Origin: Candidatus Caldarchaeum subterraneum | Lineage (GTDB): Archaea > Thermoproteota > Nitrososphaeria_A > Caldarchaeales > Caldarchaeaceae | Length of the DNA stretch: 64,000 bases | Direction of reading: 5' to 3' | Assembly: GCA_000270325.1 (NCBI GenBank) | Contig: BA000048.1 | Span: 764,800 to 828,799, forward strand | Shown: positions 1 to 64,000 of the stretch, one piece after another | Numbering within the stretch: the first letter of the stretch is position 1 | How the letters are laid out: each line of letters opens with the position of its first letter | Made by a program: the position numbers and the translations under genes | Notes under the pieces: model-generated | The model's input: the letters and a program-made list of their open reading frames with translations, nothing else | Databases searched by the model: none | Told to the model about the DNA's origin: nothing

Positions 1-16
1 CTCGGTAAGGGGCCGC

Positions 17-418
17 GTGGCACGGGTGACCGAGGTCAAGGCGACCCACACAATCCTAACAACCTCAGACCTCAGGAAACTATACATCCCCAACGACAGG
101 CTCCTCTCCGAGAAAATAGTCAACTTCACCAAATCTGGAGCGGGTGTGCTGTTTGTGAGGATAAAGGTCGACGGCAGAAGAATAAGCATACCAGACGCCA
201 AACTAATCCTGCTGAAGACGGGGACAGACATAGCAAAGGCGGAGGCGGCGCCCAACAGGGCGCCCGAGGTCCGTGTCGAGAAAATCGAAGACCCCTACGT
301 GACGCTCCGACTCACACTCTACGTAATCAACCCCGCAAAAGCCGAGCCCCTCGCATCACATATCATGGAGAGAGTTTACACGAAACTAGCCGAAGCCGCA
401 GCAGCTGCAGCAATTTAG
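17..418 (+). CDS. hypothetical protein, 5' end uncertain
   Basis: I do not recognise this 133-residue protein. It has no signal peptide or membrane segment, alternates predicted strands and helices, and ends in an alanine-rich run (AEAAAAAA). The GTG at 17 is the first start codon in the window, but the frame stays open to the window edge, so the gene may begin upstream. Its stop overlaps the convergent gene at 415-1098 by 4 nt. Continuous codon structure over 400 nt makes it a likely real gene; no function is proposed. Confidence 0.6.
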   Translation: MARVTEVKATHTILTTSDLRKLYIPNDRLLSEKIVNFTKSGAGVLFVRIKVDGRRISIPDAKLILLKTGTDIAKAEAAPNRAPEVRVEKIEDPYVTLRLTLYVINPAKAEPLASHIMERVYTKLAEAAAAAAI

Positions 419-1098
419 CTCATGAGAGGGAAAACATTAGCGACAACATATTCGATGAACTGGGCCTCAGACATGCGTGAGAAGGAGACGACCACACAGT
501 TTCTCGTCACGCCCAGCACGGCGTTGGAGCCCTTGACAGAGAAGACAAGATACCAGATTTTGCCGTGAGCCAGATACTCTTCATACTTTCCCGTCGAGAT
601 TAGCGAGGGCCCGTAGAGGGCCACTTTCTCCACACCCGGGTAATCGAGGCTGTCGAAGAAAATCACTTTGGTGGCCTCGGGGTTTGCCTCGTGGTATTTC
701 TGAAGGTTTTCCGATGGTATCCGTGCTTCTACGATGCTGCGGTAGTTGAGGAAAAGATGGTGTGACAGTATGCTGGCGACATAGTTTGCGAAGTGTTTGT
801 TCTGCACAACCGTGAGATAGGTTTTGTTGTTCTGGTTGTGGAAGAAGACTGTGGCCTGTATCGTTTTGAGAACGGGTTTAACCTCGCCCCGCTGATTGAC
901 GTAAATAACCTTATCACGTGAGAAGAGGCCGAAAAGCATCCCATTCCTCAAATCCAGCTTAGATACATCTGTCACAAGCTCGAAATCAACGTCACCGTGC
1001 TTCTGATGCTCAACAACCTTGAAATCACGCAGCTTAGCCGCTATCTCGTCAAAAGAAGTCTGCTGCTTAATCTCGAAAATCTTGGCAGACAGAACCAT
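415..1098 (-). CDS. hypothetical protein, 227 aa
   Basis: A soluble 227-residue protein of no family I can name. It has no transmembrane segment and no metal-binding cysteine cluster. An AT-rich TATA-like stretch lies at about 1129-1137, roughly 30-35 nt before the ATG at 1098, which supports that start. It stands between a convergent unknown gene and the divergent lipoyl-domain gene. Length and codon continuity support a real gene; function is unknown. Confidence 0.65.
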   Translation of the reverse strand: MVLSAKIFEIKQQTSFDEIAAKLRDFKVVEHQKHGDVDFELVTDVSKLDLRNGMLFGLFSRDKVIYVNQRGEVKPVLKTIQATVFFHNQNNKTYLTVVQNKHFANYVASILSHHLFLNYRSIVEARIPSENLQKYHEANPEATKVIFFDSLDYPGVEKVALYGPSLISTGKYEEYLAHGKIWYLVFSVKGSNAVLGVTRNCVVVSFSRMSEAQFIEYVVANVFPLMS

Positions 1099-1186
1099 GT
1101 CCCGTCCCTGAGCGGAAAAATCCGCAGCTATATTTTAAGGCGTGTCTTCAACCCTTTTCCAGTCGCGCCGTTGTCAGCGTAAATGG

Positions 1187-1193
1187 TTTATAT
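1187..1193 (+). promoter_or_regulatory. TATA box of the lipoyl-domain gene
   Basis: TTTATAT is centred 26 nt before the ATG at 1216, the spacing expected for a leaderless archaeal transcript. This argues that the upstream in-frame GTG at 1183 is not used. Confidence 0.55.
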
Positions 1194-1215
1194 GCAGATG
1201 TGGATGAGGACATTC

Positions 1216-1464
1216 ATGGGCGGTGTTTACAGGGTTATTCTTCCGCGGATTGATGTGGCGATGGAGTCTGGGAGAATAAGTGAGTGGGTTAAGAAAGTGG
1301 GTGACCGTGTGAGCAGGGGAGAGGTGGTGGCTATCGTGGAGACCGAGAAAGCTGCAGTCGAGATAACCTCCGAAGTAGACGGCGTGATAACGAAAATACT
1401 GCATAACGTAGGAGAAGAAGTGAAGGTAGGGGAAGCAATCGCTGAAATAGAGGTGGAGAAATAA
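1216..1464 (+). CDS. stand-alone biotinyl/lipoyl-domain protein (E2 lipoyl domain)
   Basis: An 82-residue protein made of one biotinyl/lipoyl domain. The beta-hairpin motif VETEKAAVEI puts the modified lysine at about residue 45, and ETEKA is typical of E2 acyltransferase domains. There is no peripheral-subunit-binding domain, no acyltransferase domain and no linker. It converges on the E1-beta gene with a 4-nt gap, and E1-alpha follows, so it most likely carries the acyl group of that 2-oxoacid dehydrogenase. The matching catalytic domain appears to be the separate gene at 50999-51649. A biotin-carrier role is possible but less likely because the AMKM motif is absent. Confidence 0.85.
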   Translation: MGGVYRVILPRIDVAMESGRISEWVKKVGDRVSRGEVVAIVETEKAAVEITSEVDGVITKILHNVGEEVKVGEAIAEIEVEK

Positions 1465-1468
1465 CGCT

Positions 1469-2467
1469 TTACTTCACAAGCCTTGTAACAGCATCCACGA
1501 TTTTCTCCGCAGACACCATGAATTTCTTCTCCAGCTCAGATGCCTGAGGAGCCGGCATAGGAGGTGAGTTAAGCCTCACGATAGGTGCCTCGAGATACTC
1601 GAAAGCGTATTCGCAGACATGGCTCGCCACCTCGGCGGATATGCCTCCCGTCTTCACACTATCCTCAGCGACAACCAGCCTGTTGGTTTTCTTGACCGAG
1701 TTGATTATCGTCTCATAGTCCATCGGCATTATTGTTCTGAGGTCGATGACCTCGGCTTTGACACCTTTCTCCTCGAGCTGGCTGGCGGCTGCCATGGCCT
1801 CTGACACTGTTCTCGATACAGCCACTATGGTGACATCGTCGCCCACGCGCTTAACGTCGGCTTTCCCAAGAGGTATCAGATACTCTTCCTCGGGGACAGG
1901 GCCCTTGTAGCCGTAGTAGCTTCTGTTCACGTAGAGGGCGCCGCTCTCAACAAACAAAACGGGGTCATCATCCCTTATCGAGGACTTGAGCAGCCCTTTC
2001 GCGTCATAGGGGGTGGCTGGTGCAACTATCTTGAGGCCGGGGGCCTGCAGAAGCGACGCCGCCAGAAACTGTGTATGCTGGCTGCCATAAGACCTGCCCA
2101 GACTGTACTGGGTTCTGACTACGAGTGGAAGCTTAACCTGTCCACCGCTCATGAACCGCATCTTCGAAGCATGTGTCACAAGCTGGTCAAAAGCGATGCC
2201 GACAAAGTCGAAGAACATTATCTCAGCCACGGGCCTCAACCCTGCTAGGGCTGCACCGATAGCCGCGCCCACGATAGCTATCTCCGATATCGGCGTATCC
2301 ATCACCCTCTTCGGCCCAAACTCTTTCAAAAGGTCCTTAGTCACTTTGTAGACGCCGCCGGCCGCCGCCACCTCCTCACCGAAGACTATGACCGAGTCGT
2401 CACGCCGCATCTCTTCACGTAGCGCCTCATTCAAAGCCTCCACATAGGTTAGCTCACGCGTAGTCAA
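1469..2467 (-). CDS. 2-oxoacid dehydrogenase E1 component, beta subunit
   Basis: This 332-residue protein matches the beta subunit of alpha2beta2 thiamine-diphosphate E1 enzymes (pyruvate, branched-chain 2-oxoacid or acetoin dehydrogenase). Visible family features include the N-terminal EALNEALREEM and FGEEVAAAGGVYKVT segments, the DTPISE motif, and a transketolase C-terminal domain with VVAEDSVKTGGISAEVA. It lies 10 nt after E1-alpha in one minus-strand operon. The substrate cannot be read from the sequence. Neither E3 nor a fused E2 lies alongside. Confidence 0.93.
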   Translation of the reverse strand: MTTRELTYVEALNEALREEMRRDDSVIVFGEEVAAAGGVYKVTKDLLKEFGPKRVMDTPISEIAIVGAAIGAALAGLRPVAEIMFFDFVGIAFDQLVTHASKMRFMSGGQVKLPLVVRTQYSLGRSYGSQHTQFLAASLLQAPGLKIVAPATPYDAKGLLKSSIRDDDPVLFVESGALYVNRSYYGYKGPVPEEEYLIPLGKADVKRVGDDVTIVAVSRTVSEAMAAASQLEEKGVKAEVIDLRTIMPMDYETIINSVKKTNRLVVAEDSVKTGGISAEVASHVCEYAFEYLEAPIVRLNSPPMPAPQASELEKKFMVSAEKIVDAVTRLVK

Positions 2468-2477
2468 ACCATTTCAC

Positions 2478-3461
2478 CTAAGGAGGGTTGGCGTAGACAA
2501 GCGAGGAAAGCTTCTCGAAGTCATAGACGGGCGAGTTGAGCACCTCTTCGACGACTTTGTCGAGCTCCGCCGCAACCTCCTCCTCGATTTTCTTACGTTC
2601 CTCATCGGTTATGAAACCTTTGGTCTTCATTCTTTCAGTGAGCATGTTTATCGGGTCGCGGCGCATCCACTCCTCAATCTCCTCCTTCGACCTATACCAT
2701 GTGCCGAAATCATACCCGCCGTGCCCCTTCTGCCTATAGGTTCTACACTCTATGAACACAGGGCCTGACTCGTTTCTAATCTTCTCCAACGCCTTGGATG
2801 TTGTTTCATAGACTTCGAGGACGTCGTTGCCGAACGCCACGTAGGATGGGATGCCGTAGCCTGAGGCCCGGGCTGCTATGCTTTCGGCGGCGAGAACGTT
2901 TTTGAGCGATGTGTACATGGCGTAGAGGTTGTTTTCACATACAAACAGGACTGGAAGCCTCCAGACGGCCGCGAGGTTGAGCGCCTCGTGGAAGGCACCT
3001 GTGTTGACTGCTCCGTCGCCGAAGAAAACGGTGGCCACGCTTCTCTTCTCTCTGTATTTGAAGGCGAGTCCGACACCCACGGCTATCGGTATGCCGCTTC
3101 CCACTATGGCTGTGGCCAGAGGAATGTTGTGCTCCACTGAGATGGGTGCATGCATAGAGCCTCCCAAACCCTTACATGTCCCAACAGCTCTCCCCAGTAT
3201 CTCGCCGAGAATAGCCTTCATGGGAACACCCCGCGCAACACCATGCCCATGCCCCCTATAGGTCGAGATAACGACATCATCCTTGTCAAGAGCCTCTATG
3301 ACACCGACGGCCACAGCCTCCTGACCGAAGTACAGATGAGTAGGCCCAATAATCTTGCCCTCGCGATAAAGCTTCTCCACACGCTCCTCAAACAACCTGA
3401 TCTCAATCATCTTACGCAGCATCCTGAGAAGCTTCTCACGGCTAAACTGCTCACGCAACAT
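2478..3461 (-). CDS. 2-oxoacid dehydrogenase E1 component, alpha subunit
   Basis: This 327-residue subunit carries the thiamine-diphosphate motif: GDG at 148-150 and the closing NN at 177-178. The THLYFGQEAVAVG and YRGHGHGVARGVP segments are typical of E1-alpha. It decarboxylates the 2-oxoacid and, with E1-beta, passes the acyl group to the lipoyl domain. A TTTAAA box at about 3491-3497 lies some 30 nt before the ATG. It is first in the E1-alpha/E1-beta operon. Confidence 0.94.
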   Translation of the reverse strand: MLREQFSREKLLRMLRKMIEIRLFEERVEKLYREGKIIGPTHLYFGQEAVAVGVIEALDKDDVVISTYRGHGHGVARGVPMKAILGEILGRAVGTCKGLGGSMHAPISVEHNIPLATAIVGSGIPIAVGVGLAFKYREKRSVATVFFGDGAVNTGAFHEALNLAAVWRLPVLFVCENNLYAMYTSLKNVLAAESIAARASGYGIPSYVAFGNDVLEVYETTSKALEKIRNESGPVFIECRTYRQKGHGGYDFGTWYRSKEEIEEWMRRDPINMLTERMKTKGFITDEERKKIEEEVAAELDKVVEEVLNSPVYDFEKLSSLVYANPP

Positions 3462-3620
3462 CGTTCACAGCCGTGAAACAGTGGCCCAGAATTTAAAGCT
3501 CGTTTAGAAAGATGAGCTGCGACTCGAAGGGCTGCTTACTGATTCATCTTTTCCAGTTCTTTCCCCTCTCAGCGAACATATTCGATACGGTAAGCCTTTC
3601 ATATCTTAAAAGCTGTCTTG

Positions 3621-4541
3621 TTAGAGAGCCGAGACACGCGAGGCCAGGTATGTGTCCAGAGATGTTGTGGGGCTGAAGCCAAGCAGCTGGCGTGCCTTGG
3701 AGATGTCTGCGACGCTGTATCTGATGTCACCTACGCGGGCGGGCTCGTACACTATGGCGGAAACGCTGTGTCCGAAAGCTGTCAACACTTTTTCGGCGAG
3801 GTTCTTGATGGAGGTTGGCTGGCCTGTCCCGATGTTGATGACTTCAAAGTTTTTCAGCGTTTTTTCGAGAGCGAGCAGTATTGCGTTGGCTATGTCGTCT
3901 ACGTGGATGAAGTCTCTCACCTGCCCGCCGTCTCCATGTATGTGTAGAGGTTTGCCCTCTGCTGCGTCTGCTATGAATTGGTCGACGACGCCTAGAAACC
4001 CTGACATGCTCTTCCTTCCATATACGTTGAAGATACGAAGCGCCACCGCCTCCACACCATGTTTTTCGCCGAAGCTCCTGAGAATCGCTTCGCCGAGAAG
4101 CTTAGTCCAACCATAGACAGAAAAAGGCCGCGTCTCGGCATCCTCGTTCAACATACCCTCCGCGTCGCCATAAACAGCTGCGGAAGAGGTGAAAACAATT
4201 TTACCCACACCCTTCTCCACACATGTCTCCAAAACATTCTCCAGACCTATGACGTTGACCTCAAACGCTCTCTGAACATTCCTCTCACACATCGGCACTG
4301 ATGGAATGGCTGCGAGATGAACCACTGCGTCAACCTTGTCAAAAAAATCCGGCAAACCATGTTTCACAGCTACGTCGTGGACAAACACTTTCAGGTCAGG
4401 CGAGTTTGGCAGGTTTTCCCACCTTCCCGTCGAAAAGTCGTCGACAACCCTTACATGGACACCGTTTTCCAGCAGACGCTTCACAAGGACGCCGCCGATA
4501 AACCCGGCTCCACCCGTGACCAACACGTTATCCAAGCCCAT
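3621..4541 (-). CDS. NAD-dependent epimerase/dehydratase (UDP-glucose 4-epimerase-like)
   Basis: An extended short-chain dehydrogenase of 306 residues. It has the Rossmann motif VTGGAGFIGG near the N-terminus, the SSAAVYGD segment with catalytic serines, and the catalytic YGWTK (YxxxK). It probably epimerises or dehydrates a nucleotide sugar. I start it at the ATG at 4541 because the following VLVTGGAGFIGG is the normal family N-terminus and AAGGTG sits just before it. It overlaps the upstream glycosyltransferase by 14 nt, so the two form an operon for a surface or compatible-solute glycan. The exact sugar is unknown. Confidence 0.88.
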   Translation of the reverse strand: MGLDNVLVTGGAGFIGGVLVKRLLENGVHVRVVDDFSTGRWENLPNSPDLKVFVHDVAVKHGLPDFFDKVDAVVHLAAIPSVPMCERNVQRAFEVNVIGLENVLETCVEKGVGKIVFTSSAAVYGDAEGMLNEDAETRPFSVYGWTKLLGEAILRSFGEKHGVEAVALRIFNVYGRKSMSGFLGVVDQFIADAAEGKPLHIHGDGGQVRDFIHVDDIANAILLALEKTLKNFEVINIGTGQPTSIKNLAEKVLTAFGHSVSAIVYEPARVGDIRYSVADISKARQLLGFSPTTSLDTYLASRVSAL

Positions 4542-5550
4542 ACACCTTGAGATACTGGGGAAAAACCGCCTCCCATGAAAAATGGTTGACAACGTTTTGG
4601 TAGGCTTTTTCGGCGAGACGCTTTGCTTCGGCAGAGTTGTTGAGAAGATACGCTATCGCTTCTGTGAGCTGCTCGAGGTCGCCGGCGTCTACCAACAACC
4701 CTGTTTCACCATGTTGCACAAGCTCCGTGTTCCCGCCCACAGCCGTCGCCACAACAGGTGTCTTCAACGCCATCGCCTCGAGAAGAACAGTGCTCATACC
4801 CTCCGCAACAGATGGCAGAACGAGGACATCGGAGCCGGCGATGTAGCCAAGCGCCTTCTCATGCTCAACCGCTCCCGTGAAAACCACGTTAGAAATATTC
4901 TGAGCAGCTTTCTCGAGAAAGGGCTTGTCAGGCCCGTCTCCAACAATCACGAACTTGGCCTCCGGCAACCGGCGGGCGGCCTCAACAAGAGTGGACACGT
5001 TTTTCTCACGCGACAACCGTCCAACATAAACAACCTGGGGATGACTGAGCCTAACCCCCTCAACATGCACACCAACATCAACAGCGTTCGGGATGTAGAC
5101 AGCATCAACACCCTTCAAGCGGTAAAACTCGGCCGTCCTCATCGAAACAGCGGTCACAGCATCAGCCCATTTCAAAGCAGCTTTCTCAAGACGTGAAGCA
5201 ACCCAGCCCACCAACGAGCCGTGCAGAAGATTCACCTGCTCGGCGTAAACACCGTGCATGGTCAAAATCCTTCGACCTGCAGACGCTGCTCTCATGGCGA
5301 GAGAAGAGGGCACGTTGTGGGCGTGGACAACAGATGCCCTGCGAAAAAGGGTGGAAAACATGGAGGAGAGCATGAAAGTGGGGTTCTTCAATCCCTTCAC
5401 GTTAACAATTGGAGTGTTCTCGGAGGAGACCACGGCCACATGGTAGCCAGCCGCCTCAAGCCTCGCAGCCAGCCCCGAAACATGCCTAGCCACCCCTCCC
5501 AACCCCTTAGCCGTCGGAGAAACAAGCAAAACATCCACGCCCCGGCTCAA
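4528..5550 (-). CDS. glycosyltransferase family 4 (GT-B fold)
   Basis: A GT4-type glycosyltransferase of about 340 residues. The N-terminal half has the glycine-rich GLGGVARHV loop. The C-terminal half has VYVGRLSREKN, the nucleotide-sugar binding segment, and the retaining EX7E motif within VLPSVAEGMSTVLLEAMA. I favour the TTG at 5550 because the TATA-like TTTAAA at 5605-5610 leaves the farther ATG at 5595 upstream of the expected transcript start. GTG at 5538 is an alternative. It forms an operon with the epimerase. Confidence 0.87.
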   Translation of the reverse strand: MSRGVDVLLVSPTAKGLGGVARHVSGLAARLEAAGYHVAVVSSENTPIVNVKGLKNPTFMLSSMFSTLFRRASVVHAHNVPSSLAMRAASAGRRILTMHGVYAEQVNLLHGSLVGWVASRLEKAALKWADAVTAVSMRTAEFYRLKGVDAVYIPNAVDVGVHVEGVRLSHPQVVYVGRLSREKNVSTLVEAARRLPEAKFVIVGDGPDKPFLEKAAQNISNVVFTGAVEHEKALGYIAGSDVLVLPSVAEGMSTVLLEAMALKTPVVATAVGGNTELVQHGETGLLVDAGDLEQLTEAIAYLLNNSAEAKRLAEKAYQNVVNHFSWEAVFPQYLKVYGLG

Positions 5551-5601
5551 CCCCGCCAAACAACAATCAGCCCCTATTTCAAAACATAGACACACAGCTT
5601 T

Positions 5602-5612
5602 AGATTTAAATC
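5602..5612. promoter_or_regulatory. shared symmetric TATA box between glycosyltransferase and rps17e
   Basis: The sequence around GATTTAAATC is palindromic, so one element can serve both directions. Going right it puts the transcript start near 5634, before the S17e ribosome-binding site and CTG. Going left it puts it near 5582, before the TTG of the glycosyltransferase. Confidence 0.5.
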
Positions 5613-5648
5613 GCTGGATTTGCTGGGGGTGGTTTAGGTGAAGCTGTT

Positions 5649-5909
5649 CTGGGTAAGGTTAGGACGCGTAAGGTTAAGACCCTGGCCAAGACGGTGAACG
5701 AGCTCTACGGCGACCGTGTCTCGACAAGCTTTGAGGAGAACAAGAAGCTGGTTAGGGAGGTTTTGGAGGGACGGTTTTCAAAGAAGCTCGCCAACCGTAT
5801 TGCCGGCTATCTGGTGACGTTGAAGAAGCTGGAGTTGAAGAAGCAGCAGGCGGCTGCGGCGGAGGAAGAAGCGACAAAGGCCGCGGAGCTCTCATCGACG
5901 GAGTCTTAA
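5649..5909 (+). CDS. rps17e: ribosomal protein S17e, apparent CTG start
   Basis: Small-subunit protein S17e, found in archaea and eukaryotes but not bacteria. The conserved core FEENKKLV and KKLANRIAGYLV is plain, followed by a lysine- and alanine-rich tail. A start at the GTG at 5694 would remove the conserved N-terminus GKVRTRKVKTLAK, which is encoded in frame just upstream. In that extended frame there is no ATG, GTG or TTG before the stop at 5607. A CTG at 5649 directly precedes GKVRT, with AGGTGA at 5636-5641 as ribosome-binding site. The 3' end overlaps the convergent Thr-rich gene by 18 nt. Confidence 0.85.
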   Translation: MGKVRTRKVKTLAKTVNELYGDRVSTSFEENKKLVREVLEGRFSKKLANRIAGYLVTLKKLELKKQQAAAAEEEATKAAELSSTES

Positions 5910-6869
5910 AGCGAAAACAACCACCGCAAGCAGCACCACTATCACCGCGGCAGGTATCAATACATCTGTTAGAGAAGGCCCAGACGGGGCTTGTGTCTGG
6001 GTCGTGACAGCTGTGGTTGTGGTTGCCACTGTGGGTGTTGTGGTAGTCATGGTTTGGGCTGGTGTGGTTTGTTGCTGAAGGGTTATCACTGTTGTATAGG
6101 TTTCGGTAATTGTTGTACCCGGTGAAACAATTGTTGCCGTTGTTCGGCCTTCGGTTATTGTCTGGGCGGTCGTCAAGGTTGTCCCAGGATTTCTCGTCGA
6201 GGAGGTGTATGTTGTTCCTCTTCTCAGCTCGGTGTAGGTAGTTGTTAGACCTATGCTCGGCATGTCGCCGGGCATGGTAAAAGTAGTTCCTTGGAATGCT
6301 GTGGTGAAGCCGGGGAATGAGAGTCTTACTGTGGCTGGCACGGCGTCGAGGATGTAGGAGATGATTTGGCTCACTGTTCTGACGCTGCATCCTTCGACGA
6401 AAACTCCGTAGGCTGGCAGGGTTACGGTGTAACCCATTGTGGTGAATGGAATCGGCTGCAGCCCTGTTCTGGTTAACGCTGTTCCTCCCTCTGTTTGGAT
6501 AATTGTTGTGATGTATGATTGGGTGTTTATGACGGTGCTTAGGGTCGTTCCGGGGACGGCTATTGTCGTGCCTGGAATTGCGATGACGCTGGGTGGCTGC
6601 TGTGCTGTGAAGGTGATTGTGCAGGTTTGGTCGGGTTCGTAAACCTCAACTATTACCGTGTAGCCTGGGATCTGGATGGTTGCGACAATTGTTGTGGCGG
6701 AGACTGTTATCACCGTCGTGTAGGTTGTGGGACTGATTGTAACCACTCTCGTGGTTGTTGTGGTAATAACAGACTGTGTCTGTGCGGCGTTTAACAACCC
6801 TAATCCAACGAGGAATAATAATGCTGCGTAGACTAACGGCCGCACACCTATATTATTTTTCTCAGCCAT
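5892..6869 (-). CDS. threonine-rich surface protein with signal peptide and C-terminal anchor
   Basis: A 325-residue protein with an N-terminal hydrophobic stretch (PLVYAALLFLVGLGLL), a long Thr/Val-rich body with several TTTT and GTTI runs, and a C-terminal membrane helix followed by LRLRR. This is the architecture of an exported, membrane-anchored and probably O-glycosylated archaeal surface protein. The GTG at 6845, just before RPLVYAALL, is an alternative start that fits the nearby TATA better. I do not recognise an enzymatic domain. Confidence 0.7.
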   Translation of the reverse strand: MAEKNNIGVRPLVYAALLFLVGLGLLNAAQTQSVITTTTTRVVTISPTTYTTVITVSATTIVATIQIPGYTVIVEVYEPDQTCTITFTAQQPPSVIAIPGTTIAVPGTTLSTVINTQSYITTIIQTEGGTALTRTGLQPIPFTTMGYTVTLPAYGVFVEGCSVRTVSQIISYILDAVPATVRLSFPGFTTAFQGTTFTMPGDMPSIGLTTTYTELRRGTTYTSSTRNPGTTLTTAQTITEGRTTATIVSPGTTITETYTTVITLQQQTTPAQTMTTTTPTVATTTTAVTTQTQAPSGPSLTDVLIPAAVIVVLLAVVVFALRLRR

Positions 6870-6880
6870 TTATGTTTATC
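6868..6880. promoter_or_regulatory. shared TATA region between Thr-rich gene and fen
   Basis: ATTTATGTTTATC lies between two divergent genes. TTTATC is centred 30 nt before the FEN-1 ATG at 6908. On the other strand CATAAAT lies about 26 nt before the GTG at 6845 of the Thr-rich gene. Confidence 0.4.
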
Positions 6881-6907
6881 TACTGTTTGTGTGGTGTTGT
6901 TTGTGGG

Positions 6908-7942
6908 ATGGGTGTAAAGATTGGGGACATCATTCCCGGCGAGGCTGTTGAGCAGACTTCTTTGAAGAGGTTGTCGGGTAAGGCCATCGCGTTTGACGCA
7001 TACAACATTCTCTACCAGTTTCTCGCAACCATCCGTGGCCCCGATGGAAGGCCTCTGATGGATAGACGAGGCAGGGTTACTAGTCACTTGAGCGGCCTCT
7101 TCTTCAGAACCATCAACTTTCTTCAGGAGGGGCTGTTGCCTGTCTATGTTTTCGACGGGAGGCCGCCTGAGGAAAAATATCGGACTATTGAGAAGAGGGC
7201 GGTGGCCCGTGAAGAGGCTGGTAAGCTGTATGAGGCGGCGTTGGCAGAGGGTGATTTGGAGGCTGCTCGGCGATATGCCCAGCGTGCAGCAAGCTTGGAG
7301 AAATACATGGTGGAGAGCGCCGCCGACCTTCTCAAGGCCATGGGTGTTCCCTATGTGATGGCTCCTTCGGAGGGTGAGGCCCAGGCCGCTTACATGGCGG
7401 CTAAGGGCTCTGTCTACGCCGCCGGCTCGCAGGACATGGATTCTCTTCTCTTCGGCTCCCCGAGGCTCGTCAGAAACCTCTCCATCGTGGGACGTAGAAA
7501 GCTGCCCGGCCGGAAGGAGTATGTGGAGGTGGTGCCCGAGATAATCTATCTCGATAAGCTTCTCGCATCGCTTGGGTTGACGAGGGAGCAGCTGATAGAC
7601 ATAGGTCTTCTGGTTGGGACTGATTATTCGCCGCAGGTCAGGGGTGTTGGACCTAAGACGGCTTTGAAGATTGTGAAAGAGTATGGGTCGCTGGAGAAGG
7701 CTGTGGAGACAGGCGCCGTGGAGGTCGAGTTCGACGTACAGACTGTCAGGCAGCTTTTCTTGAAACCAAGGGTGACAGATGACTATACGTTGAACTGGCG
7801 TGAGCCGTCGGAGGAGATGGTGATGGAGCTTCTTGTCGAGGAGTTTGATTTTTCAAGGGAGCGTGTCGGAAAAGCGTTGGCCGAGCTTCGGCAGACTTTG
7901 TCAAAGAGGTCTAGCAGTTTAGACGCTTTCTTCAGCGAGTAG
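6908..7942 (+). CDS. fen: flap endonuclease 1
   Basis: A structure-specific 5' flap nuclease that processes Okazaki fragments and repair intermediates. The N-terminal domain has FDAYNILYQ and VFDGRPP; the internal domain has APSEGEAQAAYM, SQDMDSLLFG and GTDY. Together these supply the acidic metal ligands. The C-terminal SSLDAFF is a PCNA-interacting motif. The 344-residue length is normal for archaea. I start at the ATG at 6908 because GVKIGDIIPGE is the usual N-terminus. It overlaps the small convergent gene at 7919. Confidence 0.96.
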   Translation: MGVKIGDIIPGEAVEQTSLKRLSGKAIAFDAYNILYQFLATIRGPDGRPLMDRRGRVTSHLSGLFFRTINFLQEGLLPVYVFDGRPPEEKYRTIEKRAVAREEAGKLYEAALAEGDLEAARRYAQRAASLEKYMVESAADLLKAMGVPYVMAPSEGEAQAAYMAAKGSVYAAGSQDMDSLLFGSPRLVRNLSIVGRRKLPGRKEYVEVVPEIIYLDKLLASLGLTREQLIDIGLLVGTDYSPQVRGVGPKTALKIVKEYGSLEKAVETGAVEVEFDVQTVRQLFLKPRVTDDYTLNWREPSEEMVMELLVEEFDFSRERVGKALAELRQTLSKRSSSLDAFFSE

Positions 7943-8137
7943 CTCGACGACTTTCCTCTCCTCGTCAAGGGTTGAGACCCGGACCTTGCCGTGTATCTCA
8001 AGCTTCATCAGCATCTGAAGCAGCTCCATCGACGAGAGCTTGGACTGATGCCTCTTCATCTCATCCAACAAGTTCTGCAGCATAGCTTTACCGCCCATTC
8101 GCCGCAGTGTCTCAAGGACCTCGACATATTTCGACAA
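7919..8137 (-). CDS. small winged-helix-like protein downstream of cdc48
   Basis: A 72-residue, mostly helical protein (VLETLRRMGGKAMLQNLL, then SSMELLQMLMKLEIHGKV) ending in a possible beta wing (VRVSTLDEERKVVELL). This resembles a minimal winged-helix domain. It begins 6 nt after the cdc48 stop on the same strand, so it should be co-transcribed and may be an adaptor or regulator. Its 3' end overlaps the fen gene by 24 nt. I do not recognise the family. Confidence 0.65.
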   Translation of the reverse strand: MSKYVEVLETLRRMGGKAMLQNLLDEMKRHQSKLSSMELLQMLMKLEIHGKVRVSTLDEERKVVELLAEESV

Positions 8138-8143
8138 CGGTGT

Positions 8144-10324
8144 TCAACCTATCATCATCAAGGGTTTCTCAGACGACCTAAGCATGTCACCGACTTTCTC
8201 ATACTCTTTCATCATCTGCGGAGTGATGCTTGGCTTGACGTTCATGAGCGCTTCTTCGAAGTCTCTTTTGGTGACTTTGTCAGCGTTGATGTCGCGTCGT
8301 AGCGCTGCGAGGGCGGCTTCTTTGCATACTGATTCGATGTCTGCGCCGGAGTATCCTTCGCAGCGGCTTGCGAGGACTTCTATGTTTACGTCGTCGGCGA
8401 GCGGCATTTTGCGTGTGTAGATGTAGAAGATTTCTGCTCTCGCTTTTTCATCGGGCGGCGGTATGAGCAGTAGTCTGTCGAACCTGCCAGGCCTCAGAAG
8501 CGCTGGGTCAAGCATGTCGGGCCTGTTTGTCGCACCTATCACCACGATGTCGTTGAGCTCTTCTATGCCGTCGATTTCGGCTAGCAGCTGGCTGGCGACG
8601 CGGTTGGTCACCCCTGAGCTATCCTCGGCCAAGTCTTTACGAGGCGCTATCGCCTCTATCTCGTCGAAGAAAATCACAGCCGGAGCCGCTTGACGTGCTT
8701 TGCGGAAGATTTCGCGGATAGCTTTCTCCGATTCACCGACCCATTTGGAGAATATTTCAGGGCCCTTGATGGTGATGAAGTTTGCCTCGCTCTCTGTGGC
8801 CACCGCCTTCGCTAGGAGTGTTTTTCCGCAGCCGGGTGGGCCGTAGAGCAACACGCCTCTTGGAGGCTTTATACCGAGTTTTTCAAACTTCTCCGGATAC
8901 TTGAGAGGCCACTCCACCATCTCAATAAGCTTCTGCTTCACCTGCTCAAGGCCTCCTATGTCCTCCCACCTCACCGTCGGCGTCTCTATCTCAACCTCTC
9001 TTAAAGCGCTCGGCGTTATCTCCTTGTATGCGTCGAGGAAATCTTTCATCGTGACCTCTAGGCTGTTCAGAATCTCAGGCGATATCCTTTCGCTGGAGAA
9101 ATCTATGCTGGGCAATATTCTTCTAATGGCTTTCATGGCGGCTTCGCGGCACAGCGCTGCAAGATCTGCGCCAGTGTATCCACGTGTCATTTCCCCGAGC
9201 TTATCGACCTGGACATCTTTTGCCAGAGGCATTCCGCGTGTGTGTATGGTGAGTATCTCGACGCGGCCCTTCTTGTCCGGGATGCCTATCTCTATTTCTC
9301 TGTCAAACCGTCCGGGTCTTCTCAGCGCTGGGTCAAGCGCGTTCGGCCTGTTTGTGGCGCCGATGACAATTACGGAGCCGCGGCCCTCCAGCCCATCCAT
9401 CAACGCAAGCAGCTGGGCCACAACTCTCTTCTCCACCTCACCGGTGACCTCGCTTCTCTTGGGAGCTATGGCGTCAATCTCGTCGATGAAGATTATGCTG
9501 GGGGCTTCTTCCTCGGCTTTGCGGAAAATTTCACGCAGCCTCGCCTCTGTCTCGCCATAGTATTTGTTCATTATCTCGGGGCCGTTGATGAGGATGAAGT
9601 TCGCCTCCGCCTCCGTGGCAACCGCCTTAGCAAGGAGTGTTTTTCCGCATCCGGGTGGGCCGTAGAGCAACACACCTTTTGGCGGGTCTATTCCAAGCTT
9701 CTGGAACAGCTCGGGGAAGCGGAGCGGAAGCTCAATCATCTCCCTGACACGTTGTATCTGCTCCTGCAACCCGCCTATGTCCTCGTATGTGATGCTGGTT
9801 CGGAGAGTTTTCTCCTGCACAACCCTGCTCTGTATCACGAGCTTGGTTCGGGGCGTTATCTTAGCCACCCCCGTTGGCCTCATCTGGACAACGGCGAAGG
9901 TGAAGAGGTTGCCGAAAAACAGGACGGGGATGATGTTGCGGTGGACGACGGGGTATTCGATGAGCCTGCTTTTCACAAGCTTTGTAAAGTTTTCATCAGC
10001 CTTGATGGAGGTGTTGTAGGGTGCGAGGACGACGAGCTGGGCCTCCTTCACGTTCGCTTTCCTGACTATGACGTAGTCGTTGAGAGAAACTCCCGCGTTG
10101 TTTCTGATGTGGCCGTCTATCCTTATGATGTCTTTCTCCTTCTCGTCCTCCATGTAGCCCAGCCAAACCGTCGCGGCGGTGAGCTTCTTTCCACGTATCT
10201 CAATAATGTCACCTGTCGAGAGGCCTGCCTCGGCGCCCACCGACCTGTCTATACGGGCTATTCCATATCCCACGTCACGCTGCTTGGCTTCTGCTACCCG
10301 AAGCCGCAGCTCCTTAACACTCAT
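8144..10324 (-). CDS. CDC48/VCP-type AAA+ ATPase
   Basis: A 726-residue p97/VAT-like unfoldase. The N-terminal double-psi-barrel substrate domain covers about residues 1-180. Two AAA modules follow, each with Walker A GPPGCGKT (about 222-229 and about 500) and Walker B IIFIDEID or VIFFDEIE, plus sensor segments GATNRP. It segregates or unfolds proteins and may feed the proteasome. The C-terminus ends in LMMIG, without a clear HbYX proteasome-docking motif. A TTTATATGG box at 10351-10358 precedes the ATG. A small helical gene follows in the operon. Confidence 0.96.
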
Positions 10325-10476
10325 TCATCAAGAAAACACATCATGCACCATATAAACATCACAACACATCCCAGAAACATGCGAGCCGCGGCCGCGTCGC
10401 CGCCGGTCCTCCGTTGATGTGATGATTGAAAATGAGTGATGCAAATGTTTACATTTAAGTGGATATCTTATCATAT

Positions 10477-10788
10477 GTGGCTGCTCAAGTTGTTCCGGGC
10501 GAGGAGATCGAGAGACTATCGCGGATTTTCATGGCCTTGGGTAACCCTGTGCGTCTGCGGATACTGAGCCTCGTGTCTTCGAGCCAGCGGCCTCTACACA
10601 TCAGAGGCGTCGCAAGACTCCTCAAAACACGTTACGCCATCACCTACAAACACGTGAAAACCCTTCAAGAAGCAGGTTTGGTCACGATTTACGAGGTCGG
10701 CCGCTCGAGAGTGGTTGCACCCAAACATCCTGAGCTTTTCAGAAAAGTAGCGCTTTTCGGAAAGGAGATAACTTCAATGAACAAATAA
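10477..10788 (+). CDS. ArsR-like winged-helix transcriptional regulator
   Basis: A helix-turn-helix protein of about 103 residues. FMALGNPVRLRILSLV is the first helix pair of ArsR-type regulators, and YAITYKHVKTLQEAGLVTIYEVGRSRVV is the recognition helix and wing. No metal-binding cysteines are visible. I choose the GTG at 10477 because the TATA-like CATTTAAG at 10452-10459 overlaps the farther GTG at 10459. Its target is unknown; the next gene is an ECF transporter S-component on the same strand. Confidence 0.8.
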   Translation: MAAQVVPGEEIERLSRIFMALGNPVRLRILSLVSSSQRPLHIRGVARLLKTRYAITYKHVKTLQEAGLVTIYEVGRSRVVAPKHPELFRKVALFGKEITSMNK

Positions 10789-10858
10789 CTTTACTTTAAA
10801 GTCAAAATAGCGATAGTCTTAAGCAACTTTAAATAATACTCAAAATCTTCATAGCTTG

Positions 10859-11482
10859 ATGAATAATATACAAAGGCTTGCCTTGGCATCTTCTTTTGCG
10901 GCGTTGGCTTATGTGATGGGGTTGGCGCCGGCTAGTGTGCCTTTTCCGCTGTTGCCTTTTCTACGGTTTGACCTCGCCGAAATACCTGACATGCTGTCGT
11001 TTCTGCTGCTGGGGTGGAGATATGGGCTGGTGACGGCTTTGGCCCACTGGTATGCGTTGGTGATAACCGCGACGGGTGTGTTTGCTCCGCCGCCTATTCC
11101 GCAGCTGATGAAGCTTACCGCTGTTTTGTCGATGTTTCTCGGTGTCTATGCTGGGCTTTGGGCTGCGAGGAGGCTTGGCCGGGGGAAGGTTGTTTTGTCG
11201 ACGGTCGGTGGTGTGCTGATGAGGGCTGGTGTGATGGCGCCCGTAACCTTCGCCCTGTATTATCTGCTGTTTCCGCAGATTTATCTGCCGTTTGGGAAAA
11301 AAGCGCTTTCGGCAGTGGGTTTCGTGGCCGAGACCGACTTGGCCGTAGCCCTGCTGATAACCGGGTTGACCGCACTCTTCAACGCCATCTCAGCCGCCTA
11401 CCTCATCCCTCTTAGCCATGGGCTGGTGAAAACGCTCCAGAAAGCACTAGGCCCGCGTCTCGCAACAGCTGAGAAGCAGTAA
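10859..11482 (+). CDS. ECF transporter S-component (RibU-like)
   Basis: A 207-residue integral membrane protein with five or six hydrophobic segments. The segment LRFDLAEIPDMLSFLLLG matches the conserved helix of riboflavin-type S-components (FDxxxIP). S-components bind a vitamin and dock on an EcfT/EcfA energising module, which is not in this window. The substrate is uncertain; riboflavin or a related flavin precursor is the best guess. TTTAAATA at 10828-10835 is 27 nt before the ATG, suggesting a leaderless mRNA. Confidence 0.75.
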   Translation: MNNIQRLALASSFAALAYVMGLAPASVPFPLLPFLRFDLAEIPDMLSFLLLGWRYGLVTALAHWYALVITATGVFAPPPIPQLMKLTAVLSMFLGVYAGLWAARRLGRGKVVLSTVGGVLMRAGVMAPVTFALYYLLFPQIYLPFGKKALSAVGFVAETDLAVALLITGLTALFNAISAAYLIPLSHGLVKTLQKALGPRLATAEKQ

Positions 11483-11515
11483 CCCCTCCCCCCTTTCACA
11501 AACCAACACCATCTC

Positions 11516-11549
11516 TTTTATACCAGCCTACCGTCTATGAAAATAGACG
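11516..11549 (+). promoter_or_regulatory. radA promoter with perfect palindrome over the transcript start
   Basis: TTTATA at 11516-11522 is the likely TATA box. CGTCTAT-GAAA-ATAGACG (11532-11549) is a perfect 7-bp inverted repeat that covers the expected transcript start and abuts the radA ATG at 11551. Its position suits a repressor operator better than an RNA hairpin. Confidence 0.5.
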
Positions 11550-11550
11550 C

Positions 11551-12552
11551 ATGACCAAGAAATCTTCTGCCGAGAAGGAGATAGATATCTTCGACCTGCA
11601 GAGTATTGAGGGTGTTGGGAAGGCGACGGAGGAGAAGCTTAACTCGGCCGGCATAACCTCTGTTCTCGACCTCGCGGCCGCCACTCCGCGGGAGCTCGTC
11701 GAGCTGGGTATCAGCGCGGAGAAAGCTGAGGAGCTCTGTCTCAAAGCCCGTCTACTCCTCATCGAGAGTGGTTTTCTCGACAAAGAGTTTGTCCCCGCCA
11801 CAGAGGTTTTGGAGAGACGCAAGGCTATGCAGAGGCTTACCACTGGTTCAAGGGCTCTTGACGCGATGCTGGGAGGCGGCGTGGAGACGCAGGCCATCAC
11901 AGAGCTTATCGGAGAGTTCGGCAGCGGAAAAACACAGGTCTGTCACACGCTTTGTGTCATGGCTCAGCTGCCCCGTGAACAGGGAGGTCTCGAGGGCTCG
12001 GCCATCTACATCGACACGGAGGCAACCTTCAGGCCCGAGCGGATAAGCCAGATAGCGGAGGCACGTGGACTCGACCCACAGAAAATACTGGAAAACATCA
12101 TCTTCGCCAGCGTCTACAACTCGAGCCATCTACAGCTGACTGTGAAGGAGCTCGGCCGCTACGTTGAGAAATACAAAGCACGGCTCGTGATAATCGACTC
12201 GATTATCTCGCATTTTAGGGCGGAGTTTATCGGACGCGGCACGTTGGCTGAGAGGCAGCAGCGGTTGAACGACCTGTTGCACAGGCTGCTTCGGACGGCG
12301 CAGGTTCACAACATCGCGGTTGTGTTGACTAATCAGGTGCAGGCTAACCCTGACCAGTTCTTCGGCGACCCCAACAAACCCAGCGGAGGCCACGTCCTCG
12401 CCCACAGCAGCACATACCGCATCTTCATCAGAAGAGCCGCCAACAACACACGTCTCGCCCGCATAATCGACAGCCCATACCACCCACCCACAGCCGAAGC
12501 ATACTTCAAAATCACCGAAAAAGGCGTAGAAGACCTCCAAGAAACAAAATAG
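11551..12552 (+). CDS. radA: RadA recombinase
   Basis: Archaeal Rad51/RadA strand-exchange protein, 333 residues. An N-terminal helix-hairpin-helix domain (about 20-60, IEGVGKATEEKL) is followed by the polymerisation linker and the RecA core, with Walker A GEFGSGKT at 121-128 and Walker B RLVIIDSI. The L2-loop segment VVLTNQV and GGHVLAHSSTYRI complete the family pattern. It forms filaments on ssDNA for homologous recombination. The start ATG lies directly after a palindromic promoter element. Confidence 0.97.
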   Translation: MTKKSSAEKEIDIFDLQSIEGVGKATEEKLNSAGITSVLDLAAATPRELVELGISAEKAEELCLKARLLLIESGFLDKEFVPATEVLERRKAMQRLTTGSRALDAMLGGGVETQAITELIGEFGSGKTQVCHTLCVMAQLPREQGGLEGSAIYIDTEATFRPERISQIAEARGLDPQKILENIIFASVYNSSHLQLTVKELGRYVEKYKARLVIIDSIISHFRAEFIGRGTLAERQQRLNDLLHRLLRTAQVHNIAVVLTNQVQANPDQFFGDPNKPSGGHVLAHSSTYRIFIRRAANNTRLARIIDSPYHPPTAEAYFKITEKGVEDLQETK

Positions 12553-12554
12553 TT

Positions 12555-13916
12555 TCACATGAATTTTTTCATCTTGACTATGTGGATGGGCTCCTTTACT
12601 AATCCGTAGGTCAGCACGTAAGTGTCTCCCGGCTCTGCCAGCCTCTCCTCCTCCAGCTTTTTCTCCAGTTTCTCCAACCCCTCCGCATAGCTTTGTGCCT
12701 CTAAGAGAAGAGGTGTAACACCCCATAGAAGCATCAACCGCGGAACCACATCATGGTTAGGTGTAGCAGCAATTATTCCCGACACGGGCTTGAAGCGCGC
12801 TATGCGGCGAGCCATGTTGCCATTAATCGTGAAAATAGCTATTTTCGCCGCAAGCGATTCGGCGAGATTGACCACCGCGAGCGCAAACCTGTCAACAACT
12901 TCGGCCGATGGTGGAAGAGCCCTCCTCGGCTCAATCCCCTTCTCATAGGTTTCCGCGATGTTGACAAGCCACTGTATAGACTCGAGTGGATAACGGCCCA
13001 CGGCTGTCTCAGCGGTCAGCATCAAGACATCAACCCCATCCTCAACACATGTCATCACGTCAACAATTTCGCTCCTCGTGGGCACAGGCTCGTTTACCAT
13101 GGTGCCGAGAAGCTGGGTAGCGACGATGACTGGTTTACATGCGTTGTAGGCTGCGTCGATGATTGTTTTCTGGAGACGTGGCACATACTCGAGAGGAAAA
13201 TGCATGCCGAGGTCTCCCCGCGCAATCAACACGGCATCGCTCCGCTCACTTATTTCATCAACATTTTTCACACCCGAAGGCGTCTCTATCTTAGCTATCA
13301 CACCTGTCGCCAAACCTTTTTCATGCAGAAATGTTTTCGCCGCATCGACGTCCGCCGCTTTCGTCACGAAGCTTAAACCAACATAGTCCAGCTCCATGTC
13401 AGCCGCAGCCTGAAGCTGTTCTCTGCATGTCGCGAGATAATCAGGAACCTGAACCTCCTTTCCCCTTATCACTATGGATTTGTTGGGAGAGATTGTGGCT
13501 GGTCTGATGGCTTCGGCCGCGATAGATGTTTCATCTTTTGCGACGACTTTTAGCATACCTCGGCCATCGTCCAAGAGAAGTGTGTCACCCACCTCCACTG
13601 TCTCGAAGAAACGTGGATAAGGGAGGCTGAGCGGCCCATCCAGAGAAAACTTTGCTCTTTCACCGGCGCGGAGGCTGATGCTTGTTTCGAGACCTGAGAC
13701 CCTGATGGAGGGCCCGCGTAAATCACCTATCAACACAATTTTCTCACCCCGTTTTTCCGCGGCCTCGCGTGCGTTGTCCGCCAGCTGACGCCAGAGAATG
13801 GGGTTGCCGTGGCTGAAGTTTATGCGGTAGATGCGGCATCCGAGTGAGATAGCTTTCTCAATATCCACAACCTCTTGAAGCGAAGGCCCCAGTGTGCAGG
13901 CTATCTTTGTCCTCAA
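12555..13916 (-). CDS. pyk: pyruvate kinase
   Basis: A 453-residue pyruvate kinase, converting phosphoenolpyruvate and ADP to pyruvate and ATP. Family marks include RTKIACTLGPS at the N-terminus, RINFSHG, LIGDLRGPSIRV, the catalytic IAKIETPSGV segment, ARGDLGMHFP, and VIVATQLLGTM followed by PTRSEIVDV. It overlaps the upstream 3-hydroxyacyl-CoA dehydrogenase-like gene by 4 nt, so the two are translationally coupled. The C-terminal domain is complete. Confidence 0.95.
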   Translation of the reverse strand: MRTKIACTLGPSLQEVVDIEKAISLGCRIYRINFSHGNPILWRQLADNAREAAEKRGEKIVLIGDLRGPSIRVSGLETSISLRAGERAKFSLDGPLSLPYPRFFETVEVGDTLLLDDGRGMLKVVAKDETSIAAEAIRPATISPNKSIVIRGKEVQVPDYLATCREQLQAAADMELDYVGLSFVTKAADVDAAKTFLHEKGLATGVIAKIETPSGVKNVDEISERSDAVLIARGDLGMHFPLEYVPRLQKTIIDAAYNACKPVIVATQLLGTMVNEPVPTRSEIVDVMTCVEDGVDVLMLTAETAVGRYPLESIQWLVNIAETYEKGIEPRRALPPSAEVVDRFALAVVNLAESLAAKIAIFTINGNMARRIARFKPVSGIIAATPNHDVVPRLMLLWGVTPLLLEAQSYAEGLEKLEKKLEEERLAEPGDTYVLTYGLVKEPIHIVKMKKFM

Positions 13917-14866
13917 CCTTGCTCATCTCTTAGCTGCTTCAATCTTTTAACCATGGCTTTCTTGCGGCTCAGCTTCAGAGCCTCGGTATCTACACCGCTA
14001 TAGTCAAAAACTCCTCGCCCGACATGCATGCCGAGGCATCCTTTTTCGACAAGTTTCCTCAGCAGAGCAGGTGGCTTGAAACGCTCCGCCTTTAGCTCAG
14101 CCGCGAGATACTCGTCAACCCTGTAGAGAATGTCCACTCCGCCCCAGTCAACGAACTCAAGCAACCCATGCACCGAAAGCCTAAAACCTATGCCAGCCAT
14201 CAAAGCCTCGTCAACATCACGCGGCGAAGCAACACCCTCTTCAACCAGCCTAAGCGCCTCATTCATCAACGCCGCCTGCAAACGAGCAGAAACATAGCCG
14301 GGGCTATCACCGCACACCACAGGCCTTTTGCCACATCTACGGAGAAACTCGACAGCCTCCTCTACAGTCTCTCGTGATGTTTGAGGAGAGGGCGCGACTT
14401 CGACTAGAGGGATGAGCTCGGCGGGGTTTATCCAGTGTGTAACCAGAAAGCGTTCAGGATGTTTCACGTGTTTGGCCAAAGCTGAGGGTCTCATGCTGCT
14501 GCTCGTCGACGCCAGCAAAACATCGCCTCCAATTCTTTCACTAACCATGCCGTAAACCTGTTTCTTCACAGCGGCGTCTTCTGGAACAGCCTCGACAACA
14601 TGAAAAGCATCCTCAAGACCATCGTATCCGTCGACAAAAACTATCCGCCTAACCACCTCTTCAACAGACTCGTGAATAAATTCACATTCCTCAAAAAGTC
14701 TCAGGCTCTCTCGTATCTGGCTGAAAATTTTTTCTTGCAACATTTTTCTCTCATCAGGGGTTCGATGCTTGACATCCCGTAGCCTAACCCTGAAACCATG
14801 CATCGCAACGCATAGTGCTATGCCATGGCCAATCCGACCGGCTCCGATCACGTCGACAAAATCCAT
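13913..14866 (-). CDS. 3-hydroxyacyl-CoA dehydrogenase family protein
   Basis: A 317-residue NAD-dependent dehydrogenase with N-terminal Rossmann motif IGAGRIGHGIA, the ASTSSSMRPSALA catalytic-loop region, HWINPAELIPLVE, and a C-terminal helical domain beginning GDSPGYVSARLQAALMNEA. It acts on L-3-hydroxyacyl-CoA esters or related hydroxy acids; the lambda-crystallin-like subgroup is an alternative. It is the first gene of the operon with pyruvate kinase. The ATG at 14866 is 28 nt from the divergent oxidoreductase gene. Confidence 0.86.
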   Translation of the reverse strand: MDFVDVIGAGRIGHGIALCVAMHGFRVRLRDVKHRTPDERKMLQEKIFSQIRESLRLFEECEFIHESVEEVVRRIVFVDGYDGLEDAFHVVEAVPEDAAVKKQVYGMVSERIGGDVLLASTSSSMRPSALAKHVKHPERFLVTHWINPAELIPLVEVAPSPQTSRETVEEAVEFLRRCGKRPVVCGDSPGYVSARLQAALMNEALRLVEEGVASPRDVDEALMAGIGFRLSVHGLLEFVDWGGVDILYRVDEYLAAELKAERFKPPALLRKLVEKGCLGMHVGRGVFDYSGVDTEALKLSRKKAMVKRLKQLRDEQG

Positions 14867-14894
14867 GAGCCTCTACGGTGCTTGTTGTTTGTAA

Positions 14895-15812
14895 ATGTTT
14901 GTATCCAGCAGTTTCTCCGTTCCCTCACAGGCTTTGTTCAGCGTGGCTCTCGAGGGAGACAAGGATTTTGAGACATGCCTCGCCGTCGCCAAAACCATAG
15001 ACGGCAACCATTTCTATTCTCTACATTTTTATGAGCATCTTCCATGGCGGCCTGCTTGGAGCCTCTCCACAGCGGTCGCACCATATCTCAAACGCCTCCG
15101 TGTGGGTCCTGTCACCGTCCCCGCCAACCTCTACAGCCCAGCGGTCAACGCACGTTTTCTCGCCCACCTAAACACCTTGGCCCCGGGAGCCGTTCTCGGT
15201 GTCTCGAGGGGAGCCTACATGGGTGAGAAACGTGCCAAGATAAGCGAAGTGGTTGAGAAAGTGAAAATGATAGTCGATGAATACAGTCGAATAAGTTGGA
15301 GGAGTTCCTCGGAGCCTGAGGTCTATGTTGGGACAAGTGGGCCAAAGCTGGCCCGGGCCGCTGCCTCGCTTGATTATGTGAAGGGCATAGTGGTGGACAA
15401 CCTCGCCAATCCACGCTACGCACAGTATCTCCGAAACATCATCGACGAAACAGGCAGAAAAGACCTCCAGCTCATAGCGAGGCCCTTCACCTCCATAGGC
15501 GAGGACATGGACAAGCTGCTCGAAGCTCTGTGGAGCTATGTTCCCGAGCTGGTCGGCGATTCTCCGATGCTGGCCGCCGCAGGCATAAACTATAGAGACC
15601 TACTGGCCCATGAACCCGGCGTGGAGGAGAAGATGATTGAGAATCTGGCGTTGGGCGGTGATGTCGACACTATCGTGGAGAAGGCGGCGCAGCTCATACG
15701 GGCCGGGGTTTCGCATATCTGCTTCGGCCACCCGCTTGGAGAAAACCCTGTGAAGGCTGTGAAGATGTTGAGGGAGAGGGTTGTGCCGGTTTTGGTCGAG
15801 GAGTTTGGCTAA
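14895..15812 (+). CDS. luciferase-like (F420/flavin-dependent) oxidoreductase
   Basis: A TIM-barrel protein of the bacterial luciferase-like superfamily, 305 residues or fewer. Features are the early VGPVTVPANLYSP, LGVSRGAYMGEK, and the late GVSHICFGHPLGENPVKAVKML segment, which resembles coenzyme-F420-dependent Mer-type reductases. A TTG at 14934, before FSVALEGDKDFE, is a plausible alternative start. The substrate is unknown. The 3' end overlaps the convergent ABC permease by 4 nt. Confidence 0.8.
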   Translation: MFVSSSFSVPSQALFSVALEGDKDFETCLAVAKTIDGNHFYSLHFYEHLPWRPAWSLSTAVAPYLKRLRVGPVTVPANLYSPAVNARFLAHLNTLAPGAVLGVSRGAYMGEKRAKISEVVEKVKMIVDEYSRISWRSSSEPEVYVGTSGPKLARAAASLDYVKGIVVDNLANPRYAQYLRNIIDETGRKDLQLIARPFTSIGEDMDKLLEALWSYVPELVGDSPMLAAAGINYRDLLAHEPGVEEKMIENLALGGDVDTIVEKAAQLIRAGVSHICFGHPLGENPVKAVKMLRERVVPVLVEEFG

Positions 15813-17053
15813 AAATCTCTCCACTTTGTCGTGTATGTGGCGAGGATGATGCCGGCCAGAGCCATAGAGGCGACGACGGCTGTGGGGGTGAGCGCGGTGG
15901 ATACCGAGCCCGCTATCAGCGACTCTCTTAAGGCGACGTGGAAATAATAGAGCGGTGTGAACCGCGCTATCTGCTGCATGAAGGTGGGCATCAGCTCGAG
16001 AGGCCAGAAAGCGCCCGAGAGAAACATCATGGGGAACGAGAGTGTGTTTCCTAGAGCGGTAACAGCCTCCACTGACTTCAGCACACCGCCGATGAAGCTT
16101 CCGAGGCCTGTGAAAGCCAAGGTGCCGAGCAGGATTATCAAGAGGCTGAACAGGTCGGGAACAGCCGCTATGCGGAAAACCATCCACCCCACAGCTATCA
16201 TCACAGCCGTCAAAATCAGCGAGACAATCGTCTGCATCAAGACAAGCGAAACAATCCACGAGAACCTTGAAAGAGGAGTCGAGGCAATCAGCTTCATCAC
16301 ACCATTCCGCCTCATCTCAGCGGTGAAGGAGGAGACACCGATTAACCCGTTGGTCATAATGAATGCCGCAACGTAGCCGGGTAGGTAATAGTCTACGGCG
16401 CGAAGCTGTCTGACGCTGGTTTGGACGGTGTTTAAATCGATTGTTGAGGAGGAGTTGAGAAGAGCTAGTTCAAACCTGTCGGCTACTGTGTTGATTATGG
16501 CCTCTATAGGTTGTAGGAGCCTGTCGTCTGGGCTTCCCTCGAGGATTAGCGTTTTCTTCTCTGTTTTGAAGAGTTGTTTGAAGGTGTTCATCTGGCTGAG
16601 GCCCTGAGTGATGTTTGCCCGCGTCGTCTCGGGAATGTTTTCTCCGGCCATCTGTATGAGACGGTTTATGGTGTCGACTGTGATATCTATCCTGTTGGCG
16701 ATGGTGTTGTTGAGAAGCGATGCCGAGAACCCTTTCGGTATGGTTAGTATGCGGATGGCCGCGAATCCTGTGGACCTTGGAGCCGGGTCGCCTGGGTTGA
16801 GGAGCTTGATGTCGAAGACTTGGCTGCTGTTGAGTGCTTGGATGAATGCGTCTGCGAGCGGCTCCGGGTTGCCTTGTGGGTCGGTGTCGAGGTTCCTTAT
16901 GTAGAGGCTGTAGTTGGGCGGCGCGGGGCCTCCGAAGATGGTGCCGAAGACAAGCAGAAACATGATGGGTAGAGCGAAGCCGAAGAAGAGGCTTGATTTA
17001 TCCCTCATCCAGCTCCGGAAAAGCAGCCAAACAATCCTGGGAACAGCGGTCAA
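15809..17053 (-). CDS. ABC-2 type transporter permease
   Basis: A 414-residue membrane protein with one N-terminal helix (LFFGFALPIMFLLVFGTIFGG), a large extracytoplasmic domain (about residues 45-215) and five or six C-terminal helices. This is the ABC-2 exporter layout of the NodJ/DrrB/YhgE type. It overlaps its ATPase partner by 4 nt. Together they should export a drug, lipid or glycan; the substrate cannot be read from the sequence. Confidence 0.9.
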   Translation of the reverse strand: MTAVPRIVWLLFRSWMRDKSSLFFGFALPIMFLLVFGTIFGGPAPPNYSLYIRNLDTDPQGNPEPLADAFIQALNSSQVFDIKLLNPGDPAPRSTGFAAIRILTIPKGFSASLLNNTIANRIDITVDTINRLIQMAGENIPETTRANITQGLSQMNTFKQLFKTEKKTLILEGSPDDRLLQPIEAIINTVADRFELALLNSSSTIDLNTVQTSVRQLRAVDYYLPGYVAAFIMTNGLIGVSSFTAEMRRNGVMKLIASTPLSRFSWIVSLVLMQTIVSLILTAVMIAVGWMVFRIAAVPDLFSLLIILLGTLAFTGLGSFIGGVLKSVEAVTALGNTLSFPMMFLSGAFWPLELMPTFMQQIARFTPLYYFHVALRESLIAGSVSTALTPTAVVASMALAGIILATYTTKWRDF

Positions 17054-17979
17054 ACAAGCTCACCTGTTTCAGAAAGCCTCGAGCCGATGACCGAGAGAAA
17101 CACGTCCTCGAGCCCCGGCTGCCTAACCTCGGGATAGGCCTCGAACCCACTGTTTCTCAACAAGGCCACGACATCGAAAACATCCGACTCTTTATCAACC
17201 TTCACCACAACTCGTCCATCCTGCACATACTCCACCGCGTAACCCTTTCCACGCAGAATCTCAACAGCGTCCTCGTCGAGAAAATCAAAGACGAGACGTG
17301 TCTTTCCACCATGAGAAGCCACCAGCTCCCGCACACGGCCCTCGACAGCTATTTTTCCCTTAACCATCACAGCCACACGGTCGCTAAGCCTCTCCGCCTC
17401 CTCCATATAATGCGTCGTAAGAATCACGGTGGCGCCAGATTTTCTGAGATTCTTGATGTATAGCCATGTTTCACGTCTTGCTTCGGGGTCGAGGCCTGTG
17501 GTGGGTTCGTCGAGGAATACTATCTCAGGGTTTCCGACGAGGGCCATGGCTATGCCGACGCGTCTCTTCTGTCCACCCGAGAGTTTTGAGAAGAGTTTGT
17601 TTCTGATCTGCCAGAGGCCCAGCTGCTCAAGCACGTCCCTTACGTTGTTGGCCTGCTTCGCCACGGCTGCGAGTTGAACATTTTCCAACACGGTTAAGTT
17701 GTCGACGGCGTTGAACTCCTGGGGCAGGACACCGATTATCTGCTTGATTTTCTTGATGTCGCCGAGGTTTTTTACGCTGAGGCCTTTGATATAGGCGTCT
17801 CCCGAGGTCGGTGTTCTCAGACACTCGAGAATCTCGACCGTCGTGGTTTTTCCCGCGCCGTTGGGCCCCAGCAGAGAAAACACCTCACCCACGTAAACCT
17901 TGAAAGAAACATCGTCAACAGCGGTTACATCGCCATATTTCTTCACAAGCCCCTCGGCTGCAACAGCCTCGTCAACCAT
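17050..17979 (-). CDS. ABC transporter ATP-binding protein
   Basis: An ABC-2-family ATPase of about 309 residues with Walker A GPNGAGKTT, Q-loop PQEFNAVDN, signature LSGGQKRRVG and Walker B IVFLDEPTTGLD, plus a C-terminal DrrA-like extension. I use the ATG at 17979, with GGAGG just before it, rather than the GTG at 18000, because the TATA-like CCTTAAATC at 18017-18025 would start the transcript near 17995. It pairs with the overlapping permease gene. Confidence 0.94.
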   Translation of the reverse strand: MVDEAVAAEGLVKKYGDVTAVDDVSFKVYVGEVFSLLGPNGAGKTTTVEILECLRTPTSGDAYIKGLSVKNLGDIKKIKQIIGVLPQEFNAVDNLTVLENVQLAAVAKQANNVRDVLEQLGLWQIRNKLFSKLSGGQKRRVGIAMALVGNPEIVFLDEPTTGLDPEARRETWLYIKNLRKSGATVILTTHYMEEAERLSDRVAVMVKGKIAVEGRVRELVASHGGKTRLVFDFLDEDAVEILRGKGYAVEYVQDGRVVVKVDKESDVFDVVALLRNSGFEAYPEVRQPGLEDVFLSVIGSRLSETGELV

Positions 17980-18016
17980 ACCCTCCACACCACGACGCAC
18001 CCTAAAAAATTTGCAA

Positions 18017-18025
18017 CCTTAAATC
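18017..18025. promoter_or_regulatory. shared TATA box between ABC exporter and HEPN gene
   Basis: CCTTAAATC lies in the 40-odd nt between two divergent genes. Its TTAAA core is 22-30 nt from the HEPN TTG starts on the right and about 40 nt from the ABC ATPase ATG on the left. No second TATA-like element is present in the gap. Confidence 0.4.
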
Positions 18026-18042
18026 AAGCGCCTAAGGTTGTT

Positions 18043-18474
18043 TTGATTGGTTTGCTTGATGAAGATGAATTCAGCCGATGGCTCATGATGGCCCGCCGAA
18101 CCTTGGATTCTGCTAGAGGTGACCTTGAGAGGGGTGATTATAGCTGGGCTTGCTTCAAAAGCCATCAAGCGGCGGAATATGCAGTCAAAGCTCTTCTTCG
18201 TGGTGTTGGTGAGACTGCACATGGTCACAGCATCTCTAACTTGGTCAAGAGGTTGTCCACGGTCGATTTCTCGGAAATATTGGAGCAAGCGAAGGCTCTG
18301 GATAAATTCTATGTTCCCACACGTTATCCGGATGCATGGCCTGAGGGAATCCCTGTTGACTATTATACGGAGAAAGATGCTATTGAGGCTTTGAGGTCGG
18401 CGGAGAAGATTTTGGACTGGGTGGTGAGGGTTTGGAAATCGTTAGGCGGCGGAGAGAGCAGCGGGAGGCGGTGA
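18043..18474 (+). CDS. HEPN domain protein (probable toxin of HEPN/MNT pair)
   Basis: A 143-residue helical protein with the HEPN signature GDYSWACFKSHQAAEYAVKALL, followed by RGVGETAH, which fits the RX4-6H RNase motif. HEPN proteins paired with MNT nucleotidyltransferases act as RNA-cleaving toxins neutralised by the partner. The frame opens at a TTG at 18043, with TTG at 18052 also possible; both lie at leaderless distance from the TATA at 18017. It overlaps the MNT gene by 43 nt. Confidence 0.85.
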   Translation: MIGLLDEDEFSRWLMMARRTLDSARGDLERGDYSWACFKSHQAAEYAVKALLRGVGETAHGHSISNLVKRLSTVDFSEILEQAKALDKFYVPTRYPDAWPEGIPVDYYTEKDAIEALRSAEKILDWVVRVWKSLGGGESSGRR

Positions 18475-18779
18475 TTGAGCTGGCGAGAAGCTGGGTTTCG
18501 TCGCTCGGCTTCGAGGTTTCGGCGTTTCTCGTAGGCTCCTACGCCCGGGGTGATTTCAACCTGTGGAGCGATGTCGACATAGTCCTTGTATCCGATGTCT
18601 TCAGCGGCAACCCGCTAAAGAGGCTAGAAAACCTCGACCCGCCGCCCGGGTTCCAAGTCATTCCACTGACGGTTTCGGAGTTTAGGCGGCTTGTGGAGAA
18701 GCGGAACCCGTTGGCGATGGAGGCTCTTGAACATGGTGTCGTGCTGAGGGATGACTTGAGGATTAGGGGTGGTGTTTAG
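18432..18779 (+). CDS. MNT-type minimal nucleotidyltransferase (probable antitoxin)
   Basis: A 115-residue protein with the nucleotidyltransferase motif GSYARGDFNLWSDVDIV (GSx10DxD), about residues 35-52. In HEPN/MNT modules this enzyme modifies the HEPN partner near its active site and silences it. Translation starts inside the HEPN gene at a TTG, consistent with coupling. The charged N-terminus (VRRRREQRE) lies in the overlap. Confidence 0.85.
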   Translation: MEIVRRRREQREAVIELARSWVSSLGFEVSAFLVGSYARGDFNLWSDVDIVLVSDVFSGNPLKRLENLDPPPGFQVIPLTVSEFRRLVEKRNPLAMEALEHGVVLRDDLRIRGGV

Positions 18780-18884
18780 GCGGGTTTGTGGTGAAGAAAG
18801 CCTTAGTCAAAACATTACCATACAACACATCAACAGCTGTGAAAACGGTGTTAGGACAAGTTTATAGGGTTTGGTGCTGTGTTT

Positions 18885-19452
18885 ATGACGGTGTTGATTA
18901 AGGAAGAGCTCCTGCGTCTCCTCAAAGAGGACCAAGAGTTCAGATACGCGGTAGCAGGCCTCATCGGCTACAAAGAAATACTCGAGAGAATAGACAACAA
19001 CACCGCAGCCATCAAAGCCCTACAAGAACAAGTCACAGAACACAGCAAAGACATAAAAGCTCTACAGAGTCAAGTGGCAGAGCTCGGCCGGGCTTTGGTT
19101 GCTCTAGGTGCTAGATGGGGACTTCTTTCAGAGAGGCGATGAAAAATATTGTGGAGAAGGTGTTTGGAGGAACTGTTGACAAGTGGGCGAAATATGACTA
19201 TGAGGGGCTGGTTTACGGCAGGCCTGCCATCGTTGAGGTCGACCTAATCATCAAAGATGATACGCATCTGCTTGTTGAGGCTAAATCAAGCATAAGCAAA
19301 GGAGATGTGGCTGAGCTTTTCCGCAAAGCACAGCTATACGAAAAAGAAGTGGGCGTTAAGCCGATGCTCGCTATAGTCTCGCCCTATGTGGCCGATGCGG
19401 CTAGAAAATTGGCTGAGGAACTTGCATCGATGTCTACACAGCGCTCTTATAG
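18885..19452 (+). pseudogene. frameshifted coiled-coil PD-(D/E)XK nuclease-like gene (DUF3782-like)
   Basis: Two pieces in different frames make one protein. The first gives an N-terminal helix, a coiled coil (NNTAAIKALQEQV, KDIKALQSQVAEL) and ALGARWGLLSE. The second resumes with FREAMKNIVEKVFGG and carries VEVDLIIKDDTHLLVEAKSS, the PD-(D/E)XK core (D, then ExK). A frameshift lies at about 19117-19142. A second lies near 19424: restoring one base after GAACTT would continue as GIDVYTALL to a TAG at 19450-19452, a normal family end. TTTATAGG at 18861-18868 suits the ATG at 18885. It follows the HEPN/MNT pair. Confidence 0.75.
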
Positions 19453-19499
19453 GGCCGTCACTCAAACTTATTAATCGTGGTTTGTGTGTTGAATTGGTT

Positions 19500-20126
19500 A
19501 TGCCTGAGCCTGTTGTCCGTGTGGTTGGTAAAGCCGCTCCGCTTGAGGCTGATGACGTGGACACCGACCAGATTATCCCCGCCGAGTTTCTGAAGGTTAT
19601 CGAGAGACGGGGCCTCGGCAAATACCTGTTCTACAGGTGGCGCTACGATGAACAGGGTCGTCTAAAGGGAGACTTTGTCCTCGACAGGCCTGAGTACAGG
19701 GATGCGAAGATACTTGTCGCGGGGAGGAACTTCGGCATAGGCTCCTCACGTGAAAACGCTGTCTGGGCCTTGACGGATTTTGGGATAAGATGCGTCATCG
19801 CCTCAAGCTTCGGCGACATCTTCTACACCAACGCCAGCAAAAACGGCCTCGTCTGCATCAAGCTACCCGACGAAACCGTGACAAGGCTGCGCAACAAAGC
19901 CAAAACCACCGCCCTCAACCTCGCCGTCGACCTCAGCACCCAAACCATACAAGCCGAAGGCGAAACCATCCCCTTCAACATCGAGCCACACATCAGAGAA
20001 AGACTGGTCAAAGGACTCGACGACATCCAAATCACCCTCGAAAAATACATCGACAAAATAGCCGAATACGAGGCCCGCATGCCCGAGTTCCTCAAACCAA
20101 AACCACGTGGAATAATAGTGGAATAG
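19500..20126 (+). CDS. leuD: 3-isopropylmalate dehydratase small subunit, bacterial-type
   Basis: A 208-residue small subunit that, with LeuC (not in this window), isomerises 2- to 3-isopropylmalate in leucine synthesis. It has DVDTDQIIPAEFL, LFYRWRYDEQGRL, and SSFGDIFYTNASKNGL. The 208-residue length and FYRWRY loop match the bacterial LeuD type; the common archaeal form is about 165 residues. The usual GSSREHAPWAL reads GSSRENAVWAL, with His changed to Asn. TTATTAAT at about 19469-19475 lies 26 nt or so before the ATG. It converges on the leuA-ilvBNC operon. Confidence 0.9.
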   Translation: MPEPVVRVVGKAAPLEADDVDTDQIIPAEFLKVIERRGLGKYLFYRWRYDEQGRLKGDFVLDRPEYRDAKILVAGRNFGIGSSRENAVWALTDFGIRCVIASSFGDIFYTNASKNGLVCIKLPDETVTRLRNKAKTTALNLAVDLSTQTIQAEGETIPFNIEPHIRERLVKGLDDIQITLEKYIDKIAEYEARMPEFLKPKPRGIIVE

Positions 20127-20144
20127 AGGCGGGGTGGATGGGTT

Positions 20145-20609
20145 TTGAGGAAGCCCGTCCCCTTCGTCCCAACACCTTACCCAATCGTTAGGAGAATGCT
20201 TGACCTTGCCGGTGTCGACGAGGGCGAGACGGTGCTTGACCTCGGATGCGGCGACGGCCGGATACTTTTCACCGCCGCCGAAGAATATGGCGCAAAGGCC
20301 ATAGGCTACGAGCTGCGGCCCAGCCTCGTCAACTTTATCAGAGAAAAAGCCAAGCTGATGCGGCTCGATGAAATGGTGCATGTCATCAAACAGGATTTCA
20401 CAGCTTCTCCGCTCCCGGACGCGGATGTGATAACCCTCTATCTCACGAGAGATGTGCTCAGTCTCATAAAACCCCGTCTCGAAGCAGCTCTCAGCAGAGG
20501 AGCGCGGATAGTTTCCCACGGATTCAGCATACCGGGGCTGATGCCTGCGGAGGTTGAAAAAAGAGAGGGAAAAGTGGTCTATCTTTACAGGGGTCTTAAA
20601 CGCGTTTAG
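20145..20609 (+). CDS. SAM-dependent methyltransferase, aKMT-like protein lysine methyltransferase
   Basis: A compact class I methyltransferase of 154 residues. It has [15 protein letters not shown] at the N-terminus, motif [12 protein letters not shown], and C-terminal LKPRLEAAL-like and [11 protein letters not shown] segments. The order and wording closely resemble the crenarchaeal broad-specificity lysine methyltransferase aKMT, which methylates many cellular proteins. That is recalled family knowledge, not an alignment. The start is a TTG at 20145, 18 nt after leuD. The stop overlaps convergent ilvC by 4 nt. Confidence 0.75.
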
Positions 20610-21583
20610 ATGTTTGCCATTTTCCTGATTTTTTCGCCAACTTTCTCAATCTGGTGGTCCGCCATCTTCTTCATCAAGTCGTTGAGAATCTCGTAGCTGC
20701 GCGGGTTGCCTGTCCATGTTTCGACGAACTCGCCCGACTTGATTCGTGCAAGTGCTTTCTCCATGTTTTTCCGCACATGGCTGTCCACTATCTGGGGGCC
20801 GACTGTTAAGCCTCCGTATTTCGCAGTGTCCGACACCGCCTTCAACATGTGCGTGATTCCGCCTTGATAGATGAGGTCAACTATCAGCTTCAGCTCATTC
20901 AAAACCTCGAAATAAGCCAGCTCCGGTGGATACCCGTTTTCAACCAAGACCTCGAACCCGTTGCGGATGAGCTCCATCACTCCACCCACAAGCACAGCCT
21001 GCTCACCGAACAAATCCGTCTCCGTCTCATCCTTGAAAGTTGTCTCGATGACACCTGCCCGTGAGCATCCGCAGGCCTTCGCCATAGCCAGCGCTGTTTC
21101 AAGAGCGTGTCCCGTATAGTTTTGGCCAACGCCCACCAGCGCGGGAACACCTTTCCCCTGAAGATAGAGCTCACGCATCCTCGGCCCGGGAGCCTTGGGC
21201 GCCATCAAAACCACATCCACGTTAGGCGGCGGAACAATTTGGCGAAAATGTATGTTGTAGCCGTGGGAGAAGCCGAGTGTTTTCCCCGCTTTCATGTGGC
21301 GATGTATTTTTTCTTTGTAGAGCATGGGCTGCTCGGGGTCGGGTATGAGAATATGTATGACGTCGCCGATTTTCGCCGCCTCCTCGATAGGCAGTGGATT
21401 AAACCCGTCTTCGACAGCTTTTTTCCACGACGAGCCTCCTTCCCGGAGGCCTACGACCACGTCGAGACCCGAGTCACGCATGTTCAAAGCCTGTGCACGG
21501 CCTTGGCTGCCGTAGCCGATGACCGCTATCTTTTTTCCCCTCAGCACATCGAGGGAGATGTCGCCGTCATAGTACACTTTCAT
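20606..21583 (-). CDS. ilvC: ketol-acid reductoisomerase
   Basis: A class I enzyme of 325 residues that isomerises and reduces acetolactate (or acetohydroxybutyrate) with NAD(P)H. The N-terminal Rossmann domain has [21 protein letters not shown] and [11 protein letters not shown]; the C-terminal knotted domain has [16 protein letters not shown], with the metal-binding acidic residues, and the [20 protein letters not shown] segment. It is the last gene of the leuA-ilvB-ilvN-ilvC cluster, 27 nt after ilvN. Confidence 0.97.
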
Positions 21584-21610
21584 GTCTTATCAACATGGGA
21601 GATGGTGTAT

Positions 21611-21850
21611 TTATTTGATTTGTTTGAGGAGGGCGGTTGACTTGTAGTAGGGGAAGTTGAGGAGTTTGTGGGCGAGCCAGTCGGCTTTGTTTTCCTCGCC
21701 CTCGAGCATGAGGATTGCCGAGAGCTTGTCGTCGCCGGTTCTATGGATGTTTATGGATTCTATTGAGAGGTTGCCCTGCTTGACTGTTAGCATCATTTTG
21801 GCGACTGCGTCGTGGCTGTTGACCAGCTCGACGAAGAGGAGAAACTTCAA
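21611..21850 (-). CDS. ilvN: acetolactate synthase small subunit, single ACT domain
   Basis: A short ACT-domain protein of 79 residues (FLLFVELVNSHDAVAKMM, then NLSIESINIHR) that should regulate or activate IlvB. The likely start is the TTG at 21850, which overlaps the ilvB stop codon; GGGGAG lies just upstream. Usual IlvN proteins are about 160 residues with a second C-terminal domain, absent here. E. coli IlvM is similarly short. Confidence 0.8.
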   Translation of the reverse strand: MKFLLFVELVNSHDAVAKMMLTVKQGNLSIESINIHRTGDDKLSAILMLEGEENKADWLAHKLLNFPYYKSTALLKQIK

Positions 21851-23577
21851 GTAGACATTCTCCCCGCTGCGACCATTCGCTGGCTGAGGTCGAACCCGGG
21901 CGGAAGCTTCACATCCTCCAGCCATCTTCCCGGCGGAACCATCGGGAAAACAAGCTCGCCAGTGTCAACAGGCACGTCAACGGTTAGGGCCGAGTTTGTT
22001 CTCACAGCACGCATCACCACCTTCAACAACTCGTCATAGCTTTCAACCCGAACAGCCTCGACGCCAAACGCCTCGGAGAGCTTGACAAGGTCTGTCCGGT
22101 CGTTGTATTCGACGTCCTTGTACCGCTTGTTGTAGAACATGTCCTGCCACTGCTTCACCATGCCGAGGGAGCGGTTGTCGAAAATCACGGTTATCACGGG
22201 TAGGTCGTAATCGGCTACGCATGCGAGGGTTTGGCAGGTCATGAGGAAGCTGCCGTCGCCGTCGAGGTTCATCACAATTCTGTCGGGTGCTGCTGCTTTT
22301 GCCCCGAAAGCAGCCGGCAACCCGAACCCCATGGTCCCGAGGCCGCCGCTGGTCAGCCATGTTCCCGGTGTCCTGTTTTTCCAGAAAAGCTGGGCCCACA
22401 TCTGATGCTGTCCAACCCCTGTCGAGACAATTGTGTCTGGCGGGACAGCGTCTGTCAACAGTGAGACAACTTTCCACGAATGTAGCACACGGCCGTCATC
22501 CATGGCCATCATGTATTCCTCGTATGCTTCACCGATTTCCCGCAGCTTCTTCGCCAGCTGGCACTCAGGCCTGCGTGCCACGATGGCTTTGGTGTATTCG
22601 ACAAGCTCCGCCAACACTTTCCGCGCGTCTCCGGGAAGGGAAACGGTTGGGCGAACGTTTTTTCCGAACTCGCTGGCGTCGATGTCTATGTGGATGGTTT
22701 TCCTGTTTTTCTCAAACTCTTTGGCCGGGCCTATCGCTCTGTCCGAGAGTCTTGAGCCGATGCATATGACGAGGTCTGACTCGACTATGGCTAGGTCCGC
22801 CTCCACTCTGCCATGCATTCCCACGACACCCAATACGAGCGGATGGTCCTCGGGCACCGCTCCCTTACCCATCGTCGTGGTAACAATCGGCGCGGCAATA
22901 TGCTCAGCCAGCTCCAGAATTTCTTTTCCAGCCATGCTGTAAACCGCGCCGCCTCCCACAAGCAGCACAGGCTTCTCCGCCTCCGCTATCAGCTTCGCCG
23001 CCTGCTTGATGGACTCGATGTCTGGCTCGGGGAGAGGTCTGTTGAAAAGCGGCTCGGGCTGGATGTCATAGTTTTCCTCCACCTCTTCCATGAAGACGTC
23101 GCGTGGGAGGTCGAGTAGTGTTGGGCCGGGTCGGTGATGCGCGGCGATGTGGTAGGCGTTGACGAATTCTTGGAGAACTCTATGCGGGTCTTTGACGGTG
23201 ACGGCGTATTTGATGTGTGGGAGGACTAGGCCGACGATGTCTGCTTCTTGGAAGGCGTCGGTGCCCATGAAGGAGCGCACCACTTGTCCTGTTATCGCGA
23301 CGACGGGTGAGCTGTCCATGTAGGCGTCGACGAGGCCTGTTATCAGGTTAGTGGCCCCGGGCCCGGATGTTCCGCTGCATATTCCGGGTCTCCGCTTGAC
23401 ACGTCCATAGCCCTCCGCCGCGTGGGCTGCCTGCTGCTCGTGTCTCATCAAGATACTCTTGATGTCGGAGTCGCGTAGGGCGTCGTAGAAGGGCATGTTG
23501 GCTCCGCCGGGTATGCCGAAGACATACTCTACACCTTTTTTCTCCATCATCTTAACTAATGCATCGGCTGCCCTCAT
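21847..23577 (-). CDS. ilvB: acetolactate synthase large subunit
   Basis: A 576-residue thiamine-diphosphate enzyme making acetolactate or acetohydroxybutyrate. The N-terminal domain has YVFGIPGGANMPFYDAL and the catalytic Glu region MRHEQQAAHAAEGYGR; the C-terminal domain has NLDGDGSFLM and the closing NR of the GDG-NN-type motif. The 4-nt overlap with leuA and the overlap with ilvN indicate tight coupling in a leuA-ilvB-ilvN-ilvC operon. Confidence 0.96.
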   Translation of the reverse strand: MRAADALVKMMEKKGVEYVFGIPGGANMPFYDALRDSDIKSILMRHEQQAAHAAEGYGRVKRRPGICSGTSGPGATNLITGLVDAYMDSSPVVAITGQVVRSFMGTDAFQEADIVGLVLPHIKYAVTVKDPHRVLQEFVNAYHIAAHHRPGPTLLDLPRDVFMEEVEENYDIQPEPLFNRPLPEPDIESIKQAAKLIAEAEKPVLLVGGGAVYSMAGKEILELAEHIAAPIVTTTMGKGAVPEDHPLVLGVVGMHGRVEADLAIVESDLVICIGSRLSDRAIGPAKEFEKNRKTIHIDIDASEFGKNVRPTVSLPGDARKVLAELVEYTKAIVARRPECQLAKKLREIGEAYEEYMMAMDDGRVLHSWKVVSLLTDAVPPDTIVSTGVGQHQMWAQLFWKNRTPGTWLTSGGLGTMGFGLPAAFGAKAAAPDRIVMNLDGDGSFLMTCQTLACVADYDLPVITVIFDNRSLGMVKQWQDMFYNKRYKDVEYNDRTDLVKLSEAFGVEAVRVESYDELLKVVMRAVRTNSALTVDVPVDTGELVFPMVPPGRWLEDVKLPPGFDLSQRMVAAGRMST

Positions 23578-25097
23578 TCTGTCTCCAGCCTCCTCTGTTC
23601 AAACAAGAGTTGGTGAACCGCGCTCGTGAAAGCAGAGACAACAGCCAGCGAAGGGTCGGGTCCTATTCCTCGGCCAACAAACTCAACGCCTCCAGATGCG
23701 AGGACGACCTCTGCCTCGGAGCTCTGGCCGCCGGCGAACGGGGCATGTATCTTGTAGTCGATTATCTGGAAGTCGGTGATTCGCTGGGCCGCGTTTGTGA
23801 CGGCATTTAACGCCGCTTCTACGGCTGACGCTCCCTCACCGTCGCCCGTGACAAGCTCGCCTGCAACCATTAAATCAACCTGAGCCTTGAAAACGTTTCC
23901 AGCCAGCATTAGAAACAGGTTTTTGACGTAGGAGCGCTGCTGGCTCCGCCGGCCGTAAACCTCCTCCGCATAGTTGAGCACAATCTCCTCCGAAACCTTT
24001 CCACCGGAGTCCGCGAACTCCTTTATTCGTCTAAGTATCTGCGACATCTTCTCCCGGTCGACGGTGAAGCCATATTCTCTGAGGAAGGCCTCGAGCCCGT
24101 GGATTCCCGAGTGTTTGCCGAAAACTATTCTGCGTCGTCTGCCGAAGACCTCTGGCATCACGGGTTCATAGGTGCGGGGGTTGCCGAGGACACCGTGTAC
24201 ATGTATTCCGCTTTCGTGTGCAAATGCGTTGTCGCCGACTATCGCCTTGTTCTTCGGCACAGTTATGCCCATGAGCCTCTCAACAAGCCTTGATACTCTG
24301 AAAATTTTTTCAAACTTTATCCCTGTTTCGACGCCGTAGAGAAACCTGAGAGCGGCTACAATCTCCTCCAAGCTCGCGTTTCCAGCTCTCTCGCCTATGC
24401 CGTTGACGGTCGCGTGAACAATCTCGGCACCCGCCTCCACACCGGCCAACGAGTTTGCGACCGCGAGGCCGAAGTCGTCGTGGCAGTGGACAGCGACAGG
24501 GATTTTGACCGTGTTCCTTACCTCGGTAACTATCTTTTTCATGGCGAGTGGGATGGCTGTGCCGACTGTGTCGGGGATGTCTACGCTGTGGGCGCCTGCT
24601 TCTTCAACGGCTTTGAAGACCCGTAGCAGAAAAGGCAGCTCTGTGCGTGTCGCGTCTTCGGCTGAGAAGTGGACGGTGAAGCCGTATGATTTGGCGTATT
24701 CCACGGCTGAGACGGCTTTCTCGTATGCTTGTTCGCGGGTGAGGCGGAGCTTGTGCTGGAGGTGGATGTCGGATGTGGCTATGAAGACGTGTATCCACTC
24801 GGGCTCCACCTTGGCGGCGGCGTCTATGTCGGCTTTCTCGCAGCGCGACAGGACACAGACCTTGGCGCCGAGACCCATGCCCGTTATCTCCTTGATGGCC
24901 GATGACTCGCCGAGGGAAACAGGCGGAAACCCTGCCTCGATAACGTCGACACCAAGGTCAGCCAAAGCCTCAGCCAGCCTAACCTTGTCAGCAGGCCTCA
25001 AAGCAGCTCCAGCAGTCTGCTCACCGTCGCGAAGCGTCGTGTCAAAGACCAAAACCCTCTCCGGCAGCCTAAAGTCTAGAAAATCACGCCAAGCCAT
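23574..25097 (-). CDS. leuA: 2-isopropylmalate synthase
   Basis: A 507-residue DRE-TIM acyltransferase condensing acetyl-CoA with 2-oxoisovalerate. It has [41 protein letters not shown] and HESGIHVHG, followed by a C-terminal regulatory domain (about 375-507) typical of leucine-feedback LeuA. Citramalate synthase is the main alternative and cannot be excluded. The neighbours ilvB, ilvN and ilvC favour LeuA. It heads the operon. Confidence 0.9.
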
Positions 25098-25225
25098 AAC
25101 ACATCACCACAAAACCCACAGTAGAGGAGACGGCGACAGAGGAGCTCAGAAACCAAACCGGCGAAGCAATAATCTCACTCCTCTTCACCAACACTGGTCA
25201 AGAAATATATAACGTTTTTGCCGTT
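25098..25225 (-). other. leuA leader region with a possible short upstream reading frame
   Basis: TATATATT at about 25206-25213 reads toward leuA but lies some 110 nt before its ATG, so the transcript should carry an unusually long leader for this genome. Within it, a GTG-started frame of about 36 codons (25194 to just inside leuA) encodes a Val/Ile/Leu-rich peptide. No clear terminator hairpin is visible. Whether it is translated is unknown. Confidence 0.3.
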
Positions 25226-26788
25226 TCATTCAGCATATTTTTCAGCGGCTGTTGTCTCGGTTATGCCGAGTTTTTTGAGGAGTGGTTTGATGTTGGGTTT
25301 GGATGTGCCGGCGGTTTTGGCTGCGAACTCGGCTATCATGGGTAGGTATTTTGTGTAGAGGCTGAGGCGTTTGGCGGCGGCCTCTCGCTTCTCTATGCGT
25401 GAGAGGTAGAGTTTGAGGTTGCGGCCGCATTCGCGGAGAGCCATGGTGAGCTCCCGCTCTATCTCGGGCCTGTCGGCTATGGCTTCTTTTCCGACGGTTT
25501 TGTAGGGAACCTTGGTGGAGCAGATGCTTGTGAACACCGCGAGAGGAGCGGGCTTAGGCACCTTATAGTTCGACCAGTCAATCTTCTCCTCAACAACCTT
25601 CCACGCCACATCAGCTCTCTCATCATATAGGAGGGGAATCTTGTTGGCAAATCGGAAAAGCATGATGGTCTCTGTTACGGGTATGGTGCCGCCGTATGCG
25701 ACGGCCGCCTCGACTATGAAGGGGTGGCCGCTGTATGATGATGGCTCACGCTGCACAACGTATACGAAGTCGGGGTTGAAGATTCGCCTGATGCCTGCTT
25801 CGAGGAAGTCTTTTCCAACGGGGCTTAGCGGAGTGGGGTCGGGTGGCCTAAACTTGTCGTAGCGCTTGAATGCGTCGACCAAGGCTGTGACCTGTTCATG
25901 GCTCAGTTTCCTCGGGCTGGTCTCGGGCTTCAGCCCAGCCAGCTCAAGAACTTCTTTAGCAGTTTTGGGCCCAATTTTCTGGAAACTTGTTGTGAGGAAG
26001 GTGAGCAGGTTCCGGGCCTTGGTCTCCAAAAGCATCCGCGACATCATCTCAACATCTACTCCCACGGGATGTGGAAGCGTTTCCCGCGGCGGCTCAGGCA
26101 CCTTCTCAACCATGCGTGGATAATGGTAGAGACGGCCTTTGCTGTCGATGAATGTGAGGGATGCATGTGGGTTGACGATGGCCGTGTGCTTGATGTAGTC
26201 GAGGATTTTCGCCCTCGCCCCCGGATAATCCGCTTCTAGGCTGAACTCGACAGAGGTTCCCCGCCAGCCACCGGGGCTAGGCTTTTTCTCGGAGCTTATT
26301 ATCCGTGGCCTGTTCTCCACAACGTCTATCATAAGCTCGTAGATGTGGAGGGTTTTGCCGTCGGTGCTGGACATTATTTTCGCGGGCTTGTTGGTGGTTA
26401 TCTGTCCATATAGCAGGGCCATGGTTCCGCCGAGGCCGAAGGTTCCACGCGACTGCTTGAACCCGTATTTGCTGCCGTAGAGCACCGTCGCAAAAGCCGA
26501 CGGAATCTTGTCCCCCGGCACGCCCACGCCGTTGTCCACAACCCTCAGCCTATACACACCCCTCTCCGAATCCTCCTCACCAAGCTCAATCAAAACCTCG
26601 GGCAGAATACGGCCCATCTCAGCCGCGTCAAGAGAGTTCTCAACAAGCTCGCGTATGCTCATGTAAAGGCTTCTCGCAGGGCTGCTGAACCCCGCGATAT
26701 CCCTGTTCTTGTAGAAAAACTCGCTGGGAGAAATCGCCCTATACACGATGTTTTCCCCACGCTCAACGGAGGTCTCGACCATAACCAA
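25226..26788 (-). CDS. top6B: DNA topoisomerase VI subunit B
   Basis: The 520-residue ATPase subunit of the type IIB topoisomerase. The GHKL/Bergerat fold is seen as SIRELVENSLDAAE (N-box), VVDNGVGVP (G1) and GTFGLGGTMALLYGQ (G2); a helix-two-turn-helix region and transducer domain follow with LFRFANKIPLLYD. The partner subunit A, which cuts DNA, is not adjacent or elsewhere in the window. An ATG two codons downstream (26782) is an equally good start. Confidence 0.95.
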   Translation of the reverse strand: MVMVETSVERGENIVYRAISPSEFFYKNRDIAGFSSPARSLYMSIRELVENSLDAAEMGRILPEVLIELGEEDSERGVYRLRVVDNGVGVPGDKIPSAFATVLYGSKYGFKQSRGTFGLGGTMALLYGQITTNKPAKIMSSTDGKTLHIYELMIDVVENRPRIISSEKKPSPGGWRGTSVEFSLEADYPGARAKILDYIKHTAIVNPHASLTFIDSKGRLYHYPRMVEKVPEPPRETLPHPVGVDVEMMSRMLLETKARNLLTFLTTSFQKIGPKTAKEVLELAGLKPETSPRKLSHEQVTALVDAFKRYDKFRPPDPTPLSPVGKDFLEAGIRRIFNPDFVYVVQREPSSYSGHPFIVEAAVAYGGTIPVTETIMLFRFANKIPLLYDERADVAWKVVEEKIDWSNYKVPKPAPLAVFTSICSTKVPYKTVGKEAIADRPEIERELTMALRECGRNLKLYLSRIEKREAAAKRLSLYTKYLPMIAEFAAKTAGTSKPNIKPLLKKLGITETTAAEKYAE

Positions 26789-26821
26789 GACACCCGGTTC
26801 TGTCTCTGTATTAAATCCTCG

Positions 26822-27796
26822 CTAAAGACGAAGTCTGCCAACAGCTCTTCTGGTCACTAAATCAGATATCCTGTAGACACCATCCTCCTCATCCACAAGC
26901 ATAGCTGACCTGAGAGCTTTGAGTATGTCGGCGAGGATTTTGCTGTTAAGCCCGGTTTCCGCCTTGATTTCACTCCATCTGGCACCATAGCGAACCATCT
27001 TCAAAACACGAATGTAGTGTTCTCTTTTTCTGTTTCTGAGAAAGTTTCGCAGCTCCGCGAGAATTATTTTCTCACCTTCGCGGAGTGTTGAATCAAGGGC
27101 CTCGCGATGGTCTTTACGCTGTATGCATCTGAAGTGACCATAGTAGGTGAGCCAGCCAACGTAACCGTTAAGCTGCTCCACCACCTCATTCAACTCGTTT
27201 TCCTGCGTCGTGAAACCGGCTTGTTTGAAACCCTTTCTCAAAAACTCGATGGACTTTTCTTTAGAGAAGGGATTCAAGGTAATGACTGCGGGTCTTCTGC
27301 CGTAGAGAGGCGAGCCGGCGCTCGGCTCGAGTATGTTACGCATCAATCCTATATAGGAGCCTGTGAAAACCAGTCTGAGACGTCCATACGTATCCCATAC
27401 ATTCTTCAAGATTTTGAGGAAATGTACAGAGGCCACATCCTGAACCTCATCAAGCACAAGCGGTTTATCGCCTATCTTCTCCAACACGTTAGCAGCAACG
27501 TTAGACCACTTAACATTTACAGGGCCCAGGGTCAGAGCCAGTTCCTCAAGCCGCAGCCCAGAAGCAGACAAAATTCTCGCCATAACAGAATCTAAGCCAC
27601 GGGCGCCCAACAAATTAACATAAACGCCTGCCCTTTCACGGGCCAAGGTTTTCACAAGAGAGGTTTTTCCCGTCATCCTCTTACCCAAAACAGCCACCCA
27701 CGAACCATTCTCAACAAGCCTCACAAGCTCAGAATATTCACTCTCCCTCCCAAAGAGGTCTTTTAGCCTCTCCTTGGGTTTGAGGTCGAATAGCAA
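26822..27796 (-). CDS. archaeal AAA+ ATPase (Arch_ATPase/STAND-like) with C-terminal winged helix
   Basis: A 324-residue ATPase. Walker A GKRMTGKT is at 38-45, Walker B KPLVLDEVQDV near 110, and FTGSYIGLM forms the sensor-like segment. A C-terminal winged-helix-like region (EIKAETGLNSKILADILKAL) follows. This architecture is typical of the archaeal-specific ATPase family, whose roles are mostly unknown. Translation likely starts at a TTG at 27796. CATAAAAG at about 27828-27835 is the TATA box, and a tandem palindrome fills the space to the start codon, so expression is probably repressed by a dimeric regulator, perhaps this protein itself. Confidence 0.8.
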   Translation of the reverse strand: MLFDLKPKERLKDLFGRESEYSELVRLVENGSWVAVLGKRMTGKTSLVKTLARERAGVYVNLLGARGLDSVMARILSASGLRLEELALTLGPVNVKWSNVAANVLEKIGDKPLVLDEVQDVASVHFLKILKNVWDTYGRLRLVFTGSYIGLMRNILEPSAGSPLYGRRPAVITLNPFSKEKSIEFLRKGFKQAGFTTQENELNEVVEQLNGYVGWLTYYGHFRCIQRKDHREALDSTLREGEKIILAELRNFLRNRKREHYIRVLKMVRYGARWSEIKAETGLNSKILADILKALRSAMLVDEEDGVYRISDLVTRRAVGRLRL

Positions 27797-27797
27797 G

Positions 27798-27827
27798 GTT
27801 ACCCAGGTAACTGGTTACCTAGGTAAC
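27798..27827. promoter_or_regulatory. tandem palindromic operator in the ATPase promoter
   Basis: Two near-identical 14-bp palindromes lie 2 bp apart: GTTACCCAGGTAAC (27798-27811) and GTTACCTAGGTAAC (27814-27827). The second is perfect and the first departs only at the centre. Their centres are 16 bp apart. They sit between the TATA box and the TTG start of the ATPase gene, the usual place for an archaeal repressor site. Confidence 0.7.
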
Positions 27828-27829
27828 TT

Positions 27830-29230
27830 TTATGGTTTCCAGTTGCTGTGGTAGGTGCCTGGTTTGTCTATTCTTTGGTAGGTGTGGCTGCCGAATCTGT
27901 CGCGGAGTGCTTGGATGATGTTGGCGGGGAGTTTTGCGGAGGCTATTGATAGGTAGTAGTTGAGTGAGGCGTCGTGGACGGGTGTGGGGATGCCTGCGAG
28001 ATGGGTGTGTGCGAGTGTTTGTTTCCATGGCTCGACTCGTGTTTGTATGAGTTGGTGTATTGTGTTGGTGAGTAGCAGTGACTCGTCTTCTGCTCCTTCT
28101 CTGAAGGCGTCACTGAAGTTTTTGAGAAGCGCAGCTCTTATGATGCAGCCGTTTCTCCAGACCTTGGCGACGTCTTCGAGCACTGTTCCGTAGCCGTATG
28201 TTTTGGAGCCGTGGCTGATGAGCGCGAAGCCTTGGATGTAGCTGACTATGGCTGAGCAGAGATATGCGTCGTGAAGCATCTCCACCACGTTGGCGGCGTT
28301 TATCCTGCTTGTCAGGGGCCCGGTTTTCTCTGCGACACGTTGCCGCAGCTCTTTGAATGCTGAGATGTTCCGCGCCGCAACAGCCGCATCAATTGATGGC
28401 GTCGGCACCCCTAGCTCAGCCGCGGTCTGCACAGTCCATCGCCCCGTCCCCTTCTGCCCAGCCTTGTCGAGAACAAGCTCTACAAGTGGAAGACCCGTCT
28501 CCTCATCCTTGACCATTAACGCATCAGCGGCTATCTCGAGCAGATAGGAGGAAAGAAGACCCTTGCTCCATTTCCTGAAGATTTCGCCTATTTCGGCGGC
28601 TGATTTGCCTAGGCCTCTGCTCATGATGTCGTATGTCTCTGCTATGAGCTGGAGAAGGGCGTATTCTATGCCGTTGTGAACCATTTTGACAAAGTGCCCC
28701 GCTCCTCCTGAGCCCATGTAGCCTGCGCATGGCTCGCCGTCTGCTTTCGCGGCTATTGCTTTCCAGAGCTTCTCGGTGGCATGGTATCCTTCAAACGGTC
28801 CACCGACCATTATCGAGGGGCCCTTGAGCGCCCCTTCTTCACCTCCGCTGACGCCCACACCCATCAACAGCACACCCTTCTCGGCGGCGGTCTTTTGACG
28901 ACGCTCCGTGTCCCTGAAGAAGGAGTTGCCGCAGTCACATACAACGTCACCCGGGCTGAGCAACGGAACAAGCTCCTCCAAAACACTGTCAACCGCTTTC
29001 CCCGCCTCAACCATGAGGATAATAATGCGTGGTTTCTCCAGCTTGGACACGAGCTCGGCCAAGCTATAAGACGGCCTAATGTCCAGAATGTTCTTCACCG
29101 ATTCAACCAGTCTCTCGGTCTTCTCTCTCGTCCTGTTGTAAACAGTCACACCGTATCCTTTGGAGGCTATGTTGCGTGCGAGGTTCTCACCCATCACCCC
29201 TAGGCCTATGAGGCCGACTTCCCCGCTCAA
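27830..29230 (-). CDS. gnd: 6-phosphogluconate dehydrogenase, decarboxylating
   Basis: A 466-residue enzyme oxidising 6-phosphogluconate to ribulose 5-phosphate and CO2 with NAD(P)+. The Rossmann motif GLGVMGENLARNIASKGY is at the N-terminus. The catalytic segment has GVSGGEEGALKGPSIMVGG, and GSGGAGHFVKMVHNGIEY supplies the catalytic Lys. The length is that of the long bacterial/eukaryotic type. No glucose-6-phosphate dehydrogenase lies nearby. This oxidative pentose-phosphate enzyme is uncommon in archaea. Confidence 0.95.
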   Translation of the reverse strand: MSGEVGLIGLGVMGENLARNIASKGYGVTVYNRTREKTERLVESVKNILDIRPSYSLAELVSKLEKPRIIILMVEAGKAVDSVLEELVPLLSPGDVVCDCGNSFFRDTERRQKTAAEKGVLLMGVGVSGGEEGALKGPSIMVGGPFEGYHATEKLWKAIAAKADGEPCAGYMGSGGAGHFVKMVHNGIEYALLQLIAETYDIMSRGLGKSAAEIGEIFRKWSKGLLSSYLLEIAADALMVKDEETGLPLVELVLDKAGQKGTGRWTVQTAAELGVPTPSIDAAVAARNISAFKELRQRVAEKTGPLTSRINAANVVEMLHDAYLCSAIVSYIQGFALISHGSKTYGYGTVLEDVAKVWRNGCIIRAALLKNFSDAFREGAEDESLLLTNTIHQLIQTRVEPWKQTLAHTHLAGIPTPVHDASLNYYLSIASAKLPANIIQALRDRFGSHTYQRIDKPGTYHSNWKP

Positions 29231-29268
29231 GCCAGATAAAACTGGAAAAAGCTGTTAAAAAAGACGTG

Positions 29269-29586
29269 TTATTTCTTTGTTGTTAACCTTTCTCGCACAA
29301 CCTGTGAGATTATGCTGCATGCTTCTGCTATTCGTGGGTCTGTGAGGCTGTAGAAGACTGTGTTGCCGACGCGGCGGCTTTTGACGACTCCTGTGCGTTT
29401 CATGAAGGCGAGATGCTGGGAGACGGTCGACTGCTTGATGGCAAGCTGTTCGACGAGTTCGCCAACTGATTTCTCTCCTTCGGCGAGGATGTGTAGAATC
29501 ATCAATCTTTTCGGATGTGCTTGAGCTTTGCAGAACTCGGCCAAGGTGTTGTAGAAGTCTTCTGAGAGAATTGTCGCGATTGTCAA
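29269..29586 (-). CDS. ArsR-family transcriptional regulator
   Basis: A 105-residue winged-helix protein. AQAHPKRLMILHILAEGEKSVGELVEQL, STVSQHLAFMKRTGVVKSRR and VFYSLTDPRI are the typical ArsR helices and wing. There is no CxC metal site in helix alpha-3, so it may sense something other than a soft metal; related regulators in sulfur loci sense reactive sulfur. It overlaps the SQR-like gene by 4 nt and is the last gene of the dsrE2-tusA-SQR operon. Confidence 0.88.
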   Translation of the reverse strand: MTIATILSEDFYNTLAEFCKAQAHPKRLMILHILAEGEKSVGELVEQLAIKQSTVSQHLAFMKRTGVVKSRRVGNTVFYSLTDPRIAEACSIISQVVRERLTTKK

Positions 29587-30776
29587 GAGCCGTTCTCCTC
29601 TTTCTCCCTGAAGTAGATGTTGAAAATGGGCTCTAGACTGCCTTTCAGCATAAGCCAGTAGAGTGATGCGAAGCTTTTCTTCATCAGGTAGCGTATCCGG
29701 GTGGGCTGCATGTGTTTAGGCGGCCTTGTGTAGGTGCCTGACACGAAGAGCGCTTTTCCGCCTCCAACCTCGAGGGGGCAGTTGATGCGGCCGTTATACT
29801 TTTGCTTGCCATCTGTGCCTGTTATCGATGAAACGATGTTGTGAGCCACTATCCCAGCCTGTATATGAGCCACTACGCCTGATTTTGATATAGGTATGTT
29901 TGTCGCATCACCTATCGCATACACATCGTCGTAGCCGTTGACGGTCATGTAGTGTTTGTCGGCGGGTATCCATCCATCCTTGTCCCCAATCTCAGAAACG
30001 ATGGCCACCCGTGCGCCGCGATGAGGTGGAACGGCAATCAACAAGTCATACGGTACCTCCTCACCCTCCAGAGAGACAACCCTTTTCCCAGCCGAATCGA
30101 CGTGGTCGATGCTGAAGAAAGGAACTATGTTTACTCCTCTCTCCTCGAGCATGGGCTGGACGATGTCGGCGATGGTTTTCGCGGGGTAGGCGTGTGGATA
30201 GGGCGTGAGAAAGGTGAGTTCGACACGGTCACGTATACCTCTTTTGCGGAAGTATTCGTCGAGTAGAAACATGGCCTCTGTCGGTGCGGGCGGACACTTG
30301 TGAGGGACACCCGCTATCACGAGCACGACTTTGCCCCGTTCAAATGTTGAAAGAGCCTGCCAGACCTTGGCCGCGTCCCACGGCGATGTGTGGAAGTTTA
30401 CGCTGGCTTCTGCGAGGCCGGGTGTGAGTGAGGGGTCGGCGACCGAGCCTGTTGCTATGACGAGGTAGTCGTAGTCGAGTTCGTTTCCCGAGGATGTGAT
30501 GAGGTGGCGGTCTGCGATGTTTATTTTTTCCACGCCTTCGTTGAGGAACTGGATGCGGCGGCTGAGGAGAGTGTTCTGTTTTCTGATGTATTTTTGGGGT
30601 TGTGCTCCGTGGAAGGCTATTTCGAGGTTGGCGGGCTGGAAGACATGGTGGGGGCTGTCGCTGACAAGTGTGACCGCTATTTTGCCGCTGTCTATTTCTC
30701 TGTGTAGCTTGGATGCGAGGAGATTGGCTAACAGTGTTCCCCCGGTTCCGCCGCCCACCACGGCCACACGCTTCAA
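29583..30776 (-). CDS. sulfide:quinone oxidoreductase-like flavoprotein
   Basis: A 397-residue two-dinucleotide-fold flavoprotein with VAVVGGGTGGTLLANLL for FAD at the N-terminus, VIATGSVADP, and VYAIGDATNIP near the C-terminal FAD site. The cysteine-bearing HKCPPAPTEAMFLLDEYF is typical of SQR/flavocytochrome c sulfide dehydrogenases, and NCPLEVGGGKALFV supplies another Cys. The amphipathic C-terminus (SFASLYWLMLKGSLEPIF) may bind the membrane. It probably oxidises sulfide and passes sulfane sulfur to the TusA and DsrE2 proteins encoded just upstream. Confidence 0.83.
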   Translation of the reverse strand: MKRVAVVGGGTGGTLLANLLASKLHREIDSGKIAVTLVSDSPHHVFQPANLEIAFHGAQPQKYIRKQNTLLSRRIQFLNEGVEKINIADRHLITSSGNELDYDYLVIATGSVADPSLTPGLAEASVNFHTSPWDAAKVWQALSTFERGKVVLVIAGVPHKCPPAPTEAMFLLDEYFRKRGIRDRVELTFLTPYPHAYPAKTIADIVQPMLEERGVNIVPFFSIDHVDSAGKRVVSLEGEEVPYDLLIAVPPHRGARVAIVSEIGDKDGWIPADKHYMTVNGYDDVYAIGDATNIPISKSGVVAHIQAGIVAHNIVSSITGTDGKQKYNGRINCPLEVGGGKALFVSGTYTRPPKHMQPTRIRYLMKKSFASLYWLMLKGSLEPIFNIYFREKEENGS

Positions 30777-30779
30777 CCC

Positions 30780-31025
30780 TTATCCACCTTTCGCCGTAAC
30801 ACGCACAACAATCCTGATGTAGCCCTGCTCCTCGACAATCTGCTCGATGACGTTGCCTGTTTTGCGGGCCCATGCCTGAACATCCGACTTCGCAGCCGGG
30901 TCCGTGGCCAGCAGCTCGAGAACGTCACCGTTCTTGGCCTCGCGGTAGGCTTTGAAAAGGTCTGTCAAGGGCCCTGGGCAGAAGCTGCCCCGCGAATCAA
31001 TCACTCTCCGAACGGACTGGGACAT
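30780..31025 (-). CDS. TusA-family sulfur carrier protein
   Basis: An 81-residue TusA-like protein with the sulfur-carrying CPGP motif at Cys16 and the usual beta-alpha-beta pattern (GDVLELLATDPAAKSDVQAWARKTG). It takes persulfide sulfur from a donor and hands it on. It lies 3 nt before the SQR-like gene and 11 nt after dsrE2, so sulfur transfer among the three products is likely. Confidence 0.93.
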   Translation of the reverse strand: MSQSVRRVIDSRGSFCPGPLTDLFKAYREAKNGDVLELLATDPAAKSDVQAWARKTGNVIEQIVEEQGYIRIVVRVTAKGG

Positions 31026-31036
31026 TTTTCATCACC

Positions 31037-31537
31037 TCAGATAAAGATGACCTGTCCACCCTCGCTCATCTGTATGAAGGACGCGGCGCCCACTATGTCG
31101 TCGACCTCGGGTATGAAATCCTCTTTCCTCAGGCCCATGACATCCATGGTTGTGGAGCATGCGTGCAGCTTTACGCCTGCTTCCTTGGCTGTTTTGATGA
31201 GTTCTCTGATGGTTGGGACACGTTGCTTCGCCATCTTGTTCTTCAGCATCTTGGTCACCATGGCCGTCATGCCGGGCAGGGCTCCGAGCAGGTTGGGCAT
31301 GGGTAGAGCCGGGTTACCGACCGACGAAACCTTAAGGTTGTCAATTTTCCTCTTGTCGATTACGTTCATTCCCCAGAAGGTGAAGAAGATGTGGACCTCG
31401 TAGCCCATCGCGGCCGCGGCGTTGGCCAGCATAAACGCTGGATAAGCCATGTCCAGCGTCCCCTTCGACAGGATGATGCAGAGCTTGCTTGTTTGAGGTG
31501 TTTCTTCAACCGGTTTAACTACTGTTGCTTGAGTCAT
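31037..31537 (-). CDS. DsrE2-like sulfurtransferase
   Basis: A 166-residue DsrE/F superfamily protein. HIFFTFWGMNVI and the VGNPALPMPNLLGALPGM segment are DsrE2-like, and the probable persulfide Cys127 sits in LHACSTTMDVMG. No membrane segments are present, unlike some DsrE2 proteins. It is the first gene of the operon with tusA, SQR and arsR, and should exchange sulfur with TusA. Start is the ATG at 31537. Confidence 0.88.
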   Translation of the reverse strand: MTQATVVKPVEETPQTSKLCIILSKGTLDMAYPAFMLANAAAAMGYEVHIFFTFWGMNVIDKRKIDNLKVSSVGNPALPMPNLLGALPGMTAMVTKMLKNKMAKQRVPTIRELIKTAKEAGVKLHACSTTMDVMGLRKEDFIPEVDDIVGAASFIQMSEGGQVIFI

Positions 31538-31553
31538 GATTCCTCGACATTAG

Positions 31554-31579
31554 TATATTCAAATCCTCTAATATAATTT
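31554..31579 (-). promoter_or_regulatory. dsrE2-tusA-SQR promoter with possible ArsR box
   Basis: A TATA-like AAATTATATTAG lies at 31568-31579 before the dsrE2 ATG. An inverted repeat TATATT (31554-31559) and AATATA (31570-31575), 10 nt apart, overlaps its downstream edge. AT-rich inverted repeats of this kind are typical ArsR-family sites, and an arsR gene ends the operon. The assignment is tentative in such AT-rich DNA. Confidence 0.35.
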
Positions 31580-31610
31580 CACTAAATAAAAAATTGACAA
31601 AAAACCGACT

Positions 31611-33230
31611 CTACACAGCCGCCTTCACTTGCATACCTTTATCCACATCCTTCGCCAGCTTCTCCGCAAAATACTGTAAAACATGTTTGACCGATGCTTT
31701 CTCGACCCACTTGAATTTTCGGAGCAGACTGGCTGTGTAGATTTTTCTCCACTCATAGCCCGTGTATCTGCCCCATGCTTTGTAGACGCGGGGGTCGATG
31801 TAGTTGCGGAGTGAGGTGGCGAGGTTGTAGTCACGCACCTTTACGGCGAGGTCGAGGTTGAGCTCGGCTTTCTCAAGGCGCTCGGCTATCCGCGCCTTCT
31901 TCTTCTCCGACTCCGCCTCCCTAAGCTGCTGCATCAGCTTCTTCACCCGCTCCTCCTTCTTCTGAATAGACTGCTCCCAGTTCTTCGGCGGAGCCCTCTT
32001 ATGGTTAAGGGCCTCAGCAGCCTTCAGGTTGGCGAGCTTAGCATAGTAGATGAACCTCTCCTGTGAAGTAACCTTCTCCCGCGGAATTGCCGCTAGAAAA
32101 TCTTTCACAATCTTTGTGGCTATGTATGTTCTGAAGACTTTGGCCGTGAGTCCTTTCACGATTTTTCCGAGGAAACGGTTGACATGTCTGCTGTTGATGT
32201 TCTGGAAAATCTGGTCACCCTCCTTCTTGCCCTCGAGAAGCTCTTCAAACACTTGACGAACCTCTGGTGGCTCCTTTCTGAGGTCAATAGACTTCTGCCA
32301 CCTCACGCTGTCTTTGCCGAGGAAATCGAACTCTATCCTGTCTTCGAGTAGTTTTACATGCTCAACTCTAAGTGTGGTTGCGCCGACGGTGTCCGCTTCA
32401 TCGGGGTCCTTCTCGTCTCCAACCCTCATCGCAAGCCTGTCAATCAAGTAGCATGCGAGAGCGATTTCACGCATCTTCGGCTCCTTGGACCGCAGCCCCT
32501 TGAAAATCTTCTCCCGCACCCTGTCGATGTGACTCTCAAGCATCTCTGCCTTGTCATACTTGGATTTGTCCCTCTTCTGCTTGATGTCGGCCGTGTCGCT
32601 GAGCCAGACATACTTCTCCTTCCCCGTGAGCTTGTCATCCCACCGCGCCAGCCACATAGAGTCATGGTCATGAACAATCTGGCCCCAGTTACCCGGAGGA
32701 ACAGGCGCATCCTCACCGAGGTTCAGCGTAATATCCTCCTCGTAGACACGTGGCTTCCAGCGGCCTCTCAGTGGATGGTTTCCACGGCCCATGAATATGC
32801 CAGGCGGCTCAACCATCCAGTTCGCTATCTCAAACCGTTTACCATCCATCTCAGCCCATCCATACCTCGCCTTGAGCTCCTCCCGCAGCCTCTTCCTCTC
32901 AGCCGAAATCTTCTTCCGATACTCCTTATCCGCCTTAAGCTGCCTCTCCCTCTCCACATACTCGTAAACCTCCGAAAAATCTATCTCATTTATGGTGACG
33001 TCTTGGAAGCGGCCGTTGAATGTTTTGAGAAAATCGGTGAGAAAGTTTTTCTGGAAAACAGGGTCTTGGACATAGGGTGTGTCTTTCTTGAGGGCCCATG
33101 CATAGGCCATCTCCTCCTGCAACGGGTCCAGCTTGACGGTTTCTCCGCGAATCTTTATCGACAAGCCCTTGGGCTGGTAGGGGGGAGGAAGAGCCACACC
33201 GTTGTGAACGAGAGTCCGCCACTTAACCAT
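31611..33230 (-). CDS. eukaryote-type DNA topoisomerase IB
   Basis: A 539-residue type IB topoisomerase that relaxes supercoils of both signs through a 3'-phosphotyrosine link. The N-terminal half has GIFMGRGNHPLRGRWKPRV, like the eukaryotic core clamp. The catalytic core includes ATTLRVEHVKLL and FRTYIAT. A charged coiled-coil linker (about 425-465) precedes SLRNYIDPRV, where Tyr477 is the catalytic nucleophile. Among archaea this enzyme marks Thaumarchaeota and Aigarchaeota. A GGTTTAATAG element at about 33271-33280 may be its TATA box. Confidence 0.95.
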   Translation of the reverse strand: MVKWRTLVHNGVALPPPYQPKGLSIKIRGETVKLDPLQEEMAYAWALKKDTPYVQDPVFQKNFLTDFLKTFNGRFQDVTINEIDFSEVYEYVERERQLKADKEYRKKISAERKRLREELKARYGWAEMDGKRFEIANWMVEPPGIFMGRGNHPLRGRWKPRVYEEDITLNLGEDAPVPPGNWGQIVHDHDSMWLARWDDKLTGKEKYVWLSDTADIKQKRDKSKYDKAEMLESHIDRVREKIFKGLRSKEPKMREIALACYLIDRLAMRVGDEKDPDEADTVGATTLRVEHVKLLEDRIEFDFLGKDSVRWQKSIDLRKEPPEVRQVFEELLEGKKEGDQIFQNINSRHVNRFLGKIVKGLTAKVFRTYIATKIVKDFLAAIPREKVTSQERFIYYAKLANLKAAEALNHKRAPPKNWEQSIQKKEERVKKLMQQLREAESEKKKARIAERLEKAELNLDLAVKVRDYNLATSLRNYIDPRVYKAWGRYTGYEWRKIYTASLLRKFKWVEKASVKHVLQYFAEKLAKDVDKGMQVKAAV

Positions 33231-33299
33231 CCTAGACCACCGGCACAGCTCGAAGCTTAGCCGAATGGATGAAAATTTGCTATTAAACCCTTACCCGAA

Positions 33300-33315
33300 A
33301 AACGGTCTGCCGTTT
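33300..33315 (-). terminator. hairpin terminator after the Sm-like gene
   Basis: AAACGG-TCTG-CCGTTT forms a 6-bp stem with a 4-nt loop, 17 nt past the stop of the Sm-like gene. Read on the minus strand it is followed by more T residues. It may end that transcript before the TopoIB promoter. Confidence 0.45.
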
Positions 33316-33331
33316 AAAAGATTGCCTCTGT

Positions 33332-33763
33332 CTAAACCGGCTTGGCTTTCTGCTCTCTCATGAACTCCTCATAGACTTTCCTGACTCTCTCGGCGGCGGG
33401 GCCTTCGCCGAAGACGCCTTCACGCGAAACCCTGATTCTATCCATGACCACTATGGTGTCAGACTCCTTATGGTACACGACGAGGTTGGGGAAAAGCCTG
33501 TTCAGCCTCTCGACGAGAGCAGACATGTCAGGCCCGGTCTCAAGAACCTCTATCCTTATGATGCCTGCTCCCGCTAGGAATATTTTGGAGTAGACGTTGC
33601 CTGATTCCTCTTTTGCGTCGGCGAGCCAGAGGCTGTAGTCGTTGGGGTTGTAAGCCAGGACACGTCCCGTGTAAACACCCGAGGATGTGACAACCTTAAC
33701 CACCCTATCCATGATGAGGGCAAACTCGTCGCTAAACCGTTTAGAAGCAACAGCCGAGCTCAA
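33332..33763 (-). CDS. Sm-like archaeal protein with C-terminal extension (SmAP3-like)
   Basis: A 143-residue protein. The first half is an Lsm fold (DRVVKVVTSSGVYTGRVLAYNPNDYSLWL, then IFLAGAGIIRIEVLE). The second half is an additional alpha/beta domain (VERLNRLFPNLVVYHKESDTIVV). This two-domain layout resembles crenarchaeal SmAP3. It probably forms RNA-binding rings. TTTTAAAG at about 33793-33799 is a suitable TATA box. Confidence 0.78.
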   Translation of the reverse strand: MSSAVASKRFSDEFALIMDRVVKVVTSSGVYTGRVLAYNPNDYSLWLADAKEESGNVYSKIFLAGAGIIRIEVLETGPDMSALVERLNRLFPNLVVYHKESDTIVVMDRIRVSREGVFGEGPAAERVRKVYEEFMREQKAKPV

Positions 33764-33815
33764 GAAGCTTCACAAGATAGCCGACAAGCTTCTTTAAAAG
33801 CTATTACGCATAATG

Positions 33816-35090
33816 TTACATCATGAGGAAGGGCAGGTATATGCAAAGGGAGACAACGGTCACGATGAAGCCGATTTTGGCGAACCGGAGATAGGGTATT
33901 GTCTGACCATATCTGCTCTCCAAAACCTCGAGAACTATTACGTTAGACGCCGCTCCCAGGACCGTGATCCCGCCGGCCAGCGTCGAGGAAGCCGCTAAAG
34001 TCAGCCAGACTTCAACATCGTGGCCGCCTACCCCCATTCCCGTGAGCTGCTGAATAGCTAGCTTAGTGAAGGGGACGTTGCTTATCAGCTGACTCATGAC
34101 CAGCGAGATGATAGTCAGCTGCAGAAGACCCATGGGCCCTGCAGGGTTTCCTGAGTTCATCATAGAGAAAAGAGGTGAGAGAACCTGTGAGCGCCAGACC
34201 CCTTCAACCGTGATGAACATTCCAAGGAAGAAGAGTATCGTGCCGAAATCAACCCGGGAGAGTATCTCTCTCGGAGTGTCTGTTAAAATCCAGAGAGCTG
34301 CGGCGGAGACAAAGGGGATTAGCCCACGTGAAGTGATATGTGGTTGACCGAGCGCTGCGAGGACATCGTTGACTATGAGCGCGGCCACTGTTACGCTTCC
34401 CCCGAACAAAGCGAGGTAGAACTCTCTCCTCGACCTCACAGTCTCCCACGGGTCTATGGGAACCACGACATCCTCCTTGGGAATCTTGTACAGCTTGGTG
34501 ATGATAAGCGGGGTGATTATGAGGGAGAGCAGAGTTGGCGCCGCTAAGCGTGTGAGGAATTCTATGAAGGGGGACTTCATGCCGGACTGGAGGGCGATGA
34601 GGATGTTTTGCGGATTGCCTATGGGCGTCATTACGGAGCCAATTGTTATAGATAGGCAAAGAAGCAGGATTGCCGCCTCGTATCTGCCGCCGAGAGATTT
34701 GCCTATCAGAACAGCTATGGGTGGACCCATTAACGCAACTGTGTCGTTGACGAAGAAGGCCGACATGAGGCCGAAAAGCAGCGAGGCCATAATCAACATG
34801 GTTCTAGTTCTCCTCACCTTTGAGAGGAAGTAGCTCGAGATGAAGTCTAGGAGACCGGAGTGCTCAGCCATGCCCACCAGCGCAAACATCCCTATCAACA
34901 GCATAATGACATCCATGTCTATCAGCTGTAAGGCCTCATCCATCCCGACAAGGCCGAGCAGCAGAGTGAGAGAGGCACTCAGTATCATAACGGACCAGAT
35001 GGGAACCTTGGGAAACCTACCCCTCAAAACAACCCCTCCAAGAAGCAGCCCGAGCACGACAAGCCCAGAAAGATAAGTCGCCGTATTCAT
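33816..35090 (-). CDS. ArsB/NhaD/CitM-type anion permease
   Basis: An ion-transporter-superfamily membrane protein of about 424 residues with 11-12 hydrophobic segments. Family marks include MLLIGMFALVGMAEHSGLLDF, FVNDTVALMGPPIAVLI and SVMTPIGNPQNILIAL. It moves an anion such as arsenite, citrate or a dicarboxylate, or Na+/H+; the substrate cannot be decided. I start it at the ATG at 35090 because the TATA at 35118-35126 would initiate just before it. It is divergent from trm5. Confidence 0.87.
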   Translation of the reverse strand: MNTATYLSGLVVLGLLLGGVVLRGRFPKVPIWSVMILSASLTLLLGLVGMDEALQLIDMDVIMLLIGMFALVGMAEHSGLLDFISSYFLSKVRRTRTMLIMASLLFGLMSAFFVNDTVALMGPPIAVLIGKSLGGRYEAAILLLCLSITIGSVMTPIGNPQNILIALQSGMKSPFIEFLTRLAAPTLLSLIITPLIITKLYKIPKEDVVVPIDPWETVRSRREFYLALFGGSVTVAALIVNDVLAALGQPHITSRGLIPFVSAAALWILTDTPREILSRVDFGTILFFLGMFITVEGVWRSQVLSPLFSMMNSGNPAGPMGLLQLTIISLVMSQLISNVPFTKLAIQQLTGMGVGGHDVEVWLTLAASSTLAGGITVLGAASNVIVLEVLESRYGQTIPYLRFAKIGFIVTVVSLCIYLPFLMM

Positions 35091-35117
35091 TCTATGCATG
35101 GGCACGATACTGTCACA

Positions 35118-35126
35118 CATTTAAGG
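35118..35126. promoter_or_regulatory. shared TATA box between permease and trm5
   Basis: CATTTAAGG is the only TATA-like element between the two divergent genes. It is about 30 nt from the permease ATG at 35090 on one side and 35 nt from the trm5 TTG at 35157 on the other. Confidence 0.45.
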
Positions 35127-35156
35127 TTCAAGACCCCTTGCTCCTCTGGGGCTAGG

Positions 35157-36119
35157 TTGGGGTTGGGTTTGGCTGTCAAGGTTCCTCGGAGCGGTGCTGA
35201 GGAGGCTCGGAGGAGGCTTGCCGGCCTCGGGTTGCTGGATAGGGGCCGCCGCATCATGAGAGACGGAGAATTTGTGTACATTCCTGTGACAGGGCCTGTG
35301 GACCTCGGTTTCGAGGTTGTCTCTGCTTCGCTGCCGGCGTCCGAGCCGAAGGCTCCAGAGTTCAGGGCATCCTATGACGTGGTTGGGTCGGTTGCCATCC
35401 TGAATGACATGGATTTGGCTGTGGAGGAGGCTAGGAGGCTTGCGGAGCTGATCATGGCGAGGCATAGGGGTGTGAGGACTGTTTTGCAGAAGGTTGGTGA
35501 AGTTTCTGGCGTGGAGAGGGTGGCTTCTTTCAGGGTCTTGGCGGGCGACGGTGTTACCGAGACCGTTTACCGCGAGACAGGATGTGTCTATAAGCTGGAT
35601 GTTGCGCGGGTGTTTTTCAGCCCTCGTCTCTCGACTGAGCGGCTCCGTGTCGCGGCGCAGGTTGGTGAAAATGAAACTGTGCTTGACATGTTCGCTGGAG
35701 TGGGGCCCTTCTCAATCCTGATAGCCCGTAAACATCCTTCAACAACCATTTACGCGGTTGAGAAAAACCCAGCCGCATGCAGCTATCTTCTCGAAAACAT
35801 CAAGCTCAACAAGGTTGAGAAACAGGTCAAACCCTTCTGCGGCGACGCAGCTGAAATAGTTCCACAGCTGGATAAACAGTTTAACCGCGTCATCATGAAT
35901 CTTCCATATCAATCCCTGAAGTATCTGCCCATGGCTCTTTCAAAATGTTTGCTAGGCGCGGTCATTCATCTCTACGTTGCGGAGGAGCGTGAGGCGGGAG
36001 AAAGTGTGTGGGAGAGCATAAGGAGCGTTTATGCTGGGTTGAGGTTGAAGGAGACAAGGGTTGTGAAGGAGATTTCTCCCCGCATGGTCATAAGGGTCTA
36101 TGACCTCGTAGTGGCTTGA
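35157..36119 (+). CDS. tRNA (guanine-37 N1)-methyltransferase, Trm5-like
   Basis: A class I methyltransferase of about 320 residues. The N-terminal D1/D2 region has YDVVGSVAIL. The catalytic domain has VFFSPRLSTERLRVA, motif I VLDMFAGVGPFSIL and the NLPYQS substrate motif. Trm5 methylates G37 next to the anticodon; the related wyosine enzyme Taw2 is an alternative but lacks NLPY-type detail. The ATG at 35094 lies before the TATA box, so translation most likely starts at a TTG between 35157 and 35169, just before AVKVPRSGAEEARRR. Confidence 0.88.
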   Translation: MGLGLAVKVPRSGAEEARRRLAGLGLLDRGRRIMRDGEFVYIPVTGPVDLGFEVVSASLPASEPKAPEFRASYDVVGSVAILNDMDLAVEEARRLAELIMARHRGVRTVLQKVGEVSGVERVASFRVLAGDGVTETVYRETGCVYKLDVARVFFSPRLSTERLRVAAQVGENETVLDMFAGVGPFSILIARKHPSTTIYAVEKNPAACSYLLENIKLNKVEKQVKPFCGDAAEIVPQLDKQFNRVIMNLPYQSLKYLPMALSKCLLGAVIHLYVAEEREAGESVWESIRSVYAGLRLKETRVVKEISPRMVIRVYDLVVA

Positions 36120-36481
36120 CGCCGCCAAGCAAGGTAAGAGCCCGCTGCTACGAGAAGCTGGGAGGCTAGGAGGCCGTTGTAGCCCCAGAGGCTGAACAAG
36201 TAGGCTGCAAACTCGGCGTATGTCAAGCCGAACTCCGGCGCGGTCAAAATGTCTCCGAGAAAGACCACAAACTTCCCCACACCATATACGGTGCCGATGG
36301 CTGGAATAGGTGGAAAACCAACCATAGCTAGAACGATGACAGCAACGTCAGCCGCCATAAACCCCGCTAACGCATAGGCGTGAGAGGGCGCAACAGTCCA
36401 CAGCTCCGCATCAGTCAACAAGAGAACCATGCTGAAGAAAATGGATAAAACGAGGGGAGCCGCTATGGATGTGTTTCTCAT
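36098..36481 (-). CDS. small four-helix membrane protein, cupredoxin partner
   Basis: A 127-residue protein with four predicted transmembrane helices and short loops, ending AWRRQATTRS. I do not recognise a family. It overlaps the cupredoxin gene by 4 nt and so is translationally coupled, suggesting that it anchors or receives electrons from the copper protein. No haem-binding histidine pair is obvious. The 3' end overlaps trm5 by 22 nt on the opposite strand. Confidence 0.72.
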   Translation of the reverse strand: MRNTSIAAPLVLSIFFSMVLLLTDAELWTVAPSHAYALAGFMAADVAVIVLAMVGFPPIPAIGTVYGVGKFVVFLGDILTAPEFGLTYAEFAAYLFSLWGYNGLLASQLLVAAGSYLAWRRQATTRS

Positions 36482-36975
36482 CTCGCCAGAATCCTTATAA
36501 CACCTTCTTGGCCGCGGTCCCTATGGCTAAGTCCCGCGGGGGGCGCGACACTGCAGTAGTACTTGAACTCGCCGGGGATGTTGGCTGTGAATTCTATGAC
36601 CTGCGTCTGTCCTCTGCTTAGACGGTTTGATTTGACGTTGTATGGTGAGGGGCTTTTTTCGTCGAGGACGAAGTCGTGGACGATGGGGCCTGTGCTGTTG
36701 CCTATTAGCGTGATGCGTATGATGTCGCCGACGTATGCTGTGATTGTTGGGCCCCCGCGGGAGGCGTTGTAGCCGTAGTCGTTGAGGTAGAGGGTGAGGG
36801 ATACGATGTTTTGTGTTGATGGCTTGGTGGTTGCTGGAGTTTGGGTTGTTTCGGTCTTTGTCGTGGTTGTGTTTGTCTGGGGTGGCTGAGCTGGCTGCAA
36901 ACCTATCAAAAGAGCGCCGACACCGGCTGCAGCGACCACCAAAACAACGGCAACCACTAAACGTACAGAAACCAT
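36478..36975 (-). CDS. membrane-anchored cupredoxin (type 1 copper protein)
   Basis: A 165-residue protein with an N-terminal membrane anchor (about 4-27), a Thr/Pro-rich linker (28-55) and a cupredoxin domain facing outward. Copper ligands are His100 (VHDFVL), Cys141 (YYCSV) and His151. The axial position, normally Met in HxxxGM, is Gln156 (HRDRGQ). The Cys-to-His loop has nine residues. It should carry electrons in respiration. GGTTTTATCGG at 36999-37008 places a leaderless start at the ATG at 36975. Confidence 0.86.
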   Translation of the reverse strand: MVSVRLVVAVVLVVAAAGVGALLIGLQPAQPPQTNTTTTKTETTQTPATTKPSTQNIVSLTLYLNDYGYNASRGGPTITAYVGDIIRITLIGNSTGPIVHDFVLDEKSPSPYNVKSNRLSRGQTQVIEFTANIPGEFKYYCSVAPPAGLSHRDRGQEGVIRILAR

Positions 36976-37043
36976 GAAGCCCTCATCCAACTACTCCGAT
37001 AAAACCGTTGTCCATAATCCATCCACAACAAATATTATCCCCT

Positions 37044-37066
37044 GCTTTGCAGCAAAGCCATAAAAG
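37044..37066 (+). promoter_or_regulatory. hisD promoter with perfect inverted repeat beside the TATA box
   Basis: GCTTTGC-A-GCAAAGC (37044-37058) is a perfect 7+1+7 inverted repeat that touches the TATA-like CATAAAAG at 37059-37066. The TTG start of hisD lies about 32 nt farther on. It overlaps the position where TFB would bind, so a regulator there could block or recruit TFB/TBP. Confidence 0.5.
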
Positions 37067-37094
37067 CGGCTTATCCCAACCCCTGCATGGGTTG

Positions 37095-38378
37095 AGGTTC
37101 TACAGGGTCAACGCAAAAAACGTCTCTGAAGTTGCTGCCGAAATCGTTTCTGTTGGAAAATCCGTTGACCACTATGTTGAAGCGGTGCGGAGAGTTGTTG
37201 AAGATGTTAGGGCAAGGGGAGATGAGGCACTCATAGAGTATGTGAAAAAATTTGACTCACCTGCTATGGATTTGGAGAGGCTTCGTGTCCCTGTGGAGAA
37301 GCTCGCCGACGCCTATGCACGGCTTGACGATGCGACGAAAAAGGCTCTCAAAATATCTTCAGAGAACATAGCAAGGGTCTGTAAATCGCAGCTGAGGAGG
37401 TTGTTTTCCAGTGTAAGGGTTGAGGAGGGTGTTTTAGTTGTTCAGCGGCCTTCTCCGCTTTCCTCGGTTGGCTGCTATGTTCCCGGAGGCGGAGCCGCCT
37501 ATCCGAGCACAGTTTTGATGACCGTTGTCCCCGCGAAGGTCGCCCAAGTCCCCCGCATAGCTGTCTTTACACCTCCCACACGAGAGGGAAACATTCCCAC
37601 CGTTGTCGCCGCGGCGCTTTATCTAACGGGTGTCAAAGAAGTTTACTGCGCAGGAGGCCCACATGCGATAGCTGCTATGGCCTACGGCACCGAATCCATC
37701 AAGCCTGTGGCGAAAATAATCGGCCCCGGTGGACCCTACGTGACCGCGGCTAAGAAACTTGTCAGCCGTGATGTAGCCGTGGACATGTTGGCAGGGCCTA
37801 CAGAGCTCTGCGTATATGCAGACGATGTTGCCGACGCCGAGAACGTGGCGCTGGAGATGTGCGCCCAAGCCGAGCACAGCACAGATACTCTGGTTGGCTT
37901 GGTGACGACCTCTGATGAGCTGGTGAACGAGGTGCTAAAGTTTCTGAAACTCATTACACCGAGGCTGGAGCGCGGCGAGATTGTGAACGAGGCTCTTCAG
38001 AAAAACGGCTACGCCGTAGTCTGCGACAAGCCCGCGACAGCCGCCGCCCTGATACAGGCCCTCGCTCCCGAGCATCTCTACATCGTCACCAAACACGAGA
38101 AGCTGTTACAGAGCGTCACGAACGCGGGGTTGATTTCCATCGGCCGTTACACATCACCGGCGTTATGCGACTACGTGGTGGGTGTTAACCATGTTTTGCC
38201 CACCATGGGGCAGGCGGCTTTGAGAGGAGGGTTGAGCATACTCGACTACGTGAAGATAGTGACGGAGGTGAGGATGCTGAAGGGTGCGGCGAAGCGTCTC
38301 GGCAGACACGCTGCTTTGCTGGCTCGGGCGGAGGGCTTGACGGCCCACGCAGCGGCCGCGTCCAAAACCATCGACTAA
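37095..38378 (+). CDS. hisD: histidinol dehydrogenase
   Basis: A 427-residue enzyme catalysing the last two steps of histidine synthesis, from histidinol to histidine with NAD+. It shows FYVPGG-like VGCYVPGGGAAYPSTVLMT, KIIGPGGPYVTAAK, DMLAGPTELCVYAD and AEHSTDTLVGL, plus the zinc-site segment ALAPEHLYIV. I choose the TTG at 37095 because RFYRVNAK is near the usual N-terminus and the TATA lies about 32 nt before it. No other his gene is adjacent. Confidence 0.95.
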   Translation, partial: RFYRVNAKNVSEVAAEIVSVGKSVDHYVEAVRRVVEDVRARGDEALIEYVKKFDSPAMDLERLRVPVEKLADAYARLDDATKKALKISSENIARVCKSQLRRLFSSVRVEEGVLVVQRPSPLSSVGCYVPGGGAAYPSTVLMTVVPAKVAQVPRIAVFTPPTREGNIPTVVAAALYLTGVKEVYCAGGPHAIAAMAYGTESIKPVAKIIGPGGPYVTAAKKLVSRDVAVDMLAGPTELCVYADDVADAENVALEMCAQAEHSTDTLVGLVTTSDELVNEVLKFLKLITPRLERGEIVNEALQKNGYAVVCDKPATAAALIQALAPEHLYIVTKHEKLLQSVTNAGLISIGRYTSPALCDYVVGVNHVLPTMGQAALRGGLSILDYVKIVTEVRMLKGAAKRLGRHAALLARAEGLTAHAAAASKTID

Positions 38379-38953
38379 GCATCCAATAGCCTGCGGACAG
38401 GAACATTTTTTCGCGACACATGGGGAGAACCAGCTATGTAGAAGCGGAGTAGTCTATGCGCGTCGGCTGTCACACCAATACGCCGCGTTACCGCGATTTT
38501 CGCAAACCTGTAGCCATCATCCCATAGCCAAACCCTCTCCGAAACACATAGGTCCTCGCCGTCAAAAGACCTATCAACACCGAGGGCCCTGCACAATCTC
38601 CCCGGCCCATCAAGCCTGCCTACAACATTAGCAAGCGGCTCCGCGGCCCTCAACAAAACCGCTTCACCTCCGCCACGCACCACGTTCATGCAGTAATGTG
38701 TGTGAACTATGTAGACATAGAGCGTCCCCGGCGGCCCAAACATGCTTTTGTTACGTCTCGTCATTCCCTTGTAGGCGTGGTTTGCTTTGTCGTTTTTCAC
38801 ATATGCCTCTGTCTCGACGATGCGGCAGCTCATGACGATGTCGCCGCGTCTAACACACAACACTTTGCCCAGAAGAAGCTTCGCCAGCTCCACGGTGTCC
38901 CGATCATAGAAGCCGCGGTCGAGACGATAAGCTGACAAGCTCTCACACTTCAA
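38375..38953 (-). CDS. 3-methyladenine DNA glycosylase, AAG/MPG family
   Basis: A 192-residue protein matching the alkyladenine glycosylase fold. It has LAKLLLGKVLCV, the catalytic-glutamate segment IVETEAYVKNDKANHAY, FGPPGTLYVYIVHTHYCMNVV, VLLRAAEP and the DGPGRLCRALGV loop. It flips and excises alkylated or deaminated purines. The family is common in bacteria and eukaryotes and patchy in archaea. It overlaps the uracil-DNA glycosylase gene by 11 nt, forming a base-excision repair pair. Confidence 0.93.
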   Translation of the reverse strand: MKCESLSAYRLDRGFYDRDTVELAKLLLGKVLCVRRGDIVMSCRIVETEAYVKNDKANHAYKGMTRRNKSMFGPPGTLYVYIVHTHYCMNVVRGGGEAVLLRAAEPLANVVGRLDGPGRLCRALGVDRSFDGEDLCVSERVWLWDDGYRFAKIAVTRRIGVTADAHRLLRFYIAGSPHVSRKNVPVRRLLDA

Positions 38954-39524
38954 AGAGCGTTTTCTGCTTATCGAAGGGTCTCAGACTCTCTAAGAGTTCA
39001 CGAGCCTTCTTGATGTCGCTGAAGAAGGTTTCCCTGTTCCCTGGGTTGTAGAGAGCCGCTGCTGGATGATAGGTGCAGAAAAACCTGCGGCCCATTTTCT
39101 CGAAGGCCTTTCCCCTCACCGCTGTCACAGAAGATATTCCTAGAAGTGTCTGAACAGCGACCGACCCCAGTAAAACAATCAACCGCGGGTTCACCGCCTC
39201 AATCTGTCTGAAGAGATACTTGTTTGTGCAGGTTTGTCTCTCCTCAGGGGTTGGTTCACGGTTTTCCGGCGGCCTGCACTTAACCACGTTGGTGATGAAA
39301 ACATCTTCACGCCTGATACCCGCTTTCTCCAACGCCTCGGTCAACAACCTGCCCGAGCGGCCCACAAACGGCCTACCCTGCAAATCCTCCTCCTCGCCAG
39401 GGCCCTCGCCGATAAACATCAGCTCCGCCCGCGGATTCCCCTCACCGGGCACAGCATTCCTCCTACCTCTCCACAGCGGACAAAGCCGACAAGCCCTCAC
39501 CTCCTCAGCAATAGCATCCAGCAC
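38943..39524 (-). CDS. family 4 uracil-DNA glycosylase with 4Fe-4S cluster
   Basis: A family 4 (UDGa) glycosylase of 193 residues. Cys12 and Cys15 (ACRLCPLW) with two later cysteines (VVKCRPP, QTCTNKY) bind an iron-sulfur cluster. GEGPGEEEDLQGRPFVGRSG is the catalytic motif, and TYHPAAAL the second. The C-terminal QKTLFEV resembles a PCNA-binding motif. I start it at a GTG at 39524, since CTTTATACG at 39548-39556 gives a leaderless start there and LDAIAEEVRACRLC is the usual beginning. Confidence 0.93.
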   Translation of the reverse strand: MLDAIAEEVRACRLCPLWRGRRNAVPGEGNPRAELMFIGEGPGEEEDLQGRPFVGRSGRLLTEALEKAGIRREDVFITNVVKCRPPENREPTPEERQTCTNKYLFRQIEAVNPRLIVLLGSVAVQTLLGISSVTAVRGKAFEKMGRRFFCTYHPAAALYNPGNRETFFSDIKKARELLESLRPFDKQKTLFEV

Positions 39525-39605
39525 AAAACACACCATCCCGTCCACCGTATAAAGATGCTGAGTAGGTTATCACGGTTTTAATTCGAGGCTACAGTCCACG
39601 AGACC

Positions 39606-40076
39606 ATGCTTAGGGTCGGTGATGTTGCGCCGGGGTTTGAGCTTATCTCCCACACCGGCGAGCGGATAAACCTCGAGAAGCTGAGAGGGCGATACGTTGT
39701 CTTGTTTTTCTACCCCAAGGACGGGTCGCCGGGATGCACTCGTGAAAACTGTCTACTCCGCGACAATTTTGAGAAGTTTGAGAAGCTGGGCGCCGTTACG
39801 CTGGGGATAAGCCGCGACAGCGTCGAGAGCCACAAACGGTTCGCCGAGAAACATGGTTTCACGCATCATCTTCTAAGCGACCCATCGGGCGAAGTGGTGA
39901 AGGCCTATGGCGCCGCTGGATTGTTTGGGATAACCAAGAGAATAACCTACGTCATAGACCCTGAGGGCCGCGTTGCTAGGATAATTCAGTCAATCAACCC
40001 CTCTACACATGTTGCGGAGGCCTTGAAAACACTCGAGGCCCTCAGCTCTTCAGAAGCGTCGAGAACAGAGAGTTAA
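39606..40076 (+). CDS. peroxiredoxin, BCP/PrxQ type
   Basis: A 156-residue thiol peroxidase. The peroxidatic Cys44 and the helix-resolving Cys49 form PGCTRENC, the PrxQ/BCP arrangement. LFFYPKDGSPG and GISRDSVESHKRF are further family marks. It reduces hydroperoxides using a thioredoxin-like donor. TTTTAATTC at about 39574-39583 fits a leaderless ATG. The 3' end overlaps the SCP2 gene by 35 nt. Confidence 0.94.
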   Translation: MLRVGDVAPGFELISHTGERINLEKLRGRYVVLFFYPKDGSPGCTRENCLLRDNFEKFEKLGAVTLGISRDSVESHKRFAEKHGFTHHLLSDPSGEVVKAYGAAGLFGITKRITYVIDPEGRVARIIQSINPSTHVAEALKTLEALSSSEASRTES

Positions 40077-40389
40077 GCTCCTGCGCCGCAAAAACATCGC
40101 CCTTAATCTTTATTCTCCCCGAGAAAAACGCCTTCACCGCGTCCAGTTCTCCTCGGAGTATGGAGACGAGGTCTTGGTGGCTTGACTCAACTGTCGCCGA
40201 CGGGTTGGGATGCAGCCCCTCTGTCACCGTTAGCCCCGACCCCGTGGAATGTATGTAGAAGGGGTTTCCGTCGCTGGGCTTGAACTGTACAACCTTGCTC
40301 CAGCCCGCGGCTTTGCGTGAAACCTCTGGATGTGTTTTCGCGGCCTCAACCAGTCGCTGCGCCTGCATAAGCGCTTCATCGCTGCCCAA
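40042..40389 (-). CDS. SCP2 sterol-carrier-like protein
   Basis: A protein of about 115 residues with an SCP2-type lipid-binding fold (VVQFKPSDGNPFYIHSTGSG, LVSILRGELDAVKAFFSGRIKIKGD). The last segment is the conserved SCP2 helix-strand signature. It may bind fatty acyl groups or other lipids. The ATG at 40446 lies before the TATA-like GGTTTATATG (40422-40430), so the TTG at 40389 is the more likely start. Confidence 0.82.
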   Translation of the reverse strand: MGSDEALMQAQRLVEAAKTHPEVSRKAAGWSKVVQFKPSDGNPFYIHSTGSGLTVTEGLHPNPSATVESSHQDLVSILRGELDAVKAFFSGRIKIKGDVFAAQELNSLFSTLLKS

Positions 40390-40479
40390 ACCCGACCACG
40401 TAGAGAACCATGTGCCAACACATATAAACCTGTCGCAGAAAACCACAGCCTATAAATCCATCACCTCATTTAAGCAACC

Positions 40480-41079
40480 GTGTCTATAAGCCGACGGGGC
40501 CGAGGTCTCTTCGAGAAAAGCATAACACCGATTGTCAATCTTCTCGCCCAACTTCATGTCACTCCAAACATGCTTACAGCAGCTGGTCTCATACTTACGG
40601 CGATGGCTACACCCTGCTATTATCTATCACGGGCTGACCCTGTTTACTTCCTCGTTTCAGGTGCCTTGCTGGCAGCGGGCTCTTTCCTCGACGGGTTGGA
40701 CGGCTCTTTGGCCCGTCTCCTCGGCAGCCAATCAAATTTCGGAGCATTTCTCGACTCATTCACAGACAGGATATCGGATAGCTTAATCGTGTTGGGTTTT
40801 TTGCTCTCGGGCACTGTGGACGCTGTGCTGGCTCTCGGAATGCTTGCTTCAAGCATGCTCGTGAGCTACGCGAGAGCTCGGGCCGAAGGGCTTGGAGTGA
40901 GTCTGAAAGATGTGGGGGTGGGCGAGAGAGCTGTTAGGCTGTTGGCCGCCATAGCTGCAACATTCACCGCATACATCAACTCGTTAACTCTGTTCGCCGC
41001 GGCAATTTTCATAACAGTGGTCTCGATAATAACTGTGGTTCAACGGTTTATTGCGACGGCTGCGGCGTTGAGGAGGTGA
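40480..41079 (+). CDS. CDP-alcohol phosphatidyltransferase (archaetidyl transferase)
   Basis: A 199-residue membrane enzyme with the catalytic DGLDGSLARLLG and GAFLDSFTDRISD motif, i.e. DGx2ARx8Gx3Dx3D, and about six transmembrane helices. In archaea such enzymes add inositol phosphate, serine or glycerol phosphate to CDP-archaeol. Inositol-phosphate transfer is common in this branch, but the alcohol cannot be determined here. Start is a GTG at 40480 with CTATAAAT about 26 nt upstream. The trmO gene follows after 4 nt. Confidence 0.9.
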   Translation: MSISRRGRGLFEKSITPIVNLLAQLHVTPNMLTAAGLILTAMATPCYYLSRADPVYFLVSGALLAAGSFLDGLDGSLARLLGSQSNFGAFLDSFTDRISDSLIVLGFLLSGTVDAVLALGMLASSMLVSYARARAEGLGVSLKDVGVGERAVRLLAAIAATFTAYINSLTLFAAAIFITVVSIITVVQRFIATAAALRR

Positions 41080-41083
41080 TTGC

Positions 41084-41551
41084 ATGATTATGCTTAGGCC
41101 CATCGGTGTTGTCGTGGAGGGTATGCCTGTCGAGAAGAATGTTGAGTGGAGCAGGTGGCGTAACCCCTCTTTCATAGAGGTTTATCCAGAGTATAGGGAG
41201 GGGCTGCGGGGACTCGGCGAATACAGCCACATCTACGTCATCTACTTCATGCATCTAGAGAGGCGTGTGCAGCTTGTTATCCGTCCCCGCGGTAGAGCGG
41301 ATATGCCTGAGGTGGGTGTCTTCGCCTTCAGAGGCCCTACACGGCCAAACCCCATAGGGCTGACCCTTTGCAAGCTCATCGAAGTCACAACAAATGGGTT
41401 AAGGGTCCTTGGCTTAGACGCGTTTCCCGGCACACCTGTCCTCGACATCAAGCCCTACGACTATTATGACGTCGTGGAGAAACCACGTGTTCCAGAGTGG
41501 TTTATCCGTCTATGGGGCGAAAACCATTCAAGCGGTCATCCGATGCCCTGA
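41084..41551 (+). CDS. TrmO/TsaA-type tRNA methyltransferase
   Basis: A 155-residue beta-barrel methyltransferase of the TsaA/YaeB family. LGEYSHIYVIYFMHL and FAFRGPTRPNPIGLTLCKL are the signature segments, and VLDIKPYDYYD follows. Characterised TrmO uses SAM to methylate N6 of t6A37 in tRNA; archaeal homologues may differ in target. It is co-transcribed with the phospholipid synthase gene. Confidence 0.9.
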   Translation: MIMLRPIGVVVEGMPVEKNVEWSRWRNPSFIEVYPEYREGLRGLGEYSHIYVIYFMHLERRVQLVIRPRGRADMPEVGVFAFRGPTRPNPIGLTLCKLIEVTTNGLRVLGLDAFPGTPVLDIKPYDYYDVVEKPRVPEWFIRLWGENHSSGHPMP

Positions 41552-41889
41552 GGCCTCTTGAAAACAATCGAGCCGTCGCTAAAAGTAACTTCGTAAACCT
41601 CGTTAACCTCCAGCCTCACGTTCAACATATCATACTCCTGCTCGGTCACGTAGAGGATTATTTTTGGGAAAAGGTTTTCACGAGTGATTGGCATGAGGCC
41701 CATGGACTGTAGCTGAAGCATCGCTGTCTGAAGCATCCGTTGAACCATCGCCGACTCCTCGCCCATACCCACAGCCTGAAAACCGCTGCTTCTTCTCACT
41801 TCAACAAGTTCGATGATTTTCCCCGGCCGCATCGTCTCGGGGTCTGTGTAGCTCGTTATACGCTGAACCTTCACCAGAACCATTTCCAC
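41536..41889 (-). CDS. conserved hypothetical protein, possibly arcadin-1-like
   Basis: A 117-residue protein with an N-terminal strand segment (VKVQRITSYTDPETMRPGKIIELVEVRR), a central helix rich in Met and Gln (about 48-65) and a C-terminal beta region ending IVFKRP. It resembles in size and outline the arcadin-1 proteins that accompany crenactin, but I cannot confirm this from memory and no crenactin gene is present. It overlaps trmO by 16 nt. Confidence 0.6.
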   Translation of the reverse strand: MEMVLVKVQRITSYTDPETMRPGKIIELVEVRRSSGFQAVGMGEESAMVQRMLQTAMLQLQSMGLMPITRENLFPKIILYVTEQEYDMLNVRLEVNEVYEVTFSDGSIVFKRPQGIG

Positions 41890-41921
41890 AATACAGGTCC
41901 ATATGCTCGATATAAGTGCTG

Positions 41922-42344
41922 CTACATCTCCTCTTCGCTTTTCTCCTCCTCCAGCTCCTCGAGAAACCTCCGGTATTCGTCGGCGTCAAGCAGCTTTTCA
42001 AGCTCCGAGGGGTCTGAGAGCTCTATCTTCGCAATCCACCCCTCGGTGTAGGGTGATTCGTTAAGTATCTCAGGATGGTCGAGAAGCTTGGAGTTAACTT
42101 CCACAACACGTCCCGACACGGGTGCGAGAACATCTGCGGTGGATTTGACCGATTCAACTGTTCCCAAGACTTCGCGGGCGTGAACTCTTGTGTTTATGTG
42201 TGGGAGCTCGACGTAGATGATTTCGCGGAGCTTCTTCTGCGCATAGTCGGTGATGCCCACGACGGCGTGCTTCTTCTCGGGCAAAACCCATTCATGGTCT
42301 TTTGTGTAGAGAAGTTCGTCGGGGACCTCGTATGTTTCGGACAT
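41922..42344 (-). CDS. gcvH: glycine cleavage system H protein
   Basis: A 140-residue lipoyl protein. YTKDHEWV and VGITDYAQKKLREIIYVELP are GcvH hallmarks, and ESVKSTADV places the lipoylated lysine at about 67. The acidic C-terminal tail (LEELEEEKSEEEM) is longer than usual. It shuttles the aminomethyl group between the P, T and L proteins, none of which is in this window. TTTAAATAAA at about 42371-42380 precedes the ATG at 42344. Confidence 0.95.
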   Translation of the reverse strand: MSETYEVPDELLYTKDHEWVLPEKKHAVVGITDYAQKKLREIIYVELPHINTRVHAREVLGTVESVKSTADVLAPVSGRVVEVNSKLLDHPEILNESPYTEGWIAKIELSDPSELEKLLDADEYRRFLEELEEEKSEEEM

Positions 42345-42505
42345 GGCCACCAAGCGTAACCAAAATTGCCTTTATTTAAACAAGAATCTGCACTGATTTT
42401 TTCCGGGTCTAAGTACGGTATTTAAGGGGACTGGGTTGAAAGGATGGTATATAATTGATTTACGCAATCTATATAACCTAACAAAACCACACAAAAGTGG
42501 TTAAA

Positions 42506-42703
42506 ATGGTGCAGAAAACTGTTCTGGTTCAGAAGACATCGGCGCGGAGGAGCTACGCCAACGGCTACAAGTACTGCTCCCGATGCAGGGTCTACCACCT
42601 GACGGATGGTGTGCGCTGCCCCTACTGCGGTATACTGCTGCGGAATAGTCCTCGGAAGAAGAAGCCGTCAGCCACCAGCAGATACGTCAGAATCGAGCTT
42701 TAA
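42506..42703 (+). CDS. small zinc-ribbon protein
   Basis: A 65-residue basic protein with one zinc ribbon: CSRC, a 14-residue loop, then CPYC. The tail is rich in Lys, Arg and Ser (RNSPRKKKPSATSRYVRIEL). It looks like a small nucleic-acid or ribosome-associated protein of the archaeal zinc-finger type; I cannot name it. ATCTATATAAC at about 42468-42478 is a strong TATA box, and both the GTG at 42497 and the ATG at 42506 are possible starts. Confidence 0.8.
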   Translation: MVQKTVLVQKTSARRSYANGYKYCSRCRVYHLTDGVRCPYCGILLRNSPRKKKPSATSRYVRIEL

Positions 42704-42781
42704 CCAGGCTCGACGCGTATCTGTTCCGTGTCAGGGCCCTGCTGTTAGGTTATATGCTGGCCCGGGGTTTTTGGCTCCGGG

Positions 42782-43903
42782 TTGAGAGAGGTTATCGAGT
42801 CTATCGGCTCTGGGTTGGTCAGGGTTAACAGCGAGAATCCCCCGGGTCGTGAGTCTGATGCTGCTAGATATTTTGCGGAGAGGGCTGCGGAGCTGGGGCT
42901 GAAGGCCCGTGTAATAGACCATGGAGAGGGCAGAGCCTCGGCGCTTGTTGACCTGATTTTTGGCGATGGCCCTGTTCTGGTTTTCAACTCTCATCTCGAC
43001 ACCGTTCCTGTTGGACCCATAGAGCGCTGGAGTTTCCATCCCTTTTCAACCGGTGTGAGCGATGGTTATCTTTGTGGCCGTGGCTCTGTGGATGCCAAGG
43101 GCGTGTTGGCTGCGATGCTGGCCGCTGTCTCGACGCTGAGGTCTGAGCGCTTTGTGGGCCGGGTTGTTTTGATGGCTGTGGCTGATGAGGAGGTTTCGGG
43201 CCTCGGCTCATTATCGCTAATCAAGTTGCTGGACCGGGTTGATTACATGGTGGTCGGTGAGCCAACGTCGCTGAAAATATGCGTCGCGAGCAGGGGCCGG
43301 ACAGAGGTCTCGGTTAACTTCTACGGCAGACCCGCACACGCCTCAAAGCCTCTTGAAGGCGTAAACGCTGTGACAGCCTCCGCAAGAGCGTGCGTAAAAC
43401 TTGCACAGCTTGAGAAGGGCTTCGGGAAAAGACATAGGTATATGGGCAGGTCCTCGGCCGCGGTCACCGTCATGAGAGGTGGGCTAAAACCTAACGTCAT
43501 CCCCGACTCTTCAAACATCGTCATCGACGTCAGGACAACCGTTGAAAAACCCGCAGAAACACTCCGCTTCATCAAGCAATTCATCAAACCCGCCCTGCCC
43601 AGAAAAGCATCCTTCGAAGCCACAATAACGTCTCACATCCCACCATACATGACCAAGCTCGGGGGCACGCTTGTAAACGCCTGTCAACAAGCATGCAGAG
43701 CAGCGGGTGTGAAGCCTGTTTTGGCAGGGTTCGACGCGGCAACAGACCTAAACCGAATACATAAGGTTAGGCCCGTTGAAGGCGTCATCATCGGGCCCGG
43801 CGACCTCCGTCTCGCCCACAGCTTCCGCGAAAAAGTCGCCGTGAAAGAACTAGTGAAAGCAGCAACAATCTACAAAACACTGGCGGAGCAAATTCTGTCA
43901 TAG
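42782..43903 (+). CDS. M20-family zinc peptidase/deacylase (ArgE/DapE-like)
   Basis: A 373-residue metallohydrolase. Ligands are visible in FNSHLDTVPVG (His, Asp), GRGSVDAKG (Asp), DEEVSG (Glu-Glu), VGEPTS (Glu) and LAHSFRE (His). A dimerisation domain (about 175-285, GRPAHASKP) is inserted. It hydrolyses an N-acyl amino acid or peptide: acetylornithine deacetylase, succinyl-diaminopimelate desuccinylase and the lysine-pathway LysK are the candidates. A TTG start at 42782 follows GTTATAT by about 30 nt. Confidence 0.9.
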   Translation: MREVIESIGSGLVRVNSENPPGRESDAARYFAERAAELGLKARVIDHGEGRASALVDLIFGDGPVLVFNSHLDTVPVGPIERWSFHPFSTGVSDGYLCGRGSVDAKGVLAAMLAAVSTLRSERFVGRVVLMAVADEEVSGLGSLSLIKLLDRVDYMVVGEPTSLKICVASRGRTEVSVNFYGRPAHASKPLEGVNAVTASARACVKLAQLEKGFGKRHRYMGRSSAAVTVMRGGLKPNVIPDSSNIVIDVRTTVEKPAETLRFIKQFIKPALPRKASFEATITSHIPPYMTKLGGTLVNACQQACRAAGVKPVLAGFDAATDLNRIHKVRPVEGVIIGPGDLRLAHSFREKVAVKELVKAATIYKTLAEQILS

Positions 43904-44695
43904 ATGGGGTTTTGTATTCTCCATTCCATGTGTTACAGGGGTTGATATTTCCTGTTTAAACTCCTCCAGCAGAAAGAGGCTTATGTCATCCTTTGTTTTT
44001 TCACCCTGCCTAAAAGGCATATCCAATACATATATCAAGTTCCGGATATAGATGACAAAATATGAAAAGATGCCGAAAACCGCGACGGAGGACAGTTGGT
44101 TCGGAGTCTGCGTTATAGCGACTAATGCTATCGAGCCTGCTGCGAGAACATCTACGAGAAGCCGAGCTGAGGGAAGGAAAATTACACGCTGTATGTAGTA
44201 TATGCGGAAAATTATTTTGAGAAGGTTTGTGCATGAATCTTTTATCTGTGAGATGCTAGATGCCGTGACACCTGTTACGCCGAGTTCTGTGAAGTAGAAT
44301 AGTAGATGTCTGACGGCTTCTATGCATGGCTTCAGATTTATGAAACCGCTTTGTCGGCTGACGCCGTTTACAAAGCTCTCAATAATGTAGATGAGTTGCC
44401 GTCTCACGTTTTCGAGGTTAAACTCTTCGCTAACTTTGGTCAGCGCTTTGGACTCTTCCCAAATTTTTTCAAGCATTGACCTTATTTCAACGACCATTTT
44501 CTCCGCCTCTTTGTAGTCATTTATTAAACCGGCCATGTAGAACCCCAAAATAAACAAGGCACTTGTTATCACACTGCCTACAAGCAGGTTGACAGGTACG
44601 AACTCAAGCTCGTAGGAACTTATAATGAGTTTCACTAAAACCAGCGGTACAGCGATAAACAGGGACTTGATGGCTAGGCTTGGTCTCCAAAACAT
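43898..44695 (-). CDS. membrane protein with central cytoplasmic domain, unknown
   Basis: A 265-residue protein. Two helices at the N-terminus (about 10-58) are followed by a soluble helical domain of about 100 residues, then two more helices (about 180-225) and a charged tail. The layout is reminiscent of bestrophin-like or DUF4239 membrane proteins, without decisive motifs. The gene is more AT-rich than its neighbours, with more Ile, Lys and Phe codons. Its 3' end overlaps the M20 gene by 6 nt. Confidence 0.65.
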   Translation of the reverse strand: MFWRPSLAIKSLFIAVPLVLVKLIISSYELEFVPVNLLVGSVITSALFILGFYMAGLINDYKEAEKMVVEIRSMLEKIWEESKALTKVSEEFNLENVRRQLIYIIESFVNGVSRQSGFINLKPCIEAVRHLLFYFTELGVTGVTASSISQIKDSCTNLLKIIFRIYYIQRVIFLPSARLLVDVLAAGSIALVAITQTPNQLSSVAVFGIFSYFVIYIRNLIYVLDMPFRQGEKTKDDISLFLLEEFKQEISTPVTHGMENTKPHL

Positions 44696-44814
44696 CTCTG
44701 TGAAGTTGAAGAAAATGTTGCTAAAAATGTTTCGCCGCTGCTAAATGTCTCCTTTTTTCAGGAGTTGCTTCAATGGAGATATGAGCTTATAGCGTGGCTG
44801 TGGGTTTACAGGTC

Positions 44815-45990
44815 ATGGCTTCGCTGGCTATACGTGGCGGTGAGCCTGTTAGGCGGAGGCCTTTTCCCCGCTGGCCTTTTTCCGATGATGAAGAGGTTAG
44901 GGAGGTTTTGGAGGTATTGCGTGAGGGGCCCTGGTCCGCCGGCTCATCGAAGATTAGGTTGTTTGAGGAGGAGTTTGCGTCTTTTCATCATGCGGGTTAT
45001 GGTGTGTCATGCACCAGCGGCTCGGTTGCTTTGTTCGTGTCGCTTAAAGCTTTGGGCTTGGGCCCGGGCGACGAGGCCATCGTCCCCGCCTACACCTTTC
45101 TCGCAACAGCAACCGCAGTCATAGACACTGGGGCCACACCCGTCATCGTCGACATAGACCCCACAACATACAACATCTCCCCCGAAGCCGTCTCCAAAGC
45201 AGTCACCGAGAAAACCCGATGCATCATACCCGTCCACCTCGCAGGCTGTCCAGCCGACATGGACAAGATCTTGGAGACAGCTGAGAAGCATGGGTTACGG
45301 GTTTTGGAGGATGCTGCACAGGCCCATGGCGCCGAGTGGAGAGGCCGCCGCGTAGGCTCTCTCGGAGACATGGCGGGGTTTAGTTTCTACCAGAGCAAGA
45401 ACATGGCCGCTGGAGAAGGGGGGATAATCACCACAAACATTGAAGAATTGGCCGAGTTGGCGCGGAGCTTGGTGAACGTTGGACGGGATGTGAGGCGCGG
45501 ATGGTATGAACATGTGAGATATGGCTGGAATTTCCGGATGACCGCTTTTCAAGCAGCGGTTCTCAGGGCCCAGCTGCGGAGACTACCTGAACTCAATAGG
45601 AAGAGAACCCGGTCGGCGGAGTTTTTGGATGAGAGTCTGAGAGCGATTGATGGCGTGGAGCCGCTTGAAAAGCCGCCGCAGGTCACGGCGCATAGCTATC
45701 ATCTCTACATCGTCCGGGTCGACGTCAAGAAATTCGGGTTCAGCGCAAAAGAGGAGTTTGTGAAAGCGTTGAACGCCGAGGGGATACCGTGCAACGCGGG
45801 ATACAGGCCGCTGAGCAGCTACTGGTTCATCGCCGAGAAATCACGTGTCCCGATGCCTTTGAAAAACACCGAGAAAGCATGCCAGTACGAGGCTGTGTGG
45901 ATTCCACAGTATGTTCTGCTGGGTGAGCGTGAAGACCTTATGGATGTTGTCGAAGCCTTCGCCAAGCTGAGAAAAGCCGCTGGGTCTTAG
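44815..45990 (+). CDS. DegT/DnrJ/EryC1-family sugar aminotransferase
   Basis: A 391-residue PLP enzyme. CTSGSVALFVSLKALGLGPGD binds the cofactor phosphate, AIVPAYTFLATATAV and VLEDAAQAHGA follow, and the Schiff-base lysine is in SFYQSKNMAAGEGG. It transfers an amino group to a keto-sugar nucleotide or related cyclitol; the product is unknown and no other sugar gene adjoins. GCTTATAG at 44785-44792 gives a leaderless start at the ATG at 44815. It ends 4 nt inside the convergent AbrB-like gene. Confidence 0.9.
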   Translation: MASLAIRGGEPVRRRPFPRWPFSDDEEVREVLEVLREGPWSAGSSKIRLFEEEFASFHHAGYGVSCTSGSVALFVSLKALGLGPGDEAIVPAYTFLATATAVIDTGATPVIVDIDPTTYNISPEAVSKAVTEKTRCIIPVHLAGCPADMDKILETAEKHGLRVLEDAAQAHGAEWRGRRVGSLGDMAGFSFYQSKNMAAGEGGIITTNIEELAELARSLVNVGRDVRRGWYEHVRYGWNFRMTAFQAAVLRAQLRRLPELNRKRTRSAEFLDESLRAIDGVEPLEKPPQVTAHSYHLYIVRVDVKKFGFSAKEEFVKALNAEGIPCNAGYRPLSSYWFIAEKSRVPMPLKNTEKACQYEAVWIPQYVLLGEREDLMDVVEAFAKLRKAAGS

Positions 45991-46544
45991 ATTTCCCATT
46001 TCCACGCGAGATTCTTCTCGAGACGGGATGGTGCTTTCGAGAGAAGAGCAGGGTCCACCTGCCTGTTCTCCACAACCACTTCAGAGACCTCGGCTGATTT
46101 GACCACGCCGCCCAGAGACTCCACCTCGCGCAGGAGACTGGGGAGAAGCTCCTGCACAGACTCAACGGTTTTAGGCAGTTTGACACGGTTTTTCTCCACG
46201 GCTGTGAAGACCGCGTAACACGCCACCGAGTTGTTTTCAGACTTCTTCAGCACAACGTTTGTCGCATCATATTTCTTCAGCAAATTCTCCAAGCTCTGGA
46301 AATCCACCCCCTCCACCACGAGATCAAGCCGCGGCGCCTTCTCAAGCACCACGAAGAAGCCGAGATATATCTGGAGAGCTCCCTCAAAGTCGGGGCTGGC
46401 TCTCGTCATCCCGACTATGGTGTATTCCTGCCCCTCCCGTATCAGAAAACGCTGAGAAAGCTCGGGAGGGATGGTTGCGATTAAGCTGTTACCGCTTCTT
46501 CTGATGACGCCGCGGAAAACAACCGTGTCCTCAACCCATGACAA
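45987..46544 (-). CDS. AbrB/SpoVT-like DNA-binding protein with long C-terminal domain
   Basis: A 185-residue protein. Residues 10-45 (FRGVIRRSGNSLIATIPPEL, then FLIREGQEYTI) match a swapped-hairpin AbrB-type DNA-binding motif. The remaining 140 residues form an alpha/beta domain I do not recognise, probably for sensing or oligomerisation. The frame starts at a TTG at 46544, 13 nt after the tandem-HxlR gene, so the two regulators form an operon. Confidence 0.75.
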   Translation of the reverse strand: MSWVEDTVVFRGVIRRSGNSLIATIPPELSQRFLIREGQEYTIVGMTRASPDFEGALQIYLGFFVVLEKAPRLDLVVEGVDFQSLENLLKKYDATNVVLKKSENNSVACYAVFTAVEKNRVKLPKTVESVQELLPSLLREVESLGGVVKSAEVSEVVVENRQVDPALLSKAPSRLEKNLAWKWEI

Positions 46545-46557
46545 ACTCTTCGCCTAT

Positions 46558-47127
46558 TTATGCAGAGGCTCCGACCGTATAAAGGGTTTGTGTTCCGGGC
46601 TTATGGAAAGCATTTAGCCACGCCGCTAGAAGTCTTCCTCTTGGGGTTAGGCTGTATTGCACGCGGATGGGGCTTTCGCAGGTTTGAACCATTCTCTCTA
46701 CAAGACCGTGTCTACATAGTTTTCTCAGCCTGTCGGAGGCGATTTTCCAGCTGAGTCCCGGGAGAGAGTCGACGAGCTCGGCGCTGTGGAGAGGCCCATC
46801 TCCAAGTGTCTGGAGAATTTCTTTTGACCATTTGCATTTCAGCACCTCGGCCAATACATGTGACGGGACATGAGGTAGAAGTGGTTTAACCAGCTCCCCT
46901 ATCTCGCGGCCCTTTTCCGTCAATATGTAGCCGGATACATCCATGGAGACAAGCTGATGTTTCATTAGGTTTGAAAGCTTGTGTGCCAGTACTTTCTGGC
47001 TTATGCCGAGGCTTTTGGCGAGGTCGGCGAACCTCCGCGGCCCATCGACCATCGAAACTATGATGGGCACTGTCCATTTGCATCTGAACACCTCCGAGGA
47101 AAACTGGTGCGAAACAGCTCTCAGCAT
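46558..47127 (-). CDS. tandem HxlR-type transcriptional regulator
   Basis: A 189-residue protein with two HxlR/MarR-like winged-helix units in one chain. Unit 1 starts VFRCKWTVPIIVSMVDGP (about 13-30) with SQKVLAHKLSNLMKHQLV as recognition helix. Unit 2 starts VLKCKWSKEILQTLGDGP (about 95-112) with ASDRLRKLCRHGLVER. Each begins with the same CKW, so the cysteines may be redox sensors. HxlR proteins are normally single-domain dimers; this looks like a covalent dimer. I use the ATG at 47127. It is divergent from protoglobin. Confidence 0.83.
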   Translation of the reverse strand: MLRAVSHQFSSEVFRCKWTVPIIVSMVDGPRRFADLAKSLGISQKVLAHKLSNLMKHQLVSMDVSGYILTEKGREIGELVKPLLPHVPSHVLAEVLKCKWSKEILQTLGDGPLHSAELVDSLPGLSWKIASDRLRKLCRHGLVERMVQTCESPIRVQYSLTPRGRLLAAWLNAFHKPGTQTLYTVGASA

Positions 47128-47172
47128 TCCTTTACGCAGAAACACCGCTGAGCCTTTTTTAAGTTTTAGAGG

Positions 47173-47188
47173 GTTACCAAAAAGTAAC
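47173..47188. promoter_or_regulatory. palindrome between tandem-HxlR gene and protoglobin
   Basis: GTTAC-CAAAAA-GTAAC (47173-47188) is an inverted repeat in the 116-nt divergent gap. A TTAAAAA-type TATA for the HxlR gene lies just beside it at about 47156-47163. A candidate site for the HxlR or AbrB-like regulator encoded next to it. Confidence 0.45.
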
Positions 47189-47243
47189 AGCCTAACCGTT
47201 TGGAAACCATTTGCTCAAATATCGTCACATGATCGGGTTTGTC

Positions 47244-47834
47244 ATGGTTCAGCAGATTCCAGGATACACATATGGAACAAGAGAGGTTCCGCAGGCCCCT
47301 GTTTCGGACGAGGAGTTCCGCCTGCTTAAGACAACGGTTTTGATGACCGACGAGGATATCAGGTATCTCCGCATGGCTGGTGAGGTTCTCCGCGACCAAG
47401 TGGATGACGTGCTCGACCTCTGGTATGGCTGGGTAGGCTCCCACAAGCATCTCGTCTACTACTTTGGCGACCGCAAGTCAGGCCAGCCGATAGGCGAGTA
47501 TCTACAGGCTGTGAGGAAAAGGTTTGGTCAGTGGATTCTAGACACCTGCTTCAGAGAATATGACAGGGATTGGCTCAACTACCAGTATGAAATCGGGCTA
47601 CGCCACCACAGGAGCAAGAAAAACAAAACAGATAAAGTGGACTCGGTTGACCACATCCCGCTACGCTACCTCATCGCCTTCATAGTGCCTATAACAGCCA
47701 CCATCAAGCCGTTTCTGGCGAAGAAAGGCCATTCACAGGAAGATGTCGAGAAGATGTATGCGGCGTGGTTCAAGGCCGTGACGTTGTCGGTTGCACTGTG
47801 GAGCATACCCTACGCGAACAAGGGCGAGTGGTAA
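47244..47834 (+). CDS. protoglobin
   Basis: A 196-residue haem protein of the protoglobin family. IPGYTYG opens the chain, as in Methanosarcina acetivorans protoglobin, and VLRDQVDDVLDLWYGWVGSH, RFGQWILDTCFREYD and YEIGLRHHRSKKN follow. The haem-binding proximal histidine is one of His121/His122. Protoglobins bind O2, CO and NO; their role in archaea is unsettled. The ATG at 47244 gives the usual N-terminus; ATG at 47229 is also in frame. It is divergent from a regulator operon. Confidence 0.93.
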   Translation: MVQQIPGYTYGTREVPQAPVSDEEFRLLKTTVLMTDEDIRYLRMAGEVLRDQVDDVLDLWYGWVGSHKHLVYYFGDRKSGQPIGEYLQAVRKRFGQWILDTCFREYDRDWLNYQYEIGLRHHRSKKNKTDKVDSVDHIPLRYLIAFIVPITATIKPFLAKKGHSQEDVEKMYAAWFKAVTLSVALWSIPYANKGEW

Positions 47835-47838
47835 AAGC

Positions 47839-48216
47839 CTACTGCTTAAACAATTCCTTCAAATCTTTCGCCTCTCCTCTTTTTACATATGTTATCTTTG
47901 TTTCGAGTCTTACTCTTAGGCCGAGGCTTCGGAAAAGGTTGTAGAGCTCTCCGCCGTCAAGCGGCTCCGATATCTGCCCCATCTTGATGAGCTGGGCGAG
48001 TTTCTCAACTATTGCAGCGGTTTCTACGGGATATTGCTCATACGCGGCCTGCAGCACCTCGTCTCCTCTCGGGCCCAGATGCTTCTTAACCACTTCGAGA
48101 GGTGTTTCGGCTGGTGCGGGTTTGGGCTGCTGCTCGGCTTTCACCTGCCCCGCCATCGACGCTAGCTGCATCATCTTCTTCAGCTTAAGCCGCTTCAGCT
48201 CAAGGTCTTCTGACAA
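47839..48216 (-). CDS. PDCD5/TFAR19-like DNA-binding protein
   Basis: A 125-residue protein with a basic N-terminal helix (LKRLKLKKMMQLASMAGQ), a Pro/Ala linker and a helical core (VVKKHLGPRGDEVLQAAYEQ, IVEKLAQLIKMGQISEPLDG). It ends in a Lys/Arg-containing strand. This matches the outline of archaeal PDCD5 proteins, though the core is divergent and the central linker is longer than usual. It begins 2 nt after the stop of tldD on the same strand. Confidence 0.65.
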   Translation of the reverse strand: MSEDLELKRLKLKKMMQLASMAGQVKAEQQPKPAPAETPLEVVKKHLGPRGDEVLQAAYEQYPVETAAIVEKLAQLIKMGQISEPLDGGELYNLFRSLGLRVRLETKITYVKRGEAKDLKELFKQ

Positions 48217-48218
48217 GG

Positions 48219-49663
48219 CTACGCAGGCCTCCTAACACCAAGCCTGACACTGCTCAACAAAACTGATGGGCCCCCGAACCATACAGGAATTCCCTGCATC
48301 GGGTCCCCTTTTCCGCAGTAGCCTGCGTAGAACTTGAGGTCGTCAGCAACAGCTTTGACAGAGGACCAGAGGCCCTTCGTCGTCAAGTCAACCACCGGGT
48401 CTCTTATCATTTCTGCGAGCTTTCCGTCTCTAACCCTGTATGCCACGACGCCGACATAGCGCTGGTTCCACCGCCTGTCGTCGATGTTCCACTCCTGATA
48501 GGATTTGATGTAGACGCCGTTGCGCATGATTTCGAAGAGTTCTTCGAGGCTGTGGTCACCGGGCTTGAGGTAGGTGTTGGCCATGCGGACAATCGGTTCT
48601 TTGCTGTAGCTGTTGGCCCTCGAGGCGCCGTTGCTATGTGTGCCCAGTTCTGCAGCGGTTTCACGGTTGTGAAGCAAACCGCTCAAAACACCTCTGTCAA
48701 TCAATACGCGTTCAGACGTGGCTACGCATTCGTCGTCGTAGAGATAGTAGCCGAAGGAGCGTGGAAGCCTCGGGTCATCCACGACCGTGACATGTTCGCT
48801 GCCTATCCTCGTGCCGAAGAGCTCGGGCTTGACATAGGTCTCACCTGCCTGCGCAGCTTCTCTGCCCAGCATCCTGTCAGCCTCACCCGGGTGGCCGCAT
48901 GACTCGTGGCAGACAAGCCCCACAATCTCGGAGCCGAGAACCACGTCCACAGGCTCCCGAGGCGGCTCAACACCCTTCAGCAAAGCCTTAGAAATGTCAC
49001 GGGCCTCCTCAGCCAGTCTGCCGGGCAGGTCCCATCTCTCAACCGCTTCCCAGCCGGAGGATTCTCCGAGGTTCTCAAACCGCTGGACAACACCGCGCTG
49101 CGGGTGATAGGCTGTGATTATGTAGTTGGCTGTGGCGCGTTCAACCATGAATCTGACGTCTCCGCCGTCGCTGTTGACCACATGCTTCTCGGTGCCCCAT
49201 TTCCCTAACTCGATGAACCGTGAAACAAGCTTGACGCCGAGCTTATCAGCTGCCTCGACACCCGCGGCATCGGCCTCCTTCAACAGCTCAATCTTATCCC
49301 TGTTATCCACATCATCATAGCGAATCCTCGGCTTCTTGATGTCCGAGGCCTTGACAAGCTTCTCCTCCGACATCCTGACATCCTGTGACCTTGTGACAGC
49401 TGCCTTAGCCATGCCGAAAGCAGCCGCGACAGCCTTCCGCAGAGACGCTCTATCAAGCTGGTTTACGTATGAGAAGCCGAGGCTACCTCGGTAGAGAAGC
49501 CGGATACCCACCCCCTCTCGACAACATCCGCCGACACCTCCGGGACACCGTTCTTCAAAACAATTTGCGACTGATGATCCCGCTGAAACCGTGCCTCAAC
49601 ATACGAAGCACCCAGCTCACCACCCCTCTTCAAAACAAACTCCAGCAAATCCTCCACATCCAT
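48219..49663 (-). pseudogene. tldD: tldD (zinc metalloprotease family U62), single-base frameshift
   Basis: TldD encoded in two frames. The N-terminal piece (from the ATG at 49663) has DVEDLLEFVLKRGGELGASY and reaches VVERG. The rest, from about 49511, begins GIRLLYRGSLGFSYVN and carries the metal motif HESCGHP (HEXXXH). The break is in a C5 run at 49511-49515 (G5 on the coding strand). One more G would restore VVERGVGIRLL, the normal family reading, and a full length of about 481 residues. TTTATATAT at about 49693-49702 is the TATA. TldE is not present. The gene may be intact if this is a sequencing error. Confidence 0.85.
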
Positions 49664-49761
49664 CGGCCCGACACCACATTCAGGTGGAGAACGAGATATA
49701 TAAACGGTTAACAAGCACTGTGTAAGCTCATATAGCGGAGCAGGCTCTTCATACTCTGGTC

Positions 49762-50265
49762 ATGAAGGCGAAGAACTACCGCAGGCCCGAGGGAATGACC
49801 TACGCCCGTGTAGAGTACATCCACGGCCCGCCACCGTCCCGCATAACCAAATACAACGCAGGCGTCTACCGCAGCGACTACACCCACGAGCTTTTGCTGA
49901 TTCCGGAGACAGATTTGCAGATACGTGATGTCGCAATCGAGTCGGCCCGCATAACAGTCAACAAGTATTTGACGGAGAAGCTTAACGACAGGTTTTACCT
50001 AGAGGTCACGGCGCATCCTCACCACGTTCTCCGGGAGAACAAGATGATTTTCGGAGCACATGCTGACAGGCTGCAGGAGGGTATGAGAAGAGCTTTCGGG
50101 AAACCGATTGGGAGAGCCGCACGTGTCGAGATGGGTGAGCCTGTGTTCAGGCTCCTTACCTACGCCGATGGCGTGAGAGCGGCCCGTGAGGCCCTCGAGC
50201 TCGCGGCGAAGAAACTACCTAAGAAATACTACATCGTGGAGAAGGTTCTCGCCCAGAGTGCCTAG
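49762..50265 (+). CDS. rpl10e: ribosomal protein L10e (L16-like)
   Basis: A 167-residue large-subunit protein at the base of the L7/L12 stalk and A-site region. KNYRRPEGMTYARVEYIHGPPPSRI and EVTAHPHHVLRENKMIFGAHADRL are characteristic, the latter including the loop that approaches the peptidyl-transferase centre. CATATAG at about 49728-49734 precedes the ATG by about 30 nt. RNase HI overlaps its stop by 8 nt. Confidence 0.96.
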   Translation: MKAKNYRRPEGMTYARVEYIHGPPPSRITKYNAGVYRSDYTHELLLIPETDLQIRDVAIESARITVNKYLTEKLNDRFYLEVTAHPHHVLRENKMIFGAHADRLQEGMRRAFGKPIGRAARVEMGEPVFRLLTYADGVRAAREALELAAKKLPKKYYIVEKVLAQSA

Positions 50266-50674
50266 CCCCTTGTCACATGAAGCAGAAATCTATGTCGACG
50301 GCGCTTCGAGAGGCAACCCGGGACCCGCGGGCATAGGCTACATAATCAAAATCGGAGACCAATCATTCAAACACCGGGAACATATCGGTGTGGCGACCAA
50401 CAACCAGGCAGAATACCATGCGTTAATCAAGTCGTTGGAGAAAGCGCTACAGCTAGGTGTCAAAAAAGCCCATGTTTACAGCGACAGCGAGCTTCTCGTC
50501 AAACAGGTAAACGGCGCCTACAAAATACGGAACAACACGCTCACAATTCTGCACCAAAAACTACAACAACTGATAACCCGTTTCGAAGAATTTCATATCA
50601 CTCATGTCGATAGAGAGAAAAATAGGGAGGCCGACAGGCTGGCCAACCAAGCCATCGACGAGGCTATGCCTTAA
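50258..50674 (+). CDS. rnhA: ribonuclease HI
   Basis: A 138-residue type 1 RNase H that cuts RNA in RNA-DNA hybrids. The DEDD residues are visible: Asp in IYVDGASRGNPG, Glu in NNQAEYHAL, Asp in YSDSELLVKQ and Asp in REKNREADRLAN. The short form lacks the basic loop of the E. coli enzyme, as in other archaeal RNase HI. It starts at a GTG at 50258 inside the L10e stop region, or at a TTG at 50270. Confidence 0.94.
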   Translation: MPSPLSHEAEIYVDGASRGNPGPAGIGYIIKIGDQSFKHREHIGVATNNQAEYHALIKSLEKALQLGVKKAHVYSDSELLVKQVNGAYKIRNNTLTILHQKLQQLITRFEEFHITHVDREKNREADRLANQAIDEAMP

Positions 50675-50771
50675 CCGTGATGACCGCCGGCTCCTGAACA
50701 GTTTTCTTCGAGGCCTCCCTTATCCGTTTCAACATTGCCTCATACTCTTCCTCGCTCATGCAGTGGCACAT
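50664..50771 (-). CDS. 35-residue microprotein with CHC motif
   Basis: A short frame beginning MCHCMSEEEYEAMLKRIREA, continuing as a charged amphipathic helix and ending VITVKA. GTTATAACC at about 50796-50804 lies some 29 nt before the ATG, as at leaderless genes nearby. Two cysteines flank a histidine at the N-terminus, suggesting metal or redox binding. It overlaps rnhA by 11 nt. Compositional order and the promoter support it, but conservation is untested. Confidence 0.45.
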   Translation of the reverse strand: MCHCMSEEEYEAMLKRIREASKKTVQEPAVITVKA

Positions 50772-50998
50772 AGCATCAATCCCCCATCAAAACCGGGTTA
50801 TAACATTTTTTCAACTACCGACTTTTGGCAAAACTGTTCTAATCGTGACCATCTCCGACAGCGAAATCGACGTTGCCCCCTCATTTAGCTTGGCCTAATG
50901 GTCTTTCTAAAATCAGCTCTACATGTTTTCCCCCGCCCATAGGTAGTGTCGCTTTCTGCTGGCATCAGGCTTTTATTTGTCTGTTTGTGACTGGGGCT
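50772..50998. other. intergenic stretch with two promoters
   Basis: This is the longest gene-free stretch, 227 nt between the microprotein and the E2 catalytic-domain gene. It holds the minus-strand TATA at 50796-50804 and TTTTATTT at 50971-50978, centred 25 nt before the E2 GTG. I see no tRNA-like fold, repeat or convincing frame in the remainder. Confidence 0.5.
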
Positions 50999-51649
50999 GT
51001 GGTTAGGGTTGTTAAGCTTTCTGGTTTGCGGAAAGCGGTTGCGGAAAGGCTGGGCTACAGTTTTCGGAACAGCCTACCCGTCGCGTTGATGACGGAGTAT
51101 GATGCGGGGCCGTTGATGATGGTTTATCGCGGGGCGCGGGAGAAATTTGGTGAGAAAAGTCCAAGCATAACCGCTTACGTTGTTAAGTGTGTTGCCTCGG
51201 CGCTCACCGTCCACGGCGAGTTTAACGCCAACATAGAAGGTGATGAGATAAGGGTGCTTGACGAGGTTAACATAGCTGTGGCCGTTGATACGCCGCGGGG
51301 CCTCTACGCTCCAACCATCAGAAACGTCGACAAAAAGACCGCTGTCGAAGTGGAGGCTGAGCTAAGGGCCCTCGCCGAGAAGGCTGTCAAGGGAACGATA
51401 ACGTTGAACGAGCTGGCGGGCCACGGCTTCACAGTCTCCAACCTCGGACACCTAGGCGTCACCCACTTCACGCCGATAATCAACCCTCCCGACATCGCGA
51501 TTCTCGGAGTCGGAGCAATTAAAAACACGGGAGATAGACACCGTGGATACCTTACACTAGTCTTCGACCACCGCGCAGCCGACGGAGCTCCCGCCGCCAG
51601 ATTCCTAGAGGAGATAAGGCATCAGCTCGAATCCTTGGACGGAGAGTGA
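50999..51649 (+). CDS. stand-alone E2 acyltransferase catalytic domain
   Basis: A 216-residue 2-oxoacid dehydrogenase acyltransferase core (CATase fold). The chain opens with VKLSGLRKAVAERLGYSFRN, the usual start of the domain, and ends with LVFDHRAADGAPAARFL, where His191 and Asp195 are the HxxxDG catalytic residues. NPPDIAILGVGAI is a further signature. No lipoyl or subunit-binding domain is encoded upstream. The GTG at 50999 lies 25 nt after a TATA box. It probably works with the lipoyl protein at 1216-1464 and the E1 subunits at 1469-3461. Confidence 0.87.
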   Translation: MVRVVKLSGLRKAVAERLGYSFRNSLPVALMTEYDAGPLMMVYRGAREKFGEKSPSITAYVVKCVASALTVHGEFNANIEGDEIRVLDEVNIAVAVDTPRGLYAPTIRNVDKKTAVEVEAELRALAEKAVKGTITLNELAGHGFTVSNLGHLGVTHFTPIINPPDIAILGVGAIKNTGDRHRGYLTLVFDHRAADGAPAARFLEEIRHQLESLDGE

Positions 51650-51673
51650 GCGGCGACGGTTTCAGCTGTCTCC

Positions 51674-52699
51674 GTGTTGGCGAGTCACAGCGCCCTTGAT
51701 GTGTTGGATGGCGCGCGTGAGGAGGGGTTTAGGACTGTCGCGGTCGCGAAAAGAGGCCGTGAAAAAGCCTATCGAATGTTTCCCGTGGTGGATGAGCTTG
51801 TGCTGGTCGACGAGTTCCATGAAATCATCGAGGACCATGTATTGGAGAAGCTTGCCGACAGCGTGTTTGTGCCTAACAGGAGCTTCGCTGTCTACGTCGG
51901 CTACGACGCAATCGAGAAACAATTCAGGATACCTGTTTTCGGTAACCGTTTTCTGCTGCGGTGGGAGGAGCGTGTCGGCGAAACCAGCTACTATAGGCTG
52001 CTTGACGCAGCTGGCATAAGGAGGCCGCGGACATATCGGCTTGAGGACGTGGATGGTCCCGTGATGGTGAAGCTGCCCGAGCATGGGAGACCGTTTGAAC
52101 GCGCCTTCTTCATAGCAAGCGATAGAAAAAATTTGGAGAAGAAGCTGGGAGAAATGATTGCGAAGGGGCTTGTCGATGAAAAGTCTCTGGAGCGGGTTTC
52201 TGTGGAGGAGCTTGTTCTCGGCGCGCATTTCAACGCAAACTTTTTCCACAGCGTGGTCAAAGGCAGGCTGGAGCTTCACAGCATAGACAGACGGATACAG
52301 AGCAACCTCGACGGCGTCATCAGACTGGCCGCGGCGGAGCAGCTGGAGCTCAACCCGCTCATCCGCTACATCGAGGTGGGCCACGAGCCCGCAACCATCC
52401 GCGAAAGCCTCCTCGAAAAAGTCTTCACAATCGGCGAGAAATTCGTCGAAGCATGCAGCCGACTAGTTTCACCGGGTGTTATAGGGCCTTTTACGCTACA
52501 GTTTCTCGTCACACCTGAGCTTGACCTCGTGGTCTATGACGTGGCTCCACGGATAGGTGGAGGAACCAACGTCTACCTCGGGTTCGGTGGCCAGTATAGT
52601 AAGCTTTACCATGGAAGACCCGTGACCATGGGCCGTAGGATTGCGATGGAGATAAGGGAAGCGGTAGAGCAAAACATGTTGTCAAGGGTTACGACATGA
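51674..52699 (+). CDS. PurP-like ATP-grasp ligase, divergent paralogue
   Basis: A 341-residue homologue of PurP, the archaeal formate-dependent FAICAR synthetase of purine biosynthesis. It keeps ASHSALDVLDGAREEGF, VFGNRFLLRWE and the C-terminal IRESLLEKVF, GVIGPFTLQF and GGGTNVYLG segments. It departs at the PHGSF motif (here PNRSF) and at the glycine-rich ATP loop (GAKGGAGY in its neighbour, EHGRPFERA here). It may have another substrate. It starts at a GTG 24 nt after the E2 gene and overlaps the second purP by 4 nt. Confidence 0.85.
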   Translation: MLASHSALDVLDGAREEGFRTVAVAKRGREKAYRMFPVVDELVLVDEFHEIIEDHVLEKLADSVFVPNRSFAVYVGYDAIEKQFRIPVFGNRFLLRWEERVGETSYYRLLDAAGIRRPRTYRLEDVDGPVMVKLPEHGRPFERAFFIASDRKNLEKKLGEMIAKGLVDEKSLERVSVEELVLGAHFNANFFHSVVKGRLELHSIDRRIQSNLDGVIRLAAAEQLELNPLIRYIEVGHEPATIRESLLEKVFTIGEKFVEACSRLVSPGVIGPFTLQFLVTPELDLVVYDVAPRIGGGTNVYLGFGGQYSKLYHGRPVTMGRRIAMEIREAVEQNMLSRVTT

Positions 52700-53697
52700 A
52701 GCAGGTGAGGGACTATGATGTTGAGAAGCTCACGGTAGCGACGGTGGCGAGCCACACCGCTCTCCAGCTCCTCCGCGCAGCCAAGAAAACAGGCTTCAGA
52801 ACAGCAGCCATCTGCCTAACAGACAACAAACCATTCTACGAAAAATTCGGATTCATAGACGAAATCTACACAGCTTCTGTCGACACGTTGGACAAGCTCG
52901 CGCCAAAACTCACTGAACACAACACCGTCTTTATACCGCATGGCAGCTTCGTCGAATACTGCGGCCCCGAGAAGGCCCAATCCTTCAAGGTGCCGTTTTT
53001 TGGAACACGGCAGCTCATCGAGGTGGAGGCCGACCAGAGAAGAAAAATGATGCTGCTCCGTGAAGCAAGTATACCTACGCCGGAGGAATATTCGTCACCC
53101 GAGGAAGCGGAGCCGCCGGTGATAATCAAGCTGGCGGGCGCAAAAGGCGGAGCAGGCTATAGCCTTGCCTTCACCAAAGAAGAGCTCGAGGCAAAAACAA
53201 GAAACCTCAGCCAACCCCACATCATCCAGCGATACATCATAGGCGTCGGCGTCTACATGCACTACTTCTCGTCACCCATGTTCGGAAGAGTTGAAGTCTT
53301 CGGAGCAGATACACGATACGAGACAAACGTTGACGGCCGTGTCTTCGGATTGGCTGAGCCCAGCTTCGTCGTCGTCGGAAACAGGCCCCTAGTGGTCAGA
53401 GAATCACTCCTGCCACGCTACATGCGCTACGGCGAACAATTTGCATCAGCCGTTGAGCAAACTCTCGGCACACCCATGATAGGCCCCTTCTGCCTCGAAA
53501 CAATAATCACAGACACATTCGAAATCAAGTGCTTCGAGTTCTCCGGCAGAATCGTGGCGGGCACAAACGTCTACATGGGCACAGGCTCACCATACTCAGT
53601 CCTCTACTTCGACAAGCCCATGGACATGGGAGAAAGGATAGCCCATGAGCTGAGGGCCGCCGCTGAAAAAAACTGTCTCGAAAAAATCACGAGTTAA
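52696..53697 (+). CDS. purP: FAICAR synthetase PurP
   Basis: A 333-residue ATP-grasp enzyme that makes formyl-AICAR phosphate from AICAR phosphate, formate and ATP. Compared with its upstream paralogue it retains the family motifs [42 protein letters not shown] and [10 protein letters not shown], so it is the likely functional PurP. The 4-nt overlap (ATGA) couples it to the paralogue. No other pur gene is nearby. Confidence 0.93.
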
Positions 53698-53723
53698 ACC
53701 TTATAGGCTGTGTTGGGGCAGGT

Positions 53724-55211
53724 TTGGCTGGTGTGGACTGGAGCGGTGTGAAGCTGGAGCAGATTGGGTTGGTGGCTAGCCCCAGTGGAGAGAATGGGGC
53801 GATGTGTATTCTCCAGGATGGTATGGAGACAAGGGTCACGACCGAGACGCTTGTGCTCATCGAGAACCGGAACGGTAACAAGCTGCTAGCGGTCTGCCGC
53901 AGCGGATTGGGCAGCAACGACTCGCTCAAAACAAACGTCTACAACCCTGGAGTAGCCTATGCGAAGACAGGAAAAGGCCCCAGCACCGCGAAAGAATTCT
54001 TTGGCTACCAGCTCGTCGTCATCGGGGATGTGACAGACGGGTCAATCAAGCCCAACAGATTGATAATAGCTCCTGCGTCAAAGGTGTACAGGTTTGACGA
54101 GGGCTTCAACCCTATGCAGCTGTTGGGTGGAACGGGGCTGACTCTAGGCTACTATGCCACGGGCACACCCACGTGGAAAATCCCCGTCCTCAAGGAATAC
54201 ATCACACACCACATCGGCGTATTCGGTGTCACAGGCTCAGGCAAATCCTATCTCACCCGATACCAGCTCATTCCACTGCTTAGACAATCGGGCTTCGACG
54301 TCCTAATCTTTGACTGGAAAGGCAGCGACTACGCACCATACTACAGCGACGTCATCAACATGGACGACATCCTGCTCGACGACGAATCCATACTCTCGTT
54401 TCTCTTGGAGCGGCTCAACTACTTCGGCGGAGGAGGCTCCGCTGAAAAGCTTGCGGAATATCTAGATCAAGTCATCACAGAGGGTAGATGGAGAGGCAAA
54501 ACAGCGGCCGAGGCTCTCGAAACCATAACAAACGAGCTCTACAGAATAATTTCTGAGGACAATACCGATAAATCAGGTAAACCGAGTCACTGGGCCAACA
54601 TATACATGCGTAAAGCTCAACGCTACTTGAGCAAGCTCGATGAGGATGATGTCAAGCCGTTACTGGGCACGCTCACTGCCGAGGAGATTGTTGAGAAGCT
54701 TCGTGAAAAACATCTTATCGTAATTGATTTGAGCTATGGGTCGAAGGAGCAGAAGCTGAGCATCTTTCTTTCTATCGTGGGTTATCTGAAGCGGTTGATG
54801 GAGGAGAAAAATAGGCTGAACATCGCCTTGGTCGTGGACGAGGCTCCGCAATACTGTCCATGGAACCCGAAAGGTATAGAGGAGGAAGCTACACGCGCTA
54901 TCATGAGCATAGCAGCTCTCGGCAGGTCCTACGGCCTATCCATCACTTTGATTTCGCAGGGGATAGCTGGTGAGATAGGGTTAAACGCCGCAGTCAGAAG
55001 AAACCTCAACACACTCTTCATAGGAAAAATCCATCCACTGGATGTGCCAGAGGCGGACAAATTCTTCGCCACAGCTTTGGTGGACCCATCCAGTCTTCTG
55101 CGGCTGCCCGAGGGCCATTTCTACATGATTGGGAAGATGAATCCGTCGCCTGTGCCGCTGCTGCTTACGTTTGAGATACCCGAAGAGGAGAAAACCGTTG
55201 GCAGGCGCTGA
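53724..55211 (+). CDS. herA: HerA DNA translocase
   Basis: A 495-residue hexameric FtsK/HerA ATPase. The N-terminal HAS beta-barrel is followed by Walker A GVTGSGKS, LIFDWKGSDY, Walker B IALVVDEAPQY and the ALGRSYGLSITLISQ sensor segment. With NurA it resects DNA ends for recombination. It starts at a TTG at 53724, about 22-25 nt after CTTATAGG. NurA overlaps its 3' end. Mre11-Rad50, often adjacent, is not in this window. Confidence 0.94.
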   Translation: MAGVDWSGVKLEQIGLVASPSGENGAMCILQDGMETRVTTETLVLIENRNGNKLLAVCRSGLGSNDSLKTNVYNPGVAYAKTGKGPSTAKEFFGYQLVVIGDVTDGSIKPNRLIIAPASKVYRFDEGFNPMQLLGGTGLTLGYYATGTPTWKIPVLKEYITHHIGVFGVTGSGKSYLTRYQLIPLLRQSGFDVLIFDWKGSDYAPYYSDVINMDDILLDDESILSFLLERLNYFGGGGSAEKLAEYLDQVITEGRWRGKTAAEALETITNELYRIISEDNTDKSGKPSHWANIYMRKAQRYLSKLDEDDVKPLLGTLTAEEIVEKLREKHLIVIDLSYGSKEQKLSIFLSIVGYLKRLMEEKNRLNIALVVDEAPQYCPWNPKGIEEEATRAIMSIAALGRSYGLSITLISQGIAGEIGLNAAVRRNLNTLFIGKIHPLDVPEADKFFATALVDPSSLLRLPEGHFYMIGKMNPSPVPLLLTFEIPEEEKTVGRR

Positions 55212-56478
55212 AGAGTTACCAGACTTTCTCAAGATACCTAAACCACTTCAGGAAAAGTTCTTCACAGCCGTCGAGGAGGAGGTCAACAACCTTGTTCCAG
55301 AGATTAGAAGATTCTCCGAAGCCGTGGACCGTGTCAGGAAAGAATTCTCAAAAGGAATCAGTAGGGTAAATGACTCGAGCCGCTGGCGCGACATGCTGGT
55401 CTGTGTGGTGGATGGCTCCGATGTTCCCGCGCTCGACGATAGAATAGGTGTGAGATATGGGTTGTATGCTGTTGCCTACAAAATGTTTCGGGGGATTGAC
55501 GCTGTCGAAGATGGTGAGGGATATTTCGGTGACAAGCTCCCCGGGAAAATAAGCACTCGGCGTGAAACTTTCCTCAAGCTCCTCGACCTCCTAACCACAT
55601 ACTACGAGAGGCTCGTGGCGAAAACTTTGCTCGACAGCATGAAACCCGACCTGTTAATGGTGGATGGCAGCTTCTTCGGCTACAGGGCAGGCTGCAGCAT
55701 GGTGAAGAAAGACCCTCTCAACTGGCGCGACCCTGTGACGGGAAAAAGGTTCGACACCGTGTTTGACCTCATCGACGAGATAAACAGTTTGACTATGGCC
55801 CTTCTCGAAAGCGGAAAAGCCGTTGGAGTGATAAAGAGGGTGCCTACCGCGGCGATAGACGGCTACCTATGCTATCGGCATGGGTTGGAGATGGGGCTTG
55901 AGCTGAGCGACCGATCCATTCTCTCGCATCTCATGAAACGGGGCGAGGTCTTCGATTATGAGGAGATTTTCGGGCCAGATGTGAGGTATGATGTCTTCAC
56001 ATGGTTCAGGACCGCGGCCCTTGACAAATCAATTGCGAAGAAAGGCCCTGACGCCGTGTTGAAGAAAGCGGAGCAGAGAGTCAAGGTGCAGCTTGTAGCG
56101 GACTTAACCGGCTGGATGGGAGGCAGAAGCCCAAGCTGGACACAGTACGCAGACCAGCCCATCGTCAAAGCCGTGCGAAGCACACGCCGGGTCTTCATAA
56201 AAACAGTCGACGACATTCCGCCAATCTGTGTCGAGTTTTCTGAAAAGACTCCAGGGGAGGTGGCTGAGGATGTGTTGGGCTACATATACGCCACGGCCAA
56301 TCCTGCGACTGGGTTGCCGATTGTTCTCGACTTGGTGGATGACCTTGTCTCTCTTCCCCGTGGAATAGGGCGAGAGTTTGTTAACGAGATTGAGGCGGAG
56401 CTCCTACGCAGAGGCCTGAGCAGGGAGAGCCTTATCGCCATCTTCAGCCGATACAACCCGCAGAAAGACGAACCCTAA
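55198..56478 (+). CDS. nurA: NurA 5'-3' nuclease
   Basis: A NurA nuclease of about 426 residues. VCVVDGSD holds the first catalytic Asp, LLMVDGSFFG the second, and the C-terminal ANPATGLPIVLDLVDDLVSL the remaining acidic segment. It works with HerA to produce 3' overhangs. I start it at a TTG at 55198, inside the HerA gene, which gives a 14-nt overlap. The stop overlaps gatE on the other strand by 4 nt. Confidence 0.92.
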   Translation: MAGAEELPDFLKIPKPLQEKFFTAVEEEVNNLVPEIRRFSEAVDRVRKEFSKGISRVNDSSRWRDMLVCVVDGSDVPALDDRIGVRYGLYAVAYKMFRGIDAVEDGEGYFGDKLPGKISTRRETFLKLLDLLTTYYERLVAKTLLDSMKPDLLMVDGSFFGYRAGCSMVKKDPLNWRDPVTGKRFDTVFDLIDEINSLTMALLESGKAVGVIKRVPTAAIDGYLCYRHGLEMGLELSDRSILSHLMKRGEVFDYEEIFGPDVRYDVFTWFRTAALDKSIAKKGPDAVLKKAEQRVKVQLVADLTGWMGGRSPSWTQYADQPIVKAVRSTRRVFIKTVDDIPPICVEFSEKTPGEVAEDVLGYIYATANPATGLPIVLDLVDDLVSLPRGIGREFVNEIEAELLRRGLSRESLIAIFSRYNPQKDEP

Positions 56479-58373
56479 GCCCGCTGCTTAACAGCCTCTA
56501 TCTTCTCCACCAGGATGCTGTGGAGAAGCTTGCCATCCACCTTCCCTCGATATTTCCTCATCAAGTCACCCATCAGCCTGTTAACCAGCCGCGGGTCCCC
56601 AGCCTCTGCGGCATGCCTCTGGACAAGCTCCTCAACCTCTTTCTCAAGCTCCTTCGACGAAACATGTGAGAGTCCTAGGCTTTTCACAGCATCCTCCACA
56701 GATGCCCCGGGGTTTTTAGACATCCAGCCGATTATGTCGGGCACAGCTTCTTTCGAGAAAAGCCCCGATGCAAGTGAGTGGAGTATTTCGGCGAGCATGT
56801 GGTCTGACAGGTTTTGCACTGGATAACCTTCGCGGCGGAGGTTTCTCATGGTCTCGGTGAGCGTCGCAGCGACGACGGTGGCTGGAAGGCCCGTTGCTCG
56901 GACTATTTGCTCAAATAATTCCTCTTTTTCCTCGTCTATCAGGGCTTGGACAAGCTGGGTGCTTAGGCTGTATGTTTTGGCGAGTCTCTCGGCTGTTTGG
57001 TCGAGTGTCTCGGGGAGGCTGCTGAGGATTTTTTCCACATATTCACGGGTTATTGGGAGAGGCGGTATGTCGGTCTCGGGATACATCCGCGCGGAGCCGG
57101 GCCGCGGCCTCATGTAGACCGTCAACCCATCAGGCTTGGCTGCTCGTGTCTCACCCGGGACACCCTCCACCGCCTGCGCAGCCCTCTCATAAACCGCTCT
57201 CAAAGCCTCCAAGGCCCTGGCCTCTTCGTCGACAACCATGACCACGGCGTCCTGCTCGCCAGCGCCTACAGCTTCTCTCAGCATCTTAACCTCCTCCGCT
57301 GTGATGCCGTAGGCGGGCAGCTCGTCGGTATGCAGTATGCCTTCAACCTCGGCCCACGCCTTCGCATGTCCAGCCAGCTCGGACCCCAGCCTAATGCCTT
57401 TCACCGGCTCCTTGGATAACAGGCCCGCGAACTTGACCAGCTTTAGAGCGTATGCTCTGCCCCCTGTCTCCAGCTTCTTCCTCACCATCGAGGATTTGGT
57501 GTTTTGGAAAACATGTGTCACGTCAATGTATTCGGGTGGTGGGAGAGGCTGGCTTCCGAGTCGTTTCCGCAGCTCCTCGGCGACCTCGAGAAGATGTAGC
57601 TGCCGTTTTACCTCGAGCTCCACGACAAGAGGTATCAGCTCAAGCTCCTGAACACCCTTTATCTCGGTGACCGCTCCACCGGATATGGAGACGTTGAGGT
57701 CCTGTCTAACCGTCCCAATCCCGCGCTTCACCCTCCGTGTAGCACGCAGAACCTTGCCAATAGCCTGCGCAACCCTCGCGGCCTCCTGAGGAGAGCTAAT
57801 CACAGGAGCGGTTGCAATCTCAATCAAGGGAATGCCCAGTCGAGACAAATCATACTCGACGACGCCTCTGCTTGTGGAAACTATCTTCGCCGCATCCTCT
57901 TCAAGTGTCACGGTTTGTATCGGGATTTTTTTGCCGTCGACAACAAGCTCGCCGCCGAGCGCGACGATGCATGTTCTCTGAAACCCTGAGGTGTTGGAGC
58001 CATCTATCACTATTTTGCGCATGACATGGATTTCGTCGACGGGGGTTGCTTTGAGTAGCGCGGCTATCTGGAGAGCTGTTTCAACGGCTTCGGGGTTGAG
58101 GTCATGCGGAGGCTCCTCATCCATCTCGACCAGGCAGACGTTCGACGGGTTGATGTGATAGATGATTTTCTTCCTTTTCTTTGACTCGAAGACAGCCGCG
58201 GGGTCTACTTCGCCCAGCTCGCTCTGAGCTTCTCTGAGATAACGTGTTATTTTGATGACTGGGCCCTCGGCGGGTTCTGTTGGACAGTCGCAGAAGAGCT
58301 TCCGCCTTGTGTCGAGCTGTCTGTGAACCTCGAGCCCAACCTTCAGACCAACCTTGTCATACAATCTCTGCAT
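56475..58373 (-). CDS. gatE: Glu-tRNA(Gln) amidotransferase subunit E
   Basis: A 632-residue subunit that binds and phosphorylates Glu-tRNA(Gln) before amidation. KVGLEVHRQLDTRRKLFCDCP is the GatB/E N-terminus with its zinc-site cysteines. PPHDLNPEAVETALQIAALL, an inserted AspRS-like domain, and the C-terminal helical tail domain (VNRLMGDLMRKYRGKVD) follow. The ATG at 58373 overlaps the end of gatD by 17 nt. GatD/E is exclusive to archaea. Confidence 0.96.
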   Translation of the reverse strand: MQRLYDKVGLKVGLEVHRQLDTRRKLFCDCPTEPAEGPVIKITRYLREAQSELGEVDPAAVFESKKRKKIIYHINPSNVCLVEMDEEPPHDLNPEAVETALQIAALLKATPVDEIHVMRKIVIDGSNTSGFQRTCIVALGGELVVDGKKIPIQTVTLEEDAAKIVSTSRGVVEYDLSRLGIPLIEIATAPVISSPQEAARVAQAIGKVLRATRRVKRGIGTVRQDLNVSISGGAVTEIKGVQELELIPLVVELEVKRQLHLLEVAEELRKRLGSQPLPPPEYIDVTHVFQNTKSSMVRKKLETGGRAYALKLVKFAGLLSKEPVKGIRLGSELAGHAKAWAEVEGILHTDELPAYGITAEEVKMLREAVGAGEQDAVVMVVDEEARALEALRAVYERAAQAVEGVPGETRAAKPDGLTVYMRPRPGSARMYPETDIPPLPITREYVEKILSSLPETLDQTAERLAKTYSLSTQLVQALIDEEKEELFEQIVRATGLPATVVAATLTETMRNLRREGYPVQNLSDHMLAEILHSLASGLFSKEAVPDIIGWMSKNPGASVEDAVKSLGLSHVSSKELEKEVEELVQRHAAEAGDPRLVNRLMGDLMRKYRGKVDGKLLHSILVEKIEAVKQRA

Positions 58374-59712
58374 CACCTGCGAAAAGTGGCTGCGGCCCCG
58401 TTCTTCCCCCAATTTCTCCGCATATGTCTTTGAGCATGAGGTTTTTCACCGTCTCATATGAGGCTTTTTCGCCCAGTTTGCCGAGAACCCACATAAGCTT
58501 AACCATGGCGGTCTCGGGCAACATATTGTCCAGAGGAACAGCACCAGCCCTCATCAAGTCTCTCCCGTTCTCGTAAACATTCATGTTCACACGCCCAAAT
58601 CTGCACTGGCTCGTCATCCCCACGAAGACACCTTTTTCCCTCAAGCCCTTCAAAACAGGCACAAAGCTAGAGGCCACATGGCCCAACCCCGTCCCCTCGA
58701 GAACCACTCCACGCAAACCCATTCTCTCAACCAGAAGCTCCAGCACCTCCGGCTTCATGCCCGGGAAAAACTTCACAAGCATTACTCTCTCGTCAAACAC
58801 GGGCTGGAACACGTATCCATCTTCTCCCCGTTTGTGGAAGCCTGTGGTGAGGATTTTGAGGCCCTGGGGTGTTTTGACAGCGATGGGGCTGGCGTTGATT
58901 GACTGGAAAGCGCCCCTGCTGCTTGTGTGGAGTTTGACCACACGTGTCCCCCTATGTATCAAGACATTATCATCCCCATGCCATCCATGCATAGCCACAA
59001 CGACCTCCGCGAAAGGCGCCCACGCAGCCACCTCAACAGCCGTCAAAAGGTTCAGCGCCGCGTCGCTGGAGGGCCTGTCGGAGGAGCGTTGTGCACCTAC
59101 GAGAACAACCGGTGCGGGCGGGTTCTGTAATGCGAAGCTTAGGGCTGCCGCCGTGTATCCCATGGTGTCGGTGCCGTGGGTGATGACTATGCCGTCGAAG
59201 CCTTTGCGGAAGAGTTCATCCACCTTCCGCGCAATCGCTGTCCAGTGAGCGGATGTCATGTTCTCGCTAACAACCTGCATCAGGACCTCGGTTGAGACGT
59301 TTGCTTTCTCAGCGATTTCGGGAACTATGCTGACGAGGTCCGATGCCGTGAGAGCTGGTTTTACTCCTCCGGTCCGGTAGTCTATTCTGCTGGCTATGGT
59401 GCCGCCTGTGTTGACAATCATTACGCGCGGCAGGTTTTCCCGAGGCTGGGCGGGTGGAGGCGGGTTGAACGAAGGCGCGACGGCTGAGGAGAGCTTACGT
59501 ATCTGTGTAGAGACATCGATGCGTACACCTATGTTGTAGCCGTTCGGAAGCTTCAGAACCAGGACATCCGGCGCCCCATACTCGTAACGCGCCATCACAA
59601 ACCCGCGGAGCCGCAGCCCATTTCTCACAACCTCAACCTCGTCACCAAGCCCCACACCAAGCCTATTCAACATCTCCGCAACAAGCCCGCCGTAGCCAAG
59701 CTCAGAGACCAT
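58357..59712 (-). CDS. gatD: Glu-tRNA(Gln) amidotransferase subunit D
   Basis: A 451-residue asparaginase-type subunit that releases ammonia from glutamine or asparagine for GatE. An N-terminal beta-barrel domain (about 1-75) precedes the asparaginase fold, with VNTGGTIAS (catalytic Thr), VITHGTDTMGYTA (Thr-Asp pair) and VLEGTGLGHV. Two ATTTATATC boxes lie close by; the one at 59739-59747 suits a leaderless ATG at 59712. Confidence 0.96.
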   Translation of the reverse strand: MVSELGYGGLVAEMLNRLGVGLGDEVEVVRNGLRLRGFVMARYEYGAPDVLVLKLPNGYNIGVRIDVSTQIRKLSSAVAPSFNPPPPAQPRENLPRVMIVNTGGTIASRIDYRTGGVKPALTASDLVSIVPEIAEKANVSTEVLMQVVSENMTSAHWTAIARKVDELFRKGFDGIVITHGTDTMGYTAAALSFALQNPPAPVVLVGAQRSSDRPSSDAALNLLTAVEVAAWAPFAEVVVAMHGWHGDDNVLIHRGTRVVKLHTSSRGAFQSINASPIAVKTPQGLKILTTGFHKRGEDGYVFQPVFDERVMLVKFFPGMKPEVLELLVERMGLRGVVLEGTGLGHVASSFVPVLKGLREKGVFVGMTSQCRFGRVNMNVYENGRDLMRAGAVPLDNMLPETAMVKLMWVLGKLGEKASYETVKNLMLKDICGEIGGRTGPQPLFAGDAEIV

Positions 59713-59765
59713 GCCTCCGAAACCACCTCTCACCCATGATATAAATCCGAGTAACGAGATATAAA

Positions 59766-60050
59766 TCAAGAAGAAGCCGGCTCATATCTCCTCAGCAGCT
59801 CGACAAGCTGCATCAAGTTCCCCGCCACAGGGTTCTCTGGGTTAAGCATAATCATCTTCACACTCCGAAGCCTCCGTTGATACACGAGGCCCAGCCTCTC
59901 AAAATTGTTCACCACTATGATGACCGTGGAAGGTGCAAGGCCTGTTGCGCGTGCGAGATATCTTAGGCTGAAGGCCTTGCCCGGGTTTTCGAGAAGAAAC
60001 TGTAGAATTTTTGAGTGGGCTTTTGATGCGAAGAGGTCGTGGAGATTCAA
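59766..60050 (-). CDS. winged-helix transcriptional regulator
   Basis: A 94-residue ArsR/MarR-like DNA-binding protein: SKAHSKILQFLLENPGKAFS, LRYLARATGLAPSTVIIVVN (turn and recognition helix), FERLGLVYQRRL (wing). No ligand-binding domain is present. It lies between gatD and UMP kinase on the same strand and may belong to a transcript with one of them. Its target is unknown. Confidence 0.8.
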   Translation of the reverse strand: MNLHDLFASKAHSKILQFLLENPGKAFSLRYLARATGLAPSTVIIVVNNFERLGLVYQRRLRSVKMIMLNPENPVAGNLMQLVELLRRYEPASS

Positions 60051-60076
60051 TTCGGGAAAGGGTTGTTAGCAGGCTA

Positions 60077-60766
60077 TTAATCTGCTACTATTGTTCCTGC
60101 TTGTCTGCCCATGAGGGCTTGGCGGACGGCTTCTAGGTTGTTTCCGTTGACGTAGTAGAGGGGTATGCGTGTTCGGAGGGCCATGGCGAGGCCCACTGTG
60201 TCGATGAGCTGGTAGTCGCCGGCTCGTTGTGAAACTTTTTGGCTGATTTCGGCGAGTTGGGTGAAGCTGATTCTTGGCAGGAGCTTTGCCTCGGGGTTTT
60301 TCTTCGGGTCATCGGTGTAGACTCCGTCAACATCACTGGCGATGACAACTCTCTCCGCCCCAATCACCGAGGCCGCGTGTATGCTGACCGCCATCGTCGA
60401 CTGACCAGCCTGCATACCGCCCGAAACAACAATTTTCCCAAACCCCGTCAAGTAACGTATCTCGTCAACAGTGGTGGGGACTGTTTGGACGGCCACGTCT
60501 CCCAGGGCCCTTGCGAAGAGATAGGCGTGGACACGGGTTACCTTAATCGCCGCCTCGTCACAGGTTGCTTCATCGAGGCCGATTTTTCTCGCGGCCGCTA
60601 TGTAACGACGTGCCTGTTCACCGCCACCCACCACCACAACCCAACGCCCACCATCAAACGCCTCCCTGAGAAGCTTCACATACCCTTTCAGCAGCTCAGT
60701 GTCAACGTTCTCGCCAAAGACAACATGGCCCCCAAGCTTCAGAACAACGTTCGCCAAAGCAACCAC
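60077..60766 (-). CDS. pyrH: UMP kinase
   Basis: A 229-residue amino-acid-kinase-fold UMP kinase of the archaeal type. VLKLGGHVVFG binds phosphate, VVVVGGGEQARRYI and GGMQAGQSTMAVSI follow, and ASDVDGVYTDDPKKNPEAKLL is the ATP/Mg site. It makes UDP from UMP. The start is a GTG at 60766. TTTTTATG at about 60794-60801 is a suitable TATA box. Confidence 0.94.
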   Translation of the reverse strand: MVALANVVLKLGGHVVFGENVDTELLKGYVKLLREAFDGGRWVVVVGGGEQARRYIAAARKIGLDEATCDEAAIKVTRVHAYLFARALGDVAVQTVPTTVDEIRYLTGFGKIVVSGGMQAGQSTMAVSIHAASVIGAERVVIASDVDGVYTDDPKKNPEAKLLPRISFTQLAEISQKVSQRAGDYQLIDTVGLAMALRTRIPLYYVNGNNLEAVRQALMGRQAGTIVAD

Positions 60767-60876
60767 TCTAATCCAAACAACAACTCAGCTGACATAAAAA
60801 CACGAGCATAAAGAGCCACGCCCCTTAGAAAATGATAATAACAAGCTTTATGTATTACGTTGTATTCCCCGAAAAG

Positions 60877-61236
60877 ATGACATCTATTGTAACTGTGCGC
60901 CTGTCCAAGCCTGACCTGAAAAGGATTGAAGAATTAAGGAGAGTGGAAAATGTTGACCGTTCCACTCTAATCAAAATGTTTATTGACGAGGGAGTGAGGA
61001 AAAGGGTTGTTGACCTTTATCGACAGGAGAAGTTGACGGTAGGGCGTGCGGCGGAGATTCTGGGAGTTTCGTTACGTGAATTCTTGGAAATTTTGGAAAA
61101 GGAGGGTGTCCCTGTTAACTGGGACATTGCAGGTATTCGGGAATATATGAGGGATAAAAATTTGAAACGCTTTGAAAGGTGGTGGTGGACAAACACTCTT
61201 CTTAACGATGAAGAAATACAATACAAAGCAGAGTAG
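60877..61236 (+). CDS. UPF0175-like antitoxin with N-terminal ribbon-helix-helix
   Basis: A 119-residue protein. The N-terminus (VTVRLSKPDLKRIEELRRVE) looks like a ribbon-helix-helix DNA-binding unit. The middle (YRQEKLTVGRAAEILGVSLREFLEIL) is the UPF0175 helix-turn-helix. The C-terminal 30 residues are unusual and Trp-rich. TTTATGT at 60847-60853 is centred 27 nt before the ATG at 60877. It lies 8 nt before a DUF3368 PIN-like gene, a known toxin-antitoxin pairing. Confidence 0.85.
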   Translation: MTSIVTVRLSKPDLKRIEELRRVENVDRSTLIKMFIDEGVRKRVVDLYRQEKLTVGRAAEILGVSLREFLEILEKEGVPVNWDIAGIREYMRDKNLKRFERWWWTNTLLNDEEIQYKAE

Positions 61237-61244
61237 GGAGTAGT

Positions 61245-61772
61245 TTGCCGAGTGCGGTTTCTGACGCTGGACCGCTTATTCACTTGGCCCAGATAAACAA
61301 GCTACATCTTCTAAAGATGCTCTACAATCAAGCAGTCATTACTCCACGAGTGAAAAGAGAAGCCTACGACATGGGGGCGAAACATGGACATGCTGACGCC
61401 ACAATAGGGAAAGCAATAGAAGATGGTTGGATAAAGGTAGAAAAGTTACAAAAACAGCTAATTTCATCCTCCAAAAAATTAGCGAGTAAGGAGAAAATTT
61501 CACAAGCTGATGCCGAAACGCTTCTTTTGGCTAAAGAGAAAAAGGCAGAAATTCTTGTTGATGAAAAAGCCCTCTCGAATATTGCACGGCTGCACGGATT
61601 AAGGGTCTGGAGCACTTCAATTCTGCTGGAGGCCTTAAGTCGGGGATATATTGAAGTCTCAGACATTGAGGCAGCTATAAGACAACTCGACGAGAAAAGG
61701 CATAAACTAAAACGCGAACATGTTGAACAAATTCTAGAAGTAGCCAAAACTATAGCTTGTAGACGAAAGTAA
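61245..61772 (+). CDS. DUF3368 PIN-like toxin
   Basis: A 175-residue PIN-fold ribonuclease-like protein. The acidic residues are visible in SDAGPLIHLAQINKLHLL (Asp), the TPRVKREAYD segment (Glu), QADAETLLLAKEK (Asp/Glu) and ILVDEKALSNIAR (Asp). It is the likely toxin of the UPF0175 partner, cleaving RNA when free. The C-terminal helical tail is Lys/Arg-rich. This pair is noticeably more AT-rich than its neighbours. Confidence 0.87.
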   Translation: MPSAVSDAGPLIHLAQINKLHLLKMLYNQAVITPRVKREAYDMGAKHGHADATIGKAIEDGWIKVEKLQKQLISSSKKLASKEKISQADAETLLLAKEKKAEILVDEKALSNIARLHGLRVWSTSILLEALSRGYIEVSDIEAAIRQLDEKRHKLKREHVEQILEVAKTIACRRK

Positions 61773-61780
61773 AAAGGAAA

Positions 61781-64000
61781 TCATGACCATCTTCTTCTGA
61801 TTATTTTTGAGGTTTCGACGGTGAGGTAGACGAATAGAGCGCCTCCGATTATCCAGACGAGGTCTGCTGTGGTGGGTGTTGTGAGGCTTAGGAGCTGGGC
61901 TGCTCCAGGTATTGTGAGTATGGCCATGATGAGCGTTATTTCCCATGCGATGGAAATGAGTAGCCATTTGTGTGGTTTTGCTTCAAAGTTTGTGTACACG
62001 AGGGAGCGGCAGCTCAGGGCCAGCACAAGCTCATTGGCGATGAACATGAGGAAAAGCCTTGTTCTCGCGTGTTCCACCCCCTCGGGAACAGCTGCCACAT
62101 AGCCTATGAGGTAGAGGGGCGTGGTCACAGCAACGGCTGTGACAAGCATGGCTACCACTTCTCTGTTGAAGACGGGCTCGTTCTTCGGTGTCGGTTTTCG
62201 TTTCATGATGTCAGGGTCGGGTGGAGCAAAACCCAGCGCTATTGCAGGTAGCCCGTCGGTGGCGAGGTTGATGTAGAGTATGTGGACGGGGAGAAGCGGC
62301 AAAGTGTCTTCACCCCTCAGCCCCAGCAGCTCCGCGATGAATAGAGCCACCGCCGTTATCACAATGACTTCTACGAGGTTTGCTTTGAGAAGATAGGTGA
62401 GATATTTCCGGACGTTTCCATAAATCCATCGGCCAAGCTCCACGGCTTTCACGATTGTCGCGAAGTTGTCGTCTGCGAGCATGATGTCCGAGGCTTCTTT
62501 CGCAACATCTGTACCGGTTATGCCCATCGAGACCCCTATGTCGGCTCTCTTCAGGGCGGGTGCATCGTTTACGCCGTCCCCTGTCATGGCGACGACGTAT
62601 CCTTTCCTCTTCCATGCCTCAACAATCCTCAATTTATGAAGGGGTGAGATGCGTGCGTAGACGACCACGTGTTCAACTATGTTGTCCAACTCCTTGTCAG
62701 AGAGCTTGTCGAGCTCCTCGCCTGTTAGAACCATGTCCCCCTCCTTCATTATGCCGACTTCACGTGCAACCGCCACAGCCGTGAGCTTGTGGTCTCCCGT
62801 GACCATCACCGTCCTGATGCCTGCTTCATGGGCCTTCTTCACAGCGTCGTAGACCTCGGGCCTCGGCGGGTCCATCATCCCAACCAACCCCAAGAAAACA
62901 AACCCCTTCTCCTCGAAATCATTATCTGCGTCAGGTTTATGGGCCAACGCCAGCACACGTAAACCCGAAGAGGCCATCTGCTCAGCAACAGAAAGAATCC
63001 TAGCTCTCGTCTGTTCGTCAAGACTATGCTTCTCTCCGTTATTGTAGACGATGTCGCACTTGGGTAGGACAACCTCGACCGCGCCCTTCATGTATCCTGC
63101 CACGTCGCCGCTCTGTGTTTTGTGGAAAGTTGTCATCATTTTCCGCTCTGAAGTGAATGGAATCTCATGGAGGCGTGGATGTGTTTTCCTCAGCGCTTCG
63201 AAATCCCAGCCAAGCCTCTTCGCCAGCAGAATCAAGGCCCCTTCTGTTGGGTCGCCTCTAACGGTCTCCCGTCCATTAACAATCTCGACCACGGCGTCGT
63301 TGCAGAGGACGCTCGTGTCCATGAGTAGTTTGAGGGTTGTCGAAGGTTTTTCCAACGTGTCTACGTCGATGAGCTGGTCGTCTACGTAGACTTTTCTGAC
63401 CGTCATTTGGTTGGTTGTGAGAGTACCTGTTTTGTCGAAGCAGATGACCTGTGTGGAGCCGAGTGTCTCCACCGCAGGCAGTCTTCTGACGAGGGCGTTT
63501 CTCCTAGCCATTATGCCTGTTCCGATGGCGAGGGTGCCTGTCACAATGCCGGGAAGGGCTTCGGGAACCACCGCCACAGCGAGAGCCACGGCGAAGAGCA
63601 GAACCTCGATTATGAAGTTGAGTGAAAAATCTCCCGACGCCAGCTCGCGGAAAAGCTCCACCGCGAAGATAACCACTATCGCGGCCGCGGCTATTACTGC
63701 GAACTTTTTTCCAATCTCATCCATTCTCCTCTCGAGAGGTGTTTTCTCCTCCTCTATCACAGTTGTAGCGGCCGCTATTTTGCCGAACTCTGTCCGCTGC
63801 CCGGTCGCCACCACGACGCCTTTTCCACGGCCGTATGTCACTATTGTACCGGCAAACGCCATGTTTACTCTGTCGCCCAGTGCAAGGTCCCGCGGCAGAG
63901 GGTCAATCTTTTTCTGCACAGGTGATGACTCACCCGTCAACGCGGCCTCGTTTGTCTGAAGGTTGATTGACTCAATCACACGGAGGTCCGCTGCAATTTT
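61781..64000 (-). CDS. P-type cation ATPase (calcium/PMCA-SERCA type), N-terminus beyond the window
   Basis: At least 739 residues of a P2-type ATPase. From the window edge: actuator domain with TNEAALTGES, helices M3-M4 with VVPEALPGIV (ion-binding PEALP), the phosphorylation motif ICFDKTGTLTTN, nucleotide domain with KGAVEVVLP, hinge MTGDGVNDAPALKRADIGV, and helices M5-M10 with NLATDGLPAIALGF. The C-terminus ends TSKIIRRRWS. The frame stays open to 64000, so the first part of the gene lies outside. It exports Ca2+ or another cation. Confidence 0.95.
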   Translation of the reverse strand, partial: KIAADLRVIESINLQTNEAALTGESSPVQKKIDPLPRDLALGDRVNMAFAGTIVTYGRGKGVVVATGQRTEFGKIAAATTVIEEEKTPLERRMDEIGKKFAVIAAAAIVVIFAVELFRELASGDFSLNFIIEVLLFAVALAVAVVPEALPGIVTGTLAIGTGIMARRNALVRRLPAVETLGSTQVICFDKTGTLTTNQMTVRKVYVDDQLIDVDTLEKPSTTLKLLMDTSVLCNDAVVEIVNGRETVRGDPTEGALILLAKRLGWDFEALRKTHPRLHEIPFTSERKMMTTFHKTQSGDVAGYMKGAVEVVLPKCDIVYNNGEKHSLDEQTRARILSVAEQMASSGLRVLALAHKPDADNDFEEKGFVFLGLVGMMDPPRPEVYDAVKKAHEAGIRTVMVTGDHKLTAVAVAREVGIMKEGDMVLTGEELDKLSDKELDNIVEHVVVYARISPLHKLRIVEAWKRKGYVVAMTGDGVNDAPALKRADIGVSMGITGTDVAKEASDIMLADDNFATIVKAVELGRWIYGNVRKYLTYLLKANLVEVIVITAVALFIAELLGLRGEDTLPLLPVHILYINLATDGLPAIALGFAPPDPDIMKRKPTPKNEPVFNREVVAMLVTAVAVTTPLYLIGYVAAVPEGVEHARTRLFLMFIANELVLALSCRSLVYTNFEAKPHKWLLISIAWEITLIMAILTIPGAAQLLSLTTPTTADLVWIIGGALFVYLTVETSKIIRRRWS

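Follow-up and report, generated by a model that had tools for sequence, protein, structure and literature searches.

A tandem HxlR-family protein encoded divergently from protoglobin in Caldarchaeales, a candidate dedicated and possibly thiol-responsive regulator

In the window, i.e., the 64,000-nt stretch of the Candidatus Caldarchaeum subterraneum genome analyzed here, a protoglobin gene (pgb; 47244..47834, plus strand, 196 aa) lies divergently from a gene encoding a regulator with two HxlR units in one chain (hxlr2; 46558..47127, minus strand, 189 aa from ATG 47127). This arrangement had been proposed in the original prediction and was confirmed: the pgb product matched PF11563 over the full-length domain (E 4.7e-33, 114.9 bits, cut-off 25), two PF01638 stretches were found in the single hxlr2 frame, and the predicted open frames, domains and palindrome in the shared gap were all located where they had been placed. 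The pgb product is homologous over its full length to the protoglobins of Methanosarcina acetivorans and Aeropyrum pernix (E ~1e-80), and it shares with them the distal WY motif and the proximal-His stretch (the two motifs are present in the alignment with M. acetivorans and other archaeal protoglobins); the globin itself shows nothing unusual in this comparison. Because the alignment to solved protoglobins begins there, ATG 47244 rather than TTG 47211 is the likely start of pgb; a putative TATA-like stretch, identified by sequence reading (47217..47222, plus strand), lies approximately 25 nt from it. The gene was found in 17 of the 61 nearest genomes including that of the window, with orthologues in 16 other Caldarchaeales, and the copy in G004 is frame-broken. 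In the G004 locus (L079, approximately 6333-6911 with pgb oriented plus), two single-base indels relative to G007 and an in-frame stop were observed in pgb, and the tandem HxlR gene and the left half of the intergenic site are also gone, which could be real pseudogenization and co-loss or an assembly error; this locus was accordingly given little weight. The Caldarchaeales genome G007 encodes, separately from its single-domain protoglobin, a globin-coupled chemoreceptor-like protein (L161, 1426-2868). Elsewhere in the window, sequence reading pointed to a toxin–antitoxin-like pair (60832-61772), in which a small DNA-binding-like protein precedes a PIN-like one, and to a HEPN-like protein (18043-18474).

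The two PF01638 stretches of the hxlr2 product (E 4.6e-28, 97.3 bits in total, cut-off 20.8) each exceed the cut-off separately within one open frame. Its start is likely ATG 47127 rather than the alternative GTG 47145, since the former is approximately 31 nt from a putative TATA-like stretch (47155..47162, minus strand, sequence reading); the spacing of about 25–31 nt between such stretches and the starts of both hxlr2 and pgb would fit leaderless archaeal transcripts. The chain comprises two winged-helix repeats, and for its AlphaFold model (pLDDT 87.7) the best Foldseek matches in the PDB were YodB, QsrR, HypR and HxlR, all of the HxlR/DUF24 fold. By domain content and predicted fold, the protein thus belongs to the HxlR family. 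The tandem single chain is preserved in 12 of 12 orthologues, which share 30–80% identity, and repeat 2 of the window protein is 43% identical to repeat 1 of the G039 protein over 54 residues, an arrangement consistent with internal duplication. The known HxlR/DUF24 regulators YodB, HypR, QsrR and HxlR of Bacillus and Staphylococcus have the winged-helix fold common to both repeats, and a candidate site with two-fold symmetry and invariant cysteines are further points of resemblance. They are, however, single-domain chains acting as homodimers, whereas two units are joined per chain here, and they neighbor genes for quinone, formaldehyde or hypochlorite enzymes rather than protoglobin. Of 398 genomes sampled across the phylum, 12 encode the full tandem HxlR, and eleven of these also carry pgb; in a thirteenth matching genome (G337), only one repeat was covered.

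Between the two genes lies a conserved inverted repeat, GTTAC-N6-GTAAC (47173..47188; GTTACCAAAAAGTAAC, minus strand GTTACTTTTTGGTAAC), which is a candidate operator. It is the sole exact copy within the complete 1.68-Mb genome (G000); chance alone predicts about one copy of this motif with ten fixed bases at that genome size, so the palindrome by itself proves little and its conservation in relatives carries the weight. Across families, the spacer is alignable chiefly at GGTTACTTTnnGGTAAS and then at a third half-site just past the second half (TAACC at 47193..47197 in the window; TAACC, TCACC or TTACC with the same spacing in most relatives), the remainder being poorly alignable, and the information content is 1.6 bits per column inside the site versus 0.5–0.8 in the flanks. 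The footprint GTTACTTnnnGGTAA[C/G] (GTTACTTnnnGGTAAS) occurs once per genome in eight genomes, each time between hxlr2 and pgb and with the G000 site in the opposite orientation to the other seven. The pattern GTTACTTNNNGGTAAS, with its one copy in each of the eight genomes, contrasts with zero occurrences of the reversed-pattern control. In the window's genus, both halves are exact in G000 only and degenerate in G001, G002 and G003. No genome-wide regulon was found with the strict patterns: G000 has one copy of the palindrome, and each of the eight genomes has one copy of the fuller pattern. The site is centered 46–67 nt from the start of hxlr2 and 64–76 nt from that of pgb, and it lies upstream of the TATA-like box of each gene.

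The hxlr2–pgb pair is conserved in three families of Caldarchaeales, and the two genes are divergent and adjacent in ten genomes (G000, G002, G003, G005, G007, G008, G011, G018, G020 and G039), while the flanking genes change by genus. In the window's genus, the pair is flanked by DegT and AbrB-like genes on one side and PDCD5 and TldD genes on the other; in genus g5, it is flanked by a block of translation-factor-type genes and a block of oxidoreductase-type genes (named partly by sequence reading), and in G005 and G007 the flanks differ again (names outside the window also by sequence reading). That the flanks vary while the pair persists implies that hxlr2 and pgb stay together as their surroundings change. 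Co-occurrence of the tandem HxlR with pgb in the 44 genomes of the class was significant (Fisher p 6e-6, kinship ignored). The original prediction took protoglobin genes of close relatives lying apart from these regulators as counter-evidence, and such cases were found in part: in the five genomes of genera g8 and g10, pgb occurs with neither the tandem HxlR nor the strict site, and in G001 hxlr2 and pgb are separated. It could be argued that hxlr2 and pgb are merely old linked genes with no functional connection, as shared ancestry can preserve gene order and g8 and g10 retain pgb without the regulator; yet this is highly improbable given that the flanks on both sides vary by genus around a persistent pair, that a site both unique and conserved lies in the spacer, and that in G001 the right half of this site and the third half-site are still present at pgb even though hxlr2 is located elsewhere. 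The comparative sequence evidence makes a strong case for a link between the two genes, and the tandem HxlR is very probably a dedicated regulator of protoglobin.

Several further features of these loci were noted. In G003, approximately 1.2 kb is inserted between hxlr2 and the site (L066, approximately 6070-7290 with pgb oriented plus), and the insert carries small genes, one of which was read as a retropepsin-like aspartyl protease-like gene. In G016, the twelfth genome with the tandem HxlR, in which pgb was not found, the contig ends inside the site. In three g8 genomes (G026, G028 and G032), pgb lies downstream of a HisG-like gene. The pgb loci of g8 and g10 (L072, L075-L078), which lack the tandem HxlR, have in common an upstream palindromic element, GTCGAC-N3-GTYGAC; it is not unique and was set aside, as further copies are present at other places in those genomes and also in G000.

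On the other side of hxlr2, a gene on the minus strand (45987..46544) encodes a protein with a weak, sub-threshold match to SpoVT-AbrB/MazE (E 0.014, 15.8 bits, cut-off 24.7), for which the name AbrB-like is reasonable but unproven. The original prediction counted it as the third member of the gene set, and within the window's genus, where it lies 13 bp downstream of hxlr2 in the same orientation, the two genes may be co-transcribed. This claim did not survive the comparison: most f1 and f4 genomes have the gene whether or not they have pgb, in all eight f1 genomes it converges on a DegT aminotransferase gene (44794-45990 in the window), and it adjoins hxlr2 in only three of the four genomes of the window's genus. 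The AbrB-like protein, whose steady partner is DegT, was therefore ruled out by distribution and synteny as part of the switch and is judged a bystander, leaving almost no room for a three-gene gas-responsive switch that includes it.

The tandem HxlR carries one CKW cysteine in each repeat, Cys16 in repeat 1 (codon 47080..47082, minus strand) and Cys98 in repeat 2 (codon 46834..46836, minus strand). The original prediction had staked itself on both, and both are kept in all 12 orthologues, where they are among 25 invariant alignment columns; no invariant His accompanies them in this alignment, and in the alignments inspected, the single-domain HxlR paralogues of these organisms have other residues, e.g., serine, in place of the CKW cysteine. 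In HxlR, the sensing residue is Cys11 and the GGK motif ends at Lys23 (PMC7835342). The tandem HxlR cysteine directly precedes KW, in the position of the second Gly of GGKW, whereas Cys11 of HxlR lies approximately 12 residues upstream, and neither repeat of the tandem orthologues has the classical DUF24 sensing cysteine, which would lie about 12 residues ahead of the KW lysine. A residue-for-residue analogy with YodB, HypR and the formaldehyde sensor HxlR consequently fails, and as read from the alignments the tandem HxlR does not match the defining features of the known HxlR/DUF24 redox subgroup at this level; classical formaldehyde sensing via Cys11-Lys13 was considered and is unsupported, the position not being conserved. 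Nevertheless, in the predicted model Cys16 and Cys98 each sit where the first helix of their repeat meets the second, and the elements known to move upon HxlR activation include helices alpha1 and alpha2 (PMC7835342), so the tandem HxlR may still act like the redox subgroup. Since the CKW cysteines are not at the classical sensing position, they could also have a structural or metal-ligand role. If so, the tandem HxlR would control protoglobin in response to a metal, haem or a small ligand rather than thiol oxidation, with the cysteines serving as metal or Fe-S ligands or as structural residues. Such a reading would account for the single cysteine per repeat at an unusual place beside an otherwise conserved KW, and the MarR regulators near other protoglobins (described below) have a C-x2-C...C...C arrangement that resembles metal or Fe-S motifs; but a metal would be poorly held by two cysteines without additional ligands from a dimer, and no invariant His goes with them, which leaves this a minority possibility of some standing. 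We put the chance that the tandem HxlR senses an oxidant, NO or an electrophile through its cysteines at about even.

Taken as a whole, our favored explanation, which we consider somewhat more likely than not, is that the tandem HxlR regulates protoglobin in a dedicated and probably thiol-responsive manner. Its two winged-helix units would correspond to the two subunits of an ordinary HxlR dimer and would read the inverted repeat GTTAC-N6-GTAAC plus the third half-site between the divergent promoters, thereby controlling pgb and, where the site adjoins the hxlr2 promoter, also its own gene. Modification of the paired invariant cysteines by an oxidant, NO, a persulfide or an electrophile would alter how the two DNA-binding heads are set. 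The protoglobin under this control would serve to bind or detoxify O2, NO or reactive nitrogen species in these archaea, the majority of which have a haem-copper oxidase. In archaeal promoters, a site upstream of the TATA box is better suited to activation than to repression. Because the candidate site lies upstream of both TATA-like boxes and not over them, activation is somewhat likelier than repression, and we lean slightly toward the tandem HxlR acting as an activator. Within the class, a COX1-family oxidase above the cut-off was found in 15 of 16 protoglobin genomes versus 9 of 28 without intact protoglobin (Fisher p 9e-5, kinship ignored), which would fit a role of protoglobin in organisms that meet O2 or NO. 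The COX1 family also includes NO reductases, and the co-occurrence cannot separate O2 handling from NO detoxification. Alternatively, protoglobin could itself be the sensor and form with the HxlR protein a two-part gas-responsive regulator, e.g., through direct contact, as the near-obligate genetic coupling of the tandem HxlR to pgb would allow and as might be expected of members of the sensor-globin lineage, to which protoglobins are assigned (PMC4020757). This is improbable, because elsewhere the same protoglobin is paired with a MarR protein or with no regulator, for which a target gene is the better fit.

A second type of regulator was found beside protoglobin in other lineages. A MarR protein with four C-terminal cysteines (MarR-Cys4) is encoded within 3 kb of protoglobin at all four close Thermoproteota loci (G141, G189, G233 and G303), including the A. 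pernix-like locus (G141, L165), where it adjoins pgb in place of a tandem HxlR. It was also found near protoglobin at 18 of 39 bacterial loci, i.e., 18 of 25 when Nitrosomonas is left aside and none of the 14 Nitrosomonas loci. Examples are L162 2009-2560, L163 930-1511, L165 2114-2701, L181 990-1511 and L024 1804-2436, among others, and the four cysteines (C-x2-C...C...C) are invariant in 19 aligned sequences. No specific curated Pfam or NCBIfam model was found for four members scanned, which matched generic MarR models, and when 44 Caldarchaeales genomes were searched with a MarR-Cys4 profile, a single match, weak and frame-broken, was obtained. The literature library searched held nothing relevant on HxlR proteins with globins or on protoglobin with MarR proteins. 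Like the tandem HxlR, MarR-Cys4 is a winged-helix regulator with invariant cysteines that is linked to protoglobin; it differs in belonging to another family, in having a single winged helix with a Cys4 tail, and in being mostly co-directional or convergent with protoglobin, whereas the tandem HxlR is divergent. Two distinct putative cysteine-bearing regulators, as judged from their sequences, are therefore paired with protoglobin. The archaeal sequences group in a single clade of the protoglobin tree (99/94), which is nested within bacterial sequences that mostly have a MarR neighbor, and on the simplest reading Caldarchaeales would have exchanged the MarR partner for the tandem HxlR; G007 is placed outside the other archaeal rows, leaving room for more than one transfer. 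It is conceivable, and we propose it tentatively, that archaeal and bacterial protoglobins are commonly under dedicated cysteine-bearing winged-helix regulators, with MarR-Cys4, the regulator in many lineages, replaced in Caldarchaeales by a two-headed HxlR thiol switch in one chain that would read a unique site.

The physiological role of protoglobin has been described as still unknown (PMC3680402). In Caldarchaeales, it is now paired with a probable regulator that has a defined candidate site and two invariant cysteines, and the signal that switches the tandem HxlR, once found, would reveal what protoglobin is for. The tandem HxlR, in which nature has joined a 'dimer' in one chain and the cysteines occupy a new position, would also help the study of sensing in the HxlR family, and the pairing of MarR-Cys4 with protoglobin puts the same question within reach of cultured Aeropyrum, Thermoflavifilum and Flavobacterium. 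If protoglobins are indeed under dedicated cysteine-bearing regulators, protoglobin would be a stress-induced defence protein against reactive nitrogen or oxygen.
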